A DNA stretch of 45,717 nt. It comes from a virus. The position numbers were made by a program, and so were the translations under genes. The stretch lies in the IMG/VR virus record IMGVR_UViG_3300030108_000318, positions 1 through 45,717 of that record; one strand, 5' to 3'. Under the pieces are notes generated by a model. It did not search any database and was not told the DNA's origin. It saw nothing but the letters and a program-made list of their open reading frames with translations. Shown here one piece after another: positions 1-45,717 of the stretch. Numbering within the stretch: the stretch's first letter is position 1; each line of letters begins with the position of its first letter.

Positions 1-1459
1 CAAAGACACTTGTGCCAAAGACAGCTTCACCGAACTCTGCCGGTGGGTTTATTGTGCCAAAACTAAAATTACTTGCTGGTTGTGGAATACTTGTATTACC
101 AAAGTCGTATTTAATTTGTAACTCTGGTGTTACAACACCCTCTGCTGAAACTGAAACTCTTACATAGTGTAAAGTTTTTAATGTTCCAAAATCACCATAA
201 TCATAGTCTGGTGTGGCATATCTGGCTAAAATATTACTACCATCAAAATCATTACCAGAATCATGTACGTATACATAACCTGTCGAATCTCCATGATAGT
301 ATTCTTCAATACCATTCTCATTAAAACCAGAGCCAGTAGCTGTTGCTGATATACCTCTAGTTTCTGACCATTGAAAACCGTTTGGTCTTAATGTTCCTAT
401 AATACCTCTTTGCAAACTTGTTGGGGTTGTAGTGTCAGTATAGAATAATCTATATTGTGACTTGTCTCTTAATACTAAACTTGTGATAGTAAAAGTATTT
501 ATATTTTCAGCTAATGTAGTTAGTAAAGGTTGTATTGCTTTTGATACAGTTCCTAACTCAACGTCTCCGATTCTTGCTGTACCGGCTACTGTCCTAAAAC
601 CATCAGGTGCTAAAAATATTAAGTCACCACCTATCTCTTGTATACTTTGTCCACTAAGACAACCAATATTTTTAGTAACTGGTACAATGACCGGTGTGCT
701 ATTTATATTTTGTAACTTGAATATGCTATTTTCACAAAATATAAACAGTTCATCACGGAAACTTTTTATACCTACTACTTGGTCTTCTAGTGTTATTGAA
801 CCTGACCCCGTGCTTGTAAAGTCTGTTGGGTCTAGTGTACCACTATAAAATATACTATTTAAATTGTCTTCAACTCCTGCAACAACTAAATGTTTGTCGT
901 GAATAGCTGCATGAGTTGCAAACTTTGTTCCTGTTACAGTTATTTCTCCTGCAAAAAAAGTTCTACCTGTAAAAGAACCTGTGCCTTCCATTCTAAAGAA
1001 GTAAGGTTTATTAGCTCCATCACATATTACTAATAAACCATAATCAAATGTAGCACCTTCAAAAATTGCAAAGTTTACTTGACCTTGAGAAGTTCTAGTT
1101 AGTGTGCTACGACCTGTAAAAGCAGTATGATTATCACCACTTCCAGAAACCGAACTTCTACTTATGTTGGTCCAACTTGTGCCATCTTGACTAAAAAATA
1201 TTCCTGTACCTGCACAAGCTACAACTCCATCACCATAAGGTATTACTCCTAATACATTTGTAACACTACCTGTTGGTAAAGCTGCACTACCACCACCAAA
1301 CTTTGAAAATCCATTGATACGTCTATACCCACCTTCAATAGAAACTTCAAAGTTTTTTAATTCAGTAGCTACACCCGGAGTTTTAAGTAAGTCTATCTGA
1401 TTAGATGCTGTTACTAATCCTCCATCACACGCTACTGTGTAAGGTTGAGAACGTGCCAT
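1..1459 (-). CDS. Tail nozzle / tail tubular protein B-like structural protein (3' part cut by window edge)
   Basis: The frame opens with ATG at 1459 (MARSQPYTVACDGG) and stays open for 486 codons to the left edge, so the C-terminus is missing. The protein is rich in beta strands and repeated Gly/Phe/Thr motifs (for example GDLIFLAPDGFRT, GNVFxSG-like turns), as expected for a beta-propeller tail protein. It starts 3 bp after the stop of the adaptor/tail tube A gene, the usual order in T7-like tails. By family knowledge such a protein forms the distal tail tube through which DNA leaves. The assignment rests on order, size and composition, not on a diagnostic motif. Confidence 0.65.
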   Translation of the reverse strand, partial: MARSQPYTVACDGGLVTASNQIDLLKTPGVATELKNFEVSIEGGYRRINGFSKFGGGSAALPTGSVTNVLGVIPYGDGVVACAGTGIFFSQDGTSWTNISRSSVSGSGDNHTAFTGRSTLTRTSQGQVNFAIFEGATFDYGLLVICDGANKPYFFRMEGTGSFTGRTFFAGEITVTGTKFATHAAIHDKHLVVAGVEDNLNSIFYSGTLDPTDFTSTGSGSITLEDQVVGIKSFRDELFIFCENSIFKLQNINSTPVIVPVTKNIGCLSGQSIQEIGGDLIFLAPDGFRTVAGTARIGDVELGTVSKAIQPLLTTLAENINTFTITSLVLRDKSQYRLFYTDTTTPTSLQRGIIGTLRPNGFQWSETRGISATATGSGFNENGIEEYYHGDSTGYVYVHDSGNDFDGSNILARYATPDYDYGDFGTLKTLHYVRVSVSAEGVVTPELQIKYDFGNTSIPQPASNFSFGTINPPAEFGEAVFGTSVF

Positions 1460-1462
1460 AAT

Positions 1463-2230
1463 TTAAAAATATTTTCTATCGTCTGTCATAGCACGAGGAG
1501 TAGGATTAATCAAATTAGATTTCATACTTCTTAGTGCTTTTTTATAATCATCTAAAGCAAAAGCTGCTTGTTGTGGAGATTCTTTAAACTGCCAAACATA
1601 ATATCTTGTTCTAGCAGTTATAACATTCGTGTATTGTTCAGGAAATACAACTGTATCTCCATGAGCTGAAAGTTTTGTAGGTTTTTCAAATGCATAAAAA
1701 TGAACATTGTACACTTTATCAGGTATTGGACTTAAGCCAAATTTCCTGCCGTCTGGTGATTTAATTACAAACTTAGGCTCACCATAAGACTGTGTATTTG
1801 CATCATCTTCATTTTCACTATCTCTATAATATCTTCTCCAATCAGCTAAATTTAAAAAACGTAATCCTCTTGAAACAAAAGGAGCTGATTCTCCAGAAAC
1901 ATTAATAGTAGTTAAGTAAAAATCATCCCAATCTATTGATGCAAAATCATCTTTAACACTTGAGCTACTAGCTTTAAGTTCGTACCATCTAGTACCAGCT
2001 ACTGTAGCTACAGTCACATTTCCATAAAAGGGGTCAGTTTCTCCACTTTGACCTACTGTAAAAAAAGGTAACTGTGGTTCTTGGTTTGCTATATCAAATA
2101 TAGACTTGTTAATAGCATCCTTGACAAACTGCTGAAGTCCTACAGCACTTGAAAAGTTTGCAGAAGTTAAAGGAATCTCATTAAGTTCTCTTAATACTTC
2201 ATTTGTTAAATCTAAATATGTTGTTGCCAT
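1463..2230 (-). CDS. Head-tail adaptor / tail tubular protein A-like
   Basis: A 255-aa protein beginning MATTYLDLTNEVLREL. The helical N-terminus (about residues 5-50) followed by mixed alpha/beta (FGLSPIPDKVYNVHFYAFEKP) and a helical C-terminus (YYVWQFKESPQQAAFALDD) is the pattern of podovirus adaptor / tail tube A proteins, which join the portal to the tail nozzle. The start codon overlaps the stop of the 48-aa gene upstream by one base (TAATG), implying coupled translation. The nozzle gene follows directly downstream. Confidence 0.7.
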   Translation of the reverse strand: MATTYLDLTNEVLRELNEIPLTSANFSSAVGLQQFVKDAINKSIFDIANQEPQLPFFTVGQSGETDPFYGNVTVATVAGTRWYELKASSSSVKDDFASIDWDDFYLTTINVSGESAPFVSRGLRFLNLADWRRYYRDSENEDDANTQSYGEPKFVIKSPDGRKFGLSPIPDKVYNVHFYAFEKPTKLSAHGDTVVFPEQYTNVITARTRYYVWQFKESPQQAAFALDDYKKALRSMKSNLINPTPRAMTDDRKYF

Positions 2231-2376
2231 TATTTTTTATGAACCTTTTGTATTTCAAAATTTGCAGTTTTACTTGCTCCCTTATGAGGTTTATAACCTC
2301 CACGTGGGTCTTTCATCAGTTTAAAAGACTTACCAGACTTCATCCAATGATACCCTTTTGGTGCTGAAACTTTCAT
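2230..2376 (-). CDS. Small basic protein, 48 aa, unknown function
   Basis: MKVSAPKGYHWMKSGKSFKL begins a 48-aa Lys/Gly-rich protein. Its stop (TAA) overlaps the start of the tail adaptor gene by one base and its start abuts the stop of the next small gene, so it is in a tightly packed translational chain. The motif PxGYHWM with a run of Lys/Gly/His is typical of tiny phage proteins found beside head and tail genes. I do not recognise a function. Confidence 0.7.
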   Translation of the reverse strand: MKVSAPKGYHWMKSGKSFKLMKDPRGGYKPHKGASKTANFEIQKVHKK

Positions 2377-2538
2377 TTATGATTTAGGTGCTTTTGGCAT
2401 AGCTGATGCAACTCCACCTTCAAACATACCATATCTAGGCATTTTATTTTTACCACCACCTTTCATCGGTGTTCTACCATACATCATAGGTGTTCTTTTC
2501 TTTTTTTTCATTTTTTCGTTTGGTTTATGTCCTGCCAT
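2377..2538 (-). CDS. Small basic Met/Gly/Lys-rich protein, 53 aa
   Basis: MAGHKPNEKMKKKKRTPMMY begins a 53-aa protein containing 9 Met and many Lys/Gly, ending FEGGVASAMPKAPKS. It is directly adjacent to the 48-aa gene downstream and overlaps the 51-aa gene upstream by one base (TAATG). Composition suggests a nucleic-acid- or virion-associated peptide, but that is inference only. Confidence 0.65.
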   Translation of the reverse strand: MAGHKPNEKMKKKKRTPMMYGRTPMKGGGKNKMPRYGMFEGGVASAMPKAPKS

Positions 2539-2693
2539 TATTTTTTCCCCTTTTCTTCTTCGTATTTAAATTTCATTGTATTATAACCCACCATTTCTTT
2601 ACATACTTTTTCTTTTTCTTCGATAGTATTGTAATATGAAATGTTGCCACTAGGCTTTGGATTACCCGTTAGTTGTTGTTCGTTGTGTTTCAT
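2538..2693 (-). CDS. Small charged protein, 51 aa, unknown function
   Basis: MKHNEQQLTGNPKPSGNISY starts a 51-aa charged protein ending in KYEEEKGKK. It is the first gene after the capsid gene terminator and overlaps the next gene by one base. An AAGGACACTT stretch precedes the ATG and may serve as ribosome binding site. No family recognised. Confidence 0.65.
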   Translation of the reverse strand: MKHNEQQLTGNPKPSGNISYYNTIEEKEKVCKEMVGYNTMKFKYEEEKGKK

Positions 2694-2702
2694 AAGTGTC
2701 CT

Positions 2703-2732
2703 TAAAAAGTGGAGGAGTCCGAAGACTCCCCC
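2703..2732 (-). terminator. Intrinsic terminator after the capsid gene
   Basis: Read on the minus strand, a 9-bp stem (GGGGGAGTC / GACTCCTCC, one G-U pair) is closed by a TTCG tetraloop on a C-G pair, followed by ACTTTTTA. It sits 10 bases after the capsid stop codon at 2742. The C(UUCG)G loop is an exceptionally stable RNA tetraloop. Confidence 0.85.
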
Positions 2733-2741
2733 GTATTGATA

Positions 2742-3725
2742 TTAATCAACAGTATAGAAAGCTGAAACTAATGCTTCAGGTCTTAATACTTTAGCACCAT
2801 ATACGTGCAATCCTCTAACGATATCACCGAAAGAACTAGGGTCTCTTAGGACCTCAGTTGAGATGATAGTTTGAGCAGTTGCAGTAGATGAAATGTGCCC
2901 AGCCATAATCTTACCAGTACAAGTAGATGTAGCAGCAATATTATTAGACTTATACATATCAAAACCACGAAGTTTACCACTAGAAACCAACCCGTTTCTT
3001 ATTGACCCTTGACCTGCGTTAAAGTCTACTGACAATAACTTAGAACCAGACTGTGCAAGTTCGTTGTAGAATGAAGGAGGGGCTACAAACCATCTACCTT
3101 CTTCTGGTACGCTTTGCTCGTCAAGTAATTTAGCCATAAATGACATTACATCTAGTGGGTCTGTTCCAGTACCATCAGAACCTGTTAGGTCGATAGCATT
3201 AGAACCACCTTGATGTTGTCCCATTGTTTGAGTAGCTGATGAAGCATCGGCACCCAAGACATGGTCAGGGCTTGAAGAAGAAACTCCACTAAACATTGAA
3301 GCGATAACAGCAGCATCATATGAATCTCTCAACGCATAAGCAGCAGATGAGGTTGCAACTTCTTTGAAGTTTACATGAGACATATTTGTTTCAATATCAT
3401 CAACGATGAATTTGAAAGCTTTTGCACTATCGACAACAAGTGAAATTTCTTGGTCGGTTAACTTTGTGGAAGTAGTGTCAGAACCTCTTGTATAATCAGA
3501 AACTGATATTACAGGCTCTTTAATAATTCTAACTGAGTCTCCAAAAGCAGATATTTCACCGGCATAGTCGGTGTTAGTAATAGCTTCCACTACAGATGCT
3601 TTCCTAAAAAAGTTTAAAACCTTTTTGGAATATATCTTAGGTAGGAAGAAACTATTAGTTTGTCCACTTACGGAGTTACCAAAGTTAGCATTAGTATCAG
3701 GACTTGGTTCAAAAAACTGAGCCAT
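2742..3725 (-). CDS. Major capsid protein
   Basis: A 327-aa protein beginning MAQFFEPSPDTNANFGNSVS. Residues about 25-130 (FFLPKIYSKKVLNFFRKASVVEAITNTDYAGEI, split by a linker) look like the N-arm and E-loop part of an HK97-fold capsid subunit, and the C-terminal VRGLHVYGAKVLRPEALVSA is the usual end of such proteins. It lies after the scaffold gene and has a strong AAGGAG ribosome site, plus a stable terminator directly downstream, fitting the most abundant virion protein. Assignment is by order, size and sequence style. Confidence 0.88.
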   Translation of the reverse strand: MAQFFEPSPDTNANFGNSVSGQTNSFFLPKIYSKKVLNFFRKASVVEAITNTDYAGEISAFGDSVRIIKEPVISVSDYTRGSDTTSTKLTDQEISLVVDSAKAFKFIVDDIETNMSHVNFKEVATSSAAYALRDSYDAAVIASMFSGVSSSSPDHVLGADASSATQTMGQHQGGSNAIDLTGSDGTGTDPLDVMSFMAKLLDEQSVPEEGRWFVAPPSFYNELAQSGSKLLSVDFNAGQGSIRNGLVSSGKLRGFDMYKSNNIAATSTCTGKIMAGHISSTATAQTIISTEVLRDPSSFGDIVRGLHVYGAKVLRPEALVSAFYTVD

Positions 3726-3751
3726 GATTGTACTCCTTTATAAGTTAATAG

Positions 3752-4639
3752 TTACTTTACGATTCTGCCTTGTTGCATAGCTTCGCTGATTTCGTCTTCA
3801 AACTTATCGAACTCATCCATGCTCATAGCAGCAATCTCCGTTTCAGACCATATTTTCTCCTGCTTGGGCTCAACCGTTGTTGTTTTAGTCGAGACCATAT
3901 CAGCAGCAGATTTTTTAGTCTGCTTAGAATTTGACTTTGTCTTTTTGGAATTATCCATTCCCATATGTGTTTTAAATAAATCTAAAGCAGTTGAAGCTAA
4001 ATCAGCATCATCAGCATTTTCGTATATCCAATCTTGAATAGACTTAGGCTGTTCTTTTGCCCAATTATGAAAATCATCACTATTGCGAATATCTTCAAAA
4101 TCAGGATGCTTTTCCATCAATCGCTTTTCAGCATCTTTACGGAGTAATTCCTCTTCACGTTGTTCTAGTCTGTTAATTTTTTCTTGTAAATCTTTAGATT
4201 GCTCTTGAGATTTTAAATGTGAAACAGTTTCTACAACTTCGTAAACATCAGGATACTCTTCTCTAAATTGTTCAAGTTCTTCTATAGATTTAGGAGCTTT
4301 GTAGTTTTGTCTATTTTTAGTAGCTTCTTCTAGTAACTCTTGTTCTCTAACCTTAAATTCATTTAGTTTAGAGTCATAATGACGTTTTAAATCATCATAA
4401 CGTTTTTTGTAGTCTGGTTTTTTATAAGGAGTATCCTTAACAGTTTCCAAGTTTTCTACTTGTACGTTATCTTCTTGTTCTGCTTCGTTGACATCGCTAG
4501 ATTTAAACAATTTGTTTTTTTCTGCTGGGTCTTCAAAGTATAACTCATTTGATGATACAAAACGTTTATCATCCCCTTTATGCCAAGATTTTTTCATATT
4601 ATAAGGATTGGCTTGTTCCTCTTTGACTTGTGTAGTCAT
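3752..4639 (-). CDS. Capsid assembly scaffolding protein
   Basis: A 295-aa highly charged, helical protein with long coiled-coil stretches (about residues 75-180, for example KRYDDLKRHYDSKLNEFKVR) and a short basic/amphipathic C-terminus (MDEFDKFEDEISEAMQQGRI). This is the classic build of podovirus scaffolds, which bind the capsid protein through the C-terminus and leave before DNA packaging. Position between portal and capsid genes supports it. Its ATG overlaps the stop of a possible 55-codon frame (4636-4803), and AGGAGGAG precedes the start. Confidence 0.85.
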   Translation of the reverse strand: MTTQVKEEQANPYNMKKSWHKGDDKRFVSSNELYFEDPAEKNKLFKSSDVNEAEQEDNVQVENLETVKDTPYKKPDYKKRYDDLKRHYDSKLNEFKVREQELLEEATKNRQNYKAPKSIEELEQFREEYPDVYEVVETVSHLKSQEQSKDLQEKINRLEQREEELLRKDAEKRLMEKHPDFEDIRNSDDFHNWAKEQPKSIQDWIYENADDADLASTALDLFKTHMGMDNSKKTKSNSKQTKKSAADMVSTKTTTVEPKQEKIWSETEIAAMSMDEFDKFEDEISEAMQQGRIVK

Positions 4640-4803
4640 ATTCTCCTCCTACTCAGGGCTTCGTTTAACAAGGTAGCTGCTTGTGCACTGCAGGGCTTGT
4701 CTTGTAAAGGTAGCCTTTCAAAAGTTAATTTTAATAGAGTGCCTAATTTTAGGGTAGCTCTATCTCGTATTTTAGCTTCTGACGTGACGTTGCATAGGGT
4801 CAA
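4636..4803 (-). CDS. Possible hidden 55-codon gene or +1 frameshift extension between structural protein and scaffold
   Basis: After the stop codon at 4772 of the 453-aa gene, the +1 frame is open from a TTG at 4803 to a TGA at 4636 that overlaps the scaffold ATG (ATATGA). The predicted peptide begins TLCNVTSEAKIRDRATLKLG and ends LLNEALSRRRI, with a helical, protein-like composition. There is no ATG and no clear ribosome site before the TTG, so the frame might instead be reached by frameshifting from the upstream gene, or be fortuitous. The exact coupling to the scaffold start is the main support. Confidence 0.35.
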   Translation of the reverse strand: MTLCNVTSEAKIRDRATLKLGTLLKLTFERLPLQDKPCSAQAATLLNEALSRRRI

Positions 4804-6133
4804 GCATCATATTGGATTTAATACTTTTAGATATTTCATCCTCATCTTCTATCATCCTATTTGGTGAATCTACAGTTTCTTTAACAACTCTGATTTCCTG
4901 TCTAGCAGGTTCTTGTTCAGGTTGCATAGTAACCATTTCTTCTTCAACATCTCCACCATTCTGCATTTTTTGTCTTTCATCTGCTTTCATTTCTGCATCT
5001 TTCATCATTCGCATCAATTCATCAGCTCCGATTTCTTTTGCAGCTTTTGCAGTAAAGACAAATTCTCCATCAGATAACCTTGCAGGTATACTGTCAGAGA
5101 CTCCTGAACCCGGTCCTTCTACAGGACCAGACCCAGCAAATTCTGAGGCAACTTCTATTACTTTGTCAAATATCATTGACAATCGTTCATCGCCTTGTAA
5201 TTGTTTCATTAAATAGTCTTCTTCTTCGCTATCTAATGATTCGTCTAAAATAAAATCTAAGTATTCATCTTCCATTTCATCATCAGGAAGCATTCCTCCC
5301 TCTTCCATTCCTTCTCTTGGATTAATACCTAACTCTTTTAATTCTTTTCTTACAGAATCTATAAGTTTTGAATTTGTTTTAAAGGTTTGTTCTAAGTTTT
5401 TTAAGTTCATTTCGACTTCTTTTAGTTCTTCTAATGAAAGACCTTTAAATCCTTCTTTTTTATTTTCATCAACAGCTAGAACCATTTTTTCTCTAATGTC
5501 ATTTTGTTCTTTCTTTAACATTTCAAGTCTATCTTCTGCATCTTTAACTTTATCTCTAAAACTTTTTGGTGATAATCTATCAAGTAAAGCATCTGCACCC
5601 GGAACATTTTTTTGTACAACATCTGATTCAACAACTTTTTTAACTACTTTTCCTATTGAATAAGTTTGTCTATCATCAGATAATAAACCACCTGTCAATT
5701 TAGATTTTCTTCCACCAATACCATATTTTTCTAATTCCATGTCTAAAAGCTGTTCTCTTTCTAAAGGACTTAATTTGTCTATTTCAGCAGGAGTAAGTTC
5801 ATCTAAAACATCATCAATATCTTTAATTTTTGGTCCATCTACACCATATTTTTCAAGTTGTAAATCAAGAAGCTGTTCTTTTTCTGTTGGAGTTAATTTG
5901 TCCATTTGAGCTGGAGTAAGTTCATCTAAAATTTCATCGATGTCTTTATCTTTATCAGCTTTAATTAAAGTTCTTAATCTGTTTAAAAGACCACCAATAC
6001 TTTTTTGTTCTCTAACTCCTCTACCTATAAGAATATCAGCGTAAGTTACTTTTCCATCTTTATTTAAATCTGGAAAATCATCGCCTCCATCTTTATATCC
6101 GTATCTTTGATTGTCATTATTTAGTAAGCTCAT
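4772..6133 (-). CDS. Virion-associated protein with dockerin/EF-hand-like loop and tandem repeats
   Basis: A 453-aa acidic helical protein. Residues 22-33 (DLNKDGKVTYAD) match the calcium-loop pattern D-x-N-x-D-G-x-V-x3-D. Residues 64-100 and 105-141 are two tandem repeats built on DELTPAxxDKL and EQLLDxxLEKYG. A segment around SIPARLSDGEFVFTAKAAKE near residues 350-370 resembles a motif I associate with structural proteins of marine phages. Its ATG overlaps the stop of the 77-aa gene upstream (ATGA). It lies between portal and scaffold genes. Role unknown; a head or connector protein is likely. Confidence 0.6.
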   Translation of the reverse strand: MSLLNNDNQRYGYKDGGDDFPDLNKDGKVTYADILIGRGVREQKSIGGLLNRLRTLIKADKDKDIDEILDELTPAQMDKLTPTEKEQLLDLQLEKYGVDGPKIKDIDDVLDELTPAEIDKLSPLEREQLLDMELEKYGIGGRKSKLTGGLLSDDRQTYSIGKVVKKVVESDVVQKNVPGADALLDRLSPKSFRDKVKDAEDRLEMLKKEQNDIREKMVLAVDENKKEGFKGLSLEELKEVEMNLKNLEQTFKTNSKLIDSVRKELKELGINPREGMEEGGMLPDDEMEDEYLDFILDESLDSEEEDYLMKQLQGDERLSMIFDKVIEVASEFAGSGPVEGPGSGVSDSIPARLSDGEFVFTAKAAKEIGADELMRMMKDAEMKADERQKMQNGGDVEEEMVTMQPEQEPARQEIRVVKETVDSPNRMIEDEDEISKSIKSNMMLDPMQRHVRS

Positions 6134-6363
6134 GTTTCCTCTTTTCTATTTATTGCTTCCTTAACCTGCTCCGGGAGCTGCTCTAAGCGTACCAGAGAAG
6201 CTATCCTCCCCTGCAACCGGAACATTTCCAATTCCGATGTTGCCACCACCAGTGCCTGTTGGTCCAAGGTCTTGAGGTTCTGCAGGTGTTCCAGCAAGGC
6301 TTCCCATATTAGTTGGTTGCCCGTCAGGGTTTTGAGTTTCATCGCCAGTTGTTTGTCCAACAT
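6130..6363 (-). CDS. 77-aa helical protein nested in the 3' end of the portal gene
   Basis: MLDKQLAMKLKTLTGNQLIW begins a 77-aa Leu/Glu/Gln-rich helical protein with heptad-like spacing, ending VKEAINRKEET. About 200 bases overlap the end of the portal gene in another frame. Its TGA overlaps the ATG of the next gene (ATGA at 6130-6133), which places it exactly in the operon. In the overlap the portal frame encodes a low-complexity Pro/Gly/Thr tail, which would tolerate a second constraint. The sequence looks like a real protein rather than a shadow. Function unknown; position suggests a head-assembly helper. Confidence 0.7.
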   Translation of the reverse strand: MLDKQLAMKLKTLTGNQLIWEALLEHLQNLKTLDQQALVVATSELEMFRLQGRIASLVRLEQLPEQVKEAINRKEET

Positions 6364-8365
6364 TTTGCATTCCTATAATTTGTGCCATAATAGCTGCTTC
6401 TTCAGGGTCATTTAAAACTTCATCTGGGTCTAAGTCTAAGCTGTAGGCAAGTTCACTAACAAGTTTAGAAATTTTAACAAATGGAGCAACAGCAGGATTT
6501 TGTATAGTTTGTAAGAAAGTTGTTAATCTTTGACTTCGTACTTCTTTCTGCATCAAGCTATTAGTTCCAGTAGCTTTAACTTCTAAATCACCTTTGACAT
6601 CTAGACCACCTTCAAAGAACTGCATGTTCCACTGAAAGAAAGCTTCTCCTAGAGGTCTTAATAAAAAGTCGTCAAGATTTTTAACGACTGTTTTAATATT
6701 TAAACTTGATGCACCTAATAACATTGACATGCCTGAAGCAGTCCGTGTCATACTTTGTACACCTGTTTGTCCGTGTGAATAACTAGGTATGCCTGTTTGT
6801 TCGTCTGCAAGTTGTCTAAACTTGTCAAACATCATCATATTTTCTGGTGCTGTATTAGGAAACTTCAAACCATGTATAGCTTGTCCGGGCATTCCAGCTT
6901 GTCTTCTGAATATTTTACCCGGATATATTTCCATAGATTGTCCACCAACTAGGGCAGATTCATCTACATCAAACACCAAAGACCCAGCCATTGCTAGGTT
7001 ATCTACAGCCATACGTGCATGACCATTCATAATCTGTTGAGAATCATCCATGTTTTCAGCTACACCAATACCAAAGAAGTTATAAGGATTTCTTTCATAT
7101 GGGAAAGCGTGGTAAGGTATCCTGTATGGAGTAAATGGATTAATTACTGCTCTCAATAAACTATTACCACATGTCCAAGCGTTTATTTGAACTTCATCTA
7201 AATCATCAATATCATCTGAAAGTTCTATTCCTACTTCACGTGCATATTCTGCATCCATGATTCCCCAGTATTCAAGAACTTCAAAGTTTGTTTGATAGTC
7301 TTCGTCAGCTCTTGCATCATCTTTTAAATGTGACTCAAAACTTTTTTCTTCGTAGTTAGCCCCCATTTGAATAACTTCACGTATAGCATCCTCATTAAAG
7401 TAAGGCATGTTACGTAGTTGTCTAAGTTGAGATTTATTTAGCTTGTGTCTGTGAATAACATACTCACACTCTTCAATGCTAGTAGCTCCGGGGTCTGGAT
7501 AAAAATCCCAACAACTAACAAACTCAATTCTAGGAACTCTAACCTCTAATGGGTTATAAGTTCTTTCACCGTTTTCGTCTGTTTCCCATTTGTGAAGTTT
7601 TTTATTAAAGTTAAATGGTCCTTTTACAATTCCTGTACCAAGTAAAGAAGATTCTAAAAGAGCATTTCTAATTTCTGATGAACCTTTTGATTCATCTATT
7701 TGGTCATGAATAAGTTTTTCCATTCTCCTTGCAGCTTTTTGTGCTGGAGAAAGTTCTAAAGCTTGTGGAATAGGGCTAAAACCCTCTACTAATTGGTCAT
7801 TTGCTTGGTTTTCTATAGTCTCACTAAAAACACCTTTAGCAAAAGTAGCTCCGGGTTTTAAAGTTTTTCCATCACCTTCAAAGCCAACATCATATGGATT
7901 ATCTAATCTATTACCAATATCATCTGGTAATTCTCCACCACCCATTGTGCTTTCAATACCGGGTGCTCCTGTTTGAGTATCTAAGTGTGCTTCAGCTAAT
8001 TCACCTTCTGGTATTTTAGTTTCAGAAATACCAATAGGAAATTTACCTGTACCAAAAATTACATCAACAAGTTGACCAAAAGCAGCTAATACTTTTGTTT
8101 TTGTAATTTTTACAAAGATACGAGATTTTTCTGAGTCTCTAAATTTAATAGACTTATTATAAAGTCCTCGATAATTTTCGTAAGCTCTTAACCAACGTAA
8201 TTCATCAGAACGTCTAGAGTCTTCAGAAATTTGAAATCTACTTTTGATGATTCCAACAAGATTACTTTTTTGCTCTAACTCAAGAGCAAGTTCTTTACCA
8301 GATTCACCTTCAACATCTTGATAAATATTATCAGCGTTTAAAAATGTATTCTCGTTATCTGCCAT
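6161..8365 (-). CDS. Portal protein
   Basis: A 734-aa protein that starts MADNENTFLNADNIYQDVEG. It has the size and order (after terL, before scaffold and capsid) of a P22-like podovirus portal, the dodecameric ring through which DNA is packaged and released. Recognisable stretches include IFVKITKTKVLAAFGQLVDV, WDFYPDPGATSIEECEYVIH, an internal helical crown (QQIMNGHARMAVDNL) and TRTASGMSMLLGASS, common in such portals. The last about 70 residues are Gly/Pro/Thr-rich and overlap the nested 77-aa gene. It begins 5 bp after the terL stop. Confidence 0.88.
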   Translation of the reverse strand: MADNENTFLNADNIYQDVEGESGKELALELEQKSNLVGIIKSRFQISEDSRRSDELRWLRAYENYRGLYNKSIKFRDSEKSRIFVKITKTKVLAAFGQLVDVIFGTGKFPIGISETKIPEGELAEAHLDTQTGAPGIESTMGGGELPDDIGNRLDNPYDVGFEGDGKTLKPGATFAKGVFSETIENQANDQLVEGFSPIPQALELSPAQKAARRMEKLIHDQIDESKGSSEIRNALLESSLLGTGIVKGPFNFNKKLHKWETDENGERTYNPLEVRVPRIEFVSCWDFYPDPGATSIEECEYVIHRHKLNKSQLRQLRNMPYFNEDAIREVIQMGANYEEKSFESHLKDDARADEDYQTNFEVLEYWGIMDAEYAREVGIELSDDIDDLDEVQINAWTCGNSLLRAVINPFTPYRIPYHAFPYERNPYNFFGIGVAENMDDSQQIMNGHARMAVDNLAMAGSLVFDVDESALVGGQSMEIYPGKIFRRQAGMPGQAIHGLKFPNTAPENMMMFDKFRQLADEQTGIPSYSHGQTGVQSMTRTASGMSMLLGASSLNIKTVVKNLDDFLLRPLGEAFFQWNMQFFEGGLDVKGDLEVKATGTNSLMQKEVRSQRLTTFLQTIQNPAVAPFVKISKLVSELAYSLDLDPDEVLNDPEEAAIMAQIIGMQNVGQTTGDETQNPDGQPTNMGSLAGTPAEPQDLGPTGTGGGNIGIGNVPVAGEDSFSGTLRAAPGAG

Positions 8366-8370
8366 AAACT

Positions 8371-10167
8371 TTAATATCCAAATGTTGAATCAGCAGGTTG
8401 GTGTATTTCACGTTTTAAACCTCTCATTCGTTCTAATGGGCTATCCATTCTAGGTCTGCTCATTATCATGTAACGCAATGCATCATATGCGTGGTCTGAT
8501 GCATTTGTGTCTACATCTTCTGGATTCGTTTTAGATAATGGTATACTTTGTAGTTCTCGTATTAGATTAGGGCAAGTATTAAATATTTGCAGCTTTGGTC
8601 TACCATTCTCACGAATCTTTAGAAACTCGTGCATTTGAATTTTGCCTTGTATTCTATTTTTATCTGCACGTCTAAGTTTATGACCTGCTCGAATTAAAGC
8701 TTCACCAACAGTAGGACCAGTCGTACCAGTATTTGCCCACGCTGCTGTATCTAATACACCTGAGACCGAAAAAGGGTCTACAAGTTCCATATCTGTTATT
8801 ATAGCCCCTAATTCCTCACCTGTCAAGCCTTTTTTATATAATTCTCTATAAATTATTAAAGTACCATCATTTATATCTATAGTACCCCATAAACAACAAG
8901 ACTCTGAAGCATACCCATAGTCAATGCCTTTTACTCTTTCCCAAGGTAAAGGAATTTGAAATGGAGTAATAACATGAACATTAGGGTCAAATTCTACAAA
9001 AGCTGCACCTTCTGATACATCCCAATTACCTTCAAGCAGTTGTCTACGTTGAATTGGTGGTAAAGATAAAAGCATTTGTTCATAGACACCATCTTTTGCT
9101 AAGTATGGATTATCTGCTAACTTAGCTGGAATAAACTTTCTTGTTAAACCATCTTTACCTAAAAAAGATTTATTATGTTCGGATGGTTCTATGTATCTTT
9201 TTTTTACCCAATGAGAACCAACACCACCCGGGTTAGCAGTGCAACGAAGGTAGGTTTGTATATCTGGGTCAGTTGTACGTAAACGAGAAGCTAAATAGTT
9301 CCAACTAAACTCTGTGGGTAAGTGAGTAATTTCATCAAATCCTATCCAACTATATGCTTGTCCTTGATAACGATAGACATCTGCATCTCTTTCTAAAAAA
9401 CCAAACTCTATTTTTGCACCACTTGGAAAGTTCCAAAGTTTTTCTACTTCTCTAAATTTAGCACCGGGAAATGCTTGTGGATATAACTCACGAGACTTAT
9501 CAATCATTTCACGTAGTTCTGGCATAGACCTTCTTAATATAAGAGCTCTATGGGCTTTGCGATGACAATTTCTTAATGGGTCAACAATCATAGCAAAAGA
9601 TTTACCACCACCAGCAGCACCACCATATAATACATCTTTTTCACCAGCAGCTAAAAAGTCTGTTTGTGGACCTTCGTTTGGATGAAATAAAACTTTTGAA
9701 TTTTTAATTATTTCTTGAACTGAAGGAGCTACTTGCTCTAGTTCATTTTCTGTTACAATTTTAGATGATGTTTTTTCAGTTGATTTTTTAATAACTGATT
9801 CTTCAGCTTTAAGTTTTGCTTCTTTATATGCAACTTTTTTCTTAGCTTTTGCTAATTCTCTTTTTTGTTTAGCTAATTCATTTTTACGTTTTTGTTCTTT
9901 AGAATATCTATATTTTGGAGTTACAGTTTGTTTTTGTACTAATTTAGATAAGCCAACATGACTTATTTTTCTTTTAGCTTCTAGTGATAAACTAGTTGCT
10001 GCTTCACGTAAAGATAATTCTTTAGCTAAAACTGAATTAATATATTTTTGTAATAATGAAAGTTGCTCTGGAATAGGAGCTAGATAGCCTTTAGTTGAAT
10101 TACTAAGTCTATATCCAAAAGGAATTGTGCTTCCTTTCTTTTTTATATACCCTTTGGGCACACTCAT
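8371..10167 (-). CDS. terL: Terminase large subunit with N-terminal DNA-binding-like extension
   Basis: A 598-aa packaging ATPase/nuclease. The Walker A is GGAAGGGKS (residues 182-190), the Walker B region is SWIGFDEIT, and the RNase H-like nuclease has KGIDYG, VLDTAAW and DHAYDALRY. Together they pump and cut concatemeric DNA at the portal. Residues 1-80 are an unusual extension: PKGYIKKKGSTIPFGYRLS followed by helices SLREAATSL and ISHVGLSKLVQ, resembling the helix-turn-helix part of serine-recombinase or resolvase domains. Residues 81-150 are a Lys/Glu-rich coiled linker. The start overlaps the stop of the 57-aa gene (ATGA). Confidence 0.93.
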   Translation of the reverse strand: MSVPKGYIKKKGSTIPFGYRLSNSTKGYLAPIPEQLSLLQKYINSVLAKELSLREAATSLSLEAKRKISHVGLSKLVQKQTVTPKYRYSKEQKRKNELAKQKRELAKAKKKVAYKEAKLKAEESVIKKSTEKTSSKIVTENELEQVAPSVQEIIKNSKVLFHPNEGPQTDFLAAGEKDVLYGGAAGGGKSFAMIVDPLRNCHRKAHRALILRRSMPELREMIDKSRELYPQAFPGAKFREVEKLWNFPSGAKIEFGFLERDADVYRYQGQAYSWIGFDEITHLPTEFSWNYLASRLRTTDPDIQTYLRCTANPGGVGSHWVKKRYIEPSEHNKSFLGKDGLTRKFIPAKLADNPYLAKDGVYEQMLLSLPPIQRRQLLEGNWDVSEGAAFVEFDPNVHVITPFQIPLPWERVKGIDYGYASESCCLWGTIDINDGTLIIYRELYKKGLTGEELGAIITDMELVDPFSVSGVLDTAAWANTGTTGPTVGEALIRAGHKLRRADKNRIQGKIQMHEFLKIRENGRPKLQIFNTCPNLIRELQSIPLSKTNPEDVDTNASDHAYDALRYMIMSRPRMDSPLERMRGLKREIHQPADSTFGY

Positions 10168-10337
10168 TTTTTTTCTTTAAGTTTATTTTTATTATTAAAA
10201 ATTCTATCCCAGCCTTCTGCATATTGAGACTGTTCTTCTTTAGTATAAAATTTTCCTGTTAAACCTAATATACGTTTTTTGTTTTTATTTTTAGAAGAAA
10301 TAATAACAGGTTTTTGTTCTGAACCTACTGATGGCAT
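10164..10337 (-). CDS. Small basic protein, 57 aa, next to terL
   Basis: MPSVGSEQKPVIISSKNKNK starts a 57-aa Lys/Asn-rich protein containing LGLTGKFYTKEEQSQYAEGW and a Lys-rich tail. Its TGA overlaps the terL ATG and its ATG overlaps the previous stop by one base, giving a fully coupled chain. Function not recognised. Confidence 0.7.
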   Translation of the reverse strand: MPSVGSEQKPVIISSKNKNKKRILGLTGKFYTKEEQSQYAEGWDRIFNNKNKLKEKK

Positions 10338-10867
10338 TACCACTTCACCCTATTAGCCCAATAAGCTGCTGACATTTTACCTTTAGCAATATTTTTTCTA
10401 TGTCTTGCTTTAAAAGATTTTCTTTTCATTTTAGTTTTACGAGACTCTCCTGCTTTAGGTTTACCTGCAGTTTTAGCACCCTGTTGTCCAAATCGTATTG
10501 TTTTTATTTTATTGCCTTCTTTTGCAACAACAATATGGGATTTGGTTGGATGATTAGGAGTACGTTTAGGTTTATTATAGCCACTAACTCCTGCTCGTTT
10601 TAACCTACCATCTGCTTTACCACCTTTTTTACTTCTATATCTTCTGGTTTTATCAGCAATTTTTTTAGGTTGTTTAGAGTGTTGTCTACCGGCAGCTTTA
10701 TCTTTTCTTTTCTTAGCACTGGTTGCTGCATACTCTTCATCACTTAATGCTTCTCTAGCTTTTCTAGGTAAGTATCTTTCTCCAGTATCACTAGACCTTT
10801 TACCAGACTTAGTGCCCCAATCTTGGTCACCCCAGTCTTTTAATGCTTTTTGAGATTTTTTAAGCAC
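10337..10867 (-). CDS. Conserved-looking highly basic protein, 176 aa
   Basis: The protein opens with LKDWGDQDWGTKSGKRSSDT, GERYLPRKAREALSDEEYA and AATSAKKRKDK, and closes with RKSFKARHRKNIAKGKMSAA then YWANRVKW. From memory this two-block pattern recurs in small basic proteins of marine phages and some large DNA viruses whose function is unknown. The middle is a Lys/Arg/Gly-rich linker. Very high positive charge suggests nucleic-acid binding, for example virion DNA condensation or packaging support. It overlaps the next upstream gene by 8 bases. Confidence 0.75.
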   Translation of the reverse strand: MLKKSQKALKDWGDQDWGTKSGKRSSDTGERYLPRKAREALSDEEYAATSAKKRKDKAAGRQHSKQPKKIADKTRRYRSKKGGKADGRLKRAGVSGYNKPKRTPNHPTKSHIVVAKEGNKIKTIRFGQQGAKTAGKPKAGESRKTKMKRKSFKARHRKNIAKGKMSAAYWANRVKW

Positions 10868-11147
10868 GTCTTTGTTTTCTTATTGCTTCTTTGCCTTTCT
10901 TGGCGATTTGGGCTTGTTGCGTTTTACCTGCGACTTTTGCCCTCTGCTCAAGGACTGTGAGAATTTGTATCTTTCTTGCAAAAGGTTTTTTAATTCGTTT
11001 AACTTTTGCCACAGTTGCTCTTGCATCTGCTGGAGTCGCAAATTTAATGCTGACAGTATCTTTTGGATTTTCATCGGTATATAATCTCCTTCCACTACCT
11101 TTGGGTTTTTTTCCTGTACCTTTCTTAGGGTCTTTACGTTTAGCCAT
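10860..11147 (-). CDS. Basic protein with GRRLYTDENPKDTVSIKF motif, 95 aa
   Basis: The N-terminal block KGTGKKPKGSGRRLYTDENP followed by KDTVSIKFATPADARATVAK is one I recall from small viral proteins of unknown function, often close to relatives of the two neighbouring basic proteins. The C-terminus is a basic helix (KKGKEAIRKQRRA). It is chained to both neighbours by short overlaps (1 and 8 bases). Probably acts with them; what they do is unknown. Confidence 0.75.
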   Translation of the reverse strand: MAKRKDPKKGTGKKPKGSGRRLYTDENPKDTVSIKFATPADARATVAKVKRIKKPFARKIQILTVLEQRAKVAGKTQQAQIAKKGKEAIRKQRRA

Positions 11148-11233
11148 TATTGATTATGACGTTTATCTTTTTGTTGTTTTATTACTTTTTTATCTGGATA
11201 TTTTATAGTTTGTTGTGCCATTGGTTGAGACAT
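11147..11233 (-). CDS. 28-aa microprotein
   Basis: ATG at 11233 opens MSQPMAQQTIKYPDKKVIKQ and ends at TAA 11147, overlapping the neighbours on both sides by exactly one base (TAATG). The gapless coupling is the reason to accept so short a frame. Basic and hydrophilic; function unknown. Confidence 0.55.
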   Translation of the reverse strand: MSQPMAQQTIKYPDKKVIKQQKDKRHNQ

Positions 11234-11460
11234 TACTTATATCCTCCACCAGCTTTTTTGTAAGCCTTGGCAAGTGCTTGGGCTTTACGGGCAGACCATT
11301 GACCGGCTGCAGTACCGTGTGAAGCTTGTGATTTAATTCTTTGAAATATTCTTTTACGTAGTCCGGGCTTAGTATAGTTTCCTGCTTTGTTTACAGTTGA
11401 CTTAGACTTTTTCTTTTTAGCCTTACCACCTTTTCTAAATTGTAATCTTTCTAATAACAT
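11233..11460 (-). CDS. Basic protein with AGNYTKPGLRKRIFQRIK motif, 75 aa
   Basis: The conserved-looking block VNKAGNYTKPGLRKRIFQRI, then GTAAGQWSARKAQALAKAYK and KAGGGYK is a pattern I recall from small proteins in phages and other viruses, of unknown function. Very Lys/Arg-rich, so nucleic-acid binding is plausible. Member of the cluster of coupled basic genes before terL. Confidence 0.75.
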   Translation of the reverse strand: MLLERLQFRKGGKAKKKKSKSTVNKAGNYTKPGLRKRIFQRIKSQASHGTAAGQWSARKAQALAKAYKKAGGGYK

Positions 11461-11669
11461 TAATGTATTATCCTATCTTCTTCTTTAGGAAGAGTATTTA
11501 AATATTCTTTTTCTAACTCGTCATTAACATAAATACTATCTAGTTCTCCAACAACAACTAAATGATTCTGAGCAGCAGCTTCTTCTGCTTTTTCATATGT
11601 TGAAGCAATAATATTAGGTCCTGCAAAGGTTGTTCCATAAGCTTCTATTTCTGTTAAGAATATTTTCAT
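11460..11669 (-). CDS. Small acidic protein, 69 aa
   Basis: I place the start at ATG 11669 (MKIFLTEIEAYGTTFAGPNI); a TTG eight codons earlier gives a longer frame, but the ATG overlaps the stop of the upstream membrane-protein gene (CTATGA) and has AGGA upstream. The sequence KIFLTEI-x-FAGPNIIASTYEKAEEAA-x-LVVVGELDSIYVND alternates strands and one helix, as in small alpha/beta phage proteins. Acidic, unlike its basic neighbours. Function unknown. Confidence 0.65.
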   Translation of the reverse strand: MKIFLTEIEAYGTTFAGPNIIASTYEKAEEAAAQNHLVVVGELDSIYVNDELEKEYLNTLPKEEDRIIH

Positions 11670-11770
11670 AGTATTATTATTCCTATACACCAACCAGCTA
11701 TAAAAAGTAAAATAGCTTCTAATGGATATTGCTTACAAAACTCAAATATATCTTTAAGATATCTCTTCAT
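11666..11770 (-). CDS. 34-aa single-span membrane protein
   Basis: ATG at 11770 gives MKRYLKDIFEFCKQYPLEAI followed by LLFIAGWCIGIIIL. The C-terminal 18 residues form one hydrophobic segment preceded by a charged N-terminus. The frame overlaps the terS 3' end by 17 bases and its TGA overlaps the next ATG. Small one-span proteins are common in phage operons; function unknown. Confidence 0.55.
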   Translation of the reverse strand: MKRYLKDIFEFCKQYPLEAILLFIAGWCIGIIIL

Positions 11771-12170
11771 AGTCTCCATCTTCTGCTACAATATTTATTG
11801 TTTCTTTTTCAGGTAATACAAAAATACCTCCACCAACATTATGATTTACTTCCATTCTATCTTGTTTGCCTAAACCAACTCTATCAAGAATTGTTTGAGC
11901 TGCTTGAAGTTTAACATTAGCTTGTGGCATAGCTGTATCGCTTTGCATAACTTCAACAAGTTTAAAAGCTGCTGAAGGAGCTTCCCTTGCTAGGACATTT
12001 GAGGCTAAATCCACTATTTCTTGTCTAAGACTCTTTATTACTTGGTAGTGATTTCCTGCGTACCCGGCAAGTTCGGCTGAAAGTTTAAGATTTCCTTTAG
12101 TTTCAATAAGATTATTAAGAAAATCTTGTTGTTTTTCTGTTAGCTTTCGTTGTGTTGAAGGTAAACTCAT
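11754..12170 (-). CDS. terS: Terminase small subunit-like protein
   Basis: A 138-aa protein. Residues about 9-60 (LTEKQQDFLNNLIETKGNLK, SAELAGY) form the helix-turn-helix typical of Terminase_2 family small subunits, which recognise phage DNA and pass it to TerL. The middle (APSAAFKLVEVMQSDTAMPQ, LQAAQTILDRVGLGKQDR) is the oligomerisation region of that family. First gene of the leftward late operon. The promoter at 12178-12206 has its -10 box only 7 bases from the ATG and there is no ribosome site, so the message would be leaderless. Confidence 0.85.
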   Translation of the reverse strand: MSLPSTQRKLTEKQQDFLNNLIETKGNLKLSAELAGYAGNHYQVIKSLRQEIVDLASNVLAREAPSAAFKLVEVMQSDTAMPQANVKLQAAQTILDRVGLGKQDRMEVNHNVGGGIFVLPEKETINIVAEDGDYEEIS

Positions 12171-12177
12171 AGGCTTT

Positions 12178-12206
12178 ATTATAGAGCTTTATTAAGAGTT
12201 TGTCAA
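12178..12206 (-). promoter_or_regulatory. Late leftward sigma70 promoter before terS
   Basis: On the minus strand: TTGACA (12206-12201), 17-bp spacer, TATAAT (12183-12178), a perfect consensus. The expected start point is about base 12171, one base before the terS ATG. The spacer begins AACTCTT, so the half-site AAACTCT straddles the edge of the -35 box. Confidence 0.85.
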
Positions 12207-12233
12207 GTATTATAAAATATTTTTTAAAAACTA

Positions 12234-12262
12234 TTGACAAAACTCTAAAATACCTTTATAAT
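12234..12262 (+). promoter_or_regulatory. Rightward consensus promoter into the non-coding control region
   Basis: TTGACA (12234-12239), 17-bp spacer, TATAAT (12257-12262), perfect consensus on the plus strand. It lies back to back with the terS promoter, -35 boxes 27 bp apart. No open reading frame of note follows for about 600 bp on the plus strand. The spacer contains AAACTCT (12240-12246). Confidence 0.75.
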
Positions 12263-12308
12263 AACACTTAGGTGTGCCGGGGTTAAATACATATCCCACA
12301 GACCTATT

Positions 12309-12341
12309 AAACCCGAACTAACCTGTCAAACCCGACCTAAC
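12309..12341. repeat. Short tandem-like direct repeat AAACCCGAMCTAAC
   Basis: AAACCCGAACTAAC (12309-12322) and AAACCCGACCTAAC (12328-12341) differ at one base and are 19 bp apart. Their place in the non-coding control region makes an iteron-like role possible; two copies are too few to be sure. Confidence 0.45.
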
Positions 12342-12420
12342 TCCTTAACAACTAATTTAGCTTAAAATGTATAAGCATTAGTATATATATATGGGAGGGG
12401 GTACGGGTGTCCTGCCTACC

Positions 12421-12462
12421 CCTAAAACTTCACAAACTCTGCAGAGTTTAATAGGTTTTAGG
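12421..12462. repeat. 42-bp two-part dyad with core palindrome AAACTCTGCAGAGTTT
   Basis: The core 16-bp palindrome (12434-12449) is flanked at 5 bp on each side by CCTAAAAC (12421-12428) and GTTTTAGG (12455-12462), which are perfect inverted copies about the same centre (12441.5). This is either a large operator or a long hairpin with a 5x5 internal loop. Confidence 0.7.
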
Positions 12463-12493
12463 AGTTTTCACCGAGAAACTTCCCAAGATTTGC

Positions 12494-12511
12494 CAAACTC
12501 TATAGAGTTTG
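12494..12511. repeat. 18-bp palindrome with AAACTCT half-sites (TA centre)
   Basis: CAAACTCTATAGAGTTTG is a perfect palindrome. It has the same half-sites as the copies at 12434-12449 and 12583-12600 but an AT instead of GC centre, as expected if the half-sites, not the centre, are under selection. Confidence 0.7.
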
Positions 12512-12582
12512 ACTAGCTCTTACAGAGCTAAAAAGAGATTTACAGCGAAATTGTGAAGATTTTGAAGATAACAAATAACTTT

Positions 12583-12600
12583 TAAACTCTGCAGAGTTTA
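12583..12600. repeat. 18-bp palindrome with AAACTCT half-sites (GC centre)
   Basis: TAAACTCTGCAGAGTTTA is a perfect palindrome whose 16-bp core is identical to the copy at 12434-12449. Centre-to-centre distances between the three copies are 61 and 89 bp. Confidence 0.7.
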
Positions 12601-12837
12601 CCAGACTTTGTTGTAATATCAGGCTTTTAGAGAGTTTTCCTACGGAAACTTTGGTGAATGGTCAGGATATTTTTTTCCGGTCAACACAGAGCTTTACAGA
12701 GCCTCACAAAGCTATGCTTTCCTGCACAGCTCGACACATAGCGTAGCACATAACATGACATGCCTTTCTTCGGCATGGGGAAATCGCATAAGCATTATGC
12801 AGGTGTTTCTTGTACGGAAATGACAGGTGCCTGAGGC

Positions 12838-12861
12838 AAAAAAAACCCCTCGAATGAGGGG
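12838..12861 (-). terminator. Intrinsic terminator of the isolated leftward gene
   Basis: On the minus strand: CCCCTC-ATTC-GAGGGG stem-loop followed by eight T (12845-12838). It ends the 93-aa gene at 12887 and shields the control region from its transcript. On the plus strand the same stem is followed only by CTTT, so it would stop rightward transcripts poorly. Confidence 0.85.
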
Positions 12862-12886
12862 CTTTGAAGTTAAATCTCTTTAGAGA

Positions 12887-13168
12887 TTAGCCAAGACTTA
12901 CAAGTTTCTTGTAAGCTCTCATAGCAGTCAAGTCTGCCTTTGGCAGGGATTTCATGCTGAGTATCTTCGATACTTGCCCTTGCGTGAGAGGGTTTTTGGT
13001 ATCGTTTAGCTTTGCTAAGAAATGACCTCGGATAGTTCCGAACTTGATGTCCTTTGGACATGTTTTAGCTTTGCTAAACTGCATTGCAATCCTTTGGATT
13101 TGACCATAGGTTGCAGTTGATTTAGGGTTAGCGACAACAAAGTTGTCATTTGTTTTTGAATTTGCCAT
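12887..13168 (-). CDS. 93-aa isolated protein, possible DNA-binding or regulatory protein
   Basis: MANSKTNDNFVVANPKSTAT opens a basic, helical 93-aa protein; ATYGQIQRIAMQFSKA and LTQGQVSKILSMKSLPKAD read as helices, the second with helix-turn-helix-like spacing. AAGGAG precedes the ATG. It is a single-gene unit with its own promoter (13228-13257) and terminator (12838-12861), placed between the early and late arms. I do not recognise the family firmly. The setting is that of a regulator, which is inference. Confidence 0.7.
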   Translation of the reverse strand: MANSKTNDNFVVANPKSTATYGQIQRIAMQFSKAKTCPKDIKFGTIRGHFLAKLNDTKNPLTQGQVSKILSMKSLPKADLTAMRAYKKLVSLG

Positions 13169-13227
13169 TGCAAATCTCCTTGCCCTTTAGGGCAGTTTGT
13201 GCTTCCCGACATTGGTGAAGCTATTAC

Positions 13228-13257
13228 ATAGTAATCCGATTTGCCGAAAAATGTCAA
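13228..13257 (-). promoter_or_regulatory. Promoter of the isolated leftward gene
   Basis: Minus strand TTGACA (13257-13252), 18-bp spacer, TACTAT (13233-13228), then a leader of about 55 nt with an AAGGAG ribosome site before ATG 13168. Just upstream of the -35 box is an inverted repeat AGAATA-A-TATTCT (13273-13285), a possible regulator site. Confidence 0.65.
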
Positions 13258-13353
13258 CATCTTTCTGTGCGTAGAATAATATTCTTCCTGCGTGAAGAAA
13301 GTAGAACCACCCAAAAATGCCCCAAAAATCACCACGAACCACACCAAACGCCT

Positions 13354-13544
13354 AAAGTCTAGTAAGACTTTAATTTGTTTTTCAAATCTTTACACCCGTA
13401 ATACTTACGCATATACCCCTACATAGTACTTACATAAATAGGATTTCTTATGGTTAGGCGAAAGTCAATACCATTATGCGTAAATTGTGCGTAAATATTT
13501 ACGTGTAATCGTCATGTAAACTTTATGCAGAAATCGTCATGTAA
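13354..13544. promoter_or_regulatory. Repeat-rich non-coding stretch upstream of the early promoter
   Basis: It contains a hairpin AAAGTCT-AGTA-AGACTTT (13354-13371), two TGCGTAAAT copies 11 bp apart (13477-13485, 13488-13496) followed by ATTTACG in the opposite sense, and two exact AATCGTCATGTAA copies 25 bp apart (13507-13519, 13532-13544). No gene is visible. The layout fits a binding region for a regulator or replication protein ahead of the first early promoter. Confidence 0.5.
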
Positions 13545-13572
13545 GTTTAAAACTATATGTGCAGGTTTCTGC

Positions 13573-13601
13573 TTGACAAACTCGACAGCATTTGATAATT
13601 T
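13573..13601 (+). promoter_or_regulatory. First early rightward promoter
   Basis: TTGACA at 13573-13578 with a -10 either GATAAT (13594-13599, 15-bp spacer) or TAATTT (13596-13601, 17-bp spacer). The -35 is followed by AACTC, as in the late promoters. The leader holds GAGCT-ACCT-AGCTC (13638-13651), next to the GGGAG ribosome site of the first early gene. Confidence 0.55.
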
Positions 13602-13663
13602 GATAGGGCAATCAGCAATGTCGTTGGTTGCATTTTTGAGCTACCTAGCTCGGGAGAAACATT

Positions 13664-13840
13664 ATGTTAGATAAAACCAAACCTATCTTTGATAGCCGAG
13701 AAGCAGAAACATTCGATTTGTACGATAGTTCTGACGACTATGGCATGGCGAAAGATATTGATGTCAACGAAGTTGTTGACCAAATAGAAAAAATTGATGA
13801 TGGCATCAACGAAAACTTTTTTAACATTTTGGAAAAATAA
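13664..13840 (+). CDS. Early acidic small protein, 58 aa
   Basis: MLDKTKPIFDSREAETFDLY begins a strongly acidic 58-aa protein (many Asp/Glu, ending IDDGINENFFNILEK). GGGAG lies 9 bases before ATG. First gene after the early promoter. Small acidic early proteins often bind host enzymes, but nothing here identifies a target. Confidence 0.65.
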   Translation: MLDKTKPIFDSREAETFDLYDSSDDYGMAKDIDVNEVVDQIEKIDDGINENFFNILEK

Positions 13841-13842
13841 TT

Positions 13843-14013
13843 ATGGAAAAATTATCACGAGTAGTTATATCATCTACCGAAAAAAATGGTAAGGTTATTG
13901 CACAACAAGTTGTGTATCGTGGAGAAGGTTATTCTCGAACTAAACACGAAAAAATTAAAATGATTGACGACAATCATCTTGAAATTATTCCACCTAAACA
14001 GGAGAAAAAATAA
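13843..14013 (+). CDS. Early small protein, 56 aa
   Basis: MEKLSRVVISSTEKNGKVIA opens a 56-aa protein that reads as a small beta-rich fold (VVISS, KVIAQQVVYR, LEIIPP). It begins two bases after the previous stop and ends two bases before the next start. The stop overlaps an AGGAGAAAAAAT stretch that serves as ribosome site of the next gene. Confidence 0.65.
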   Translation: MEKLSRVVISSTEKNGKVIAQQVVYRGEGYSRTKHEKIKMIDDNHLEIIPPKQEKK

Positions 14014-14015
14014 TT

Positions 14016-14375
14016 ATGGAAAATTTAATTGATAAAATTAGCGAAACTAGGCAGGAAAGGCTTTTAAATCCTCAAATGTCTGACCACTACAAAACTATGT
14101 TTTTCGGCAAATATGGTTGGAGAATATATACCATAAAAGTTGGGCGTAAGTGGGTATATATGAGGTCAAACTCTCACAGAGCTAAACTTTCACTTGATAA
14201 ATTTAAAACACATGCGTTTGTTCAATGGCATTGTGATGCAAAAACTCACGCTAGTTCAGTAGCTTATAATGAAACAGGCTCGTATAAAAGACCTAGAGCT
14301 TGGTGGAAAAATTATGGTTTTACTAGCAATCCTGCTGATATTCTTTATACAAAAGGAGATTTAGTTTGGAAATAA
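14016..14375 (+). CDS. Early protein of unknown function, 119 aa
   Basis: MENLIDKISETRQERLLNPQ starts a basic, aromatic-rich 119-aa protein with FFGKYGWRIYTIKVGRKWVY, KTHAFVQWHCDAKTHASSVA and PRAWWKNYGF. Many Trp/Tyr/His and Lys suggest a compact, perhaps nucleic-acid-binding domain; no motif is diagnostic. Last gene of the first early unit, followed by the next promoter module. Confidence 0.75.
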   Translation: MENLIDKISETRQERLLNPQMSDHYKTMFFGKYGWRIYTIKVGRKWVYMRSNSHRAKLSLDKFKTHAFVQWHCDAKTHASSVAYNETGSYKRPRAWWKNYGFTSNPADILYTKGDLVWK

Positions 14376-14387
14376 AATCGTAAATAT

Positions 14388-14439
14388 AAATACTTACCTG
14401 TGCGTTTCAGTTGACTTGGAACGCATTAGGCAGTATAAT
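14388..14439 (+). promoter_or_regulatory. Early promoter module, copy 1
   Basis: AAATACTTAC (14388-14397), 13 bp, TTGACT (14411-14416), 17 bp, TATAAT (14434-14439), followed by GCTCGGCA. The same arrangement recurs at 14981-15034 and, diverged, at 15622-15675. Confidence 0.85.
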
Positions 14440-14451
14440 GCTCGGCAGTTG

Positions 14452-14465
14452 TGGTAGGGCTACCA
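14452..14465 (+). promoter_or_regulatory. Leader hairpin TGGTAG/CTACCA
   Basis: TGGTAG-GG-CTACCA (14452-14465) begins about 12 bases after the -10 box. A similar TGGTAGT/ACTACCA hairpin occurs at 16921-16944 and a longer one at 16375-16405. Confidence 0.5.
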
Positions 14466-14495
14466 TGACTTTTATTAAATTTTTATAGGAAAATT

Positions 14496-14975
14496 ATGAA
14501 AAACTTATTGAGAACTATATTGACAGAACTTGAAAATAATCATCTTATGTTTAGAGCCAACGCTTATGAGCTTTGGAATTATGGTTATACAGATATGATT
14601 ACAGATTGGGGCTATGACCAAGATAAACTTATTGAAACTTTACAAGAAGTTGACCTTGACACTCGTGGTGGAAACATATTAATTTTAGAAGAGAAAAATT
14701 GGCTAAGCCATGATGATTTAATAGCTAAACTTAAAAAAGAAGCATCAACATTTTATAGTAAAAGTTCGTTAAAAAATATTTCTGACGAAGAAATTATTGA
14801 AAACTTTCCAGAAAAATATTATTATGGCGACCATGTAATTATGTGGGAACTTTGGAATGAAGGCATAGAATGTTTAAGTGATTATTCCACAGGACTTGAC
14901 AAATTTTTTGATATGACAAAGTTATATGAAGATTGGGATAACGAATTTGCTAAATTTATTAAAGGTTTATCCTAG
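14496..14975 (+). CDS. Early acidic protein, 159 aa
   Basis: MKNLLRTILTELENNHLMFR begins an acidic, Trp/Tyr-rich helical protein with an internal echo: ANAYELWNYGYTDMITDWGY near the start and HVIMWELWNEGIECLSDYST near the end. TATAGGA precedes the ATG. Sole gene of a unit bounded by two promoter modules. Function unknown; high acidity would suit a DNA mimic or inhibitor, which is only a guess. Confidence 0.75.
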   Translation: MKNLLRTILTELENNHLMFRANAYELWNYGYTDMITDWGYDQDKLIETLQEVDLDTRGGNILILEEKNWLSHDDLIAKLKKEASTFYSKSSLKNISDEEIIENFPEKYYYGDHVIMWELWNEGIECLSDYSTGLDKFFDMTKLYEDWDNEFAKFIKGLS

Positions 14976-14980
14976 CATAT

Positions 14981-15034
14981 AAATACTTACTCGTGCTATC
15001 TCACTTGACAAGGGGTAGCACTTGCGAGTATAAT
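14981..15034 (+). promoter_or_regulatory. Early promoter module, copy 2
   Basis: AAATACTTAC (14981-14990), 14 bp, TTGACA (15005-15010), 18 bp, TATAAT (15029-15034), then GCTCGGCA. The leader has GACTG-CTCA-CTCAGTC near 15049-15064. Element identity with copy 1 is exact in the upstream box, -10 and the GCTCGGCA downstream block. Confidence 0.85.
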
Positions 15035-15083
15035 GCTCGGCAACTAACGACTGCTCACTCAGTCATTTTAAAGGTACTTACTT

Positions 15084-15344
15084 ATGAAAAAGAAATGTGA
15101 AAACCCTAATGGACTTGCGAATATGAAAACTATTAAAGATAGTAAAGCTAAGAAGCTAATGATATTTAACACTCTTTGGAATGTTCAACAATACTTAACT
15201 GAACATAACTATCGTTTATTATCTAATTATTCTTTTAAAAATGATGTTTATAAGTTATACAGAAAAGGCTCTAAAGTTATTTCTGTTAAGCCTTATAAGC
15301 AAAACTATGACCATATTAAATATCAAATAGAGGTAGTAAAATGA
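15084..15344 (+). CDS. Early basic protein, 86 aa
   Basis: MKKKCENPNGLANMKTIKDS starts a Lys-rich 86-aa protein with KKLMIFNTLWNVQQYLTEHN and a beta-rich end (VISVKPYKQNYDHIKYQIEV). Internal Met at residue 14 is an alternative start. Its stop overlaps the next ATG (AAATGATG). Function unknown. Confidence 0.7.
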   Translation: MKKKCENPNGLANMKTIKDSKAKKLMIFNTLWNVQQYLTEHNYRLLSNYSFKNDVYKLYRKGSKVISVKPYKQNYDHIKYQIEVVK

Positions 15345-15622
15345 TGAAACAAGGACACTTAATAAATAAAATTAATAGACTTATACCTATTGCAAATGCA
15401 ACACCTCTGTCAGAATTTTATGATGATGATAGCATAGGTATTTGGATAAGGGGTAGTGAATATTCATATAAAGATAGATTATTATTTGAATATTATCTAG
15501 CATATGAAGAAGGTTTTAATGAATCTGATTGTGTACATCCGGAACTATTAAAAATAGTAGAGGATGCAGGGTGGTTTTGGGAACCTTATGATGCAGGTAC
15601 ATTAATGCTTTATCCTAATTAA
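15341..15622 (+). CDS. Early acidic protein, 93 aa
   Basis: MMKQGHLINKINRLIPIANA begins a 93-aa protein that turns acidic and aromatic (YDDDSIGIWIRGSEYSYKDR, LAYEEGFNESDCVHPELLKI, AGWFWEPYD). Coupled to the basic 86-aa gene by a 4-base overlap; a basic/acidic pair in one unit hints at, but does not prove, a complex. Its stop lies at the edge of the third promoter module. Confidence 0.7.
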   Translation: MMKQGHLINKINRLIPIANATPLSEFYDDDSIGIWIRGSEYSYKDRLLFEYYLAYEEGFNESDCVHPELLKIVEDAGWFWEPYDAGTLMLYPN

Positions 15623-15675
15623 AATATTTACCCCTGTGTTCTCATTTGACATGGGGGTTGTTTTGATGATAAGAT
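15622..15675 (+). promoter_or_regulatory. Early promoter module, copy 3 (diverged)
   Basis: AAATATTTAC (15622-15631), 14 bp, TTGACA (15646-15651), 18 bp, TAAGAT (15670-15675), then AGTGGCAACT. Spacing matches copies 1 and 2, but the -10 box is weaker. Confidence 0.65.
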
Positions 15676-15922
15676 AGTGGCAACTCAATGAGCAGTAAGC
15701 AGAAGAGCTGAAAATATAAACATTCAGATAAAATAATATAGCTTACTCCTAAGGGATATGGAGAAACACTAGCAGATGAACAAATATAAAGATAGACTAC
15801 ATGAAACTCCCCCGAACTCTTTGCAGACACCGAAAGGTCTTAGAGTAAATTCCCACTTGCTAGTTGATGGGTACAAATTAACTAGCACCTTTATTAACTT
15901 TAATAACTATGAGGATAGTAAT
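15676..15922 (+). promoter_or_regulatory. Long leader before the 141-aa gene, with hairpin
   Basis: About 240 bases separate the promoter from ATG 15923. A frame from 15776 is open in phase, but the ATG at 15923 has a GAGGA ribosome site at good distance, so I read this as leader. It contains TGCTAGTT / AACTAGCA around a 14-base loop near 15857-15886. A longer protein starting at 15776 remains possible. Confidence 0.4.
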
Positions 15923-16348
15923 ATGGCTAAATTAATTTATAGCAGAAATGGTAGTGCGACTACTGAAAGTATTGATAATGCTTCACCTATGATTCAAGCA
16001 ATATGGGCTCAGGCTCATAACTTTGGTGCAAATATTGTCAGAGTAAGAGCAGAAAAGAATAGATTTGGTGCTGATACAGGTCGTACTTTTAATTCTTTTC
16101 ATCATGGTAGAGTATCAGTCTACAAGCAAAAAGATAAAGTGCATCAAAGTAATGCCTTATATTTTGCTAGAAGGATACCTCTTACCAAAGTAAACAAGGG
16201 TATGCAAATACTCGAAGTTGCTTCCAATGTTGATATCCAAAACACTTTGGATACTGTTGATGCTATTCGATATTATTCAGAGACTTCTTTCTTTGAAAGA
16301 CTTTGGAACAGAATTAGATATGGAACTCCCATGTCTATCACTTCTTAG
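15923..16348 (+). CDS. Early protein of unknown function, 141 aa
   Basis: Chosen start MAKLIYSRNGSATTESIDNA at 15923 (GAGGAT eight bases upstream). The protein is basic with PMIQAIWAQAHNFGANIVRV, a Phe/His/Arg-rich middle (FGADTGRTFNSFHHGRVSVY) and FFERLWNRIRYGTPM at the end. No family recognised. It precedes a strongly structured intergenic stretch. Confidence 0.7.
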   Translation: MAKLIYSRNGSATTESIDNASPMIQAIWAQAHNFGANIVRVRAEKNRFGADTGRTFNSFHHGRVSVYKQKDKVHQSNALYFARRIPLTKVNKGMQILEVASNVDIQNTLDTVDAIRYYSETSFFERLWNRIRYGTPMSITS

Positions 16349-16418
16349 TTAGTGTAAGGAATAACTAAGTGGTTTGGTAGTTTTCCAAATATACAAAAAC
16401 TACCATTTAATTAACCAC
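16344..16418 (+). promoter_or_regulatory. Intergenic double hairpin
   Basis: Hairpin 1: CTTAGTTA (16344-16351) / TAACTAAG (16362-16369). Hairpin 2: TGGTAGTTTT (16375-16384) / AAAACTACCA (16396-16405), itself enclosed by GTGGTT (16369-16374) / AACCAC (16413-16418). Neither is followed by a clear T tract. They may stabilise or pause the transcript before the AAGGAG of the next gene. Confidence 0.5.
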
Positions 16419-16443
16419 CATAAAAATTTAAGGAGATAAAATT

Positions 16444-16902
16444 ATGGCACAAATGAGAGTAAGAGACCAAGACTTGTTGATTACGCAAGTTAAGGATAAA
16501 GTAAATGCAAAAGGTTTAGAAAACCTGCAAAATAATAAGAAATTGCAACGCATAACTAATGAGCTTGAAGCAAGAATTGCTAAAGTTAAATCTTTAATCA
16601 TATCTCGAAACGACCTTGATAAAGAGATAAAAAAGCTAAAAGAGTATATGGAAGAAGCTGTTGATAAATTTCAAAAAGAGCATGGTTATGATGATGATGG
16701 CTATAGTTATAGACCATACTTTCAAGGTATTGATTTTGATGCTAATAGATATAATGGAGAAGCTCCTGAATATAAACTTGTATGGAATATGTCTCGGGAA
16801 GATGTCCAAGCGTTAGAAACTAAAGTAAGACTTCAAACTATGGGTACTGACTTTGATGTTTACAAACTCATTGAGGACTTGACAGCAGAGTTCAGTTCGT
16901 AG
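16444..16902 (+). CDS. Coiled-coil early protein, 152 aa
   Basis: MAQMRVRDQDLLITQVKDKV starts a protein whose residues about 25-80 form a coiled coil (LQNNKKLQRITNELEARIAK, LDKEIKKLKEYMEEAVDKFQ). The second half is acidic with YDDDGYSYRPYFQGIDFDAN and a helical end. AAGGAG lies upstream. The last 24 bases overlap a promoter. Function unknown. Confidence 0.75.
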   Translation: MAQMRVRDQDLLITQVKDKVNAKGLENLQNNKKLQRITNELEARIAKVKSLIISRNDLDKEIKKLKEYMEEAVDKFQKEHGYDDDGYSYRPYFQGIDFDANRYNGEAPEYKLVWNMSREDVQALETKVRLQTMGTDFDVYKLIEDLTAEFSS

Positions 16903-16908
16903 TATACT
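16879..16908 (+). promoter_or_regulatory. Early promoter overlapping a gene end
   Basis: TTGACA (16879-16884), 18 bp, TATACT (16903-16908). Downstream comes CGCAGTTGGTAGT, resembling the CGGCAGTTGTGGTAG that follows the promoter at 14411, so the two seem related. Confidence 0.6.
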
Positions 16909-16920
16909 AATGGTCGCAGT

Positions 16921-16944
16921 TGGTAGTCTGCTTTAAAACTACCA
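16921..16944 (+). promoter_or_regulatory. Leader hairpin TGGTAGT/ACTACCA
   Basis: TGGTAGT (16921-16927) pairs with ACTACCA (16938-16944) around a 10-base loop, 12 bases after the -10 box and some 35 bases before the AGGAGA ribosome site. Confidence 0.5.
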
Positions 16945-16978
16945 CTATTTTAATGCTAATATTTTATAGGAGATAATT

Positions 16979-17293
16979 ATGGCAAATAAAAACTTAAAAA
17001 CTATACACCTTAGACAGCTTGGGTTTATCCAAAACTTTATTGAAAATGTGAAGGAAGAAACAGGCGAGGAAGTGCTGGAACTTTATTATAAAGAAAAACA
17101 TGAAGACCATACTGATTGTTATAGGTTTGGTTTTAGTAAAGGTAAGTTAGAGTTTACACCTTTTTCTAACATGGTTAGTGCTTACAAAACTAAAAAGTTA
17201 GCAGACCTTGAAGGCGAAGAAGTTGAAGTAAAGAAAACTTACTCTAAAGTAAATGGTAAGTTTAAAGTGACTAGCAAATCAGTATTTGTATAA
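16979..17293 (+). CDS. Early protein of unknown function, 104 aa
   Basis: MANKNLKTIHLRQLGFIQNF begins an alpha/beta 104-aa protein: a helix (QNFIENVKEETG), strands (EEVLELYYKEKHEDHTDCYR, FGFSKGKLEFTPF) and a basic beta-rich end (KVNGKFKVTSKSVFV). AGGAGATAATT upstream of the ATG. No family recognised. Confidence 0.75.
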   Translation: MANKNLKTIHLRQLGFIQNFIENVKEETGEEVLELYYKEKHEDHTDCYRFGFSKGKLEFTPFSNMVSAYKTKKLADLEGEEVEVKKTYSKVNGKFKVTSKSVFV

Positions 17294-17303
17294 GGAGATA
17301 AAT

Positions 17304-17549
17304 ATGCAAACAATATATCAATTAGTAGAAGAGATATGTGCGAGAGATTTTCCAATCCTTTCAAGATTATCTGAAACACAACAAAAAAAATTTATAGATG
17401 TTATCTATGATGATGTATTATCAGGAGATAATCCTAGTGAGATTGGAGAGCAAGAACTTTATGATTACATTGAAGAGTTTATTGCAAAAGCAATATCTTA
17501 TATTTTAGATGATTACATAGACATTATGAAAGGAGATACAAATGTTTAA
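17304..17549 (+). CDS. Early acidic helical protein, 81 aa
   Basis: Start placed at MQTIYQLVEEICARDFPILS because AAGGAGATAAAT precedes this ATG; a longer frame from 17286 would overlap the previous gene. All-helical, acidic, ending IDIMKGDTNV. Overlaps the next gene by 8 bases. Function unknown. Confidence 0.7.
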   Translation: MQTIYQLVEEICARDFPILSRLSETQQKKFIDVIYDDVLSGDNPSEIGEQELYDYIEEFIAKAISYILDDYIDIMKGDTNV

Positions 17550-18321
17550 ATTATTATCACAATTAAATTCAAATACTAAACTTGAAAAAAGTAATCTTGT
17601 TCAAGATGAATACTTAAATGACAATATGTATTTACTACCCAAAGATAAATCTATATGTCCTTTGCAAGTTCAAGCAGGTTGTAAAGAAGGGTGTTTAAAT
17701 ACTGCCGGTTTAGGTGGTGTTTATAGTAGTATTCAAAAAGCTAGGTTGCGTAAGACTTTACTATATCAAAATGAGTATGACACTTTTATGACACTTCTAT
17801 TTAAAGACATAGAAAAGTTTATTAACTATTGTTTTAAGAAGGGTAAGAAACCTGCACTTAGATTAAATGGTTTATCAGATATACAATGGGAACATAAAAC
17901 TCATGGTAATATGACTGTGTTTGATGCTTTCCCTGATGTTCAATGGTATGATTATACTAAGCTACCTAACAGAAAAGTATCACACTTAGATAATTATCAT
18001 TTAACATGGTCATATAGTGAAGCTGATGGTAAGTATGCAGACTATTGGGATACTGTTAAGCATAACAAAGCAGTTGTATTTAATATTAAACCAAAGCAAC
18101 CTTTACCAAAAACATTCAAGGGTGTTAAAGTTATTGATGGAGACTTACATGATATGAGATTCCTTGATGAAGATAATGTAGTTGTAGGACTTCGAGCTAA
18201 AGGTAAGGCTCGTAAAGAGACTAATGGTTTTGTCATGCAACCAGATTTATATGAAGAAACAGGGCATTGGACTACTCAAAGTCTAGCTAGAGCTAATAAA
18301 ATTAATTTACAGGAGGTATAA
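17542..18321 (+). CDS. Gp88/DUF7227-like cysteine protein, 259 aa
   Basis: The N-terminal third has CPLQVQAGCKEGCLNTAGLG (from about residue 39), a C-x7-C-x3-C cluster that could bind metal or an Fe-S cluster. It is followed by KARLRKTLLYQNEYDTFMTL, RLNGLSDIQWE and, later, VVVGLRAKGKARKETNGFVM. I associate this layout with a phage family annotated gp88-like or DUF7227, of unknown activity; the match is from memory. AAGGAGATACAA precedes the ATG. Followed without a gap by the coiled-coil gene. Confidence 0.65.
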   Translation: MFKLLSQLNSNTKLEKSNLVQDEYLNDNMYLLPKDKSICPLQVQAGCKEGCLNTAGLGGVYSSIQKARLRKTLLYQNEYDTFMTLLFKDIEKFINYCFKKGKKPALRLNGLSDIQWEHKTHGNMTVFDAFPDVQWYDYTKLPNRKVSHLDNYHLTWSYSEADGKYADYWDTVKHNKAVVFNIKPKQPLPKTFKGVKVIDGDLHDMRFLDEDNVVVGLRAKGKARKETNGFVMQPDLYEETGHWTTQSLARANKINLQEV

Positions 18322-18525
18322 ATGACAACAAGATTTAATGAATTAAATGAAAAGTTTGAAGAGCTTTATGATGGCATTGAAGATTTAACTTATGACAAAG
18401 AAGATTTACAATCTGATGTTCAAGAGTTAAAAAATGAATTTGCTTATTTACAAGGAGTTGTAGATACTTTAGAATATACTGTTGAAGAATTACAAAATAA
18501 ATTAGAGGTACTAACTGATGGATAA
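18322..18525 (+). CDS. Acidic coiled-coil protein, 67 aa
   Basis: MTTRFNELNEKFEELYDGIE begins a protein that is nearly all one acidic coiled coil (heptads of Leu/Tyr with Glu/Asp). AGGAGGTATAA upstream of the ATG is a strong ribosome site. Its end overlaps the next gene by 8 bases. Function unknown. Confidence 0.75.
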   Translation: MTTRFNELNEKFEELYDGIEDLTYDKEDLQSDVQELKNEFAYLQGVVDTLEYTVEELQNKLEVLTDG

Positions 18526-18679
18526 TATGCTAACAGATATATTAACTTTTTTAGTTTGCATAATACTAGGATTTACCACAGTTAATTTATTGAGTGGATT
18601 AATTGTATTTTGTCAGTTAAAAAGAAAACAAAAAACAAAATCAAATATAGTGAAATGGGATATTGACAAGGAAGCATAA
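18518..18679 (+). CDS. Single-span membrane protein, 53 aa
   Basis: ATG at 18518 gives MDNMLTDILTFLVCIILGFT then TVNLLSGLIVFC, about 25 hydrophobic residues, and a basic cytoplasmic-type tail (KRKQKTKSNIVKW). Overlaps the coiled-coil gene and ends 2 bases before the next. Possibly a membrane partner of the preceding coiled-coil protein; this is inference. Confidence 0.65.
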   Translation: MDNMLTDILTFLVCIILGFTTVNLLSGLIVFCQLKRKQKTKSNIVKWDIDKEA

Positions 18680-18681
18680 GT

Positions 18682-18873
18682 ATGACACAATATAAAGATA
18701 AAGTAGATGCTAGGAAGCAAGAATTAAAACAAGAAAAAGAAAATAACACAGTCATTGCTATTGAAACTAGATATAGTAATGGTAAATGGGTAAAACAAAC
18801 AACAACTTACGCAAATGGTAAAAGTATTACAGAGTATGCCGACAAGCGTAGGAAAACAGTCGAGGAGGGCTAA
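18682..18873 (+). CDS. Small charged protein, 63 aa
   Basis: MTQYKDKVDARKQELKQEKE opens with a charged helix, then a beta-like stretch (NTVIAIETRYSNGKWVKQTT, TYANGKSITEYADKRRKTVE). The end carries the GAGGAGG that serves as ribosome site of the next gene, whose ATG follows directly. Function unknown. Confidence 0.65.
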   Translation: MTQYKDKVDARKQELKQEKENNTVIAIETRYSNGKWVKQTTTYANGKSITEYADKRRKTVEEG

Positions 18874-19086
18874 ATGATTAAAGGATTTGAAACAATAAAA
18901 AAAGGAACAAAGCTAATTACAAAACAGTTAGGTGTTCCAACAAGGGCAGTAGCTATGGAAAGTATTAAACAGGGCAGAGGTTTTAAAACCACTTTACTTG
19001 TTGATGTTAAAGGCTCAGACATAGGAATGTTTGACGAGATGGGCAGTATTTATGTTGAAGATATAATCGAGGTAGTTGATGGCTAA
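18874..19086 (+). CDS. Small beta-rich protein, 70 aa
   Basis: MIKGFETIKKGTKLITKQLG starts a 70-aa protein with FKTTLLVDVKGSDIGMFDEM and GSIYVEDIIEVVDG, the look of a small SH3- or OB-like barrel. Overlaps the next gene by 8 bases. No known family assigned. Confidence 0.65.
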   Translation: MIKGFETIKKGTKLITKQLGVPTRAVAMESIKQGRGFKTTLLVDVKGSDIGMFDEMGSIYVEDIIEVVDG

Positions 19087-19228
19087 ACTTTGGAGAAAGA
19101 CTGAACATACTCCTGCTACTGGGGTTCGAGGTAAAAAGACAAGTCAAGGTAGAGGTAATGTAGCTTTCTCGACCATGAATAAGAATAAGAAAAACAGCTA
19201 CAAAAAATATCGAGGGCAGGGTAAATGA
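19079..19228 (+). CDS. Small basic protein, 49 aa, with YKKYRGQGK end
   Basis: MAKLWRKTEHTPATGVRGKK then TSQGRGNVAF...NKNKKNSYKKYRGQGK. Short proteins with the TSQGR and YKxYRGQGK blocks are familiar from phage early or replication regions, function unknown. Strong positive charge suggests nucleic-acid binding. Overlaps both neighbours by 4-8 bases. Confidence 0.7.
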   Translation: MAKLWRKTEHTPATGVRGKKTSQGRGNVAFSTMNKNKKNSYKKYRGQGK

Positions 19229-19392
19229 ATAAAGAAAATTTTTATGAATGGGTAAACAAATCTGATTATGTTTCTGATGATGTAAAAGATTATTATCAAA
19301 AAGAAAATAAACTATATCAAAATTTAGGAGAAGTAAATGAAAGAAAAAATGATAACAGTAAAAATTCCAGAAAGAAATTTGGAATGGATTAA
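19225..19392 (+). CDS. Small hydrophilic protein, 55 aa
   Basis: ATG at 19225 overlaps the previous TGA (AAATGA) and opens MNKENFYEWVNKSDYVSDDV, ending in KNSRKKFGMD. It overlaps the next gene by 56 bases in another frame. Coupling to the upstream gene is the best support; the composition is plausible but not distinctive. Confidence 0.5.
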   Translation: MNKENFYEWVNKSDYVSDDVKDYYQKENKLYQNLGEVNERKNDNSKNSRKKFGMD

Positions 19393-19528
19393 AAAGAACT
19401 ATGATAAAGCTAAGTGGGGTGTAAATAGTTTGTTTGAGTATGGTGGTATTGATATTATGGATGCTCATGCTATGGCAGATTTATTAATGCACACCAACGA
19501 AGCATTTAATATTGAGGATAGTAAGTGA
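19337..19528 (+). CDS. Small helical protein, 63 aa
   Basis: MKEKMITVKIPERNLEWIKK begins a strand plus helices (WGVNSLFEYGGIDIMDAHAM, ADLLMHTNEAFNIEDSK). AGGAGAAGTAA upstream of the ATG is a good ribosome site, favouring it over the overlapping frame. Function unknown. Confidence 0.65.
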   Translation: MKEKMITVKIPERNLEWIKKNYDKAKWGVNSLFEYGGIDIMDAHAMADLLMHTNEAFNIEDSK

Positions 19529-20022
19529 ACATATTTTATTTTTATGAGTGTCCTGTGCTTTCTGCAATAGCACAACCCGATAAGATGTTGGTAAAGATGC
19601 CATTGGAAACAGCACAAATGTTATGTACAGCACACCGAGAACTAGATGGTGATGAATATGCAGATGCTAATGGACTTTATAAACGTGCATATTGGAACCA
19701 TCCCTGTAACATATGGGCACGAGAAACAAGTGGGAATTATAATTGGCTGTATAAACATTTCATATCATTATGTAATGAATATCAATTTAGATATGGAAGA
19801 CAACATGCAAGTCTTATTAAACTAGAGGATGTACTAAAACCACATCCTGTTAATATTACCATAGGTGATATGACACCACTAGCACAGGCTATGCCTGAGG
19901 AGTATAAACATGCGAATGCTATTGTTGCTTATCGTAATTATTGCATCAACGAAAAACATTACGCTAAATGGGAACGAGGAAGAACAAAACCTTTTTGGTG
20001 GACGACAGAGGAGGCTGCTTAA
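19525..20022 (+). CDS. Conserved-looking phage protein (VKMxLETAQMLCTAH family), 165 aa
   Basis: GTG start at 19525 overlapping the previous TGA, with GAGGA 7 bases upstream. The sequence MNIFYFYECP, DKMLVKMPLETAQMLCTAHR, KRAYWNHPCNIWARETSGNY, NWLYKHFISLCNEYQFRYG and QAMPEEYKHANAIVAYRNYC matches a pattern I recall as widespread in tailed phages and lacking a known function. Conserved His, Glu, Arg and Trp would suit a DNA-acting enzyme, but no activity can be claimed from this. Confidence 0.75.
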   Translation: MNIFYFYECPVLSAIAQPDKMLVKMPLETAQMLCTAHRELDGDEYADANGLYKRAYWNHPCNIWARETSGNYNWLYKHFISLCNEYQFRYGRQHASLIKLEDVLKPHPVNITIGDMTPLAQAMPEEYKHANAIVAYRNYCINEKHYAKWERGRTKPFWWTTEEAA

Positions 20023-20024
20023 AA

Positions 20025-20231
20025 ATGTATATAAATAAAGAATTTGTTATTAAAGGATTACAAAATCACTTTCAAGGTTTAATTGATAAACACATAGCTA
20101 ATGCTATGATATTAATTACTAATCCTGTAGGTGTTGCAGAGCATCCCGATACTTTAGAAAGTATTGAAACAGAACTTGGAAAAATTGCAGACTACGAAGA
20201 TAAAATTAATATTTTAAATAAATATTTCTAA
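20025..20231 (+). CDS. Small helical protein, 68 aa
   Basis: Start placed at ATG 20025 (MYINKEFVIKGLQNHFQGLI), two bases after the previous stop, with GAGGAGG upstream; a longer frame would lie inside the previous gene. Helical and acidic. Function unknown. Confidence 0.65.
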   Translation: MYINKEFVIKGLQNHFQGLIDKHIANAMILITNPVGVAEHPDTLESIETELGKIADYEDKINILNKYF

Positions 20232-20244
20232 TATGGGAGACGAT

Positions 20245-20439
20245 ATGGAAAACGAAGAAAATGTAAGACGATTATCAAGAGATGAATATAGAAAACTTAT
20301 GACTTTTTTTGATGATAACTACGAAGAAATTTATGCTAATAAAATTGGTTATAATGTTCTATTTAATAAAGAAGATGATACTTTTACAGTATCATTAAGT
20401 GATACATCAATTTTCGATTGGCAAGATATTTTTACTTGA
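20245..20439 (+). CDS. Small acidic protein, 64 aa
   Basis: ATG 20245 (MENEENVRRLSRDEYRKLMT) has GGGAG six bases upstream; ATG 20233 in the same frame is an alternative adding four residues. Acidic alpha/beta protein ending DTSIFDWQDIFT. The stop codon overlaps the next promoter, so the SSB is transcribed separately. Function unknown. Confidence 0.65.
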   Translation: MENEENVRRLSRDEYRKLMTFFDDNYEEIYANKIGYNVLFNKEDDTFTVSLSDTSIFDWQDIFT

Positions 20440-20464
20440 CAAAACAAATTAATTAGTGTATAAT
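20436..20464 (+). promoter_or_regulatory. Promoter before the SSB gene
   Basis: TTGACA (20436-20441), 17 bp, TATAAT (20459-20464), a perfect consensus, with an AAAGGAGG ribosome site about 20 bases further on. It would boost expression of SSB, needed in large amounts. Confidence 0.85.
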
Positions 20465-20499
20465 GCACTTATTAAATCGCCAAACCAAAGGAGGATTAT

Positions 20500-20952
20500 A
20501 TGGCAGTATTAGAAGGTAAAGCCTATTGGGCATCAGTAACAACACCAAACACTACGTTTGAGCCTGTGTATACAGTTGACTTAGTCGTGGGAGATGATGT
20601 TGCTAATGATTTTGAATCTCGTGGCTTTAAAGTAAAAGACTTATCCATTAAGGATGAGAATGGAGGTGCTACACCTGTTGGTAGAGCACTTACTATAAAG
20701 CGTAAAGTTAATGGACCAAATGGCATGGTAAGAAATGCCCCTAAACTTTTCGATAAAAATAAAGAACCATTAGATGTTATTGTTGGTAATGGCTCTACTG
20801 TTAAAGTGCAGTATAATGAGTGGGAAACTGACAATAAATATGGTAGCTTTAAAGGCTTGGATTTCCAAGCTATGCAGGTGCTTGATTTAGTCTCTTTAAA
20901 ATCACAAGATGGCTCTGAATTAGACCCATTCGGTGATGGAGAAGAGTTCTAA
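20500..20952 (+). CDS. Single-stranded DNA-binding protein
   Basis: A 150-aa protein: an OB-fold-like beta core (LEGKAYWASVTTPNTTFEPV, YTVDLVVGDDVANDFESRGF, STVKVQYNEWETDNKYGSFK) and an acidic tail ending DPFGDGEEF, the usual partner-binding tip of SSBs. The pattern resembles T7 gp2.5-like phage SSBs. It coats replication intermediates and recruits polymerase and helicase-primase. Own strong promoter; overlaps the next ATG by one base. Confidence 0.85.
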   Translation: MAVLEGKAYWASVTTPNTTFEPVYTVDLVVGDDVANDFESRGFKVKDLSIKDENGGATPVGRALTIKRKVNGPNGMVRNAPKLFDKNKEPLDVIVGNGSTVKVQYNEWETDNKYGSFKGLDFQAMQVLDLVSLKSQDGSELDPFGDGEEF

Positions 20953-21278
20953 TGATAATCACTATTGATAACGATAATAAATCAACTTCGTATGAGGTAA
21001 ATAATATTACTGATGATGCTGTAAAGCAAGAAGCTACTATTATTGTTCAAAAAGTAGGTAACTTACAAGTTATCATAGAAGCGTTAGACTTTGCTAGTAG
21101 AACGCACAGAGCTAATTTAGATAATCTTTTAAAAGATAGAGAAGAAGCTGTCGTTGAAACAAAACGTGCCCGAAATAAGAAAGGACAGTTTATGGCAGAC
21201 GACCCAGAAACTATCGAAGATGAATCTAAAGTTAAAGCTCAAGCCGATGTTGAAACTAAAGATTCAACCGAGTCTTAG
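20952..21278 (+). CDS. 108-aa protein following SSB
   Basis: MIITIDNDNKSTSYEVNNIT begins a protein with a helical middle (VGNLQVIIEALDFASRTHRA, NLDNLLKDREEAVVE) and a low-complexity acidic end. Coupled to SSB by a one-base overlap (TAATG) and followed by a terminator, so the two form a short unit. Function unknown; probably a replication accessory protein. Confidence 0.7.
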   Translation: MIITIDNDNKSTSYEVNNITDDAVKQEATIIVQKVGNLQVIIEALDFASRTHRANLDNLLKDREEAVVETKRARNKKGQFMADDPETIEDESKVKAQADVETKDSTES

Positions 21279-21298
21279 TTGATACATTTATCTCCAAC

Positions 21299-21332
21299 AA
21301 AGCCCTTCGTTTTTAGAGGGGCTTTTCTTTTT
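21299..21332 (+). terminator. Intrinsic terminator after the SSB unit
   Basis: AAAGCCCTTC (21299-21308) pairs with GAGGGGCTTT (21316-21325), one G-U, around GTTTTTA, then TCTTTTT. It separates the strongly expressed SSB unit from the primase-helicase; read-through probably feeds the latter. Confidence 0.85.
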
Positions 21333-21345
21333 ATAGGAGTTGATT

Positions 21346-23007
21346 ATGAATCAAAGTAAATTTGTAAAGTATCACGTGCCATGTCCTGCATGTAATAGCA
21401 CAGATGCATGTTCAATAAATGAAGATGGTTCAGCTAAATGTTTTAGTTGTGATGCTTTTTTCCCAAAATATTCAAATGGAACAGTTATGTCTACAGAAAA
21501 TTATAATAAACCTACACCTACACCTAAAGTTTTAAATGCTCATGGAGGTATTTTTGCGAAGCTAACTGATAGAAATATTAGTAAAGAAACAGCAGAAAAA
21601 TTTGGAGTTAAAGTTGTCTATGATAGTGATGGACAGTTAGCACAACATCTTTATCCTTTTTACATAAATCATGAGCAGTGTGCTACAAAAACAAGATTTG
21701 TTAGAGACAAACGATTCTCTTTTGATGGCACAATACAAGGCTCCGGATTATTTGGACAAAATTTATTTAAAGAAGGTGGCAAATATCTTACAATTGTTGA
21801 GGGTGAGTGTGATGCTATGGCTACCTACGAATTACTTGGTAGTAAGTGGGCAGTTGTTTCTATTAAACGTGGGGCTGCTTCAGCAGTTAAAGATGTAAAA
21901 GAAAGTATTGAGTATGTCGAAAGTTTTGACAATGTTGTTATATGTTTTGACAAAGACAAGGTGGGTGAAGAGGCTGCAAAAAAAGTTGCGACAATATTAA
22001 AACCCGGCAAAGCAAAAATTGTTACGCTTCCTAATGGATATAAAGACCCTAATGATATGCTTAACAAAGGCAGACACCAAGAATTTACAAGAGCTTGGTG
22101 GGATGCACAAGTTTATACCCCAAGTGGTATTATTAGAGTAGCCGATAAGCAAAAAGAATTTCTTAATAGAGAGCAAAAACAAAGCGTTCCTTATCCTTGG
22201 GAGGGCTTGAACAAAAAATTATTAGGGCTTAGAGCAGGAGAATTAGTTACAGTTACAGGTGGCACAGGTTTAGGTAAGTCTAGCGTAACTAGAGAACTTG
22301 AGCATTGGTTGATAAAACAAACTAATGATAATGTAGGTGTTATTGCTTTGGAAGAGGATTGGAAAAGAACTGTTGATGGCATACTCTCTATTGAAGCTAA
22401 TGATAAATTATATATAGATAGTATTCGTAATGGATACACTGATAATCAATTGGTTGATATGTTTGATAAAGTTTTTTCAAACGATAGAGTTTTTATTCAT
22501 GCTCACTTTGGTGCTAATGATATTGAAGAAATATTTGCTAAGTTACGCTACCTTATTGTGGGTTGTGATTGCAAGTGGGTGGTTGTAGACCATCTACACA
22601 TGTTGGTTAGCTCAATGCTTGATGGAGATGAACGTAAAGCTATTGATAGTATCATGCACAGACTACGTAGCATGGTAGAAGAAACAGGTGCAGGGATTAT
22701 ACTTGTCTCCCACCTTAGAAGAGTTGACGGAAATAAAGGACATGAGAATGGTATTACTGTAAGTTTATCACATTTACGTGGTTCAAACAGCATAGCTCAG
22801 TTGTCTGATTGTGTAATAGCCCTTGAAAGAAACCAACAATCAGATGATGAACTAGAATCTAGGACAACTAGATTACGTGTATTAAAGTCTAGATATACTG
22901 GAGATGTGGGTAAAGCTGCATCATTAGTATATGATAAAGATACAGGAAGACTTACTGAATATGAAGATTCAGAATTATTACATGAAAGTGATGCCATTCC
23001 ATTTTAG
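21346..23007 (+). CDS. T7 gp4-type primase-helicase
   Basis: A 553-aa replisome protein. An N-terminal zinc ribbon (C13, C16, C32, C35) recognises primer sites. A TOPRIM primase domain follows (VEGECDA at 151-157; FDKDK around 201-205). A RecA-like DnaB-family helicase has Walker A GGTGLGKS (305-312), Walker B VVVDH (412-416), and the C-terminal SLSHLRGSNSIAQLSD and ALERN. It unwinds DNA and lays down primers for the polymerase next door. Start 21346 chosen for TAGGAG seven bases upstream. Confidence 0.95.
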   Translation: MNQSKFVKYHVPCPACNSTDACSINEDGSAKCFSCDAFFPKYSNGTVMSTENYNKPTPTPKVLNAHGGIFAKLTDRNISKETAEKFGVKVVYDSDGQLAQHLYPFYINHEQCATKTRFVRDKRFSFDGTIQGSGLFGQNLFKEGGKYLTIVEGECDAMATYELLGSKWAVVSIKRGAASAVKDVKESIEYVESFDNVVICFDKDKVGEEAAKKVATILKPGKAKIVTLPNGYKDPNDMLNKGRHQEFTRAWWDAQVYTPSGIIRVADKQKEFLNREQKQSVPYPWEGLNKKLLGLRAGELVTVTGGTGLGKSSVTRELEHWLIKQTNDNVGVIALEEDWKRTVDGILSIEANDKLYIDSIRNGYTDNQLVDMFDKVFSNDRVFIHAHFGANDIEEIFAKLRYLIVGCDCKWVVVDHLHMLVSSMLDGDERKAIDSIMHRLRSMVEETGAGIILVSHLRRVDGNKGHENGITVSLSHLRGSNSIAQLSDCVIALERNQQSDDELESRTTRLRVLKSRYTGDVGKAASLVYDKDTGRLTEYEDSELLHESDAIPF

Positions 23008-23015
23008 GAGGAACT

Positions 23016-24752
23016 ATGGAATTAGTATTTGACATAGAAGCTAACGGATTATTTTTCGATGCCGATAAAATTTGGTGTATTGTAGCTATAGATGAACATG
23101 ATACTATCTATTCTTTTGAGCCGGATAAAATAAAAGAAGGTATAGAATTATTACAAAAAGCTGATAAAATTATTGGACATAATATTATAGGTTATGACAT
23201 TCCATTAATTAAAAAATTATACAATGTAGATTTAGATAAAGATAAAGAAATAATTGATACTCTTGTTCTTTCAAGACTTTCTAATCCTGTAAGAGAGGGA
23301 GGTCATAGTTTAGAAAAGTGGGGCTATAGATTAGGTGGTATTCAAAAACAACAACACGAAGATTGGACAATGTTTACTCCTGAAATGTTAGTAAGATGTA
23401 AAAAGGATACAAAAATAAATAAAACATTATTTAATTATTTAAAAAAAGAATGTAGTGGATTTTCAAAAGAATCAATTTTTATTGAGCATGAAACCACAAA
23501 AATTTTACAACAACAAACAGAGAACGGATTTTTCTTTGACGAAAAAGAAGCTATGTTATTATTAAGTAAAATTAATAAAAGAAAAAGTGAAGTAGAAAAT
23601 GAAGTGCACGAAACATTTAAACCTAAATGGGTAGATGTGAAAGAGGTAAAACCTAAATTAAAAAAAGATGGCACACTCTCAAAATCAGGACTTACTGACA
23701 TCGAATACTTAGAAAGAGTTAAATCAAATAATGTTAAACCTTTTATGAGAAAAGAATTAAAAGAATTTAATTTAGGTTCTAGGCAACAAATAGGAGAATA
23801 CTTAAAAGATTTTGGTTGGAAACCTAAAAGATTTACTCCTACTGGTCAACCTATTGTTGATGAATCAACTTTAAATAAAGTAAAACATATTAAAGAAGCA
23901 GGTTTAATCGCAGAGTTTTTACTATTACAAAAGAGAGCTGCTCAAGTTTCGTCTTGGATTGATGCTCTAAATAATGATAGGGTTCATGGTTCAGTCATAT
24001 GCACTGGTGCTATCACAGGTAGAATGGCACATAGAAATCCAAACTTGGCTCAAGTACCTGCTGTTTACAGCCCTTATGGTAAAGAGTGTAGAGCATGTTG
24101 GACTGTGCCAAATAATTATAAACTTGTAGGTGTAGATGCAAGTGGTTTAGAATTAAGAATGTTAGCACACTACATGGCTGACGAGGATTATATTAATGAA
24201 ATTATCAACGGAGACATTCACACAGCTAACCAAAAATTTGCTGGACTTAAATCAAGAGATGAGGCAAAAACTTTCATCTATGCCCTCATATACGGAGCCG
24301 GAGATGAAAAAATTGGAAAAATTATTAACGGAAGCAGAGCAGATGGTAAACTCTTGCGAGAACGCTTTCTTAGTAGTTTACCAGCACTTGCAACTCTTAA
24401 AAGCAGAGTTGACATTGCATCAGAAAAAAAATTCCTCAAAGGATTAGATGGTAGAAAAATATTTGTAAGGCATAAACACGCAGCTTTAAATACTTTATTA
24501 CAAGGTGCAGGTGCTATTCTTATGAAAAAAGCATTAACTATATTAAACAGTTTACTTAAATTAAATACGATAGATTATAAATTTGTTGCTAACATACATG
24601 ATGAGTGGCAGATTGAAGTTAAAGAATCTCAGGCAGATTTTGTAGGCGAGATGGCAGTCAAAAGTATTATAGAAGCAGGTAAACATTTTAATCTTCGCTG
24701 TCCTATGGATGGTGAATACAAAATAGGAGACAATTGGAGTGAAACCCACTAA
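23016..24752 (+). CDS. Family A DNA polymerase with 3'-5' exonuclease
   Basis: A 578-aa replicative polymerase of T7 type. Exo I is D6-I-E8 (FDIEANG); exo II is around D61; the expected exo III Asp is D131, but the Tyr usually four residues before it is Arg127. The polymerase has motif A VGVDASGLEL (D374), motif B R414-x3-K418-x3-Y422 and motif C HDE (528-530). Y422 is the site equivalent to E. coli Pol I F762; Tyr there is as in T7. Starts 8 bases after the helicase with AGGAGG. Works with SSB and gp4-like helicase. Confidence 0.95.
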   Translation: MELVFDIEANGLFFDADKIWCIVAIDEHDTIYSFEPDKIKEGIELLQKADKIIGHNIIGYDIPLIKKLYNVDLDKDKEIIDTLVLSRLSNPVREGGHSLEKWGYRLGGIQKQQHEDWTMFTPEMLVRCKKDTKINKTLFNYLKKECSGFSKESIFIEHETTKILQQQTENGFFFDEKEAMLLLSKINKRKSEVENEVHETFKPKWVDVKEVKPKLKKDGTLSKSGLTDIEYLERVKSNNVKPFMRKELKEFNLGSRQQIGEYLKDFGWKPKRFTPTGQPIVDESTLNKVKHIKEAGLIAEFLLLQKRAAQVSSWIDALNNDRVHGSVICTGAITGRMAHRNPNLAQVPAVYSPYGKECRACWTVPNNYKLVGVDASGLELRMLAHYMADEDYINEIINGDIHTANQKFAGLKSRDEAKTFIYALIYGAGDEKIGKIINGSRADGKLLRERFLSSLPALATLKSRVDIASEKKFLKGLDGRKIFVRHKHAALNTLLQGAGAILMKKALTILNSLLKLNTIDYKFVANIHDEWQIEVKESQADFVGEMAVKSIIEAGKHFNLRCPMDGEYKIGDNWSETH

Positions 24753-25164
24753 AGAAAATAGAAAAAAGTTTGACATTGACCTAGAATATGGTACAATACG
24801 TGAAGAAAAAATAGCAGATATGCTAACTAATAAAAAGATTGAAGTTAAATCTGAAAAAGATTTATGGCAAAAATCCGGAAACATATGTATTGAATATGAA
24901 TCATGGGGTAAACCTTCAGGAATAAGAGCTACTGAATCTGATTATTGGTTTCATAATCTCTGTGTAGGAGAAAATGAATTTTGTACTCTTGTTTTTAAAA
25001 CAGATGTTCTTAGAACTATTGTGGATAAACTAGATACGTTTAGAACTGTAAGTGGTGGAGACCACAAAGCAAGTAAAATGTTTCTAGTAAATTTACAAAA
25101 ACTATTTTCATCAGATGTAATCAAAGCTTTTAAGGAAGCAGACAATGAAAAAGAAACTAAATAA
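24739..25164 (+). CDS. Restriction-endonuclease-like (PD-(D/E)xK) nuclease, 141 aa
   Basis: MKPTKENRKKFDIDLEYGTI followed by E22-E23-K24, E35-V-K37 and IEYESWGKPSGIRATESDYW fits a small PD-(D/E)xK nuclease: acidic residues D12/D14 upstream, the E-x-K pair, and a Gly/Ser-rich substrate loop. Such proteins act as junction resolvases or DNA-degrading nucleases in phages. Overlaps the polymerase by 14 bases and the next nuclease by 20. Confidence 0.65.
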   Translation: MKPTKENRKKFDIDLEYGTIREEKIADMLTNKKIEVKSEKDLWQKSGNICIEYESWGKPSGIRATESDYWFHNLCVGENEFCTLVFKTDVLRTIVDKLDTFRTVSGGDHKASKMFLVNLQKLFSSDVIKAFKEADNEKETK

Positions 25165-26008
25165 TTTAGTAGATGATATTTACAGCATATTAAATTCTCT
25201 AACTGAGGGAGACGAATTAAATATTTCAGAAGAAATGTTTGAAGAGTTTGGTAAAGATATGACTGATGCTCTAAGACATTGGGCTAAACCACAAAATATT
25301 GATGGTAAAGCCAAACTTAGAATGTCTAACATAGGAAGACCTGAACGAAGACTTTGGTATGATACTCATACTCAATCTGAAGTTGTAGAAAAATTACACC
25401 CAAGCACTCAAATTAAATTTTTATATGGACATTTACTTGAAGTTTTACTTTTATTTTTTGTAAAACTTTCAGGTCATAAATTAACTTCACAACAAAAACA
25501 AATAAGTATTAGTGGCATTAAAGGGCACATGGATTGCATGATAGATGGTGAAGTTGTGGATATTAAAACTGCTTCAGGATATGCCTTTAAAAAATTTAAA
25601 GAAGGAACACTAGCAGAGGATGATGCCTTTGGATACTTATCTCAATTAGCAGGGTATGAAGCTGCAGAAAAAACTAATGCAGGTGGATTTCTTGTAATGA
25701 ATAAAGAAACAGGTGAACTTACAATGTTTATTCCTGATGATATGGATAAGCCTAATATTAAATCTAAAATTAAAAAAGTAAAAAATATTATCGCATCAGA
25801 AACACCCCCTGATTTTTGTTACCAACCAGTTCCGGAGGGCAAAGCAGGTAATATGAAAATTGCTAGAGGTTGTACTTGGTGTCCTCATAAATTTGAGTGC
25901 CATAAAGATTCTAACGATGGGCAGGGTTTACGTGTATTTAATTATGCAAAAGGACCTATTTACTTTACAAAAATTGTTAGTGAACCAAACGTTGAGGAGG
26001 TTGTATGA
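25145..26008 (+). CDS. Cas4/RecB-like PD-(D/E)xK exonuclease with cysteine cluster
   Basis: A 287-aa nuclease. Motifs in order: YGHLLE (G95, E99), GHMD (D130), VVDIKTAS (D139, K141) and QLAGY (Q167, Y171), the RecB/Cas4 active site. C225, C243, C246 and C252 (in ARGCTWCPHKFEC) could hold an Fe-S cluster, as in Cas4 and AddB. Probably the 5'-3' exonuclease that recycles host DNA and processes ends in recombination. Overlaps the preceding gene by 20 bases and the next by 4. Confidence 0.85.
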   Translation: MKKKLNNLVDDIYSILNSLTEGDELNISEEMFEEFGKDMTDALRHWAKPQNIDGKAKLRMSNIGRPERRLWYDTHTQSEVVEKLHPSTQIKFLYGHLLEVLLLFFVKLSGHKLTSQQKQISISGIKGHMDCMIDGEVVDIKTASGYAFKKFKEGTLAEDDAFGYLSQLAGYEAAEKTNAGGFLVMNKETGELTMFIPDDMDKPNIKSKIKKVKNIIASETPPDFCYQPVPEGKAGNMKIARGCTWCPHKFECHKDSNDGQGLRVFNYAKGPIYFTKIVSEPNVEEVV

Positions 26009-26265
26009 ACGGAAGAAAATCAAAAGCTGTTAGAAAAAAAGCAAAAGAATTTGTTGTGGAATGGTTAAAAACTATGCTAATTGAAGAAGAACAAAAGAAA
26101 GTTTCTGTAAAAAATTATCATAAATATATGCCTAATGAAACTCATATATTTGCTAACAATAAATTTTTAGTTTCATCTTATACCCCAAGATGGTTTGAAA
26201 AGTTAATTAAACGTAAATTAAAAACTAAATCTATTGACAAAATTAAGTATTCGGATATAATATAA
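26005..26265 (+). CDS. Basic protein of unknown function, 86 aa
   Basis: MNGRKSKAVRKKAKEFVVEW opens a Lys-rich protein with MLIEEEQKKVSVKNYHKYMP and a basic end (WFEKLIKRKLKTKSIDKIKY). Lies between two nuclease genes with overlapping starts and stops (ATGA; TAATG). Probably nucleic-acid binding; no family known. Confidence 0.7.
   Translation: MNGRKSKAVRKKAKEFVVEWLKTMLIEEEQKKVSVKNYHKYMPNETHIFANNKFLVSSYTPRWFEKLIKRKLKTKSIDKIKYSDII
26234..26261 (+). promoter_or_regulatory. Possible internal promoter before endonuclease I and nrd genes
   Basis: TTGACA (26234-26239), 16 bp, TATAAT (26256-26261) inside the end of the 86-aa gene. The -10 box is only 3 bases from the endonuclease I ATG, so a transcript would start inside that gene; it would chiefly serve the DUF3310-like and nrd genes. 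The match may be chance in coding AT-rich DNA. Confidence 0.35.
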
Positions 26266-26705
26266 TGGTAGGGTTTAGAAAACCAAGGAAGATAAGACCC
26301 AAAGAAAAAGATGTTCCTAAAGGATATGATTCTAAATGGGAACATACTCTTCATTCTACTATATTAAAAGAGTGGAATCACCACTCCAACAAAGTTCCAT
26401 ATGTTGTTGAACATAATTATGAACCTGACTTTGTGAAAGTTATTAACAATATAGAATATTTACTTGAAGCAAAAGGAAGATTTTGGGATTATCAAGAGTA
26501 TAATAAATATGTTTGGATACGAAAAGCATTACAATCAAACCAAGAATTAGTATTTTTATTTTTGAGTCCTTATGCACCAATGCCACAAGCAAAACGAAGA
26601 AAAGACGGAACTAAAAGAACTCACGCTGAGTGGGCTGAAAAAAATAATTTTAAATGGTATAGTGTAGATACTTTACCTAACGAATGGAGAACAAATGGAT
26701 TATAA
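26265..26705 (+). CDS. T7 endonuclease I-like Holliday junction resolvase
   Basis: A 146-aa protein with SKWEHTLHS (E26), HNYEPDF (D55) and YLLEAKGRF (E68, K70), the catalytic set and spacing of T7 endonuclease I (E20, D55, E65, K67). It resolves branched replication and recombination intermediates before packaging. The KYVWIRKALQ helix after the active site is also typical. Overlaps both neighbours. Confidence 0.9.
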   Translation: MVGFRKPRKIRPKEKDVPKGYDSKWEHTLHSTILKEWNHHSNKVPYVVEHNYEPDFVKVINNIEYLLEAKGRFWDYQEYNKYVWIRKALQSNQELVFLFLSPYAPMPQAKRRKDGTKRTHAEWAEKNNFKWYSVDTLPNEWRTNGL

Positions 26706-26967
26706 ATTTAATGAACGAGAATTAATTTTAGAATTAAAATACTATATTAATGATACATATGGTGAGCACTATGCTTCAGATAAGTATCAAGCCACTGATG
26801 TAATCATTGATTCGGGTCATGGTGAAGGTTTTTGTATGGGCAATATTTTAAAGTATGCTAAAAGGTATGGTAATAAAGATGGTAAGAATAGAAAAGACTT
26901 GCTTAAAATATTACACTATGGTATAATTATGCTTCACATTCATGATAAGGAGTCACAGAATGATTGA
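26695..26967 (+). CDS. DUF3310-like protein (T7 gp1.7-related), 90 aa
   Basis: YQATDVIIDSGHGEGFCMGN, ILKYAKRYGNKDG and KDLLKILHYGIIML fit the DUF3310 pattern (FCxGNxxKYxxRxxxKDG...DLxKAxxY). In T7 the related gp1.7 is a nucleotide kinase, so a role in nucleotide supply is possible, in line with the nrd genes that follow. Overlaps endonuclease I by 11 bases and nrdA by 8. Confidence 0.8.
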   Translation: MDYKFNERELILELKYYINDTYGEHYASDKYQATDVIIDSGHGEGFCMGNILKYAKRYGNKDGKNRKDLLKILHYGIIMLHIHDKESQND

Positions 26968-28855
26968 AGACAAAGTGGGTATCAAGGAATACCTTGGTAT
27001 AAAAATTAATTACAGTAATGAAAGACTATTAGACAAGTTTAGTTTAGATACAATTAAAGATAGATATTTATGGGAGAATGAAACACATGCACAAGAAGCA
27101 TTCGCAAGAGCATCCGTCTTCGGAGCAACATACAAAGGTCACACAGATTTTGAATTGGCTCAAAGGCTTTATCACTACAGTTCCAATTGTTGGTTCATGT
27201 TTAGCACTCCTATACTTAGTAACGGGGGAACAAGTCGTGGGCTTCCTATTAGCTGTTTCCTTAATTATGTACCTGACAGTAGGGATGGTTTATCTGCTCA
27301 CTATGACGAGAATATTTGGTTGGCAAGTTCAGGTGGAGGTATTGGTGGATTTTGGGGAGATATTAGGAGTAACGGTATATCTACTACTCACGGCAGTCGT
27401 TCTACTGGTTCAATTCCTTTCATTCATGTCGTAGACTCACAGATGTTAGCCTTTAATCAAGGCACTACAAGACGTGGTTCTTATGCTGCTTACATGGATA
27501 TATCTCATCCGGAGATAGAAGAGTTTATTAACATGCGTAAAGAATCTGGTGGAGATATTAATCGTAAGAATCTTAATCTTCACAATGGTATTAATATTAC
27601 CAATGAATTTTTAAAAGCTGTTGAAGAAGATGCAGACTTTAGATTAATAGACCCTAAGACTAAAGAACCTACAAAAATTGTAAATGCTAGAGATTTATGG
27701 TGGCAAATTATAAATGCAAGAGCAGAAACAGGTGAGCCTTACATGATAAATATAGATACATGTAATGAAGCTTTACCCAAAGAACAAAAAGATTTAGGTT
27801 TAGAAATCAAACAGAGCAATCTTTGTTCTGAGATTACTTTACCGACTAATGAAGAACGAACAGCAGTTTGTTGTTTATCTTCTGTAAACTTAGAATACTT
27901 TGATGATTGGTCTGAAAATCCAATGTTCATTGATGATTTAATTACTATGCTTGACAACGTGCTTCAACATTATATTGATAACGCTGTTGACACCAATAAC
28001 TTAGGAGAATATAATGCAAACTTTAAAAGATTTCAAAAACATATCAAGCCCGGTAAAGAAGGTTTTGTTAAATCTGCGTACTCAGCTTACCGAGAAAGGT
28101 CGTTGGGTCTTGGTGCAATGGGATTCCATTCGTACTTACAGTCAAACAACATTCCTTTCGAGGGTATATTTGCTACGGGATTTAATCACAAAGCGTTTAA
28201 GCACATTAAAAAATATTCAACTAGAGCAACTGAAAGACTTGCTGATGAACGTGGTGAGTCACCTGATATCAGTGGTAGTGGTAAGCGTAATGCTCATCTT
28301 CTCGCTGTTGCACCTAATGCTTCTTCTAGCATCATATGTGGTGGGACATCTCCTTCGATTGAGCCATACAGGGCTAACGTTTATACGCACAAAACTTTAT
28401 CCGGTTCCTTCCAAGTCAAAAACAAATACTTAGAAGAAATATTAAATAGTAAAGGTTTAAATAAAAAAGAATTAAATGCAGTCTGGAAAGATATTGCAGG
28501 TAATGATGGCTCAGTTCAACACTTAGATATTCTTACAGATGAAGAAAAAGAAATATTTAAAACTGCAACTGAGATAGACCAAATGTGGGTTATCGAACAT
28601 GCCTCAAAAAGACAAGAGTTTATTTGTCAAGCACAGTCAGTTAATCTTTTCTTTACACTTCCAAAAGCTACAGAGCCACAAGAAATACATGATGATTATA
28701 TGCAATATGTTAATGATGTACACTGGTATGGTATGAACAAACTTAAATCTTTATATTACTTTAGAACTAATGCTGCTCGTAATGCAGAAAATGTTAATAC
28801 TAAAGTTCAACGTATTAAACTAGATGATGTTGAATGTATAGCTTGTGAGGGATAA
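26960..28855 (+). CDS. nrdA: Class Ia ribonucleotide reductase, large subunit
   Basis: A 631-aa subunit that reduces ribonucleoside diphosphates. Active-site residues: C99 (PISCFLNY), N287-x-C289-x-E291 (SNLCSEI, radical Cys), C304 (TAVCCLSSVN), glycine-rich GTSPSIEPYRANVY, and the C-terminal redox pair C626-x2-C629 (CIACEG). It lacks the N-terminal ATP-cone, so it would not be switched off by dATP, usual for phage enzymes. Start 26960 chosen for AAGGAG; a longer frame from 26942 lies in the previous gene. Confidence 0.95.
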   Translation: MIEDKVGIKEYLGIKINYSNERLLDKFSLDTIKDRYLWENETHAQEAFARASVFGATYKGHTDFELAQRLYHYSSNCWFMFSTPILSNGGTSRGLPISCFLNYVPDSRDGLSAHYDENIWLASSGGGIGGFWGDIRSNGISTTHGSRSTGSIPFIHVVDSQMLAFNQGTTRRGSYAAYMDISHPEIEEFINMRKESGGDINRKNLNLHNGINITNEFLKAVEEDADFRLIDPKTKEPTKIVNARDLWWQIINARAETGEPYMINIDTCNEALPKEQKDLGLEIKQSNLCSEITLPTNEERTAVCCLSSVNLEYFDDWSENPMFIDDLITMLDNVLQHYIDNAVDTNNLGEYNANFKRFQKHIKPGKEGFVKSAYSAYRERSLGLGAMGFHSYLQSNNIPFEGIFATGFNHKAFKHIKKYSTRATERLADERGESPDISGSGKRNAHLLAVAPNASSSIICGGTSPSIEPYRANVYTHKTLSGSFQVKNKYLEEILNSKGLNKKELNAVWKDIAGNDGSVQHLDILTDEEKEIFKTATEIDQMWVIEHASKRQEFICQAQSVNLFFTLPKATEPQEIHDDYMQYVNDVHWYGMNKLKSLYYFRTNAARNAENVNTKVQRIKLDDVECIACEG

Positions 28856-28856
28856 T

Positions 28857-29435
28857 ATGTATATAGAAAAACCAGTAAACAAAAAACCTGCTCCATTTGT
28901 TAATGTAAATCATTTTTTAACAGAAACAGAGTGTGTACAAATTAAAAACATATCTAAAAATATTGAGAAGTGGACAGGTAAAGTACATAGTAATACTGAT
29001 AAGTCAACAAAAGTTAACTCTGTGCGAGAAGTAGATGTATATCCTATACCTGCTTCGTCTGAATATAATTATCTATATGAAATAATTTTTGATGCTGTTA
29101 AGGAATGCAACAATAGTCATTTTAATTTTGACATAGCAGGAATTTTTGATAATTTACAACTACTACATTATAAAAAAGGACATCATTATGATTGGCATAC
29201 AGACATAGGTAATGGTATTTATGCAAACAGAAAAATATCTGTCTCTGTATTATTATCTAATGATTGTGATGGTGGCGAACTTGTCTTAAAACAAGGAGCA
29301 GATAGACCAATACATATGGAAGTTGGAGATATGACAATGTTTCCAAGTTATGTATTACATAAAATAACACCAGTTACTAAAGGAGAAAGATGGTCCTTAG
29401 TTACATGGATACAGGATATTAAACCATTTAGATAG
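28857..29435 (+). CDS. 2-oxoglutarate/Fe(II)-dependent dioxygenase
   Basis: A 192-aa prolyl-4-hydroxylase-like enzyme: iron ligands H114-x-D116 (YDWHTDIG) and H168 (LHKITP), with R178 (GERWSLVTW) for 2-oxoglutarate. The cupin core LLHYKKGHHYDWH ... KISVSVLLSNDCDGGELVL is complete. Substrate unknown: a protein side chain or a modified base. It sits between nrdA and nrdB, one base after nrdA. Start ATG 28857 preferred over GTG 28845 for its GAGGGA site. Confidence 0.88.
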   Translation: MYIEKPVNKKPAPFVNVNHFLTETECVQIKNISKNIEKWTGKVHSNTDKSTKVNSVREVDVYPIPASSEYNYLYEIIFDAVKECNNSHFNFDIAGIFDNLQLLHYKKGHHYDWHTDIGNGIYANRKISVSVLLSNDCDGGELVLKQGADRPIHMEVGDMTMFPSYVLHKITPVTKGERWSLVTWIQDIKPFR

Positions 29436-29443
29436 GAGTTTTT

Positions 29444-29599
29444 ATGAAGTGTTGGCATTGTGATACAGAATTAATATGGGGTGGAGACCATGATATAGAA
29501 CATGAAGATTCAGAATATAGCATGGAAACTAATTTAAGTTGTTCAAACTGTGGCTCGTTTGTCGTAGTTTATTTACCAAAAGAAGAGGAAGAAATATGA
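29444..29599 (+). CDS. Zinc-ribbon protein, 51 aa
   Basis: ATG 29444 with TAGGAG upstream gives MKCWHCDTELIWGGDHDIEH ... NLSCSNCGSFVVVYL. Two C-x2-C pairs (C3/C6, C33/C36) form a zinc ribbon. Its TGA overlaps the nrdB ATG (ATATGAG), so it is translationally coupled to nrdB. Partner unknown. Confidence 0.75.
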   Translation: MKCWHCDTELIWGGDHDIEHEDSEYSMETNLSCSNCGSFVVVYLPKEEEEI

Positions 29600-30579
29600 G
29601 TTTACTAGACACAAGAGATTATTACAAACCATTCGATAACCCTTGGATGTTTGATTATTACGTTTTACAAAATCAAATGCATTGGATGCCGGAGTCAGTG
29701 CCACTACATACAGATGTGAAAGATTGGCAAGAGTTGTCTGATAAAGAAAAAAATTTACTTACACAAATATTTAGACTGTTTACACAATCTGATGTTGATG
29801 TTGGTGCAGGTTACGTTGATAGATACATGCGTATATTTAAAAAGCCTGAAGCCCGTATGATGATGGGCTCGTTTGCTAACATGGAATCTATTCATCAACA
29901 CGCTTATAGCTTGTTGCTTGATACAGTTGGTATGCCTGAAATAGAATATAAAGCTTTTGCAGAGTATGAGGAAATGGCAGATAAACATGATTATGTGCAC
30001 AATATTAAGACTGTAAAAAAAGATAAAAAAAGTATTGCAAAAACGTTAGCAGTTTATTCAGCTTTTACCGAAGGATTACAGTTGTTTAGTAGCTTTGCAA
30101 TCTTGTTAAACTTTCCAAGGTTTGGTAAGATGAAAGGTATGGGACAAATAGTAACCTATTCTATCCGTGATGAATCTATGCACGTAGAAGCAATGACTAA
30201 ATTATTTAGAGAATTTATTCAAGAGAACATAGAGATATGGACAGATGATTTCAAAAAAGAAATATATGAAATCTGTAGACAGATGGTAGAACTAGAAGAC
30301 AAGTTTTTAGACTTAGTATTTGATATGGGAGACCTTGAAGGTCTTACCAAGAAAGATATGTATGCTTACAATAGATACATAGCTGATAGAAGATTACTTC
30401 AGCTTGGTCTTAAAACAAACTATGACCAACGAGATAATCCTTTAGAATGGTTGGATGAAGTGATGGGTGTTGAACATCAGAACTTTTTTGAAGGTCGTGC
30501 TACTTCTTACATGAAAGCAGGACTACGTGGTAGGCAAGATAAAATAAGTTTTGCAAGGATTGGTGATGAGCAAAAATAA
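29596..30579 (+). CDS. nrdB: Class Ia ribonucleotide reductase, small (radical) subunit
   Basis: A 327-aa ferritin-like subunit. Metal ligands: D66, E97 and H100 (NMESIH), the Glu of FTEGLQLF, and Glu/His of RDESMH. Y104, four residues after H100, is at the place of the E. coli tyrosyl radical Y122, so a radical-tyrosine di-iron enzyme is expected. Start ATG 29596 (MSLLDTRDYYKPFDNP) overlaps the zinc-ribbon stop; the longer in-frame extension would lie wholly inside that gene. Works with NrdA to make dNTPs. Confidence 0.95.
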   Translation: MSLLDTRDYYKPFDNPWMFDYYVLQNQMHWMPESVPLHTDVKDWQELSDKEKNLLTQIFRLFTQSDVDVGAGYVDRYMRIFKKPEARMMMGSFANMESIHQHAYSLLLDTVGMPEIEYKAFAEYEEMADKHDYVHNIKTVKKDKKSIAKTLAVYSAFTEGLQLFSSFAILLNFPRFGKMKGMGQIVTYSIRDESMHVEAMTKLFREFIQENIEIWTDDFKKEIYEICRQMVELEDKFLDLVFDMGDLEGLTKKDMYAYNRYIADRRLLQLGLKTNYDQRDNPLEWLDEVMGVEHQNFFEGRATSYMKAGLRGRQDKISFARIGDEQK

Positions 30580-30799
30580 ACGAACCGAAGCAAAGCTTGT
30601 AAGTTACTCTTTATTTTTTGATAAAACAGGTAAACTTGTTACTGAAAGAACAAGAACAGATATTTCAAAACTTAAAACTTTTTTAACTACAGAAGAATTT
30701 GAAACACTTAATGTTGTAGTTAGAGAAACAACATCAAAGTTAGATAAAATTCATAACGAACTAGAAGCTCATTTAAATGCTAGAAAAATGGATGCTTAG
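30566..30799 (+). CDS. Small coiled-coil protein, 77 aa, after nrdB
   Basis: ATG 30566 lies inside the nrdB end with AAGGA upstream; the frame gives MSKNKRTEAKLVSYSLFFDK, a strand-turn start, then a helical end (VVRETTSKLDKIHNELEAHL). Last gene of the early arm; its TAG overlaps the TAA of the opposing microprotein gene. Function unknown. Confidence 0.7.
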   Translation: MSKNKRTEAKLVSYSLFFDKTGKLVTERTRTDISKLKTFLTTEEFETLNVVVRETTSKLDKIHNELEAHLNARKMDA

Positions 30800-30873
30800 A
30801 CAAACGAAAAGTATAACACTAAACCTGTCCAAAATGATAGACATCCCCAACAAATTTTATCTAATAAGGTCAT
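30796..30873 (-). CDS. 25-aa hydrophobic microprotein with its own promoter
   Basis: ATG 30873 encodes MTLLDKICWGCLSFWTGLVL then YFSFV. It has a GGAGAG site 6 bases upstream and a consensus-like promoter (30896-30923). The peptide is a single hydrophobic helix with Trp and Cys. The stop overlaps that of the convergent plus-strand gene. It could be a small membrane protein or a leader peptide. The setting, not length, is the evidence. Confidence 0.45.
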   Translation of the reverse strand: MTLLDKICWGCLSFWTGLVLYFSFV

Positions 30874-30895
30874 AGTTTCTCTCCGATACACCTAT

Positions 30896-30923
30896 ATTAT
30901 ATACTCTAATTTTAGTTTGTCAA
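30896..30923 (-). promoter_or_regulatory. Leftward promoter at the arm junction
   Basis: Minus strand TTGACA (30923-30918), 16 bp, TATAAT (30901-30896), starting 2 bases after the stop of the 118-aa gene. The -35 is followed by AACTA. The transcript would read the microprotein and then continue antisense into the small coiled-coil gene and nrdB; no terminator is evident on that side. Confidence 0.65.
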
Positions 30924-30925
30924 GT

Positions 30926-31282
30926 CTATCCGGCTAAAGGATTCTTATTTTCTTCTTTAAATATTTTAATGTCGGTTTTTACACTTTCGATATCAGCTTT
31001 CATGCCTGATATATCAGATTTTATTGCATCAATATTGTTTAATTTTAATAAAATAGTTTCATCAATAGTTTTGTTTATGTAAGATACAGAAGTTTCTAAA
31101 GCTTCTATTCTTTTTTCAATCTCACCCAAACCATCATCAGTTTCTTTAGCTTGTTGAGCTTTTGATTCTAAGTTTTCTATCCTATTGACATAGGTTGCAC
31201 CAGTGTATCCAAACCCTGCAAGAGTTCCAATGATACCCATCAGTGCAATAAACTGTGTTGTTTTATTTTGTAACCAATCCAT
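30926..31282 (-). CDS. Membrane-anchored coiled-coil protein, 118 aa
   Basis: Start ATG 31282 (MDWLQNKTTQFIALMGIIGT) chosen for CGGAGA upstream; the longer frame overlaps iscU. One membrane span (about residues 10-30, LMGIIGTLAGFGYTGATYV) is followed by a long coiled coil (IENLESKAQQAKETDDGLGE ... SDISGMKADIESVKTDIKIF). Such one-span coiled-coil proteins occur among phage lysis or i-spanin-like genes. Function not assigned. Last long gene of the late operon. Confidence 0.7.
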   Translation of the reverse strand: MDWLQNKTTQFIALMGIIGTLAGFGYTGATYVNRIENLESKAQQAKETDDGLGEIEKRIEALETSVSYINKTIDETILLKLNNIDAIKSDISGMKADIESVKTDIKIFKEENKNPLAG

Positions 31283-31283
31283 A

Positions 31284-31697
31284 TTATTCTCCGTTTTGTT
31301 TATTCTGCCAATCACTTATGGCTTTTTTTATACTATCTTCTGCTAACACACTACAATGTAATTTTATAGGTGGTAGCTCTAATGATTCTGCTATGTCTTT
31401 ATCTTTTATTTCCATAGCTTCTTCGATAGTTTTTCCTTTTAACATATCAACAAACATAGTGCTTGATGCTATAGCTGACCCACATCCATAAGTCTTAAAC
31501 TTTACATCATCAATAATATGTCTGTTGCCCTGCAACTTACATTTAATCTGAAGCTTCATAACGTCTCCACACGCAGGAGCTCCAACCATTCCAGTACCCA
31601 CATCTAAATCTTTAGGGTCAAATCTACCCACTGAATACTTTTCAGGGTTTTTTAAAACTCCTTCAAATCTATCTACAACTTTACTTGAATATGCCAT
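31284..31697 (-). CDS. iscU: IscU-like iron-sulfur cluster scaffold
   Basis: A 137-aa protein closely matching bacterial IscU: MAYSSKVVDRFE, GTGMVGAPACGDVMKLQIK, FKTYGCGSAIASST and LELPPIKLHCSVLAEDSIKK. All cluster residues are kept: C43, D45, C71, H114, C115; LPPIK is the HscA-binding motif. IscU builds Fe-S clusters from IscS sulfur and hands them to apo-proteins. No other isc or suf gene is visible, so it would depend on host partners. ATG overlaps the preceding stop by one base (TAATG). A cellular-type gene in the late operon, probably acquired. Confidence 0.93.
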   Translation of the reverse strand: MAYSSKVVDRFEGVLKNPEKYSVGRFDPKDLDVGTGMVGAPACGDVMKLQIKCKLQGNRHIIDDVKFKTYGCGSAIASSTMFVDMLKGKTIEEAMEIKDKDIAESLELPPIKLHCSVLAEDSIKKAISDWQNKQNGE

Positions 31698-31897
31698 TAA
31701 AATTCTAATGAAATAATGTGAAAACATAACAACATCAAACCAAACATTGTAACTTGCACCACAGACATAATAGTTACAATATTCATTTGTTTATCTGCCC
31801 ACCATTTTAATTCAGTTTCTTGCCAATGTAAAAACTCTTCAGGTGATGCATCTCTTGGTTTGTTTAATAACAAGTTTGTTTGTTGTGGTATTTTCAT
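31697..31897 (-). CDS. Small membrane protein, 66 aa
   Basis: MKIPQQTNLLLNKPRDASPE then FLHWQETELKWWADKQMNIV and a hydrophobic span (IMSVVQVTMFGLMLLCFHII). The stop overlaps the iscU start, the start lies one base from the previous stop. One membrane helix near the C-terminus. Function unknown. Confidence 0.65.
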   Translation of the reverse strand: MKIPQQTNLLLNKPRDASPEEFLHWQETELKWWADKQMNIVTIMSVVQVTMFGLMLLCFHIISLEF

Positions 31898-31898
31898 A

Positions 31899-33860
31899 TT
31901 ATAATGGTGGTTGTAATTCTTTCATTTCAGCTAGTTTTTCTAAACTTTGACCTGCCATTTGATAAAAGCCTTCTATATTATCTGTTAGCATATTATCTGC
32001 GTATAAAATTGTAGGTTCATACCATACCTCTTGGTCAGGTACTGTAACTAATCTATAGTTATTAAAGTTAGGTACAAATCCCATGTAAGCTATAATAGTA
32101 TTTTCTGAGCCATATTGACCTGTTTCTTCTTGTTTAGCCTGTACATCCTCTTGTGCAGCTTGTAAGTTTTGTGCTATAATATTTTCTACTAACTGTTCAG
32201 CATCTGTATCCCCACCACTAGAAACAGATATATCAATTTGATTTTGAAGACTGTTACTTGTATTGGTGTTAGAACTAAATGTTGTACTCGTAGTTGAACT
32301 GATACTAGAATCTACTGAGGTTGTTGAAGTTGTCGTAGCTGTGACTGTTGTACTCATATCTAACAACTGATTTGTTTGTGCAGTTGAAGATGAAAACTGG
32401 TCAGATATACTAGGCGAATTACTAATACTTCCTGTTGAACTAGCTGATGTTGAACTAGACGTAGAAAAGCTAGAATTAGTTGAGGTGTTACCACCCGTTG
32501 TTGTATACACACTTTCTCTTGCTGTTTTAATTGTAGATGCAACAACAGCTAACGCTTTTTCTTTTGTTAAACTAGAACTTTTTTCTTCAGCAACAAGTTC
32601 TTCTTCTATTTCCTCTTCTATAATCTCATCTTCTTCTTCAACAATCTCTTCAATAAGTTCTTCTTCCGGCTCCTCTGCATACGCAAGTTCTTCTTCCACA
32701 ATTGTCTCTTCCTCAAACCACTCCTCCACTTCTTCAATAAATGTTTCTTGAAATACAAACTCTTCAATCATTAAATCTTCAATAGGTATAAAGACTTCTT
32801 CATCACGAATGAATGGCAGAGGTTCTATAAATTCTTCTAATGGTTGTAACTGTTCAAATATTATTTCTTCTGCAAATATAAATTCAGGCTCTTCAAAAAC
32901 GTCATACTGTTGTTCAAAAATGTATTCTTCAAAAATTATTGGCTCTTCAAAAACGTCATACATGTCATACTCTTCATAACCATAGTCAAAAAGTTCTTCT
33001 TGATAACCATAGTCAAAATATTCTTCTTCTTGATAATATCCAACATCAATTTCTTGCCTATACCCGGGGCAGAAAGGACCATACTGTGGGTCTAAGTCAC
33101 ACTGTAAATCATCATAAGCATCCCAATATCCTGCACAACTTACATCATTTAGTGGATTACTACAGTCAATTGTTACACTTGTGCCATACAGTGAACCACC
33201 ATTTTCTAATAAAGTATTAAATGTAGAATTATTCCAATCAACATTTACACAGCTTGATAAGTTTGTTGTACCTGTATTACATTCATCATAAAACAAATAT
33301 TGATAGTAAGTATCTGAATCTTTTTGTTGTCCGATAAGAACATCATGTCTATTAATATCTAACTCACCATATCTAAAATCAAATGTAGAGTTGGTCCAAA
33401 GTATAACTTCAAAACTGTTATCAGAGCCACTACGATTATACTCACGCATATTATACCAACCAAAAACTGTTTTATCATTAAAGTTTTTTGCTAACATTTT
33501 AGAGTTGCTGTCTCTAATTAAGTCAGTCCAGAATGGAAAAAGTGTGTAGTTATATTGTGGAAGTGGGTCAGGTGTGTAGTCACCACAGTAATTATTATAA
33601 TTAATATTAGCTGTGCCTAACCCAAAATGAAGACATCCATTCGTAGCCATACGAGCAGATGTAAACTGCTTATCATAAAAATTAAAAGTAAAATCTAAAT
33701 TAAAAGCAGACGATAACTGGTCGTCTCCAGCATTTAAGTTTGTAGTATTGGATTCGTTAGTTAAATCTATTAAAGCTTGATTGCCTTCGTAGATATACTG
33801 ACTAAAGACATTAAGACTTAAGAGACACGCTACTGCGTAGCATAAAATTCTTTTTTGCAT
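31899..33860 (-). CDS. Secreted protein: signal peptide, NIDO-like beta domain, acidic and Ser/Thr stalks
   Basis: A 653-aa protein. The signal peptide is MQKRILCYAVACLLSLNVFS. Residues about 22-255 look like a nidogen-like beta-sandwich (FNFYDKQFTSARMATNGCLH, FPFWTDL, FEVILWTNSTFDFRYG) with several Cys. Residues about 270-425 are Glu/Tyr/Phe-rich imperfect repeats, about 440-560 Ser/Thr-rich, and the last 90 (IIAYMGFVPNFNNYRLVTVP) appear folded. It should be exported to the periplasm or cell surface during late infection. Pairs with the next upstream gene, which it overlaps by 31 bases. Confidence 0.7.
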   Translation of the reverse strand: MQKRILCYAVACLLSLNVFSQYIYEGNQALIDLTNESNTTNLNAGDDQLSSAFNLDFTFNFYDKQFTSARMATNGCLHFGLGTANINYNNYCGDYTPDPLPQYNYTLFPFWTDLIRDSNSKMLAKNFNDKTVFGWYNMREYNRSGSDNSFEVILWTNSTFDFRYGELDINRHDVLIGQQKDSDTYYQYLFYDECNTGTTNLSSCVNVDWNNSTFNTLLENGGSLYGTSVTIDCSNPLNDVSCAGYWDAYDDLQCDLDPQYGPFCPGYRQEIDVGYYQEEEYFDYGYQEELFDYGYEEYDMYDVFEEPIIFEEYIFEQQYDVFEEPEFIFAEEIIFEQLQPLEEFIEPLPFIRDEEVFIPIEDLMIEEFVFQETFIEEVEEWFEEETIVEEELAYAEEPEEELIEEIVEEEDEIIEEEIEEELVAEEKSSSLTKEKALAVVASTIKTARESVYTTTGGNTSTNSSFSTSSSTSASSTGSISNSPSISDQFSSSTAQTNQLLDMSTTVTATTTSTTSVDSSISSTTSTTFSSNTNTSNSLQNQIDISVSSGGDTDAEQLVENIIAQNLQAAQEDVQAKQEETGQYGSENTIIAYMGFVPNFNNYRLVTVPDQEVWYEPTILYADNMLTDNIEGFYQMAGQSLEKLAEMKELQPPL

Positions 33861-34858
33861 TGACCTTTAGTTTTAGTTTTTCTTGTGTAAATAACTTTTA
33901 CTGCACCAACAACATCTCTATTAATTTTATCTCGATTAGGATTTTTTTCCTTTGTGCATTGTTTTATAAAAAGTTTTTCTTGGTCTTTTGCATCAGGTCT
34001 TTTAGAAGCATTAGCAGCCCATGCTAGTGTTGCTTCTTTACCTATTTTACCTTGGTAAGGGCAAGGAGTACCAGCCATTTCCATAGCCTTAAATACTCTT
34101 GGGTCTTGACAAAGTATAGAAACTGAAGCGACTTTCATCCCAGTATCATAGAGATACTTTGAAAGTTTTAAGCGTTCACAGTTCTCGTCAGTAACAGTAC
34201 TACCTGTTGAAAGACCAAATACTTGCCCTTGAAACGCACCAGAACGACCCACCGTACATAAGTCTTGTGAGTAAGACATTATAGATGGGGCAATAGCAGA
34301 AGCAGGGGGTGCTTTGCTTTTGACATTCTGATTGATTGTTTGGGTAGAGTTAGACTCATTAATGTTTCTATTAGTATTATCAGATTTAGTATTATTTATA
34401 TTTGTATTTGTGTTATCAGTCGTAACATTAGACTCTGACGTAGATGAATTAATGTTAGTATTAGTATTTGTATTTGTATTATTACTTGTAGAATTATTTG
34501 TATTATTTACATTTTGATTTACTGTAGAATTAACAGTAGATGTAGAAGTAGAAGTATTTATATTTGTATTAGTATTATTATTATTTGACGTGCTAGAAGA
34601 TGTCGAAGTATTTACATTTGTATTACTTGAAGTATTAACATTAGTATTGTTATTAGTTGAAGTATTTACATTTGTATTGTTATTAGTATTTGTGTTAGTA
34701 TTAGTATTATTGTTAGTATTATTATTAGTGTTTGTGTTAGTAGTGGTTGTAGTATTAACTGTTGTTAATGCATTGTCCTCATTATATTGAGTACCATCTT
34801 GACCATACGCAACATTAACTAATCCTAACGATAGCATTAATAACATTAGTTTTTTCAC
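33830..34858 (-). CDS. Secreted protein with Asn/Thr repeat stalk and Cys-containing C-terminal domain
   Basis: Signal peptide MKKLMLLMLSLGLVNVAYG, then about residues 30-180 almost purely Asn/Thr/Ser, then a folded domain (SYSQDLCTVGRSGAFQGQVF, LYDTGMKVASVSILCQDPRV, FKAMEMAGTPCPYQGKIG) with Cys residues suited to disulfides in the periplasm. I recall this C-terminal domain from marine phages near holin-like genes; its role is unknown. ATG overlaps the preceding TGA. Possible lysis or cell-envelope function. Confidence 0.7.
   Translation of the reverse strand: MKKLMLLMLSLGLVNVAYGQDGTQYNEDNALTTVNTTTTTNTNTNNNTNNNTNTNTNTNNNTNVNTSTNNNTNVNTSSNTNVNTSTSSSTSNNNNTNTNINTSTSTSTVNSTVNQNVNNTNNSTSNNTNTNTNTNINSSTSESNVTTDNTNTNINNTKSDNTNRNINESNSTQTINQNVKSKAPPASAIAPSIMSYSQDLCTVGRSGAFQGQVFGLSTGSTVTDENCERLKLSKYLYDTGMKVASVSILCQDPRVFKAMEMAGTPCPYQGKIGKEATLAWAANASKRPDAKDQEKLFIKQCTKEKNPNRDKINRDVVGAVKVIYTRKTKTKGQCKKEFYATQ
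34317..34770. repeat. Low-complexity coding repeat (Asn/Thr codons)
   Basis: On the minus strand the DNA is a degenerate run of AAT/AAC and ACT/ACA codons with period-6 and longer units (for example AATACAAATACT-like). It encodes the Asn/Thr stalk. Such DNA is prone to slippage, so its length may vary between relatives or be misassembled. Confidence 0.8.
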
Positions 34859-35232
34859 TTCTTTTCTCCTCCGGGTTTTTTAGAACTATTAGTATATAAA
34901 CCAAACCAAGCAGCACCTGCTCCGACTACTACTGATATTAATCCTGATTGTTGCATTGTTGGGTCTTCTAATCCCATAAACCAAAATGTAACATAGTATA
35001 AAAGATACATATAAATACTTAGAAAAGCTCTAGGTATGATTCTCCAGCTATCTACAGCTTGAGCAATAAAGATAAGTTTTTGATAAGGGTTGTCATTCTT
35101 TTCATCTTCTAACTCTCTTATTCTATCTTTTAGCTCTGACTTTTCTTGTAGCAAAGCCATGAATTTATTAAGGTCAATTTCTACCTCATTTCTGTCCATG
35201 TCTCCACTAAAGCCACCCATATTGTTTTGCAT
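34855..35232 (-). CDS. Two-span membrane protein, holin-like
   Basis: A 125-aa protein: a hydrophilic coiled-coil N-terminus (LNKFMALLQEKSELKDRIRE), two hydrophobic spans (FLSIYMYLLYYVTFWFMGL and GLISVVVGAGAAWFGLYTN) and a charged tail (SSKKPGGEKK). The build and position fit a holin, which opens the inner membrane at lysis. Next to a second membrane protein. Overlaps the next gene by 4 bases. Confidence 0.6.
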   Translation of the reverse strand: MQNNMGGFSGDMDRNEVEIDLNKFMALLQEKSELKDRIRELEDEKNDNPYQKLIFIAQAVDSWRIIPRAFLSIYMYLLYYVTFWFMGLEDPTMQQSGLISVVVGAGAAWFGLYTNSSKKPGGEKK

Positions 35233-35241
35233 AATATCCTC

Positions 35242-35673
35242 TTACTTTTTAACTAAGCTACCACCAAAGTACATACCAATAATAGCTGATACTAGGTTGG
35301 TATCTAGCTGTGTTATTACTAAACCTTTAAAAGTTATCCATTCAAATACTTCTCTACCATCTGTAAAAAATAAAAATCCTGGATTAAATACAGTATAGCC
35401 AACTGTTACATCAACATCTGGATAATAAACTGCTACTAATTTAGGCAGTATGACGATTGCAAATATTGAAGATAATGCTATAATACGTCTGGTCCATTGA
35501 AAACCTACGTTTTCTACATTTCTTGCAGACTCTACTGATTTTAATTGAAACTCACCACGAGTAATAAGCATTTTTTGTTCGTCTTGTTTTGCTTTTATAC
35601 GCTGAGACCAAAGACTAAGTAAACTACTAATTACAGTTGAGCCAAGCATTGTTATAATTTCAAATGGGAACAT
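35242..35673 (-). CDS. Membrane protein of holin-like type, 143 aa
   Basis: MFPFEIITMLGSTVISSLLS begins a protein with an N-terminal hydrophobic segment, a charged helix (IKAKQDEQKMLITRGEFQLK), a second span (WTRRIIALSSIFAIVILPKLVA) and VTVGYTVFNPGFLFFTDGRE, ending IIGMYFGGSLVKK. I associate this architecture with a common marine phage family found by tail and lysis genes. A holin or membrane-remodelling role is likely but unproven. Confidence 0.65.
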   Translation of the reverse strand: MFPFEIITMLGSTVISSLLSLWSQRIKAKQDEQKMLITRGEFQLKSVESARNVENVGFQWTRRIIALSSIFAIVILPKLVAVYYPDVDVTVGYTVFNPGFLFFTDGREVFEWITFKGLVITQLDTNLVSAIIGMYFGGSLVKK

Positions 35674-35674
35674 A

Positions 35675-35911
35675 TTATTTATCCAGTGTTAAAGTTGATT
35701 CAAGTAATTCATTTACAGAATTTATTAAATATTCAGGTATTTCTTCACCTAAAATATTATCTTTATTATGAGCTAACATATAAGCTTCTAATAAACTTTC
35801 ATATAGTGGTCTAAAATTTTCTCTTAACAACCAAGGCTCATTACATTTTGTGCGAGATTTACAATCTATTCTGTACGCTACGTCTAATTGTTTTTCTGTA
35901 TAAAGTAACAT
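35675..35911 (-). CDS. Small helical protein, 78 aa
   Basis: MLLYTEKQLDVAYRIDCKSR begins an acidic helical protein with RENFRPLYESLLEAYMLAHN and YLINSVNELLESTLTLDK. Its ATG overlaps the stop of the giant lysozyme protein by one base. Function unknown; probably late virion or lysis related by position. Confidence 0.65.
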   Translation of the reverse strand: MLLYTEKQLDVAYRIDCKSRTKCNEPWLLRENFRPLYESLLEAYMLAHNKDNILGEEIPEYLINSVNELLESTLTLDK

Positions 35912-38900
35912 TATGGTATTAAATTAAAAAGAGTAGAGCTTGATTTTTGTCTTGCTTCATTATGAGGAACTTCTGGTTTTTCCCAGTCATTACTAAAAGC
36001 TAATGCTATTTCTTCTGCTGTACCAGTAGCAAAACTTTTTTGCAATCTAGCTGCTGTTCCCGGTCCAATTTCTCTACCTATATTTTTGCCAGTTAGTTTA
36101 TTTCCATAAATAGTTTCATGCATATATTCAATTTGCATTGGTAATTCTGCTGTATTTTCGACACTAAAGTTATTTTCTTTCATCCACCTATCATAGTCTT
36201 TCTTTTTACCAGTTAATTGAAAAATACCATAACCTAATGTTTTATCTTTTGCATTTTCTATTTGTTTAGGACTAAAGCTTCCTCCAGTTTCTATATTTAT
36301 ATTACCTAAAATTCCAGCCCTTGCTTCTTTTCTATATCCTTTACCTTTTAAATATTCATTAATAGCTAACATGTTATTATATTCTTTTTCAGTTAATGTT
36401 CTTTCACCATCACTAAAAGTTAATGTAGGTAATACTTTTCCACCAGATTTAAAACCTAACCTATTCATTTGTTCAGCATAACTTATACCACCCAAATCAT
36501 CACTTTCTCTTTCTTTTGGGTCTATCTTAACAAAAGGAACTGGAAATTCTTTTTGAACTTCTCCACCTTCTGCAAGGTCTTTTCTTAATTCTTCTTTAAT
36601 TTCATCAATAAGTTCTTGTTGACCTTTATAATTTTCAGGGTCAAAAATTACAGGTAAATTACTTAGTTGAGCATCAATAGCTCTAATATCTATTAAAACA
36701 TCAATATAGTCGTTTGTGTCTTTTGCTTTTTCAAGCAATTCACTTTTTAGACTTTCACTTATACCTAACGGACTATAAGTTTTATTTGTTGTAATAAAAT
36801 CTACTCTATCTATTTTGCTCATTCCAGCATCTTTTAATAATTTAATAGTATTTAAATTTAAAACATCAGCAGACTTACTTAGTTTATGAAATTTTGCATA
36901 GTCTCTGTAATATAAAAAGTTTTCTTTTAAATATTTATCTGTAAAAGTATCTATATTTAATGGTTCTTCTATACCATCAAACAATCTTCTACGTCTTTTA
37001 GATTTTACTTTAAGTAAATCATTAGCTTTAAATGTATAAATATTTTCTAAATATTCTTTATTCATTGGCTGCATTCCGTAGCCTGTTAAAAATTTTATAA
37101 AAGATTCAGCAGGATAAATATCTTGGTCAAAAGGAGTTTGCTCTTTTCCGATAGTGTCTATCCAATCAGTAGTTCTTGTTATAGTACCCGGAGTTATAGA
37201 CTCTAACAGATTAGCCATAAATATAGTTAAGTTATCTTTATTAGTAATATTGTTAATGTAATCTTGACTATCATCAAATCTCATAGTTTTATCAAATGGA
37301 TTACGCATTAAATTACCATCAAGATTTCTACCACCTCTTAAAATATAATTACTAATTTGTTCTTGAATAATAGATTCACCTAAAAACGGTGAAATCATTT
37401 CTGTTGTTAATGTTGTTAAAACATCTTTAACAAGTCCTTCTTCATCAACATCAGGGTCTGTTAAGTTTCTATTAATTAAAACTTGTAATGGTTTTTTTGG
37501 AAAATCATAAGCATCCCATGAGCTAAAGTTTCCTATCATAGGTGTGCCATCGGGTGCAACTGAAACAGTAACATTAGAGTTTCTCATATAATCAGGTAAG
37601 AAATCTTTTATAGCATCTAACGCATCTCCTCCAATACCAGCTAAGAATTTAGATGTTTCTTGTACTGCTTTTGCTGTGCCTCCAGCAACTGTTGTAAATG
37701 CTCCAAGCCTTAGTAATCCTCGATTTTTAACTATATTACCAGCTTCATCAGCTCCTTCTTTTACTAAATTATTTCCAAATTTAACTTCATTAATTCCTCG
37801 TTTAATACTATTAACAGATATTCTCATTGATTCTGCCATAAAAGAAAAGAATCTTCCAAAGAAAGGAGTTCTTCGTAAATCTTTTAACATTTCAGGAACT
37901 AAATCATAGTTAGGTAAAACATCTCTTGTTATTAAAGCTGCTTCATCTTTTAATGTTTCTTGATTAAATCTATAAAAATCAAACTTTGAATCATTAGGTA
38001 ATGCATCATTAAATTTATTTAAATATTGTTGCTCTCGAATATACATATTAATTTTAAAAAAATCATCTTGAGCAATATATTTATTTTGAGCCTCTCCTGC
38101 TATACCTTTTGGAGATGTAACTTGAAACTTACCTTTTTTAAAAGAATAATAAGGTATTGGCATTTTTTCTAAAAGCCAATCAATTTTACCAACAACAGCT
38201 CCTTTTTTAATTTTAGCTACATCATTTGCTAATCCTTGTAAATCTCTTGCAATAACACCTTTGTTTAATAAGCCTCTACCAGAAAGTTCTTCGTGAAACT
38301 TTTGTAATTCTAAATCGTTGCTTGTTTTAGCATTTAAAACTTGACGTATATATCTAGTTGCACTAGCACTAAAAACATTAATACCGTTTGCTAAAGACAT
38401 TTGAACTCCACCAGTCATATTTTTTATATGAGTTGTATGGCTCCAAACAGTTTTAGCTGCTTGAGATAAACCTTTTAAAAGTAAAGTATTTTTATATAAA
38501 CTTCCAATTCCAAACTTTTCACTTTCTAATAACTCTTGACTAAACTTTTTATAGTTAGAAAAATATTGTGCCAACTCAGGAGTAGTGTAAGTTCCTGATA
38601 GTTTTCCATATCCAGCAGGTAGTTCTTGTCTAAAAGCACCTTCTGCATTCTCTCTAAAATAAATACCTAAACCATCATTATAAGCTATATCATAAAATTT
38701 AGCATCTTCATAAAGTCTACTTAATTTAGTTGTTGAATGAATTAATTGTTGAATAGGATTATCCATTTCTCCCATTAAATTTCTTATTTCTGGTGGTATA
38801 TCTTTTCTACCATTTAAAATACTTTTTCTAATTTTATCAAATCTTTCTAAGCTTGAACCAAAATTAGCAGAGCTCATATTTTCTTTTAAAATTAATTGAA

Positions 38901-40515
38901 TATCAGCAGCAACTCGTAGCTTTACTTCATCAGGTGTTAAATTTGGATTTCGTAGTAATAATTGTTGACTTAAATAATCTTCAGCTTCTTTTAAAGCTTT
39001 TGGAGTAGGTACATAGTTAGGGTCTTCAAATAATTTATAAGACCTTCGTACATAAAAACCAAGATTATCCGTATAAATTTTTCTCTGTGTCTCTGTTAAA
39101 TAATCTGTTTCTAACATTTTAACACTTAAATTATCTTGTAAGTCTCTAAATTTTCTAACTGGTTCTTGTAATTCTTCTGGAAGTTTTTTTAATGCTTTTT
39201 CAAATCCAGCACCTTGAGTTTGTCCTATACTTGTGCCTCTACTTGTAACAAGAGTTGGGCTTCTTCTATCCCAAAATAAAACTCTACTTACATCATCTAA
39301 TAAATCTTCTTTATTTTTACCTACTTTTTCAACAATATCATCAATTGCTAATTCTAAATTAAAAGCTGTATTATTAATTTCATCTGACCATTTTTCTTTT
39401 AAATTTTCTGTGCGTAAAAATTTTTCGTGTAATTGTCTAGGTTTACCACCTCTTGTACTAAAAAGTTTTGTTCTAAAATTATCTAGCATTCTTAGTATAG
39501 GACTTTCACTAAATTGTAAATTAGTATTAGTTAACCATTTAGTTCCTTTATAAGGCTCTAAAGCTTTCATGTCTCCTATACCAACAACTTTACCTTCTTC
39601 AATATTTTTTTGTCGGTGATATAATGCTGCTCTTTTTTGTGTAGCATCCATGTCTCTAAAAGTTGTTATTCTATTTAAAAAATTATCAACAGTTTCTTTG
39701 CCTTTAGAGCCAATGTTTTCTAAATAAGTTTTAAATTGTTTTCTAAATTCTAATTTATCAAATTGTTCTTTACCAGCTCTAATACCAGCACCAGCAACAG
39801 CAAATCCTCCAGCAAATAAAATACTGTCTGCTAATAAATCTATACGATTTTCAAGTTGACTTTTTGTTTGAGGGTCAGCTTCTAAATAAGTTTTTAAATC
39901 ACCTAGAATACCATCATCTTCAGTAATTAAATTACCAATAAGTTGAGGAAAAAATTTTTCATCGTCATACGGGTTAAAAGCTACTTGAAATCCTGCTTCT
40001 CCTGTACCTAAATCTTTTAAAAATTTTTGAAATTTTGTTTTTGTTTGGATACCTTTTGTTACTTTACCAGCAAGACTAATATTTGCAGCAATTTCTCCAA
40101 CGTCACTAGCAATATCAAGAACTGGGTCTTCAGGGTCTTTAATAACAGCAACAGAATAATCACCACGTTCACTTCTTTCAACATTATCAGCACCAACTAA
40201 CTTTCTGTAAATTGGCTCAAAAAAATTAGATTCAACAGCTTCTATTCTTTTTAATCTATCTTCTCGTAACTTTTCTGTTTCTTCTCTGGACCTAAACTGT
40301 CCAGTTTCCATTTCACGTCTAGATGGAAATGAACCGGGCTCAGTTAACATTCTACCAAGTTCAACTGCTCCTCTTACAGTTGATGTTCCTATTTTTCCAG
40401 TAAATCTTTTAATTTCATCTTTTTGTTGGTCAGTTAATCTACGATATAAATTTCCTTTTACCGGAAACGCATATGAAAGTTTGTCAAAAAGACTATTGTT
40501 ATTATTTTCTGCCAT
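35911..40515 (-). CDS. Giant internal virion protein with C-terminal tail-lysozyme domain
   Basis: A 1534-aa protein. Most of it is helical without known motifs, as in podovirus ejection proteins such as T7 gp16. Residues about 1393-1534 (GYRKEARAGILGNINIETGG, LGYGIFQLTGKKKDYDRWMK, ALAFSNDWEKPEVPHNEARQ) form a phage tail lysozyme/muramidase domain with candidate catalytic Glu 1409. It would be ejected on infection and locally open the cell wall so DNA can pass. Having the domain at the C-terminus, not the N-terminus as in T7 gp16, is notable. Starts 5 bases after the preceding stop. Confidence 0.85.
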   Translation of the reverse strand: MAENNNNSLFDKLSYAFPVKGNLYRRLTDQQKDEIKRFTGKIGTSTVRGAVELGRMLTEPGSFPSRREMETGQFRSREETEKLREDRLKRIEAVESNFFEPIYRKLVGADNVERSERGDYSVAVIKDPEDPVLDIASDVGEIAANISLAGKVTKGIQTKTKFQKFLKDLGTGEAGFQVAFNPYDDEKFFPQLIGNLITEDDGILGDLKTYLEADPQTKSQLENRIDLLADSILFAGGFAVAGAGIRAGKEQFDKLEFRKQFKTYLENIGSKGKETVDNFLNRITTFRDMDATQKRAALYHRQKNIEEGKVVGIGDMKALEPYKGTKWLTNTNLQFSESPILRMLDNFRTKLFSTRGGKPRQLHEKFLRTENLKEKWSDEINNTAFNLELAIDDIVEKVGKNKEDLLDDVSRVLFWDRRSPTLVTSRGTSIGQTQGAGFEKALKKLPEELQEPVRKFRDLQDNLSVKMLETDYLTETQRKIYTDNLGFYVRRSYKLFEDPNYVPTPKALKEAEDYLSQQLLLRNPNLTPDEVKLRVAADIQLILKENMSSANFGSSLERFDKIRKSILNGRKDIPPEIRNLMGEMDNPIQQLIHSTTKLSRLYEDAKFYDIAYNDGLGIYFRENAEGAFRQELPAGYGKLSGTYTTPELAQYFSNYKKFSQELLESEKFGIGSLYKNTLLLKGLSQAAKTVWSHTTHIKNMTGGVQMSLANGINVFSASATRYIRQVLNAKTSNDLELQKFHEELSGRGLLNKGVIARDLQGLANDVAKIKKGAVVGKIDWLLEKMPIPYYSFKKGKFQVTSPKGIAGEAQNKYIAQDDFFKINMYIREQQYLNKFNDALPNDSKFDFYRFNQETLKDEAALITRDVLPNYDLVPEMLKDLRRTPFFGRFFSFMAESMRISVNSIKRGINEVKFGNNLVKEGADEAGNIVKNRGLLRLGAFTTVAGGTAKAVQETSKFLAGIGGDALDAIKDFLPDYMRNSNVTVSVAPDGTPMIGNFSSWDAYDFPKKPLQVLINRNLTDPDVDEEGLVKDVLTTLTTEMISPFLGESIIQEQISNYILRGGRNLDGNLMRNPFDKTMRFDDSQDYINNITNKDNLTIFMANLLESITPGTITRTTDWIDTIGKEQTPFDQDIYPAESFIKFLTGYGMQPMNKEYLENIYTFKANDLLKVKSKRRRRLFDGIEEPLNIDTFTDKYLKENFLYYRDYAKFHKLSKSADVLNLNTIKLLKDAGMSKIDRVDFITTNKTYSPLGISESLKSELLEKAKDTNDYIDVLIDIRAIDAQLSNLPVIFDPENYKGQQELIDEIKEELRKDLAEGGEVQKEFPVPFVKIDPKERESDDLGGISYAEQMNRLGFKSGGKVLPTLTFSDGERTLTEKEYNNMLAINEYLKGKGYRKEARAGILGNINIETGGSFSPKQIENAKDKTLGYGIFQLTGKKKDYDRWMKENNFSVENTAELPMQIEYMHETIYGNKLTGKNIGREIGPGTAARLQKSFATGTAEEIALAFSNDWEKPEVPHNEARQKSSSTLFNLIP

Positions 40516-40520
40516 ATTTT

Positions 40521-41834
40521 TTAATCAAATATTTTACTATAAATATTTAAAAAGTCAGTCATTTTATTTTCTGCATATTCTTCTTCTGGTATACCCTCTT
40601 TTTCTAAAAACGATTGAGTTTCTGGGTCTGCAAGTTCTGCTGTAATTGTATTAAATAATGTTAATCGAACTTTATCAATACCAGCTATTTTTATTTCAGA
40701 TTCTAAAGATTTTATTACAGGGTCTTTTTCATCATATCCTTTATTTTTCAAGTCTTCAAGTAAGTAAATTTTCTTACGTAATGCAATAGTATCTTTATCA
40801 CCTTGACCAGTTTGTTCTTCAATATAATTTGTTCTTCGTAAAACATAATCAATGTAATCAGGGTCTTTATTTGTTGGAATTGATTTACCCGGATTTTCTC
40901 TTTTCCAATTACTTTCAAATCTATTTTGAGCTAGAATAGATTTTTCTACTAATGGGTCAAAGTTTGTTGAGCCAACAATTACTGCTGCTTGTAATTCGTT
41001 CGTTGTATAACTTTGTTTATCTAACTTTCTAATTATACTTCTTTGTAAGTCAGGGTCTTTAACAGTTTCAATAACTCTAAATGTAGCTTCGTTTTTTGTT
41101 AAAGTAAATGCATTTGGGTCTCTAAACAATTCAATTTTAGCAGTATCATTAACTTCTCTTGGGTCTAATAAAAATCCAAACGAACCTCGTAAAGCTTTGT
41201 TTTTCTTAGCTTCAATTTCTTTAGGAGATAATTCATCTTTTTTCTTACCTCCAAGTAAATCCCAAGCTTTATGAACAATACTTAATTCTTTTGGAGCTGT
41301 TATAGCTTCTTGTTGAGAAACATAATAATCCTCGAAAGGTTTAAAGAACTCTTCTTTACTCATACGTTGGTCACTTATGTTAAACGCTGGATTTTGTATT
41401 TTTTCTTTATGTAAGTTTTCTTCAAATGTTGCCCATTCTTTAATTTCTCTTGCTCTTTTTTCTCTAGCATCTTCTGTGCCTAAATCAAAATTTGGATTTA
41501 TTTTAGCAAACTCTGCTTCTCCTAAAACTGTAAAATAATTTGGATTTTTTCTATACTCTTCATCTATTTTCATTAAATTATCATAAGCCATCCATCGTTT
41601 GTTAACTTTTGCTTGGTCAAAAACTTTATTTCTTTCAGACTCTTCTAAATTTTTTATAGCGTTAAACTTCATTTTGTCTTCTCTTAATCCAAACAAAGCT
41701 GTTAATCCTAAGATATTTCTCATTCTATTGTTTCTTTTACCAGTGCTAGTTAAATATGTTCCTATTATATCACCAACATTAAATCCTGCACCACTTTTAC
41801 CTAATAAACTTTTTAAATAATCTGGAGTTGCCAT
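40521..41834 (-). CDS. Internal virion (ejection) protein, 437 aa
   Basis: MATPDYLKSLLGKSGAGFNV starts a helical, Lys/Glu-rich protein (FGLREDKMKFNAIKNLEESE, ELSPKEIEAKKNKALRGSFG). It lies between the giant lysozyme protein and other internal virion genes with gaps of 1-5 bases. No domain recognised; role inferred from position, size and helical composition. Confidence 0.6.
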   Translation of the reverse strand: MATPDYLKSLLGKSGAGFNVGDIIGTYLTSTGKRNNRMRNILGLTALFGLREDKMKFNAIKNLEESERNKVFDQAKVNKRWMAYDNLMKIDEEYRKNPNYFTVLGEAEFAKINPNFDLGTEDAREKRAREIKEWATFEENLHKEKIQNPAFNISDQRMSKEEFFKPFEDYYVSQQEAITAPKELSIVHKAWDLLGGKKKDELSPKEIEAKKNKALRGSFGFLLDPREVNDTAKIELFRDPNAFTLTKNEATFRVIETVKDPDLQRSIIRKLDKQSYTTNELQAAVIVGSTNFDPLVEKSILAQNRFESNWKRENPGKSIPTNKDPDYIDYVLRRTNYIEEQTGQGDKDTIALRKKIYLLEDLKNKGYDEKDPVIKSLESEIKIAGIDKVRLTLFNTITAELADPETQSFLEKEGIPEEEYAENKMTDFLNIYSKIFD

Positions 41835-41835
41835 T

Positions 41836-42432
41836 TTATACCTCTTTATCTAATAAACTTTTTGTTTGATTTGTTTGTACTTTTTCTAATAAACTTGGTT
41901 GTATTTCAACCTTTTTAACTGCTTCTTTAATTTCAGTAGGAACAGATTGTGGGTTTACTCTAGCTGCTGCTTTTTTTCTTAACGCTTCTAAGCTACTAAT
42001 ACCCTCTTCTATTTCACTAACTTGTTTATCAGGGTCTACTTGTTTTGGCTCATCATCATCCCCAGTTTCAAGCACATAATCAATTTCTGCTTTTTCTGCT
42101 AATGCCATAATCATGTACATAGTTGGTTCCATTAATATTAACATTAAATCAGGATTCCACTTACCTTCTAAAAATCCAGTATACAAAACAACTGAAGCAA
42201 TATCAATTACACCAACACCATTACTAATTGATAATAAAATATTAGCAGTTGTTTCAGGAACTGTTAAATTTTCAAATACATACATCATTGTTTCTTTTGG
42301 ATTTGAAAACTCAACAGGTCTTTCCCAATTGTAAGGTTGGTCAGGTGAATTAGTTAAAGACTGTCCGGGTAAAGATTTGCCTCTTGCTAAACTTTCACCC
42401 ATAAAGTTTGTTGCTTTTTCTGAAATTGTCAT
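41836..42432 (-). CDS. Virion-associated protein, 198 aa
   Basis: MTISEKATNFMGESLARGKS begins a protein with a hydrophobic middle (NILLSISNGVGVIDIASVVL, LMLILMEPTMYMIMALAEKA) and a charged helical end. The hydrophobic part could interact with membrane, as in ejection proteins. In the internal virion gene run. Function unknown. Confidence 0.6.
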   Translation of the reverse strand: MTISEKATNFMGESLARGKSLPGQSLTNSPDQPYNWERPVEFSNPKETMMYVFENLTVPETTANILLSISNGVGVIDIASVVLYTGFLEGKWNPDLMLILMEPTMYMIMALAEKAEIDYVLETGDDDEPKQVDPDKQVSEIEEGISSLEALRKKAAARVNPQSVPTEIKEAVKKVEIQPSLLEKVQTNQTKSLLDKEV

Positions 42433-42435
42433 AAT

Positions 42436-43140
42436 TTATCCTGTGTTAGAAAAGTTTGATAAAAAGTGAGGGTCTAATGTACCATATAATACTTGTCTAT
42501 TTAAATCTTGAAAAGTATTTACATTACTTAATTGAGGTATTTGATTTTGAACTTCTGCTAAAATTGCTGCTTGAGGAGGCTCACCTGCTCCACCAATGTT
42601 AGGTTGAACATTACCATATCCACCTTCATCTACTGGTGTGCCCTGTGCAGCTTGAACAGCTAAAGCTGTCAAAGCTCCTTTAGTTATGTCCCCTGCAAAT
42701 TCTTTTGGACTTGCAGGTGTTAAAAATTCTGCTGTTTCTACTCCAGCTTTTGCAATTTTTTGTCCAAGGTCTAATTCACTAAATGGTATATCTGTTAAAG
42801 TTCTTGTACTACTAGAACCAATCCCTGTTTTAACAGACTCGGCTGCTCCAGCTAGTGCTTCTGATTTTAAAGTGTCTGCTCCTGTACCTACAACAGTATC
42901 AGTTGCTACGGTTCCTACTTCATTAACAGCACTTGTTAAATCAGGTTTTGCAAAAGGATTCATATTTTTAAGTGCATCTCCTACTCCGTTCCACCAACCT
43001 TGTCCACTAAACATTGAAGAAGCTCCACCCCAAAATAGCATAGACAAACCAATACCACCAATAATTTTACCAAACTTAGAGCCAAATAATTTTTTAACTC
43101 CTTTTTTAATTTTTTTACCAACTTTTCTTAAAAATCCCAT
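42436..43140 (-). CDS. Virion-associated protein with basic amphipathic N-terminus, 234 aa
   Basis: Start ATG 43140 (MGFLRKVGKKIKKGVKKLFG) chosen because GGAGGA precedes it; the longer frame from 43164 lies inside the previous gene. A strongly basic N-terminal helix is followed by a hydrophobic segment (KIIGGIGLSMLFWGGASSMF) and a Gly/Ala/Thr-rich body. The layout suits a membrane-active ejection protein. Function not proven. Confidence 0.65.
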   Translation of the reverse strand: MGFLRKVGKKIKKGVKKLFGSKFGKIIGGIGLSMLFWGGASSMFSGQGWWNGVGDALKNMNPFAKPDLTSAVNEVGTVATDTVVGTGADTLKSEALAGAAESVKTGIGSSSTRTLTDIPFSELDLGQKIAKAGVETAEFLTPASPKEFAGDITKGALTALAVQAAQGTPVDEGGYGNVQPNIGGAGEPPQAAILAEVQNQIPQLSNVNTFQDLNRQVLYGTLDPHFLSNFSNTG

Positions 43141-43141
43141 T

Positions 43142-45211
43142 TTATCCTCCTCCGAATAATCCACCTCTATAAGAATTACCTAAAGTACTTACAAGGTTTG
43201 TTAGGTAGTCGTCATACTTTTCTCCTGACTTACCTTCATTTGCAATAGCTGTTGCCAAAATTTGTGCTTTTCTATTTTCTTCATTTTCTGCAGCTCTAAA
43301 ATCAAAGTCTGCTTGGTCTCTAAGTTCTTGCCACATAAAAGATAAAGACTGAGAACTAAGATTAAATGCATTCATTGCATTCTGCATATTAATTTGATTT
43401 TGTGCAGCAGTGTTAATTGTATTAGCTTGTCTTCTCCACTGAACATTAGAAGCTTCAACAGCAGCAGCATTTTGTGCATTCCATTGATTTCTTGCAAAGT
43501 CTTGTTGAGAATTAAACTGGTCAACTTGTGTTCTAAGCTGTGCATTAAACTTACTTAAATCAGCTTCTCTTGCAGTTCTACGAGCTTCAGCAGCATTTGT
43601 TTGTGCTGTATTGAATTGACTCATAGCATTAATCTGAGAAGAATTAAATTGTTGAGCTTGAGCTTCAAGATTTGCCATAAACTGTTGTGTTTGATTTTCA
43701 CTAACAGCATTAAATTGTCTTGCAGCATTTGTTGCTGATTGATTACTTAACAAACGTTGTTGAGTTTGTTGAGCTTCTAAAACATTTGCTTGTTGCTCAT
43801 TATTTAAATTAGTTAAATCCATTTGTAAAAAAGCTTGAGCATTTTGTATTTGTGTTTTTTGAAAAAAGTCTGCTTCAGCTAAATTAACTTGAGACATTAA
43901 AAGTGCATCTTGAATAGTTGTTTGCTGTCTCATTGTAGCTTCACTAATACCTACAGTTTGTAAGAACTTACTATTAGATAATGCAGTTTGTTGGTCAGCA
44001 CTAAATTGAGCCATGTCCATTTTAAAAACATTACTAGCATTTACTAATGCAGTTTGTTGTGCTCTAGCAGCGTTGGCTTCAGCTTCTTTAGCTTCAATAG
44101 TTTTTTGTTGACTAACGCTTGTTTGTATAGCTTGAGCATTAGACTGAGCAAGTGGAATAGCTGATTGAATAATAGCATTGAGTAAAGCATCTCTTCCTAC
44201 AGTAGAAGCTTCTAAACCTCTTTGTGCTAACATTTGTTCAACTGATGCTACAGCCGGTCTAGCCCATGCAGGAATTGTACCTTCTTCAATACCACTTAAT
44301 AAACTATTTAATTGATTAGATACTAAAGCTTCTTCAGGCAATCCTTCAATAATACCTCTTTCAGATTCGCTAAACTCCATTAACCTAGCTTCAAGAGCTT
44401 CAGGGTCATTACCTAACTCTTCAATATCTTCTGCTGATAAACCAGCATTTGCTAATTGTTTTTTAGCTCGTGTAACTTTTGCTAAAGAACTTCCAACATT
44501 TTCTACAATTGGGGCTAAAGCATCAGCACTAATAGTTCCAACAACTCTTTCAGTTAAAGCACCGGGAATAATTTCTATTTGAGCAGCTTCAATAGGGTCT
44601 ACTCTGTCTACTCCAGCAGCTTGTGCAAGAGATTCATCCGAAACTTGTGCAGTTGCAAAATCTACTTGTGCATCAGGAGATACTGTGGCTGCCTCCATTT
44701 GTGCACTTTCTATAGGCTTTGGAGCTTCTACTTTTGCAACGTCTGTAACTTGAGCTACTTGTTCAGGTGCGACTTGTTGAGCCGGAGCAGCAGTAACTGT
44801 AGTAGGAGCTGCCATTGTTGTAGCTTCTTGCTTTAAATTTATAGGCTTTCCAGTTTCAGGGTCTACACCTACTTGAGCAGCAGGTTTAATAATAGCAGCT
44901 TCAGGAACAACTCCTTCCGAAGCTTGTTCTATTTTAGGACCAATAGCTTCTATTCTTTTTTCTCTATCTGTTGGTCCAGCAGCTTCTTTTGCTGCATTAG
45001 CAGCTTCTTGTTGTCTTTCAGCTTCTTTTCTTTGCCTTTCTTGCTCATCTCTTCGTTCTTGCTCTTCTCTTTCTCTTTCATTCCTAATAGCTTTAAACTT
45101 ACCACCTCGTTCTGATACACCAGTTCCTTCCTGATATCCAACTCTACCACCTTGAGTATAATCTATTCTTTGTGATGAACTTCTCTGTCTTTTTTTTCTT
45201 TTATTAGCCAT
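43142..45211 (-). CDS. Ala/Gln-rich internal virion protein, 689 aa
   Basis: The N-terminus is very basic and Glu/Arg-rich (NKRKKRQRSSSQRIDYTQGG; EREEQERRDEQERQRKEAER). Residues about 75-190 are an Ala/Pro/Val linker, and about 330-650 a long Ala/Gln/Asn coiled region (FNSSQINAMSQFNTAQTNAA) of repeated helices. The end is Gly-rich (SYRGGLFGGG). Such long Ala/Gln-rich helical proteins are typical internal core or ejection proteins of marine podoviruses. First of the run; AGGATTTAACA precedes the ATG, with a promoter just upstream. Confidence 0.7.
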   Translation of the reverse strand: MANKRKKRQRSSSQRIDYTQGGRVGYQEGTGVSERGGKFKAIRNEREREEQERRDEQERQRKEAERQQEAANAAKEAAGPTDREKRIEAIGPKIEQASEGVVPEAAIIKPAAQVGVDPETGKPINLKQEATTMAAPTTVTAAPAQQVAPEQVAQVTDVAKVEAPKPIESAQMEAATVSPDAQVDFATAQVSDESLAQAAGVDRVDPIEAAQIEIIPGALTERVVGTISADALAPIVENVGSSLAKVTRAKKQLANAGLSAEDIEELGNDPEALEARLMEFSESERGIIEGLPEEALVSNQLNSLLSGIEEGTIPAWARPAVASVEQMLAQRGLEASTVGRDALLNAIIQSAIPLAQSNAQAIQTSVSQQKTIEAKEAEANAARAQQTALVNASNVFKMDMAQFSADQQTALSNSKFLQTVGISEATMRQQTTIQDALLMSQVNLAEADFFQKTQIQNAQAFLQMDLTNLNNEQQANVLEAQQTQQRLLSNQSATNAARQFNAVSENQTQQFMANLEAQAQQFNSSQINAMSQFNTAQTNAAEARRTAREADLSKFNAQLRTQVDQFNSQQDFARNQWNAQNAAAVEASNVQWRRQANTINTAAQNQINMQNAMNAFNLSSQSLSFMWQELRDQADFDFRAAENEENRKAQILATAIANEGKSGEKYDDYLTNLVSTLGNSYRGGLFGGG

Positions 45212-45230
45212 TGTTAAATCCTATATACCT

Positions 45231-45259
45231 ATTTTACTTAACTTCAAAGAGTTTGTCAA
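45231..45259 (-). promoter_or_regulatory. Possible late promoter before internal virion genes
   Basis: Minus strand TTGACA (45259-45254), 17 bp, TAAAAT (45236-45231), start of the next gene 20 bases further. The spacer begins AACTCTT exactly as in the terS promoter. It overlaps the end of the 80-aa gene, where the same bases code for KLDKLFEVK, so coding constraint is an alternative explanation. Confidence 0.5.
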
Positions 45260-45476
45260 GTTTTTCGTCTATTTTTTCTATTCTGTCCATGATGTCTTGC
45301 ATATCATCACGTAACTCAAATTTTGTAACATATTCTTTTGCTATCTCTTCACGAGTTTTATTTAAGAGTATGTCTTGTCTTTTTAACTCTGTAGCATTTT
45401 GTCTAATCTGAAACCAGATAGGAGCAAGTACTAAAGTTATTAAAACATTCCAAATTATGTAAGGCGATACTTCCAT
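45234..45476 (-). CDS. Membrane-anchored coiled-coil protein, 80 aa
   Basis: MEVSPYIIWNVLITLVLAPI begins with one membrane span, then a coiled coil (ELKRQDILLNKTREEIAKEY; MQDIMDRIEKIDEKLDKLFE). Similar short anchor-plus-coil proteins are common near phage tail genes; function unknown. Its ATG overlaps the preceding stop by one base. Confidence 0.7.
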   Translation of the reverse strand: MEVSPYIIWNVLITLVLAPIWFQIRQNATELKRQDILLNKTREEIAKEYVTKFELRDDMQDIMDRIEKIDEKLDKLFEVK

Positions 45477-45717
45477 TAGCTTAGTTCTGGAAACTCACCA
45501 AGAGGTCTTGTATATACTGGATTTTCTTCAGTTCCAGTATTAGTGTAAGCATACAATGCTGCCAAAGCATCAACGTCTGATGCGTTGTCTATTTGTGTAC
45601 ACATATCATTAGCTTTTGTACGCACACTAGCTCTCCAAGTTTTAATATTACTTGGCATAGCTGTACCACCATCAGCTTCTCTAATAACCATCCAATCAGT
45701 ATCTGATAAAATACCAC
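45476..45717 (-). CDS. Tail-assembly-chaperone-like protein (5' part cut by window edge)
   Basis: The frame runs open to the right edge: ILSDTDWMVIREADGGTAMP, SNIKTWRASVRTKANDMCTQ, then IDNASDVDALAALYAYTN and PLGEFPELS. The LSDTDWMVIRE...WRASVR arrangement is that of phage tail (fibre) assembly chaperones (LLxDSDWTQ...W..YRQALR). An internal ATG at 45691 is not the natural start, because the motif begins upstream of it. Tail fibre genes are expected beyond the edge. Confidence 0.65.
   Translation of the reverse strand, partial: GILSDTDWMVIREADGGTAMPSNIKTWRASVRTKANDMCTQIDNASDVDALAALYAYTNTGTEENPVYTRPLGEFPELS

Follow-up and report, generated by a model that had tools for sequence, protein, structure and literature searches.

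T7-type phages have intergenic units in which a promoter is combined with an RNase III site. The closest analogue in principle of the locus analysed here is the PeSL (promoter early stem-loop) cassettes of T4-type phages, reportedly described by Arbiol et al. in 2010 and by Comeau et al. in 2014. As cited in later papers, PeSL elements consist of a repeated σ70-like promoter and a stem-loop, are located between small variable genes and are linked to gene shuffling (PMC4503421; PMC5931544). Cluster K mycobacteriophages carry SAS/ESAS elements: SAS, conserved over 13 bp, is located at start codons, and the arms of ESAS follow a consensus (PMC3203893). The nut sites of lambda and the put sites of HK022 sit downstream of both early promoters, and HK022 put consists of two stem-loops of about 70 nt with shared sequence (PMC9378689).

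The window analysed here covers 45,717 of the 46,687 bases of a virus record, has a G+C content of 33% and, judging from its genes, belongs to an uncultivated marine podovirus of the HMO-2011-like kind. The large terminase shares 67% identity with its counterpart in Pelagibacter phage HTVC115P, the next matches being other HMO-2011-type phages; by terminase, HMO-2011-type pelagiphages, roseophages and HMO-2011 itself are the closest named records. Matches for the portal/head–tail adaptor, a DnaB-type primase/helicase, a family A DNA polymerase (PolA) and a ribonucleotide reductase (RNR) are consistent with this type, for which a genome paper does not mention promoters or terminators (PMC9038755). 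A near-DNA search in phages gave no match, and neither the 119-residue product of the first rightward gene, MENL, nor the 93-residue product of the first leftward gene has a relative among 50,697 phage records, so that the lineage and its cassette system are known from metagenomes alone.

As in PeSL, a σ70-like promoter recurs between the genes of a variable region, a stem-loop is joined to the promoter and genes have been shuffled between copies (in the pairs L117/L115 and L017/L031 described below). In contrast to PeSL, the stem-loop overlaps the promoter and is made from the promoter itself, its sequence varies freely and it is not followed by a U-tract. Since the effective terminator of PeSL is not apparent from the sequence here (m3 is a borderline case) and the phage is an HMO-2011-like podovirus rather than a T4-type phage, the module was not filed as PeSL. 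The T7 units share with it the placing of a promoter and a putative RNA-processing hairpin in common intergenic spaces of an operon, but in T7 phage-polymerase promoters adjoin the hairpin, whereas here host-type promoters lie inside a predicted hairpin. The SAS/ESAS elements likewise recur upstream of small nonstructural genes and contain inverted repeats; identity with them was rejected, as the SAS site GGGATAGGAGCCC gave no match near start codons with up to two mismatches. What appears to be new in this system is the addition of promoter-made border hairpins and of leader hairpins to a known type of mobile promoter cassette. The reading that we favour, with a probability of roughly 0.6, is that a repeated, hairpin-bearing σ70-type promoter module forms the border of interchangeable cassettes in the rightward operon.

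Promoter modules and cassette genes

Three modules are found on the + strand at the positions and with the spacings given by the original prediction, which had also assigned them a σ70-type architecture; their −35 elements, spacings and −10 elements agree with this. Module m1 (14388–14447) consists of a AAATACTTAC block (14388–14397), 13 bp, TTGACT (14411), 17 bp, TATAAT (14434–14439) and GCTCGGCA. Module m2 (14981–15042) consists of AAATACTTAC (14981–14990), 14 bp, TTGACA (15005), 18 bp, TATAAT (15029–15034) and again GCTCGGCA, the element after the −10 that had been said to be common to copies 1 and 2. Module m3 (15622–15682) consists of AAATATTTAC (15622–15631), 14 bp, TTGACA (15646), 18 bp, a weak −10, TAAGAT (15670–15675), and GGCA. 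By this architecture each module is a predicted σ70-type promoter. A fourth copy, P0 (13573–13609, + strand), was matched by both the regular-expression and the nhmmer searches, with TTGACA at 13573–13578, the −10-like GATAATTT at 13594–13601 and GGGCA; it is more diverged than m1–m3 and aligns with the first promoter of the relatives. P0, the hairpins in read-through RNA and the leader hairpins were overlooked by the earlier reader.

The composite pattern AAATAYTTAC-N12–15-TTGAC-N26–31-GGCA is present in three places in the window and in none of 300 first-order simulations with the dinucleotide make-up of the window, and for the upstream block and the −35 alone the expected number is 0.007. 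The short upstream block by itself is common and mildly enriched (44 one-mismatch matches versus 23 expected). Of 25 non-redundant internal copies, about 21 have a TTAC or TTAT that ends 14 bp before TTGAC, and this is the conserved upstream element; the TTTAC block could serve as an UP-like element or bind a protein, the fixed spacing being compatible with either. Promoters without the module are also seen further downstream, a σ70-like one (TTGACA/TATACT) at 16879–16908 and a perfect TTGACA/TATAAT one at 20436–20464, about 40 bp before a gene at 20500.

The first gene behind P0 is MENL (14016–14375, + strand), which is conserved at this place in relatives and has 67 related loci. Its AF2 model (pLDDT 91) has four strands and a long helix, and a fold search in the PDB gave no match below an E value of 0.1; the protein is a candidate regulator or RNA-binding protein. 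As no relatives of MENL were found in bacterial genome contigs, no host was assigned. Cassette 1 holds a gene of family F10 (14496–14975, +; 159 aa) with relatives in L114 and L115. By family comparison, cassette 2 holds the conserved backbone gene F2 (15084–15344, +; 86 aa) and a second gene, F14 (15341–15622, +; 93 aa). Cassette 3 holds F6 (15923–16348, +; 141 aa), for which the start MAK... of its homologues indicates 15923 as the likely true start in place of the listed ORF start at 15776. The leader between m3 and F6 is about 240 nt long (15683–15922), with a strong hairpin at 15858–15887, and a gap of similar length is present in L114 and L117. The cassette genes had been proposed to serve host takeover. 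This part of the original prediction found no support, as searches of Pfam, PHROGs and PADLOC gave no match apart from weak coiled-coil-type matches of 16444–16902. The rightward operon is probably early, a designation drawn from its position alone.

Recurrence of the module and exchange of cassettes

A first promoter-pattern scan of the viral collection returned mostly unrelated contigs. In related marine contigs, a regular-expression search gave 57 unique module copies and an nhmmer profile search gave 120 unique matches in 2.0 Mb, weak ones included; about 80 of these are further strong, non-identical copies. Across these relatives TTGACA and the GGGCA start region vary least, together with the TTYC directly preceding the −35 and the TTAC/TTAT 14 bp upstream of TTGAC. 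In the scanned stretches of the isolates HTVC115P and HTVC104P the module was not found, and the promoter-like sites there are without hairpins. In the relatives the module precedes unrelated genes, belonging to several families or occurring as singletons. Recurrence outside this isolate, on which the original prediction had staked its case, is therefore established, and the different genes behind the module agree with what it had expected from an alignment of intergenic regions. The backbone across relatives reads P0, MENL, promoter, variable gene, F2, promoter, variable genes, F6 and a GP88-like protein, some parts being exchangeable.

Cassette exchange can be viewed directly in three alignments, with one clear genome pair for the gain or loss of a whole cassette. 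In this pair, L117 and L115 have the upstream gene and the block TAAATATAAATACTTA in common, after which L115 continues with an m1-type promoter, an F10 gene and m2, whereas L117 continues directly with the m2 promoter. One promoter-and-gene unit is thus present in one genome and absent from the other, as the idea of plug-in cassettes had implied, and the breakpoint lies within the repeated AAATACTTA block, as would be expected from homologous recombination between modules; the difference may be an insertion or a deletion. In the second alignment, L017 and L031 are nearly letter-identical in the upstream gene, promoter, leader and Shine–Dalgarno sequence and carry unrelated genes from the ATG onwards, and in the third the module forms a common island in L102, L018 and L030 with differing flanks. 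Taken as a whole, the original prediction has held for the architecture, the recurrence, the different genes and the loss or gain of whole cassettes, but not for host takeover.

Hairpins overlapping the internal promoters

Each of the three modules is predicted to fold into a hairpin on the + strand. In RNA read through m1, CCTGTGCGTTTCAG-TTGAC-TTGGAACGCATTAGG (14397–14430) places the −35 in the loop (z = −3.8); m2 forms GTGCTATCTC-ACTTGACAA-GGGGTAGCAC (14993–15021; z = −4.3); and m3 forms ACCCCTGTGTT-CTCATTT-GACATGGGGGT (15630–15658; z = −4.8), which was terminator-like in the scan and is the only one of the three to be followed by a U-rich tail (UGUUUUGAU). These best z-scores from a sliding fold compare with a background mean of −0.5; the values of −3.8 and −4.8 require better-placed frames, as in a fixed 62-nt frame m1 and m3 score −1.7 and −1.0. 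A further hairpin with a U-rich tail, in the m1 leader (14447–14470, +), was recorded in the terminator-like scan.

Among 62 non-redundant copies, folded in 62-nt windows, the mean z was −1.9 for internal, +0.1 for first and +0.7 for divergent promoters. A second set, chosen by promoter score near MENL only and still containing chance matches and coding stretches, gave −1.7 for internal promoters versus +0.3 (Mann–Whitney p = 2.6e-5), with z below −2 in just a third of its 43 internal promoters. P0 and the divergent promoter of the window are likewise without a border hairpin. The arms around the −35 and −10 differ from copy to copy, even within one genome, while the pairing is kept, which excludes a palindrome of conserved sequence. 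When right arms were swapped between modules the stem score fell from 15.6 to 13.4 (s.d. 0.4), and none of 20,000 swaps reached the real value. An inner-stem family shows eight double-change cells versus 3.4 in shuffled data. All ten pairs of the m2 stem are kept in four relatives, with two double changes, a result that 125 of 500 shuffles equal, these sequences being too few for significance. The more distant relatives L140, L141, L146 and L156, whose MENL is about 53–58% identical, carry equally strong but unrelated stems of about 19–22 bp over such promoters.

In the promoter-selected set, folding is stronger for the transcript strand than for the complementary one (p = 1.5e-6), and a strand-neutral stem search found G·U and A·C pairs in a ratio of 30:6 in internal copies (p = 7e-5 versus equality), other promoter classes being without bias; the corresponding ratio in shuffled sequences, 1.21:0.86, weakens this strand effect but does not remove it. 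The asymmetry disfavours a DNA operator or a cruciform, and folding of the same strand as single-stranded DNA is a possible alternative to an RNA hairpin. The stems of the 16 strong internal hairpins begin shortly behind the upstream stop codon, at a median distance of 14 nt, and a U-tract (at least five T in the next eight bases) follows none of them. An intrinsic terminator was consequently rejected as the general reading, with m3 as a possible exception. The proximity to the stop codon together with the lack of a U-tract favours an intercistronic processing or stabilizing element over a terminator, and this is how we interpret the border hairpin. Its position and length vary between phages (about 7–22 bp), and some of the stems would be rather short substrates for RNase III.

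Proposed mechanism and alternative explanations

In the proposed mechanism, the host σ70 polymerase would use each promoter, so that every cassette could be expressed on its own, and the core promoter region would form a hairpin in RNA read through from an upstream promoter. As most of the hairpin precedes the likely start site, a transcript initiated at the promoter itself would carry little or none of it and the complete hairpin would be confined to read-through RNA, which fits its absence at the first promoters. The border hairpin would thereby mark read-through RNA as a processing or 3′-end-stabilizing element (an RNase III site or an exonuclease barrier), and recombination between the repeated modules would shuffle the cassettes. 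The outermost two promoters would instead give transcripts without a border hairpin that begin with a conserved-loop hairpin placed like nut or put. A compact group of marine phages could in this way swap small genes while each is kept expressed, and one short intergenic stretch would serve as promoter, recombination border and structured RNA together.

It is rather unlikely, in our estimation, that the operon is an ordinary one in which σ70 promoters were duplicated by descent and the hairpins are roleless by-products of base composition or of quasi-palindrome template-switch mutation. Quasi-palindromes do arise by mutation without selection, the hairpin positions are variable and strong hairpins are not confined to the promoters (z < −3 in 4% of the 62-nt windows of the region); against this stand the dinucleotide-shuffle and swap controls, the first promoters, which have a similar make-up but no hairpin, the pair-preserving changes and the excess of G·U over A·C, which is not expected of template-switch palindromes. 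Slightly more doubtful is a PeSL-like promoter–terminator cassette, in which the hairpin would end the upstream transcript and the promoter would restart transcription: the layout and the gene shuffling are alike and m3 has both the UGUUUUGAU tail and a terminator-like score, but the strong internal hairpins are uniformly without the run of T. Rho-dependent termination at the hairpins is possible.

The remaining two alternatives treat the inverted repeats as DNA elements. That they are operator half-sites for a phage repressor acting at each promoter appears very improbable, for although they overlap the −35 and −10, and AT-rich palindromes (ATGTAAA-N3-TTTACAT) occur upstream in some relatives, the arm sequences differ between copies of one genome and the G·U asymmetry does not suit a DNA site that is symmetric between the strands. 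An operator or an UP-like element may instead reside in the upstream TTTAC block. We give least credence of all to the idea that the hairpins work as single-stranded DNA and direct recombination as the attC sites of integrons do. The pairing is indeed conserved while the sequence is free, and the cassette borders fall within the module, but the L117/L115 breakpoint lies outside the stem, the first promoters have no stem and plain homologous recombination suffices.

Divergent control region and leader hairpins

P0, the rightward operon's first promoter, stands opposite a leftward promoter (13228–13257, − strand; TTGACA 13257–13252, 18 bp, TACTAT 13233–13228) that is homologous to the divergent promoters of the relatives. 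Within this divergent control region, TTTAC/CTTAC half-sites in both orientations are clustered at 13384–13560, reaching nine per 200 bp compared with a window mean of 1.5; the maxima of 200 simulations had a mean of 5.9 and a largest value of nine. The cluster is possibly an operator or iteron region. A further stretch of about 700 bp without clear genes (12180–12870) holds two perfect divergent σ70 promoters, at 12206 (−) and 12234 (+), three palindromes of the AAACTCTGCAGAGTTT type and a GCCGGGG(G)TTAAATACATA leader that recurs in the relatives L030, L048 and L135; this stretch is possibly a noncoding RNA or an origin.

Transcripts from the first promoters on both sides begin with GGCA and a hairpin with the loop AAUGNY (or AAYNGU). 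In the window, the rightward leader hairpin is GCAATCAGC-AATGTC-GTTGGTTGC (13605–13634, +), with 27.9 bits and an E value of 2.5e-7 in the covariance model R1, and is followed by a second hairpin, GAGCT-ACCT-AGCTC (13638–13651, +; z = −3.2), just before the Shine–Dalgarno sequence GGGAG. The leftward hairpin, GCTTCACC-AATGTC-GGGAAGC (13201–13221, −), has the same loop and one bulged A and falls below the R1 threshold; the leftward leaders of relatives score 15–33 bits. As MAFFT misaligned the shorter leader hairpins, R1 was built from leaders sharing one register. A set of 21 sequences, chosen for having the stem, has 93% of its cells paired, 42 double-change cells versus 13.8 shuffled and a covariation score of 0.76 versus 0.28; the rows of the leader swap test were chosen likewise, so that this test is biased. 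The positions of the R1 matches are better evidence than this covariation: of 57 matches in 582 kb nearly all are in the two leaders, and nine of ten longer records have one to three, usually two. No R1 match was found in L092–L094. An Rfam search gave sub-threshold matches only, no family reaching its threshold, and the leader hairpin is a candidate for a new RNA family, for which the covariance model and the clear genomic place make a role testable.

As with nut and put, the RNA element begins both divergent early transcripts, the leftward copy of the window being recognized by sequence only. It differs from put in being one short hairpin with the loop AAUGNY, and the P0 leader itself has two hairpins. 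By its placement it may be a nut/put-like element, and a 5′-end stabilizer would be an equally simple role. Tentatively, and as an extension that is more likely to fail than to hold, the two kinds of hairpin might constitute a two-layer RNA code, in which a nut/put-like antitermination or stabilizing leader hairpin, possibly bound by MENL, is combined with the promoter-made border hairpins; if true, read-through RNA and promoter-started RNA would be processed differently at the cassette borders. In L187, L190, L191, L196, L198 and L199, which represent a different set of phages, promoter-like sites are followed by a leader hairpin CAGCAAGG-GATGTT-CCTTG (e.g. L187:3428), which is perhaps a related leader element.
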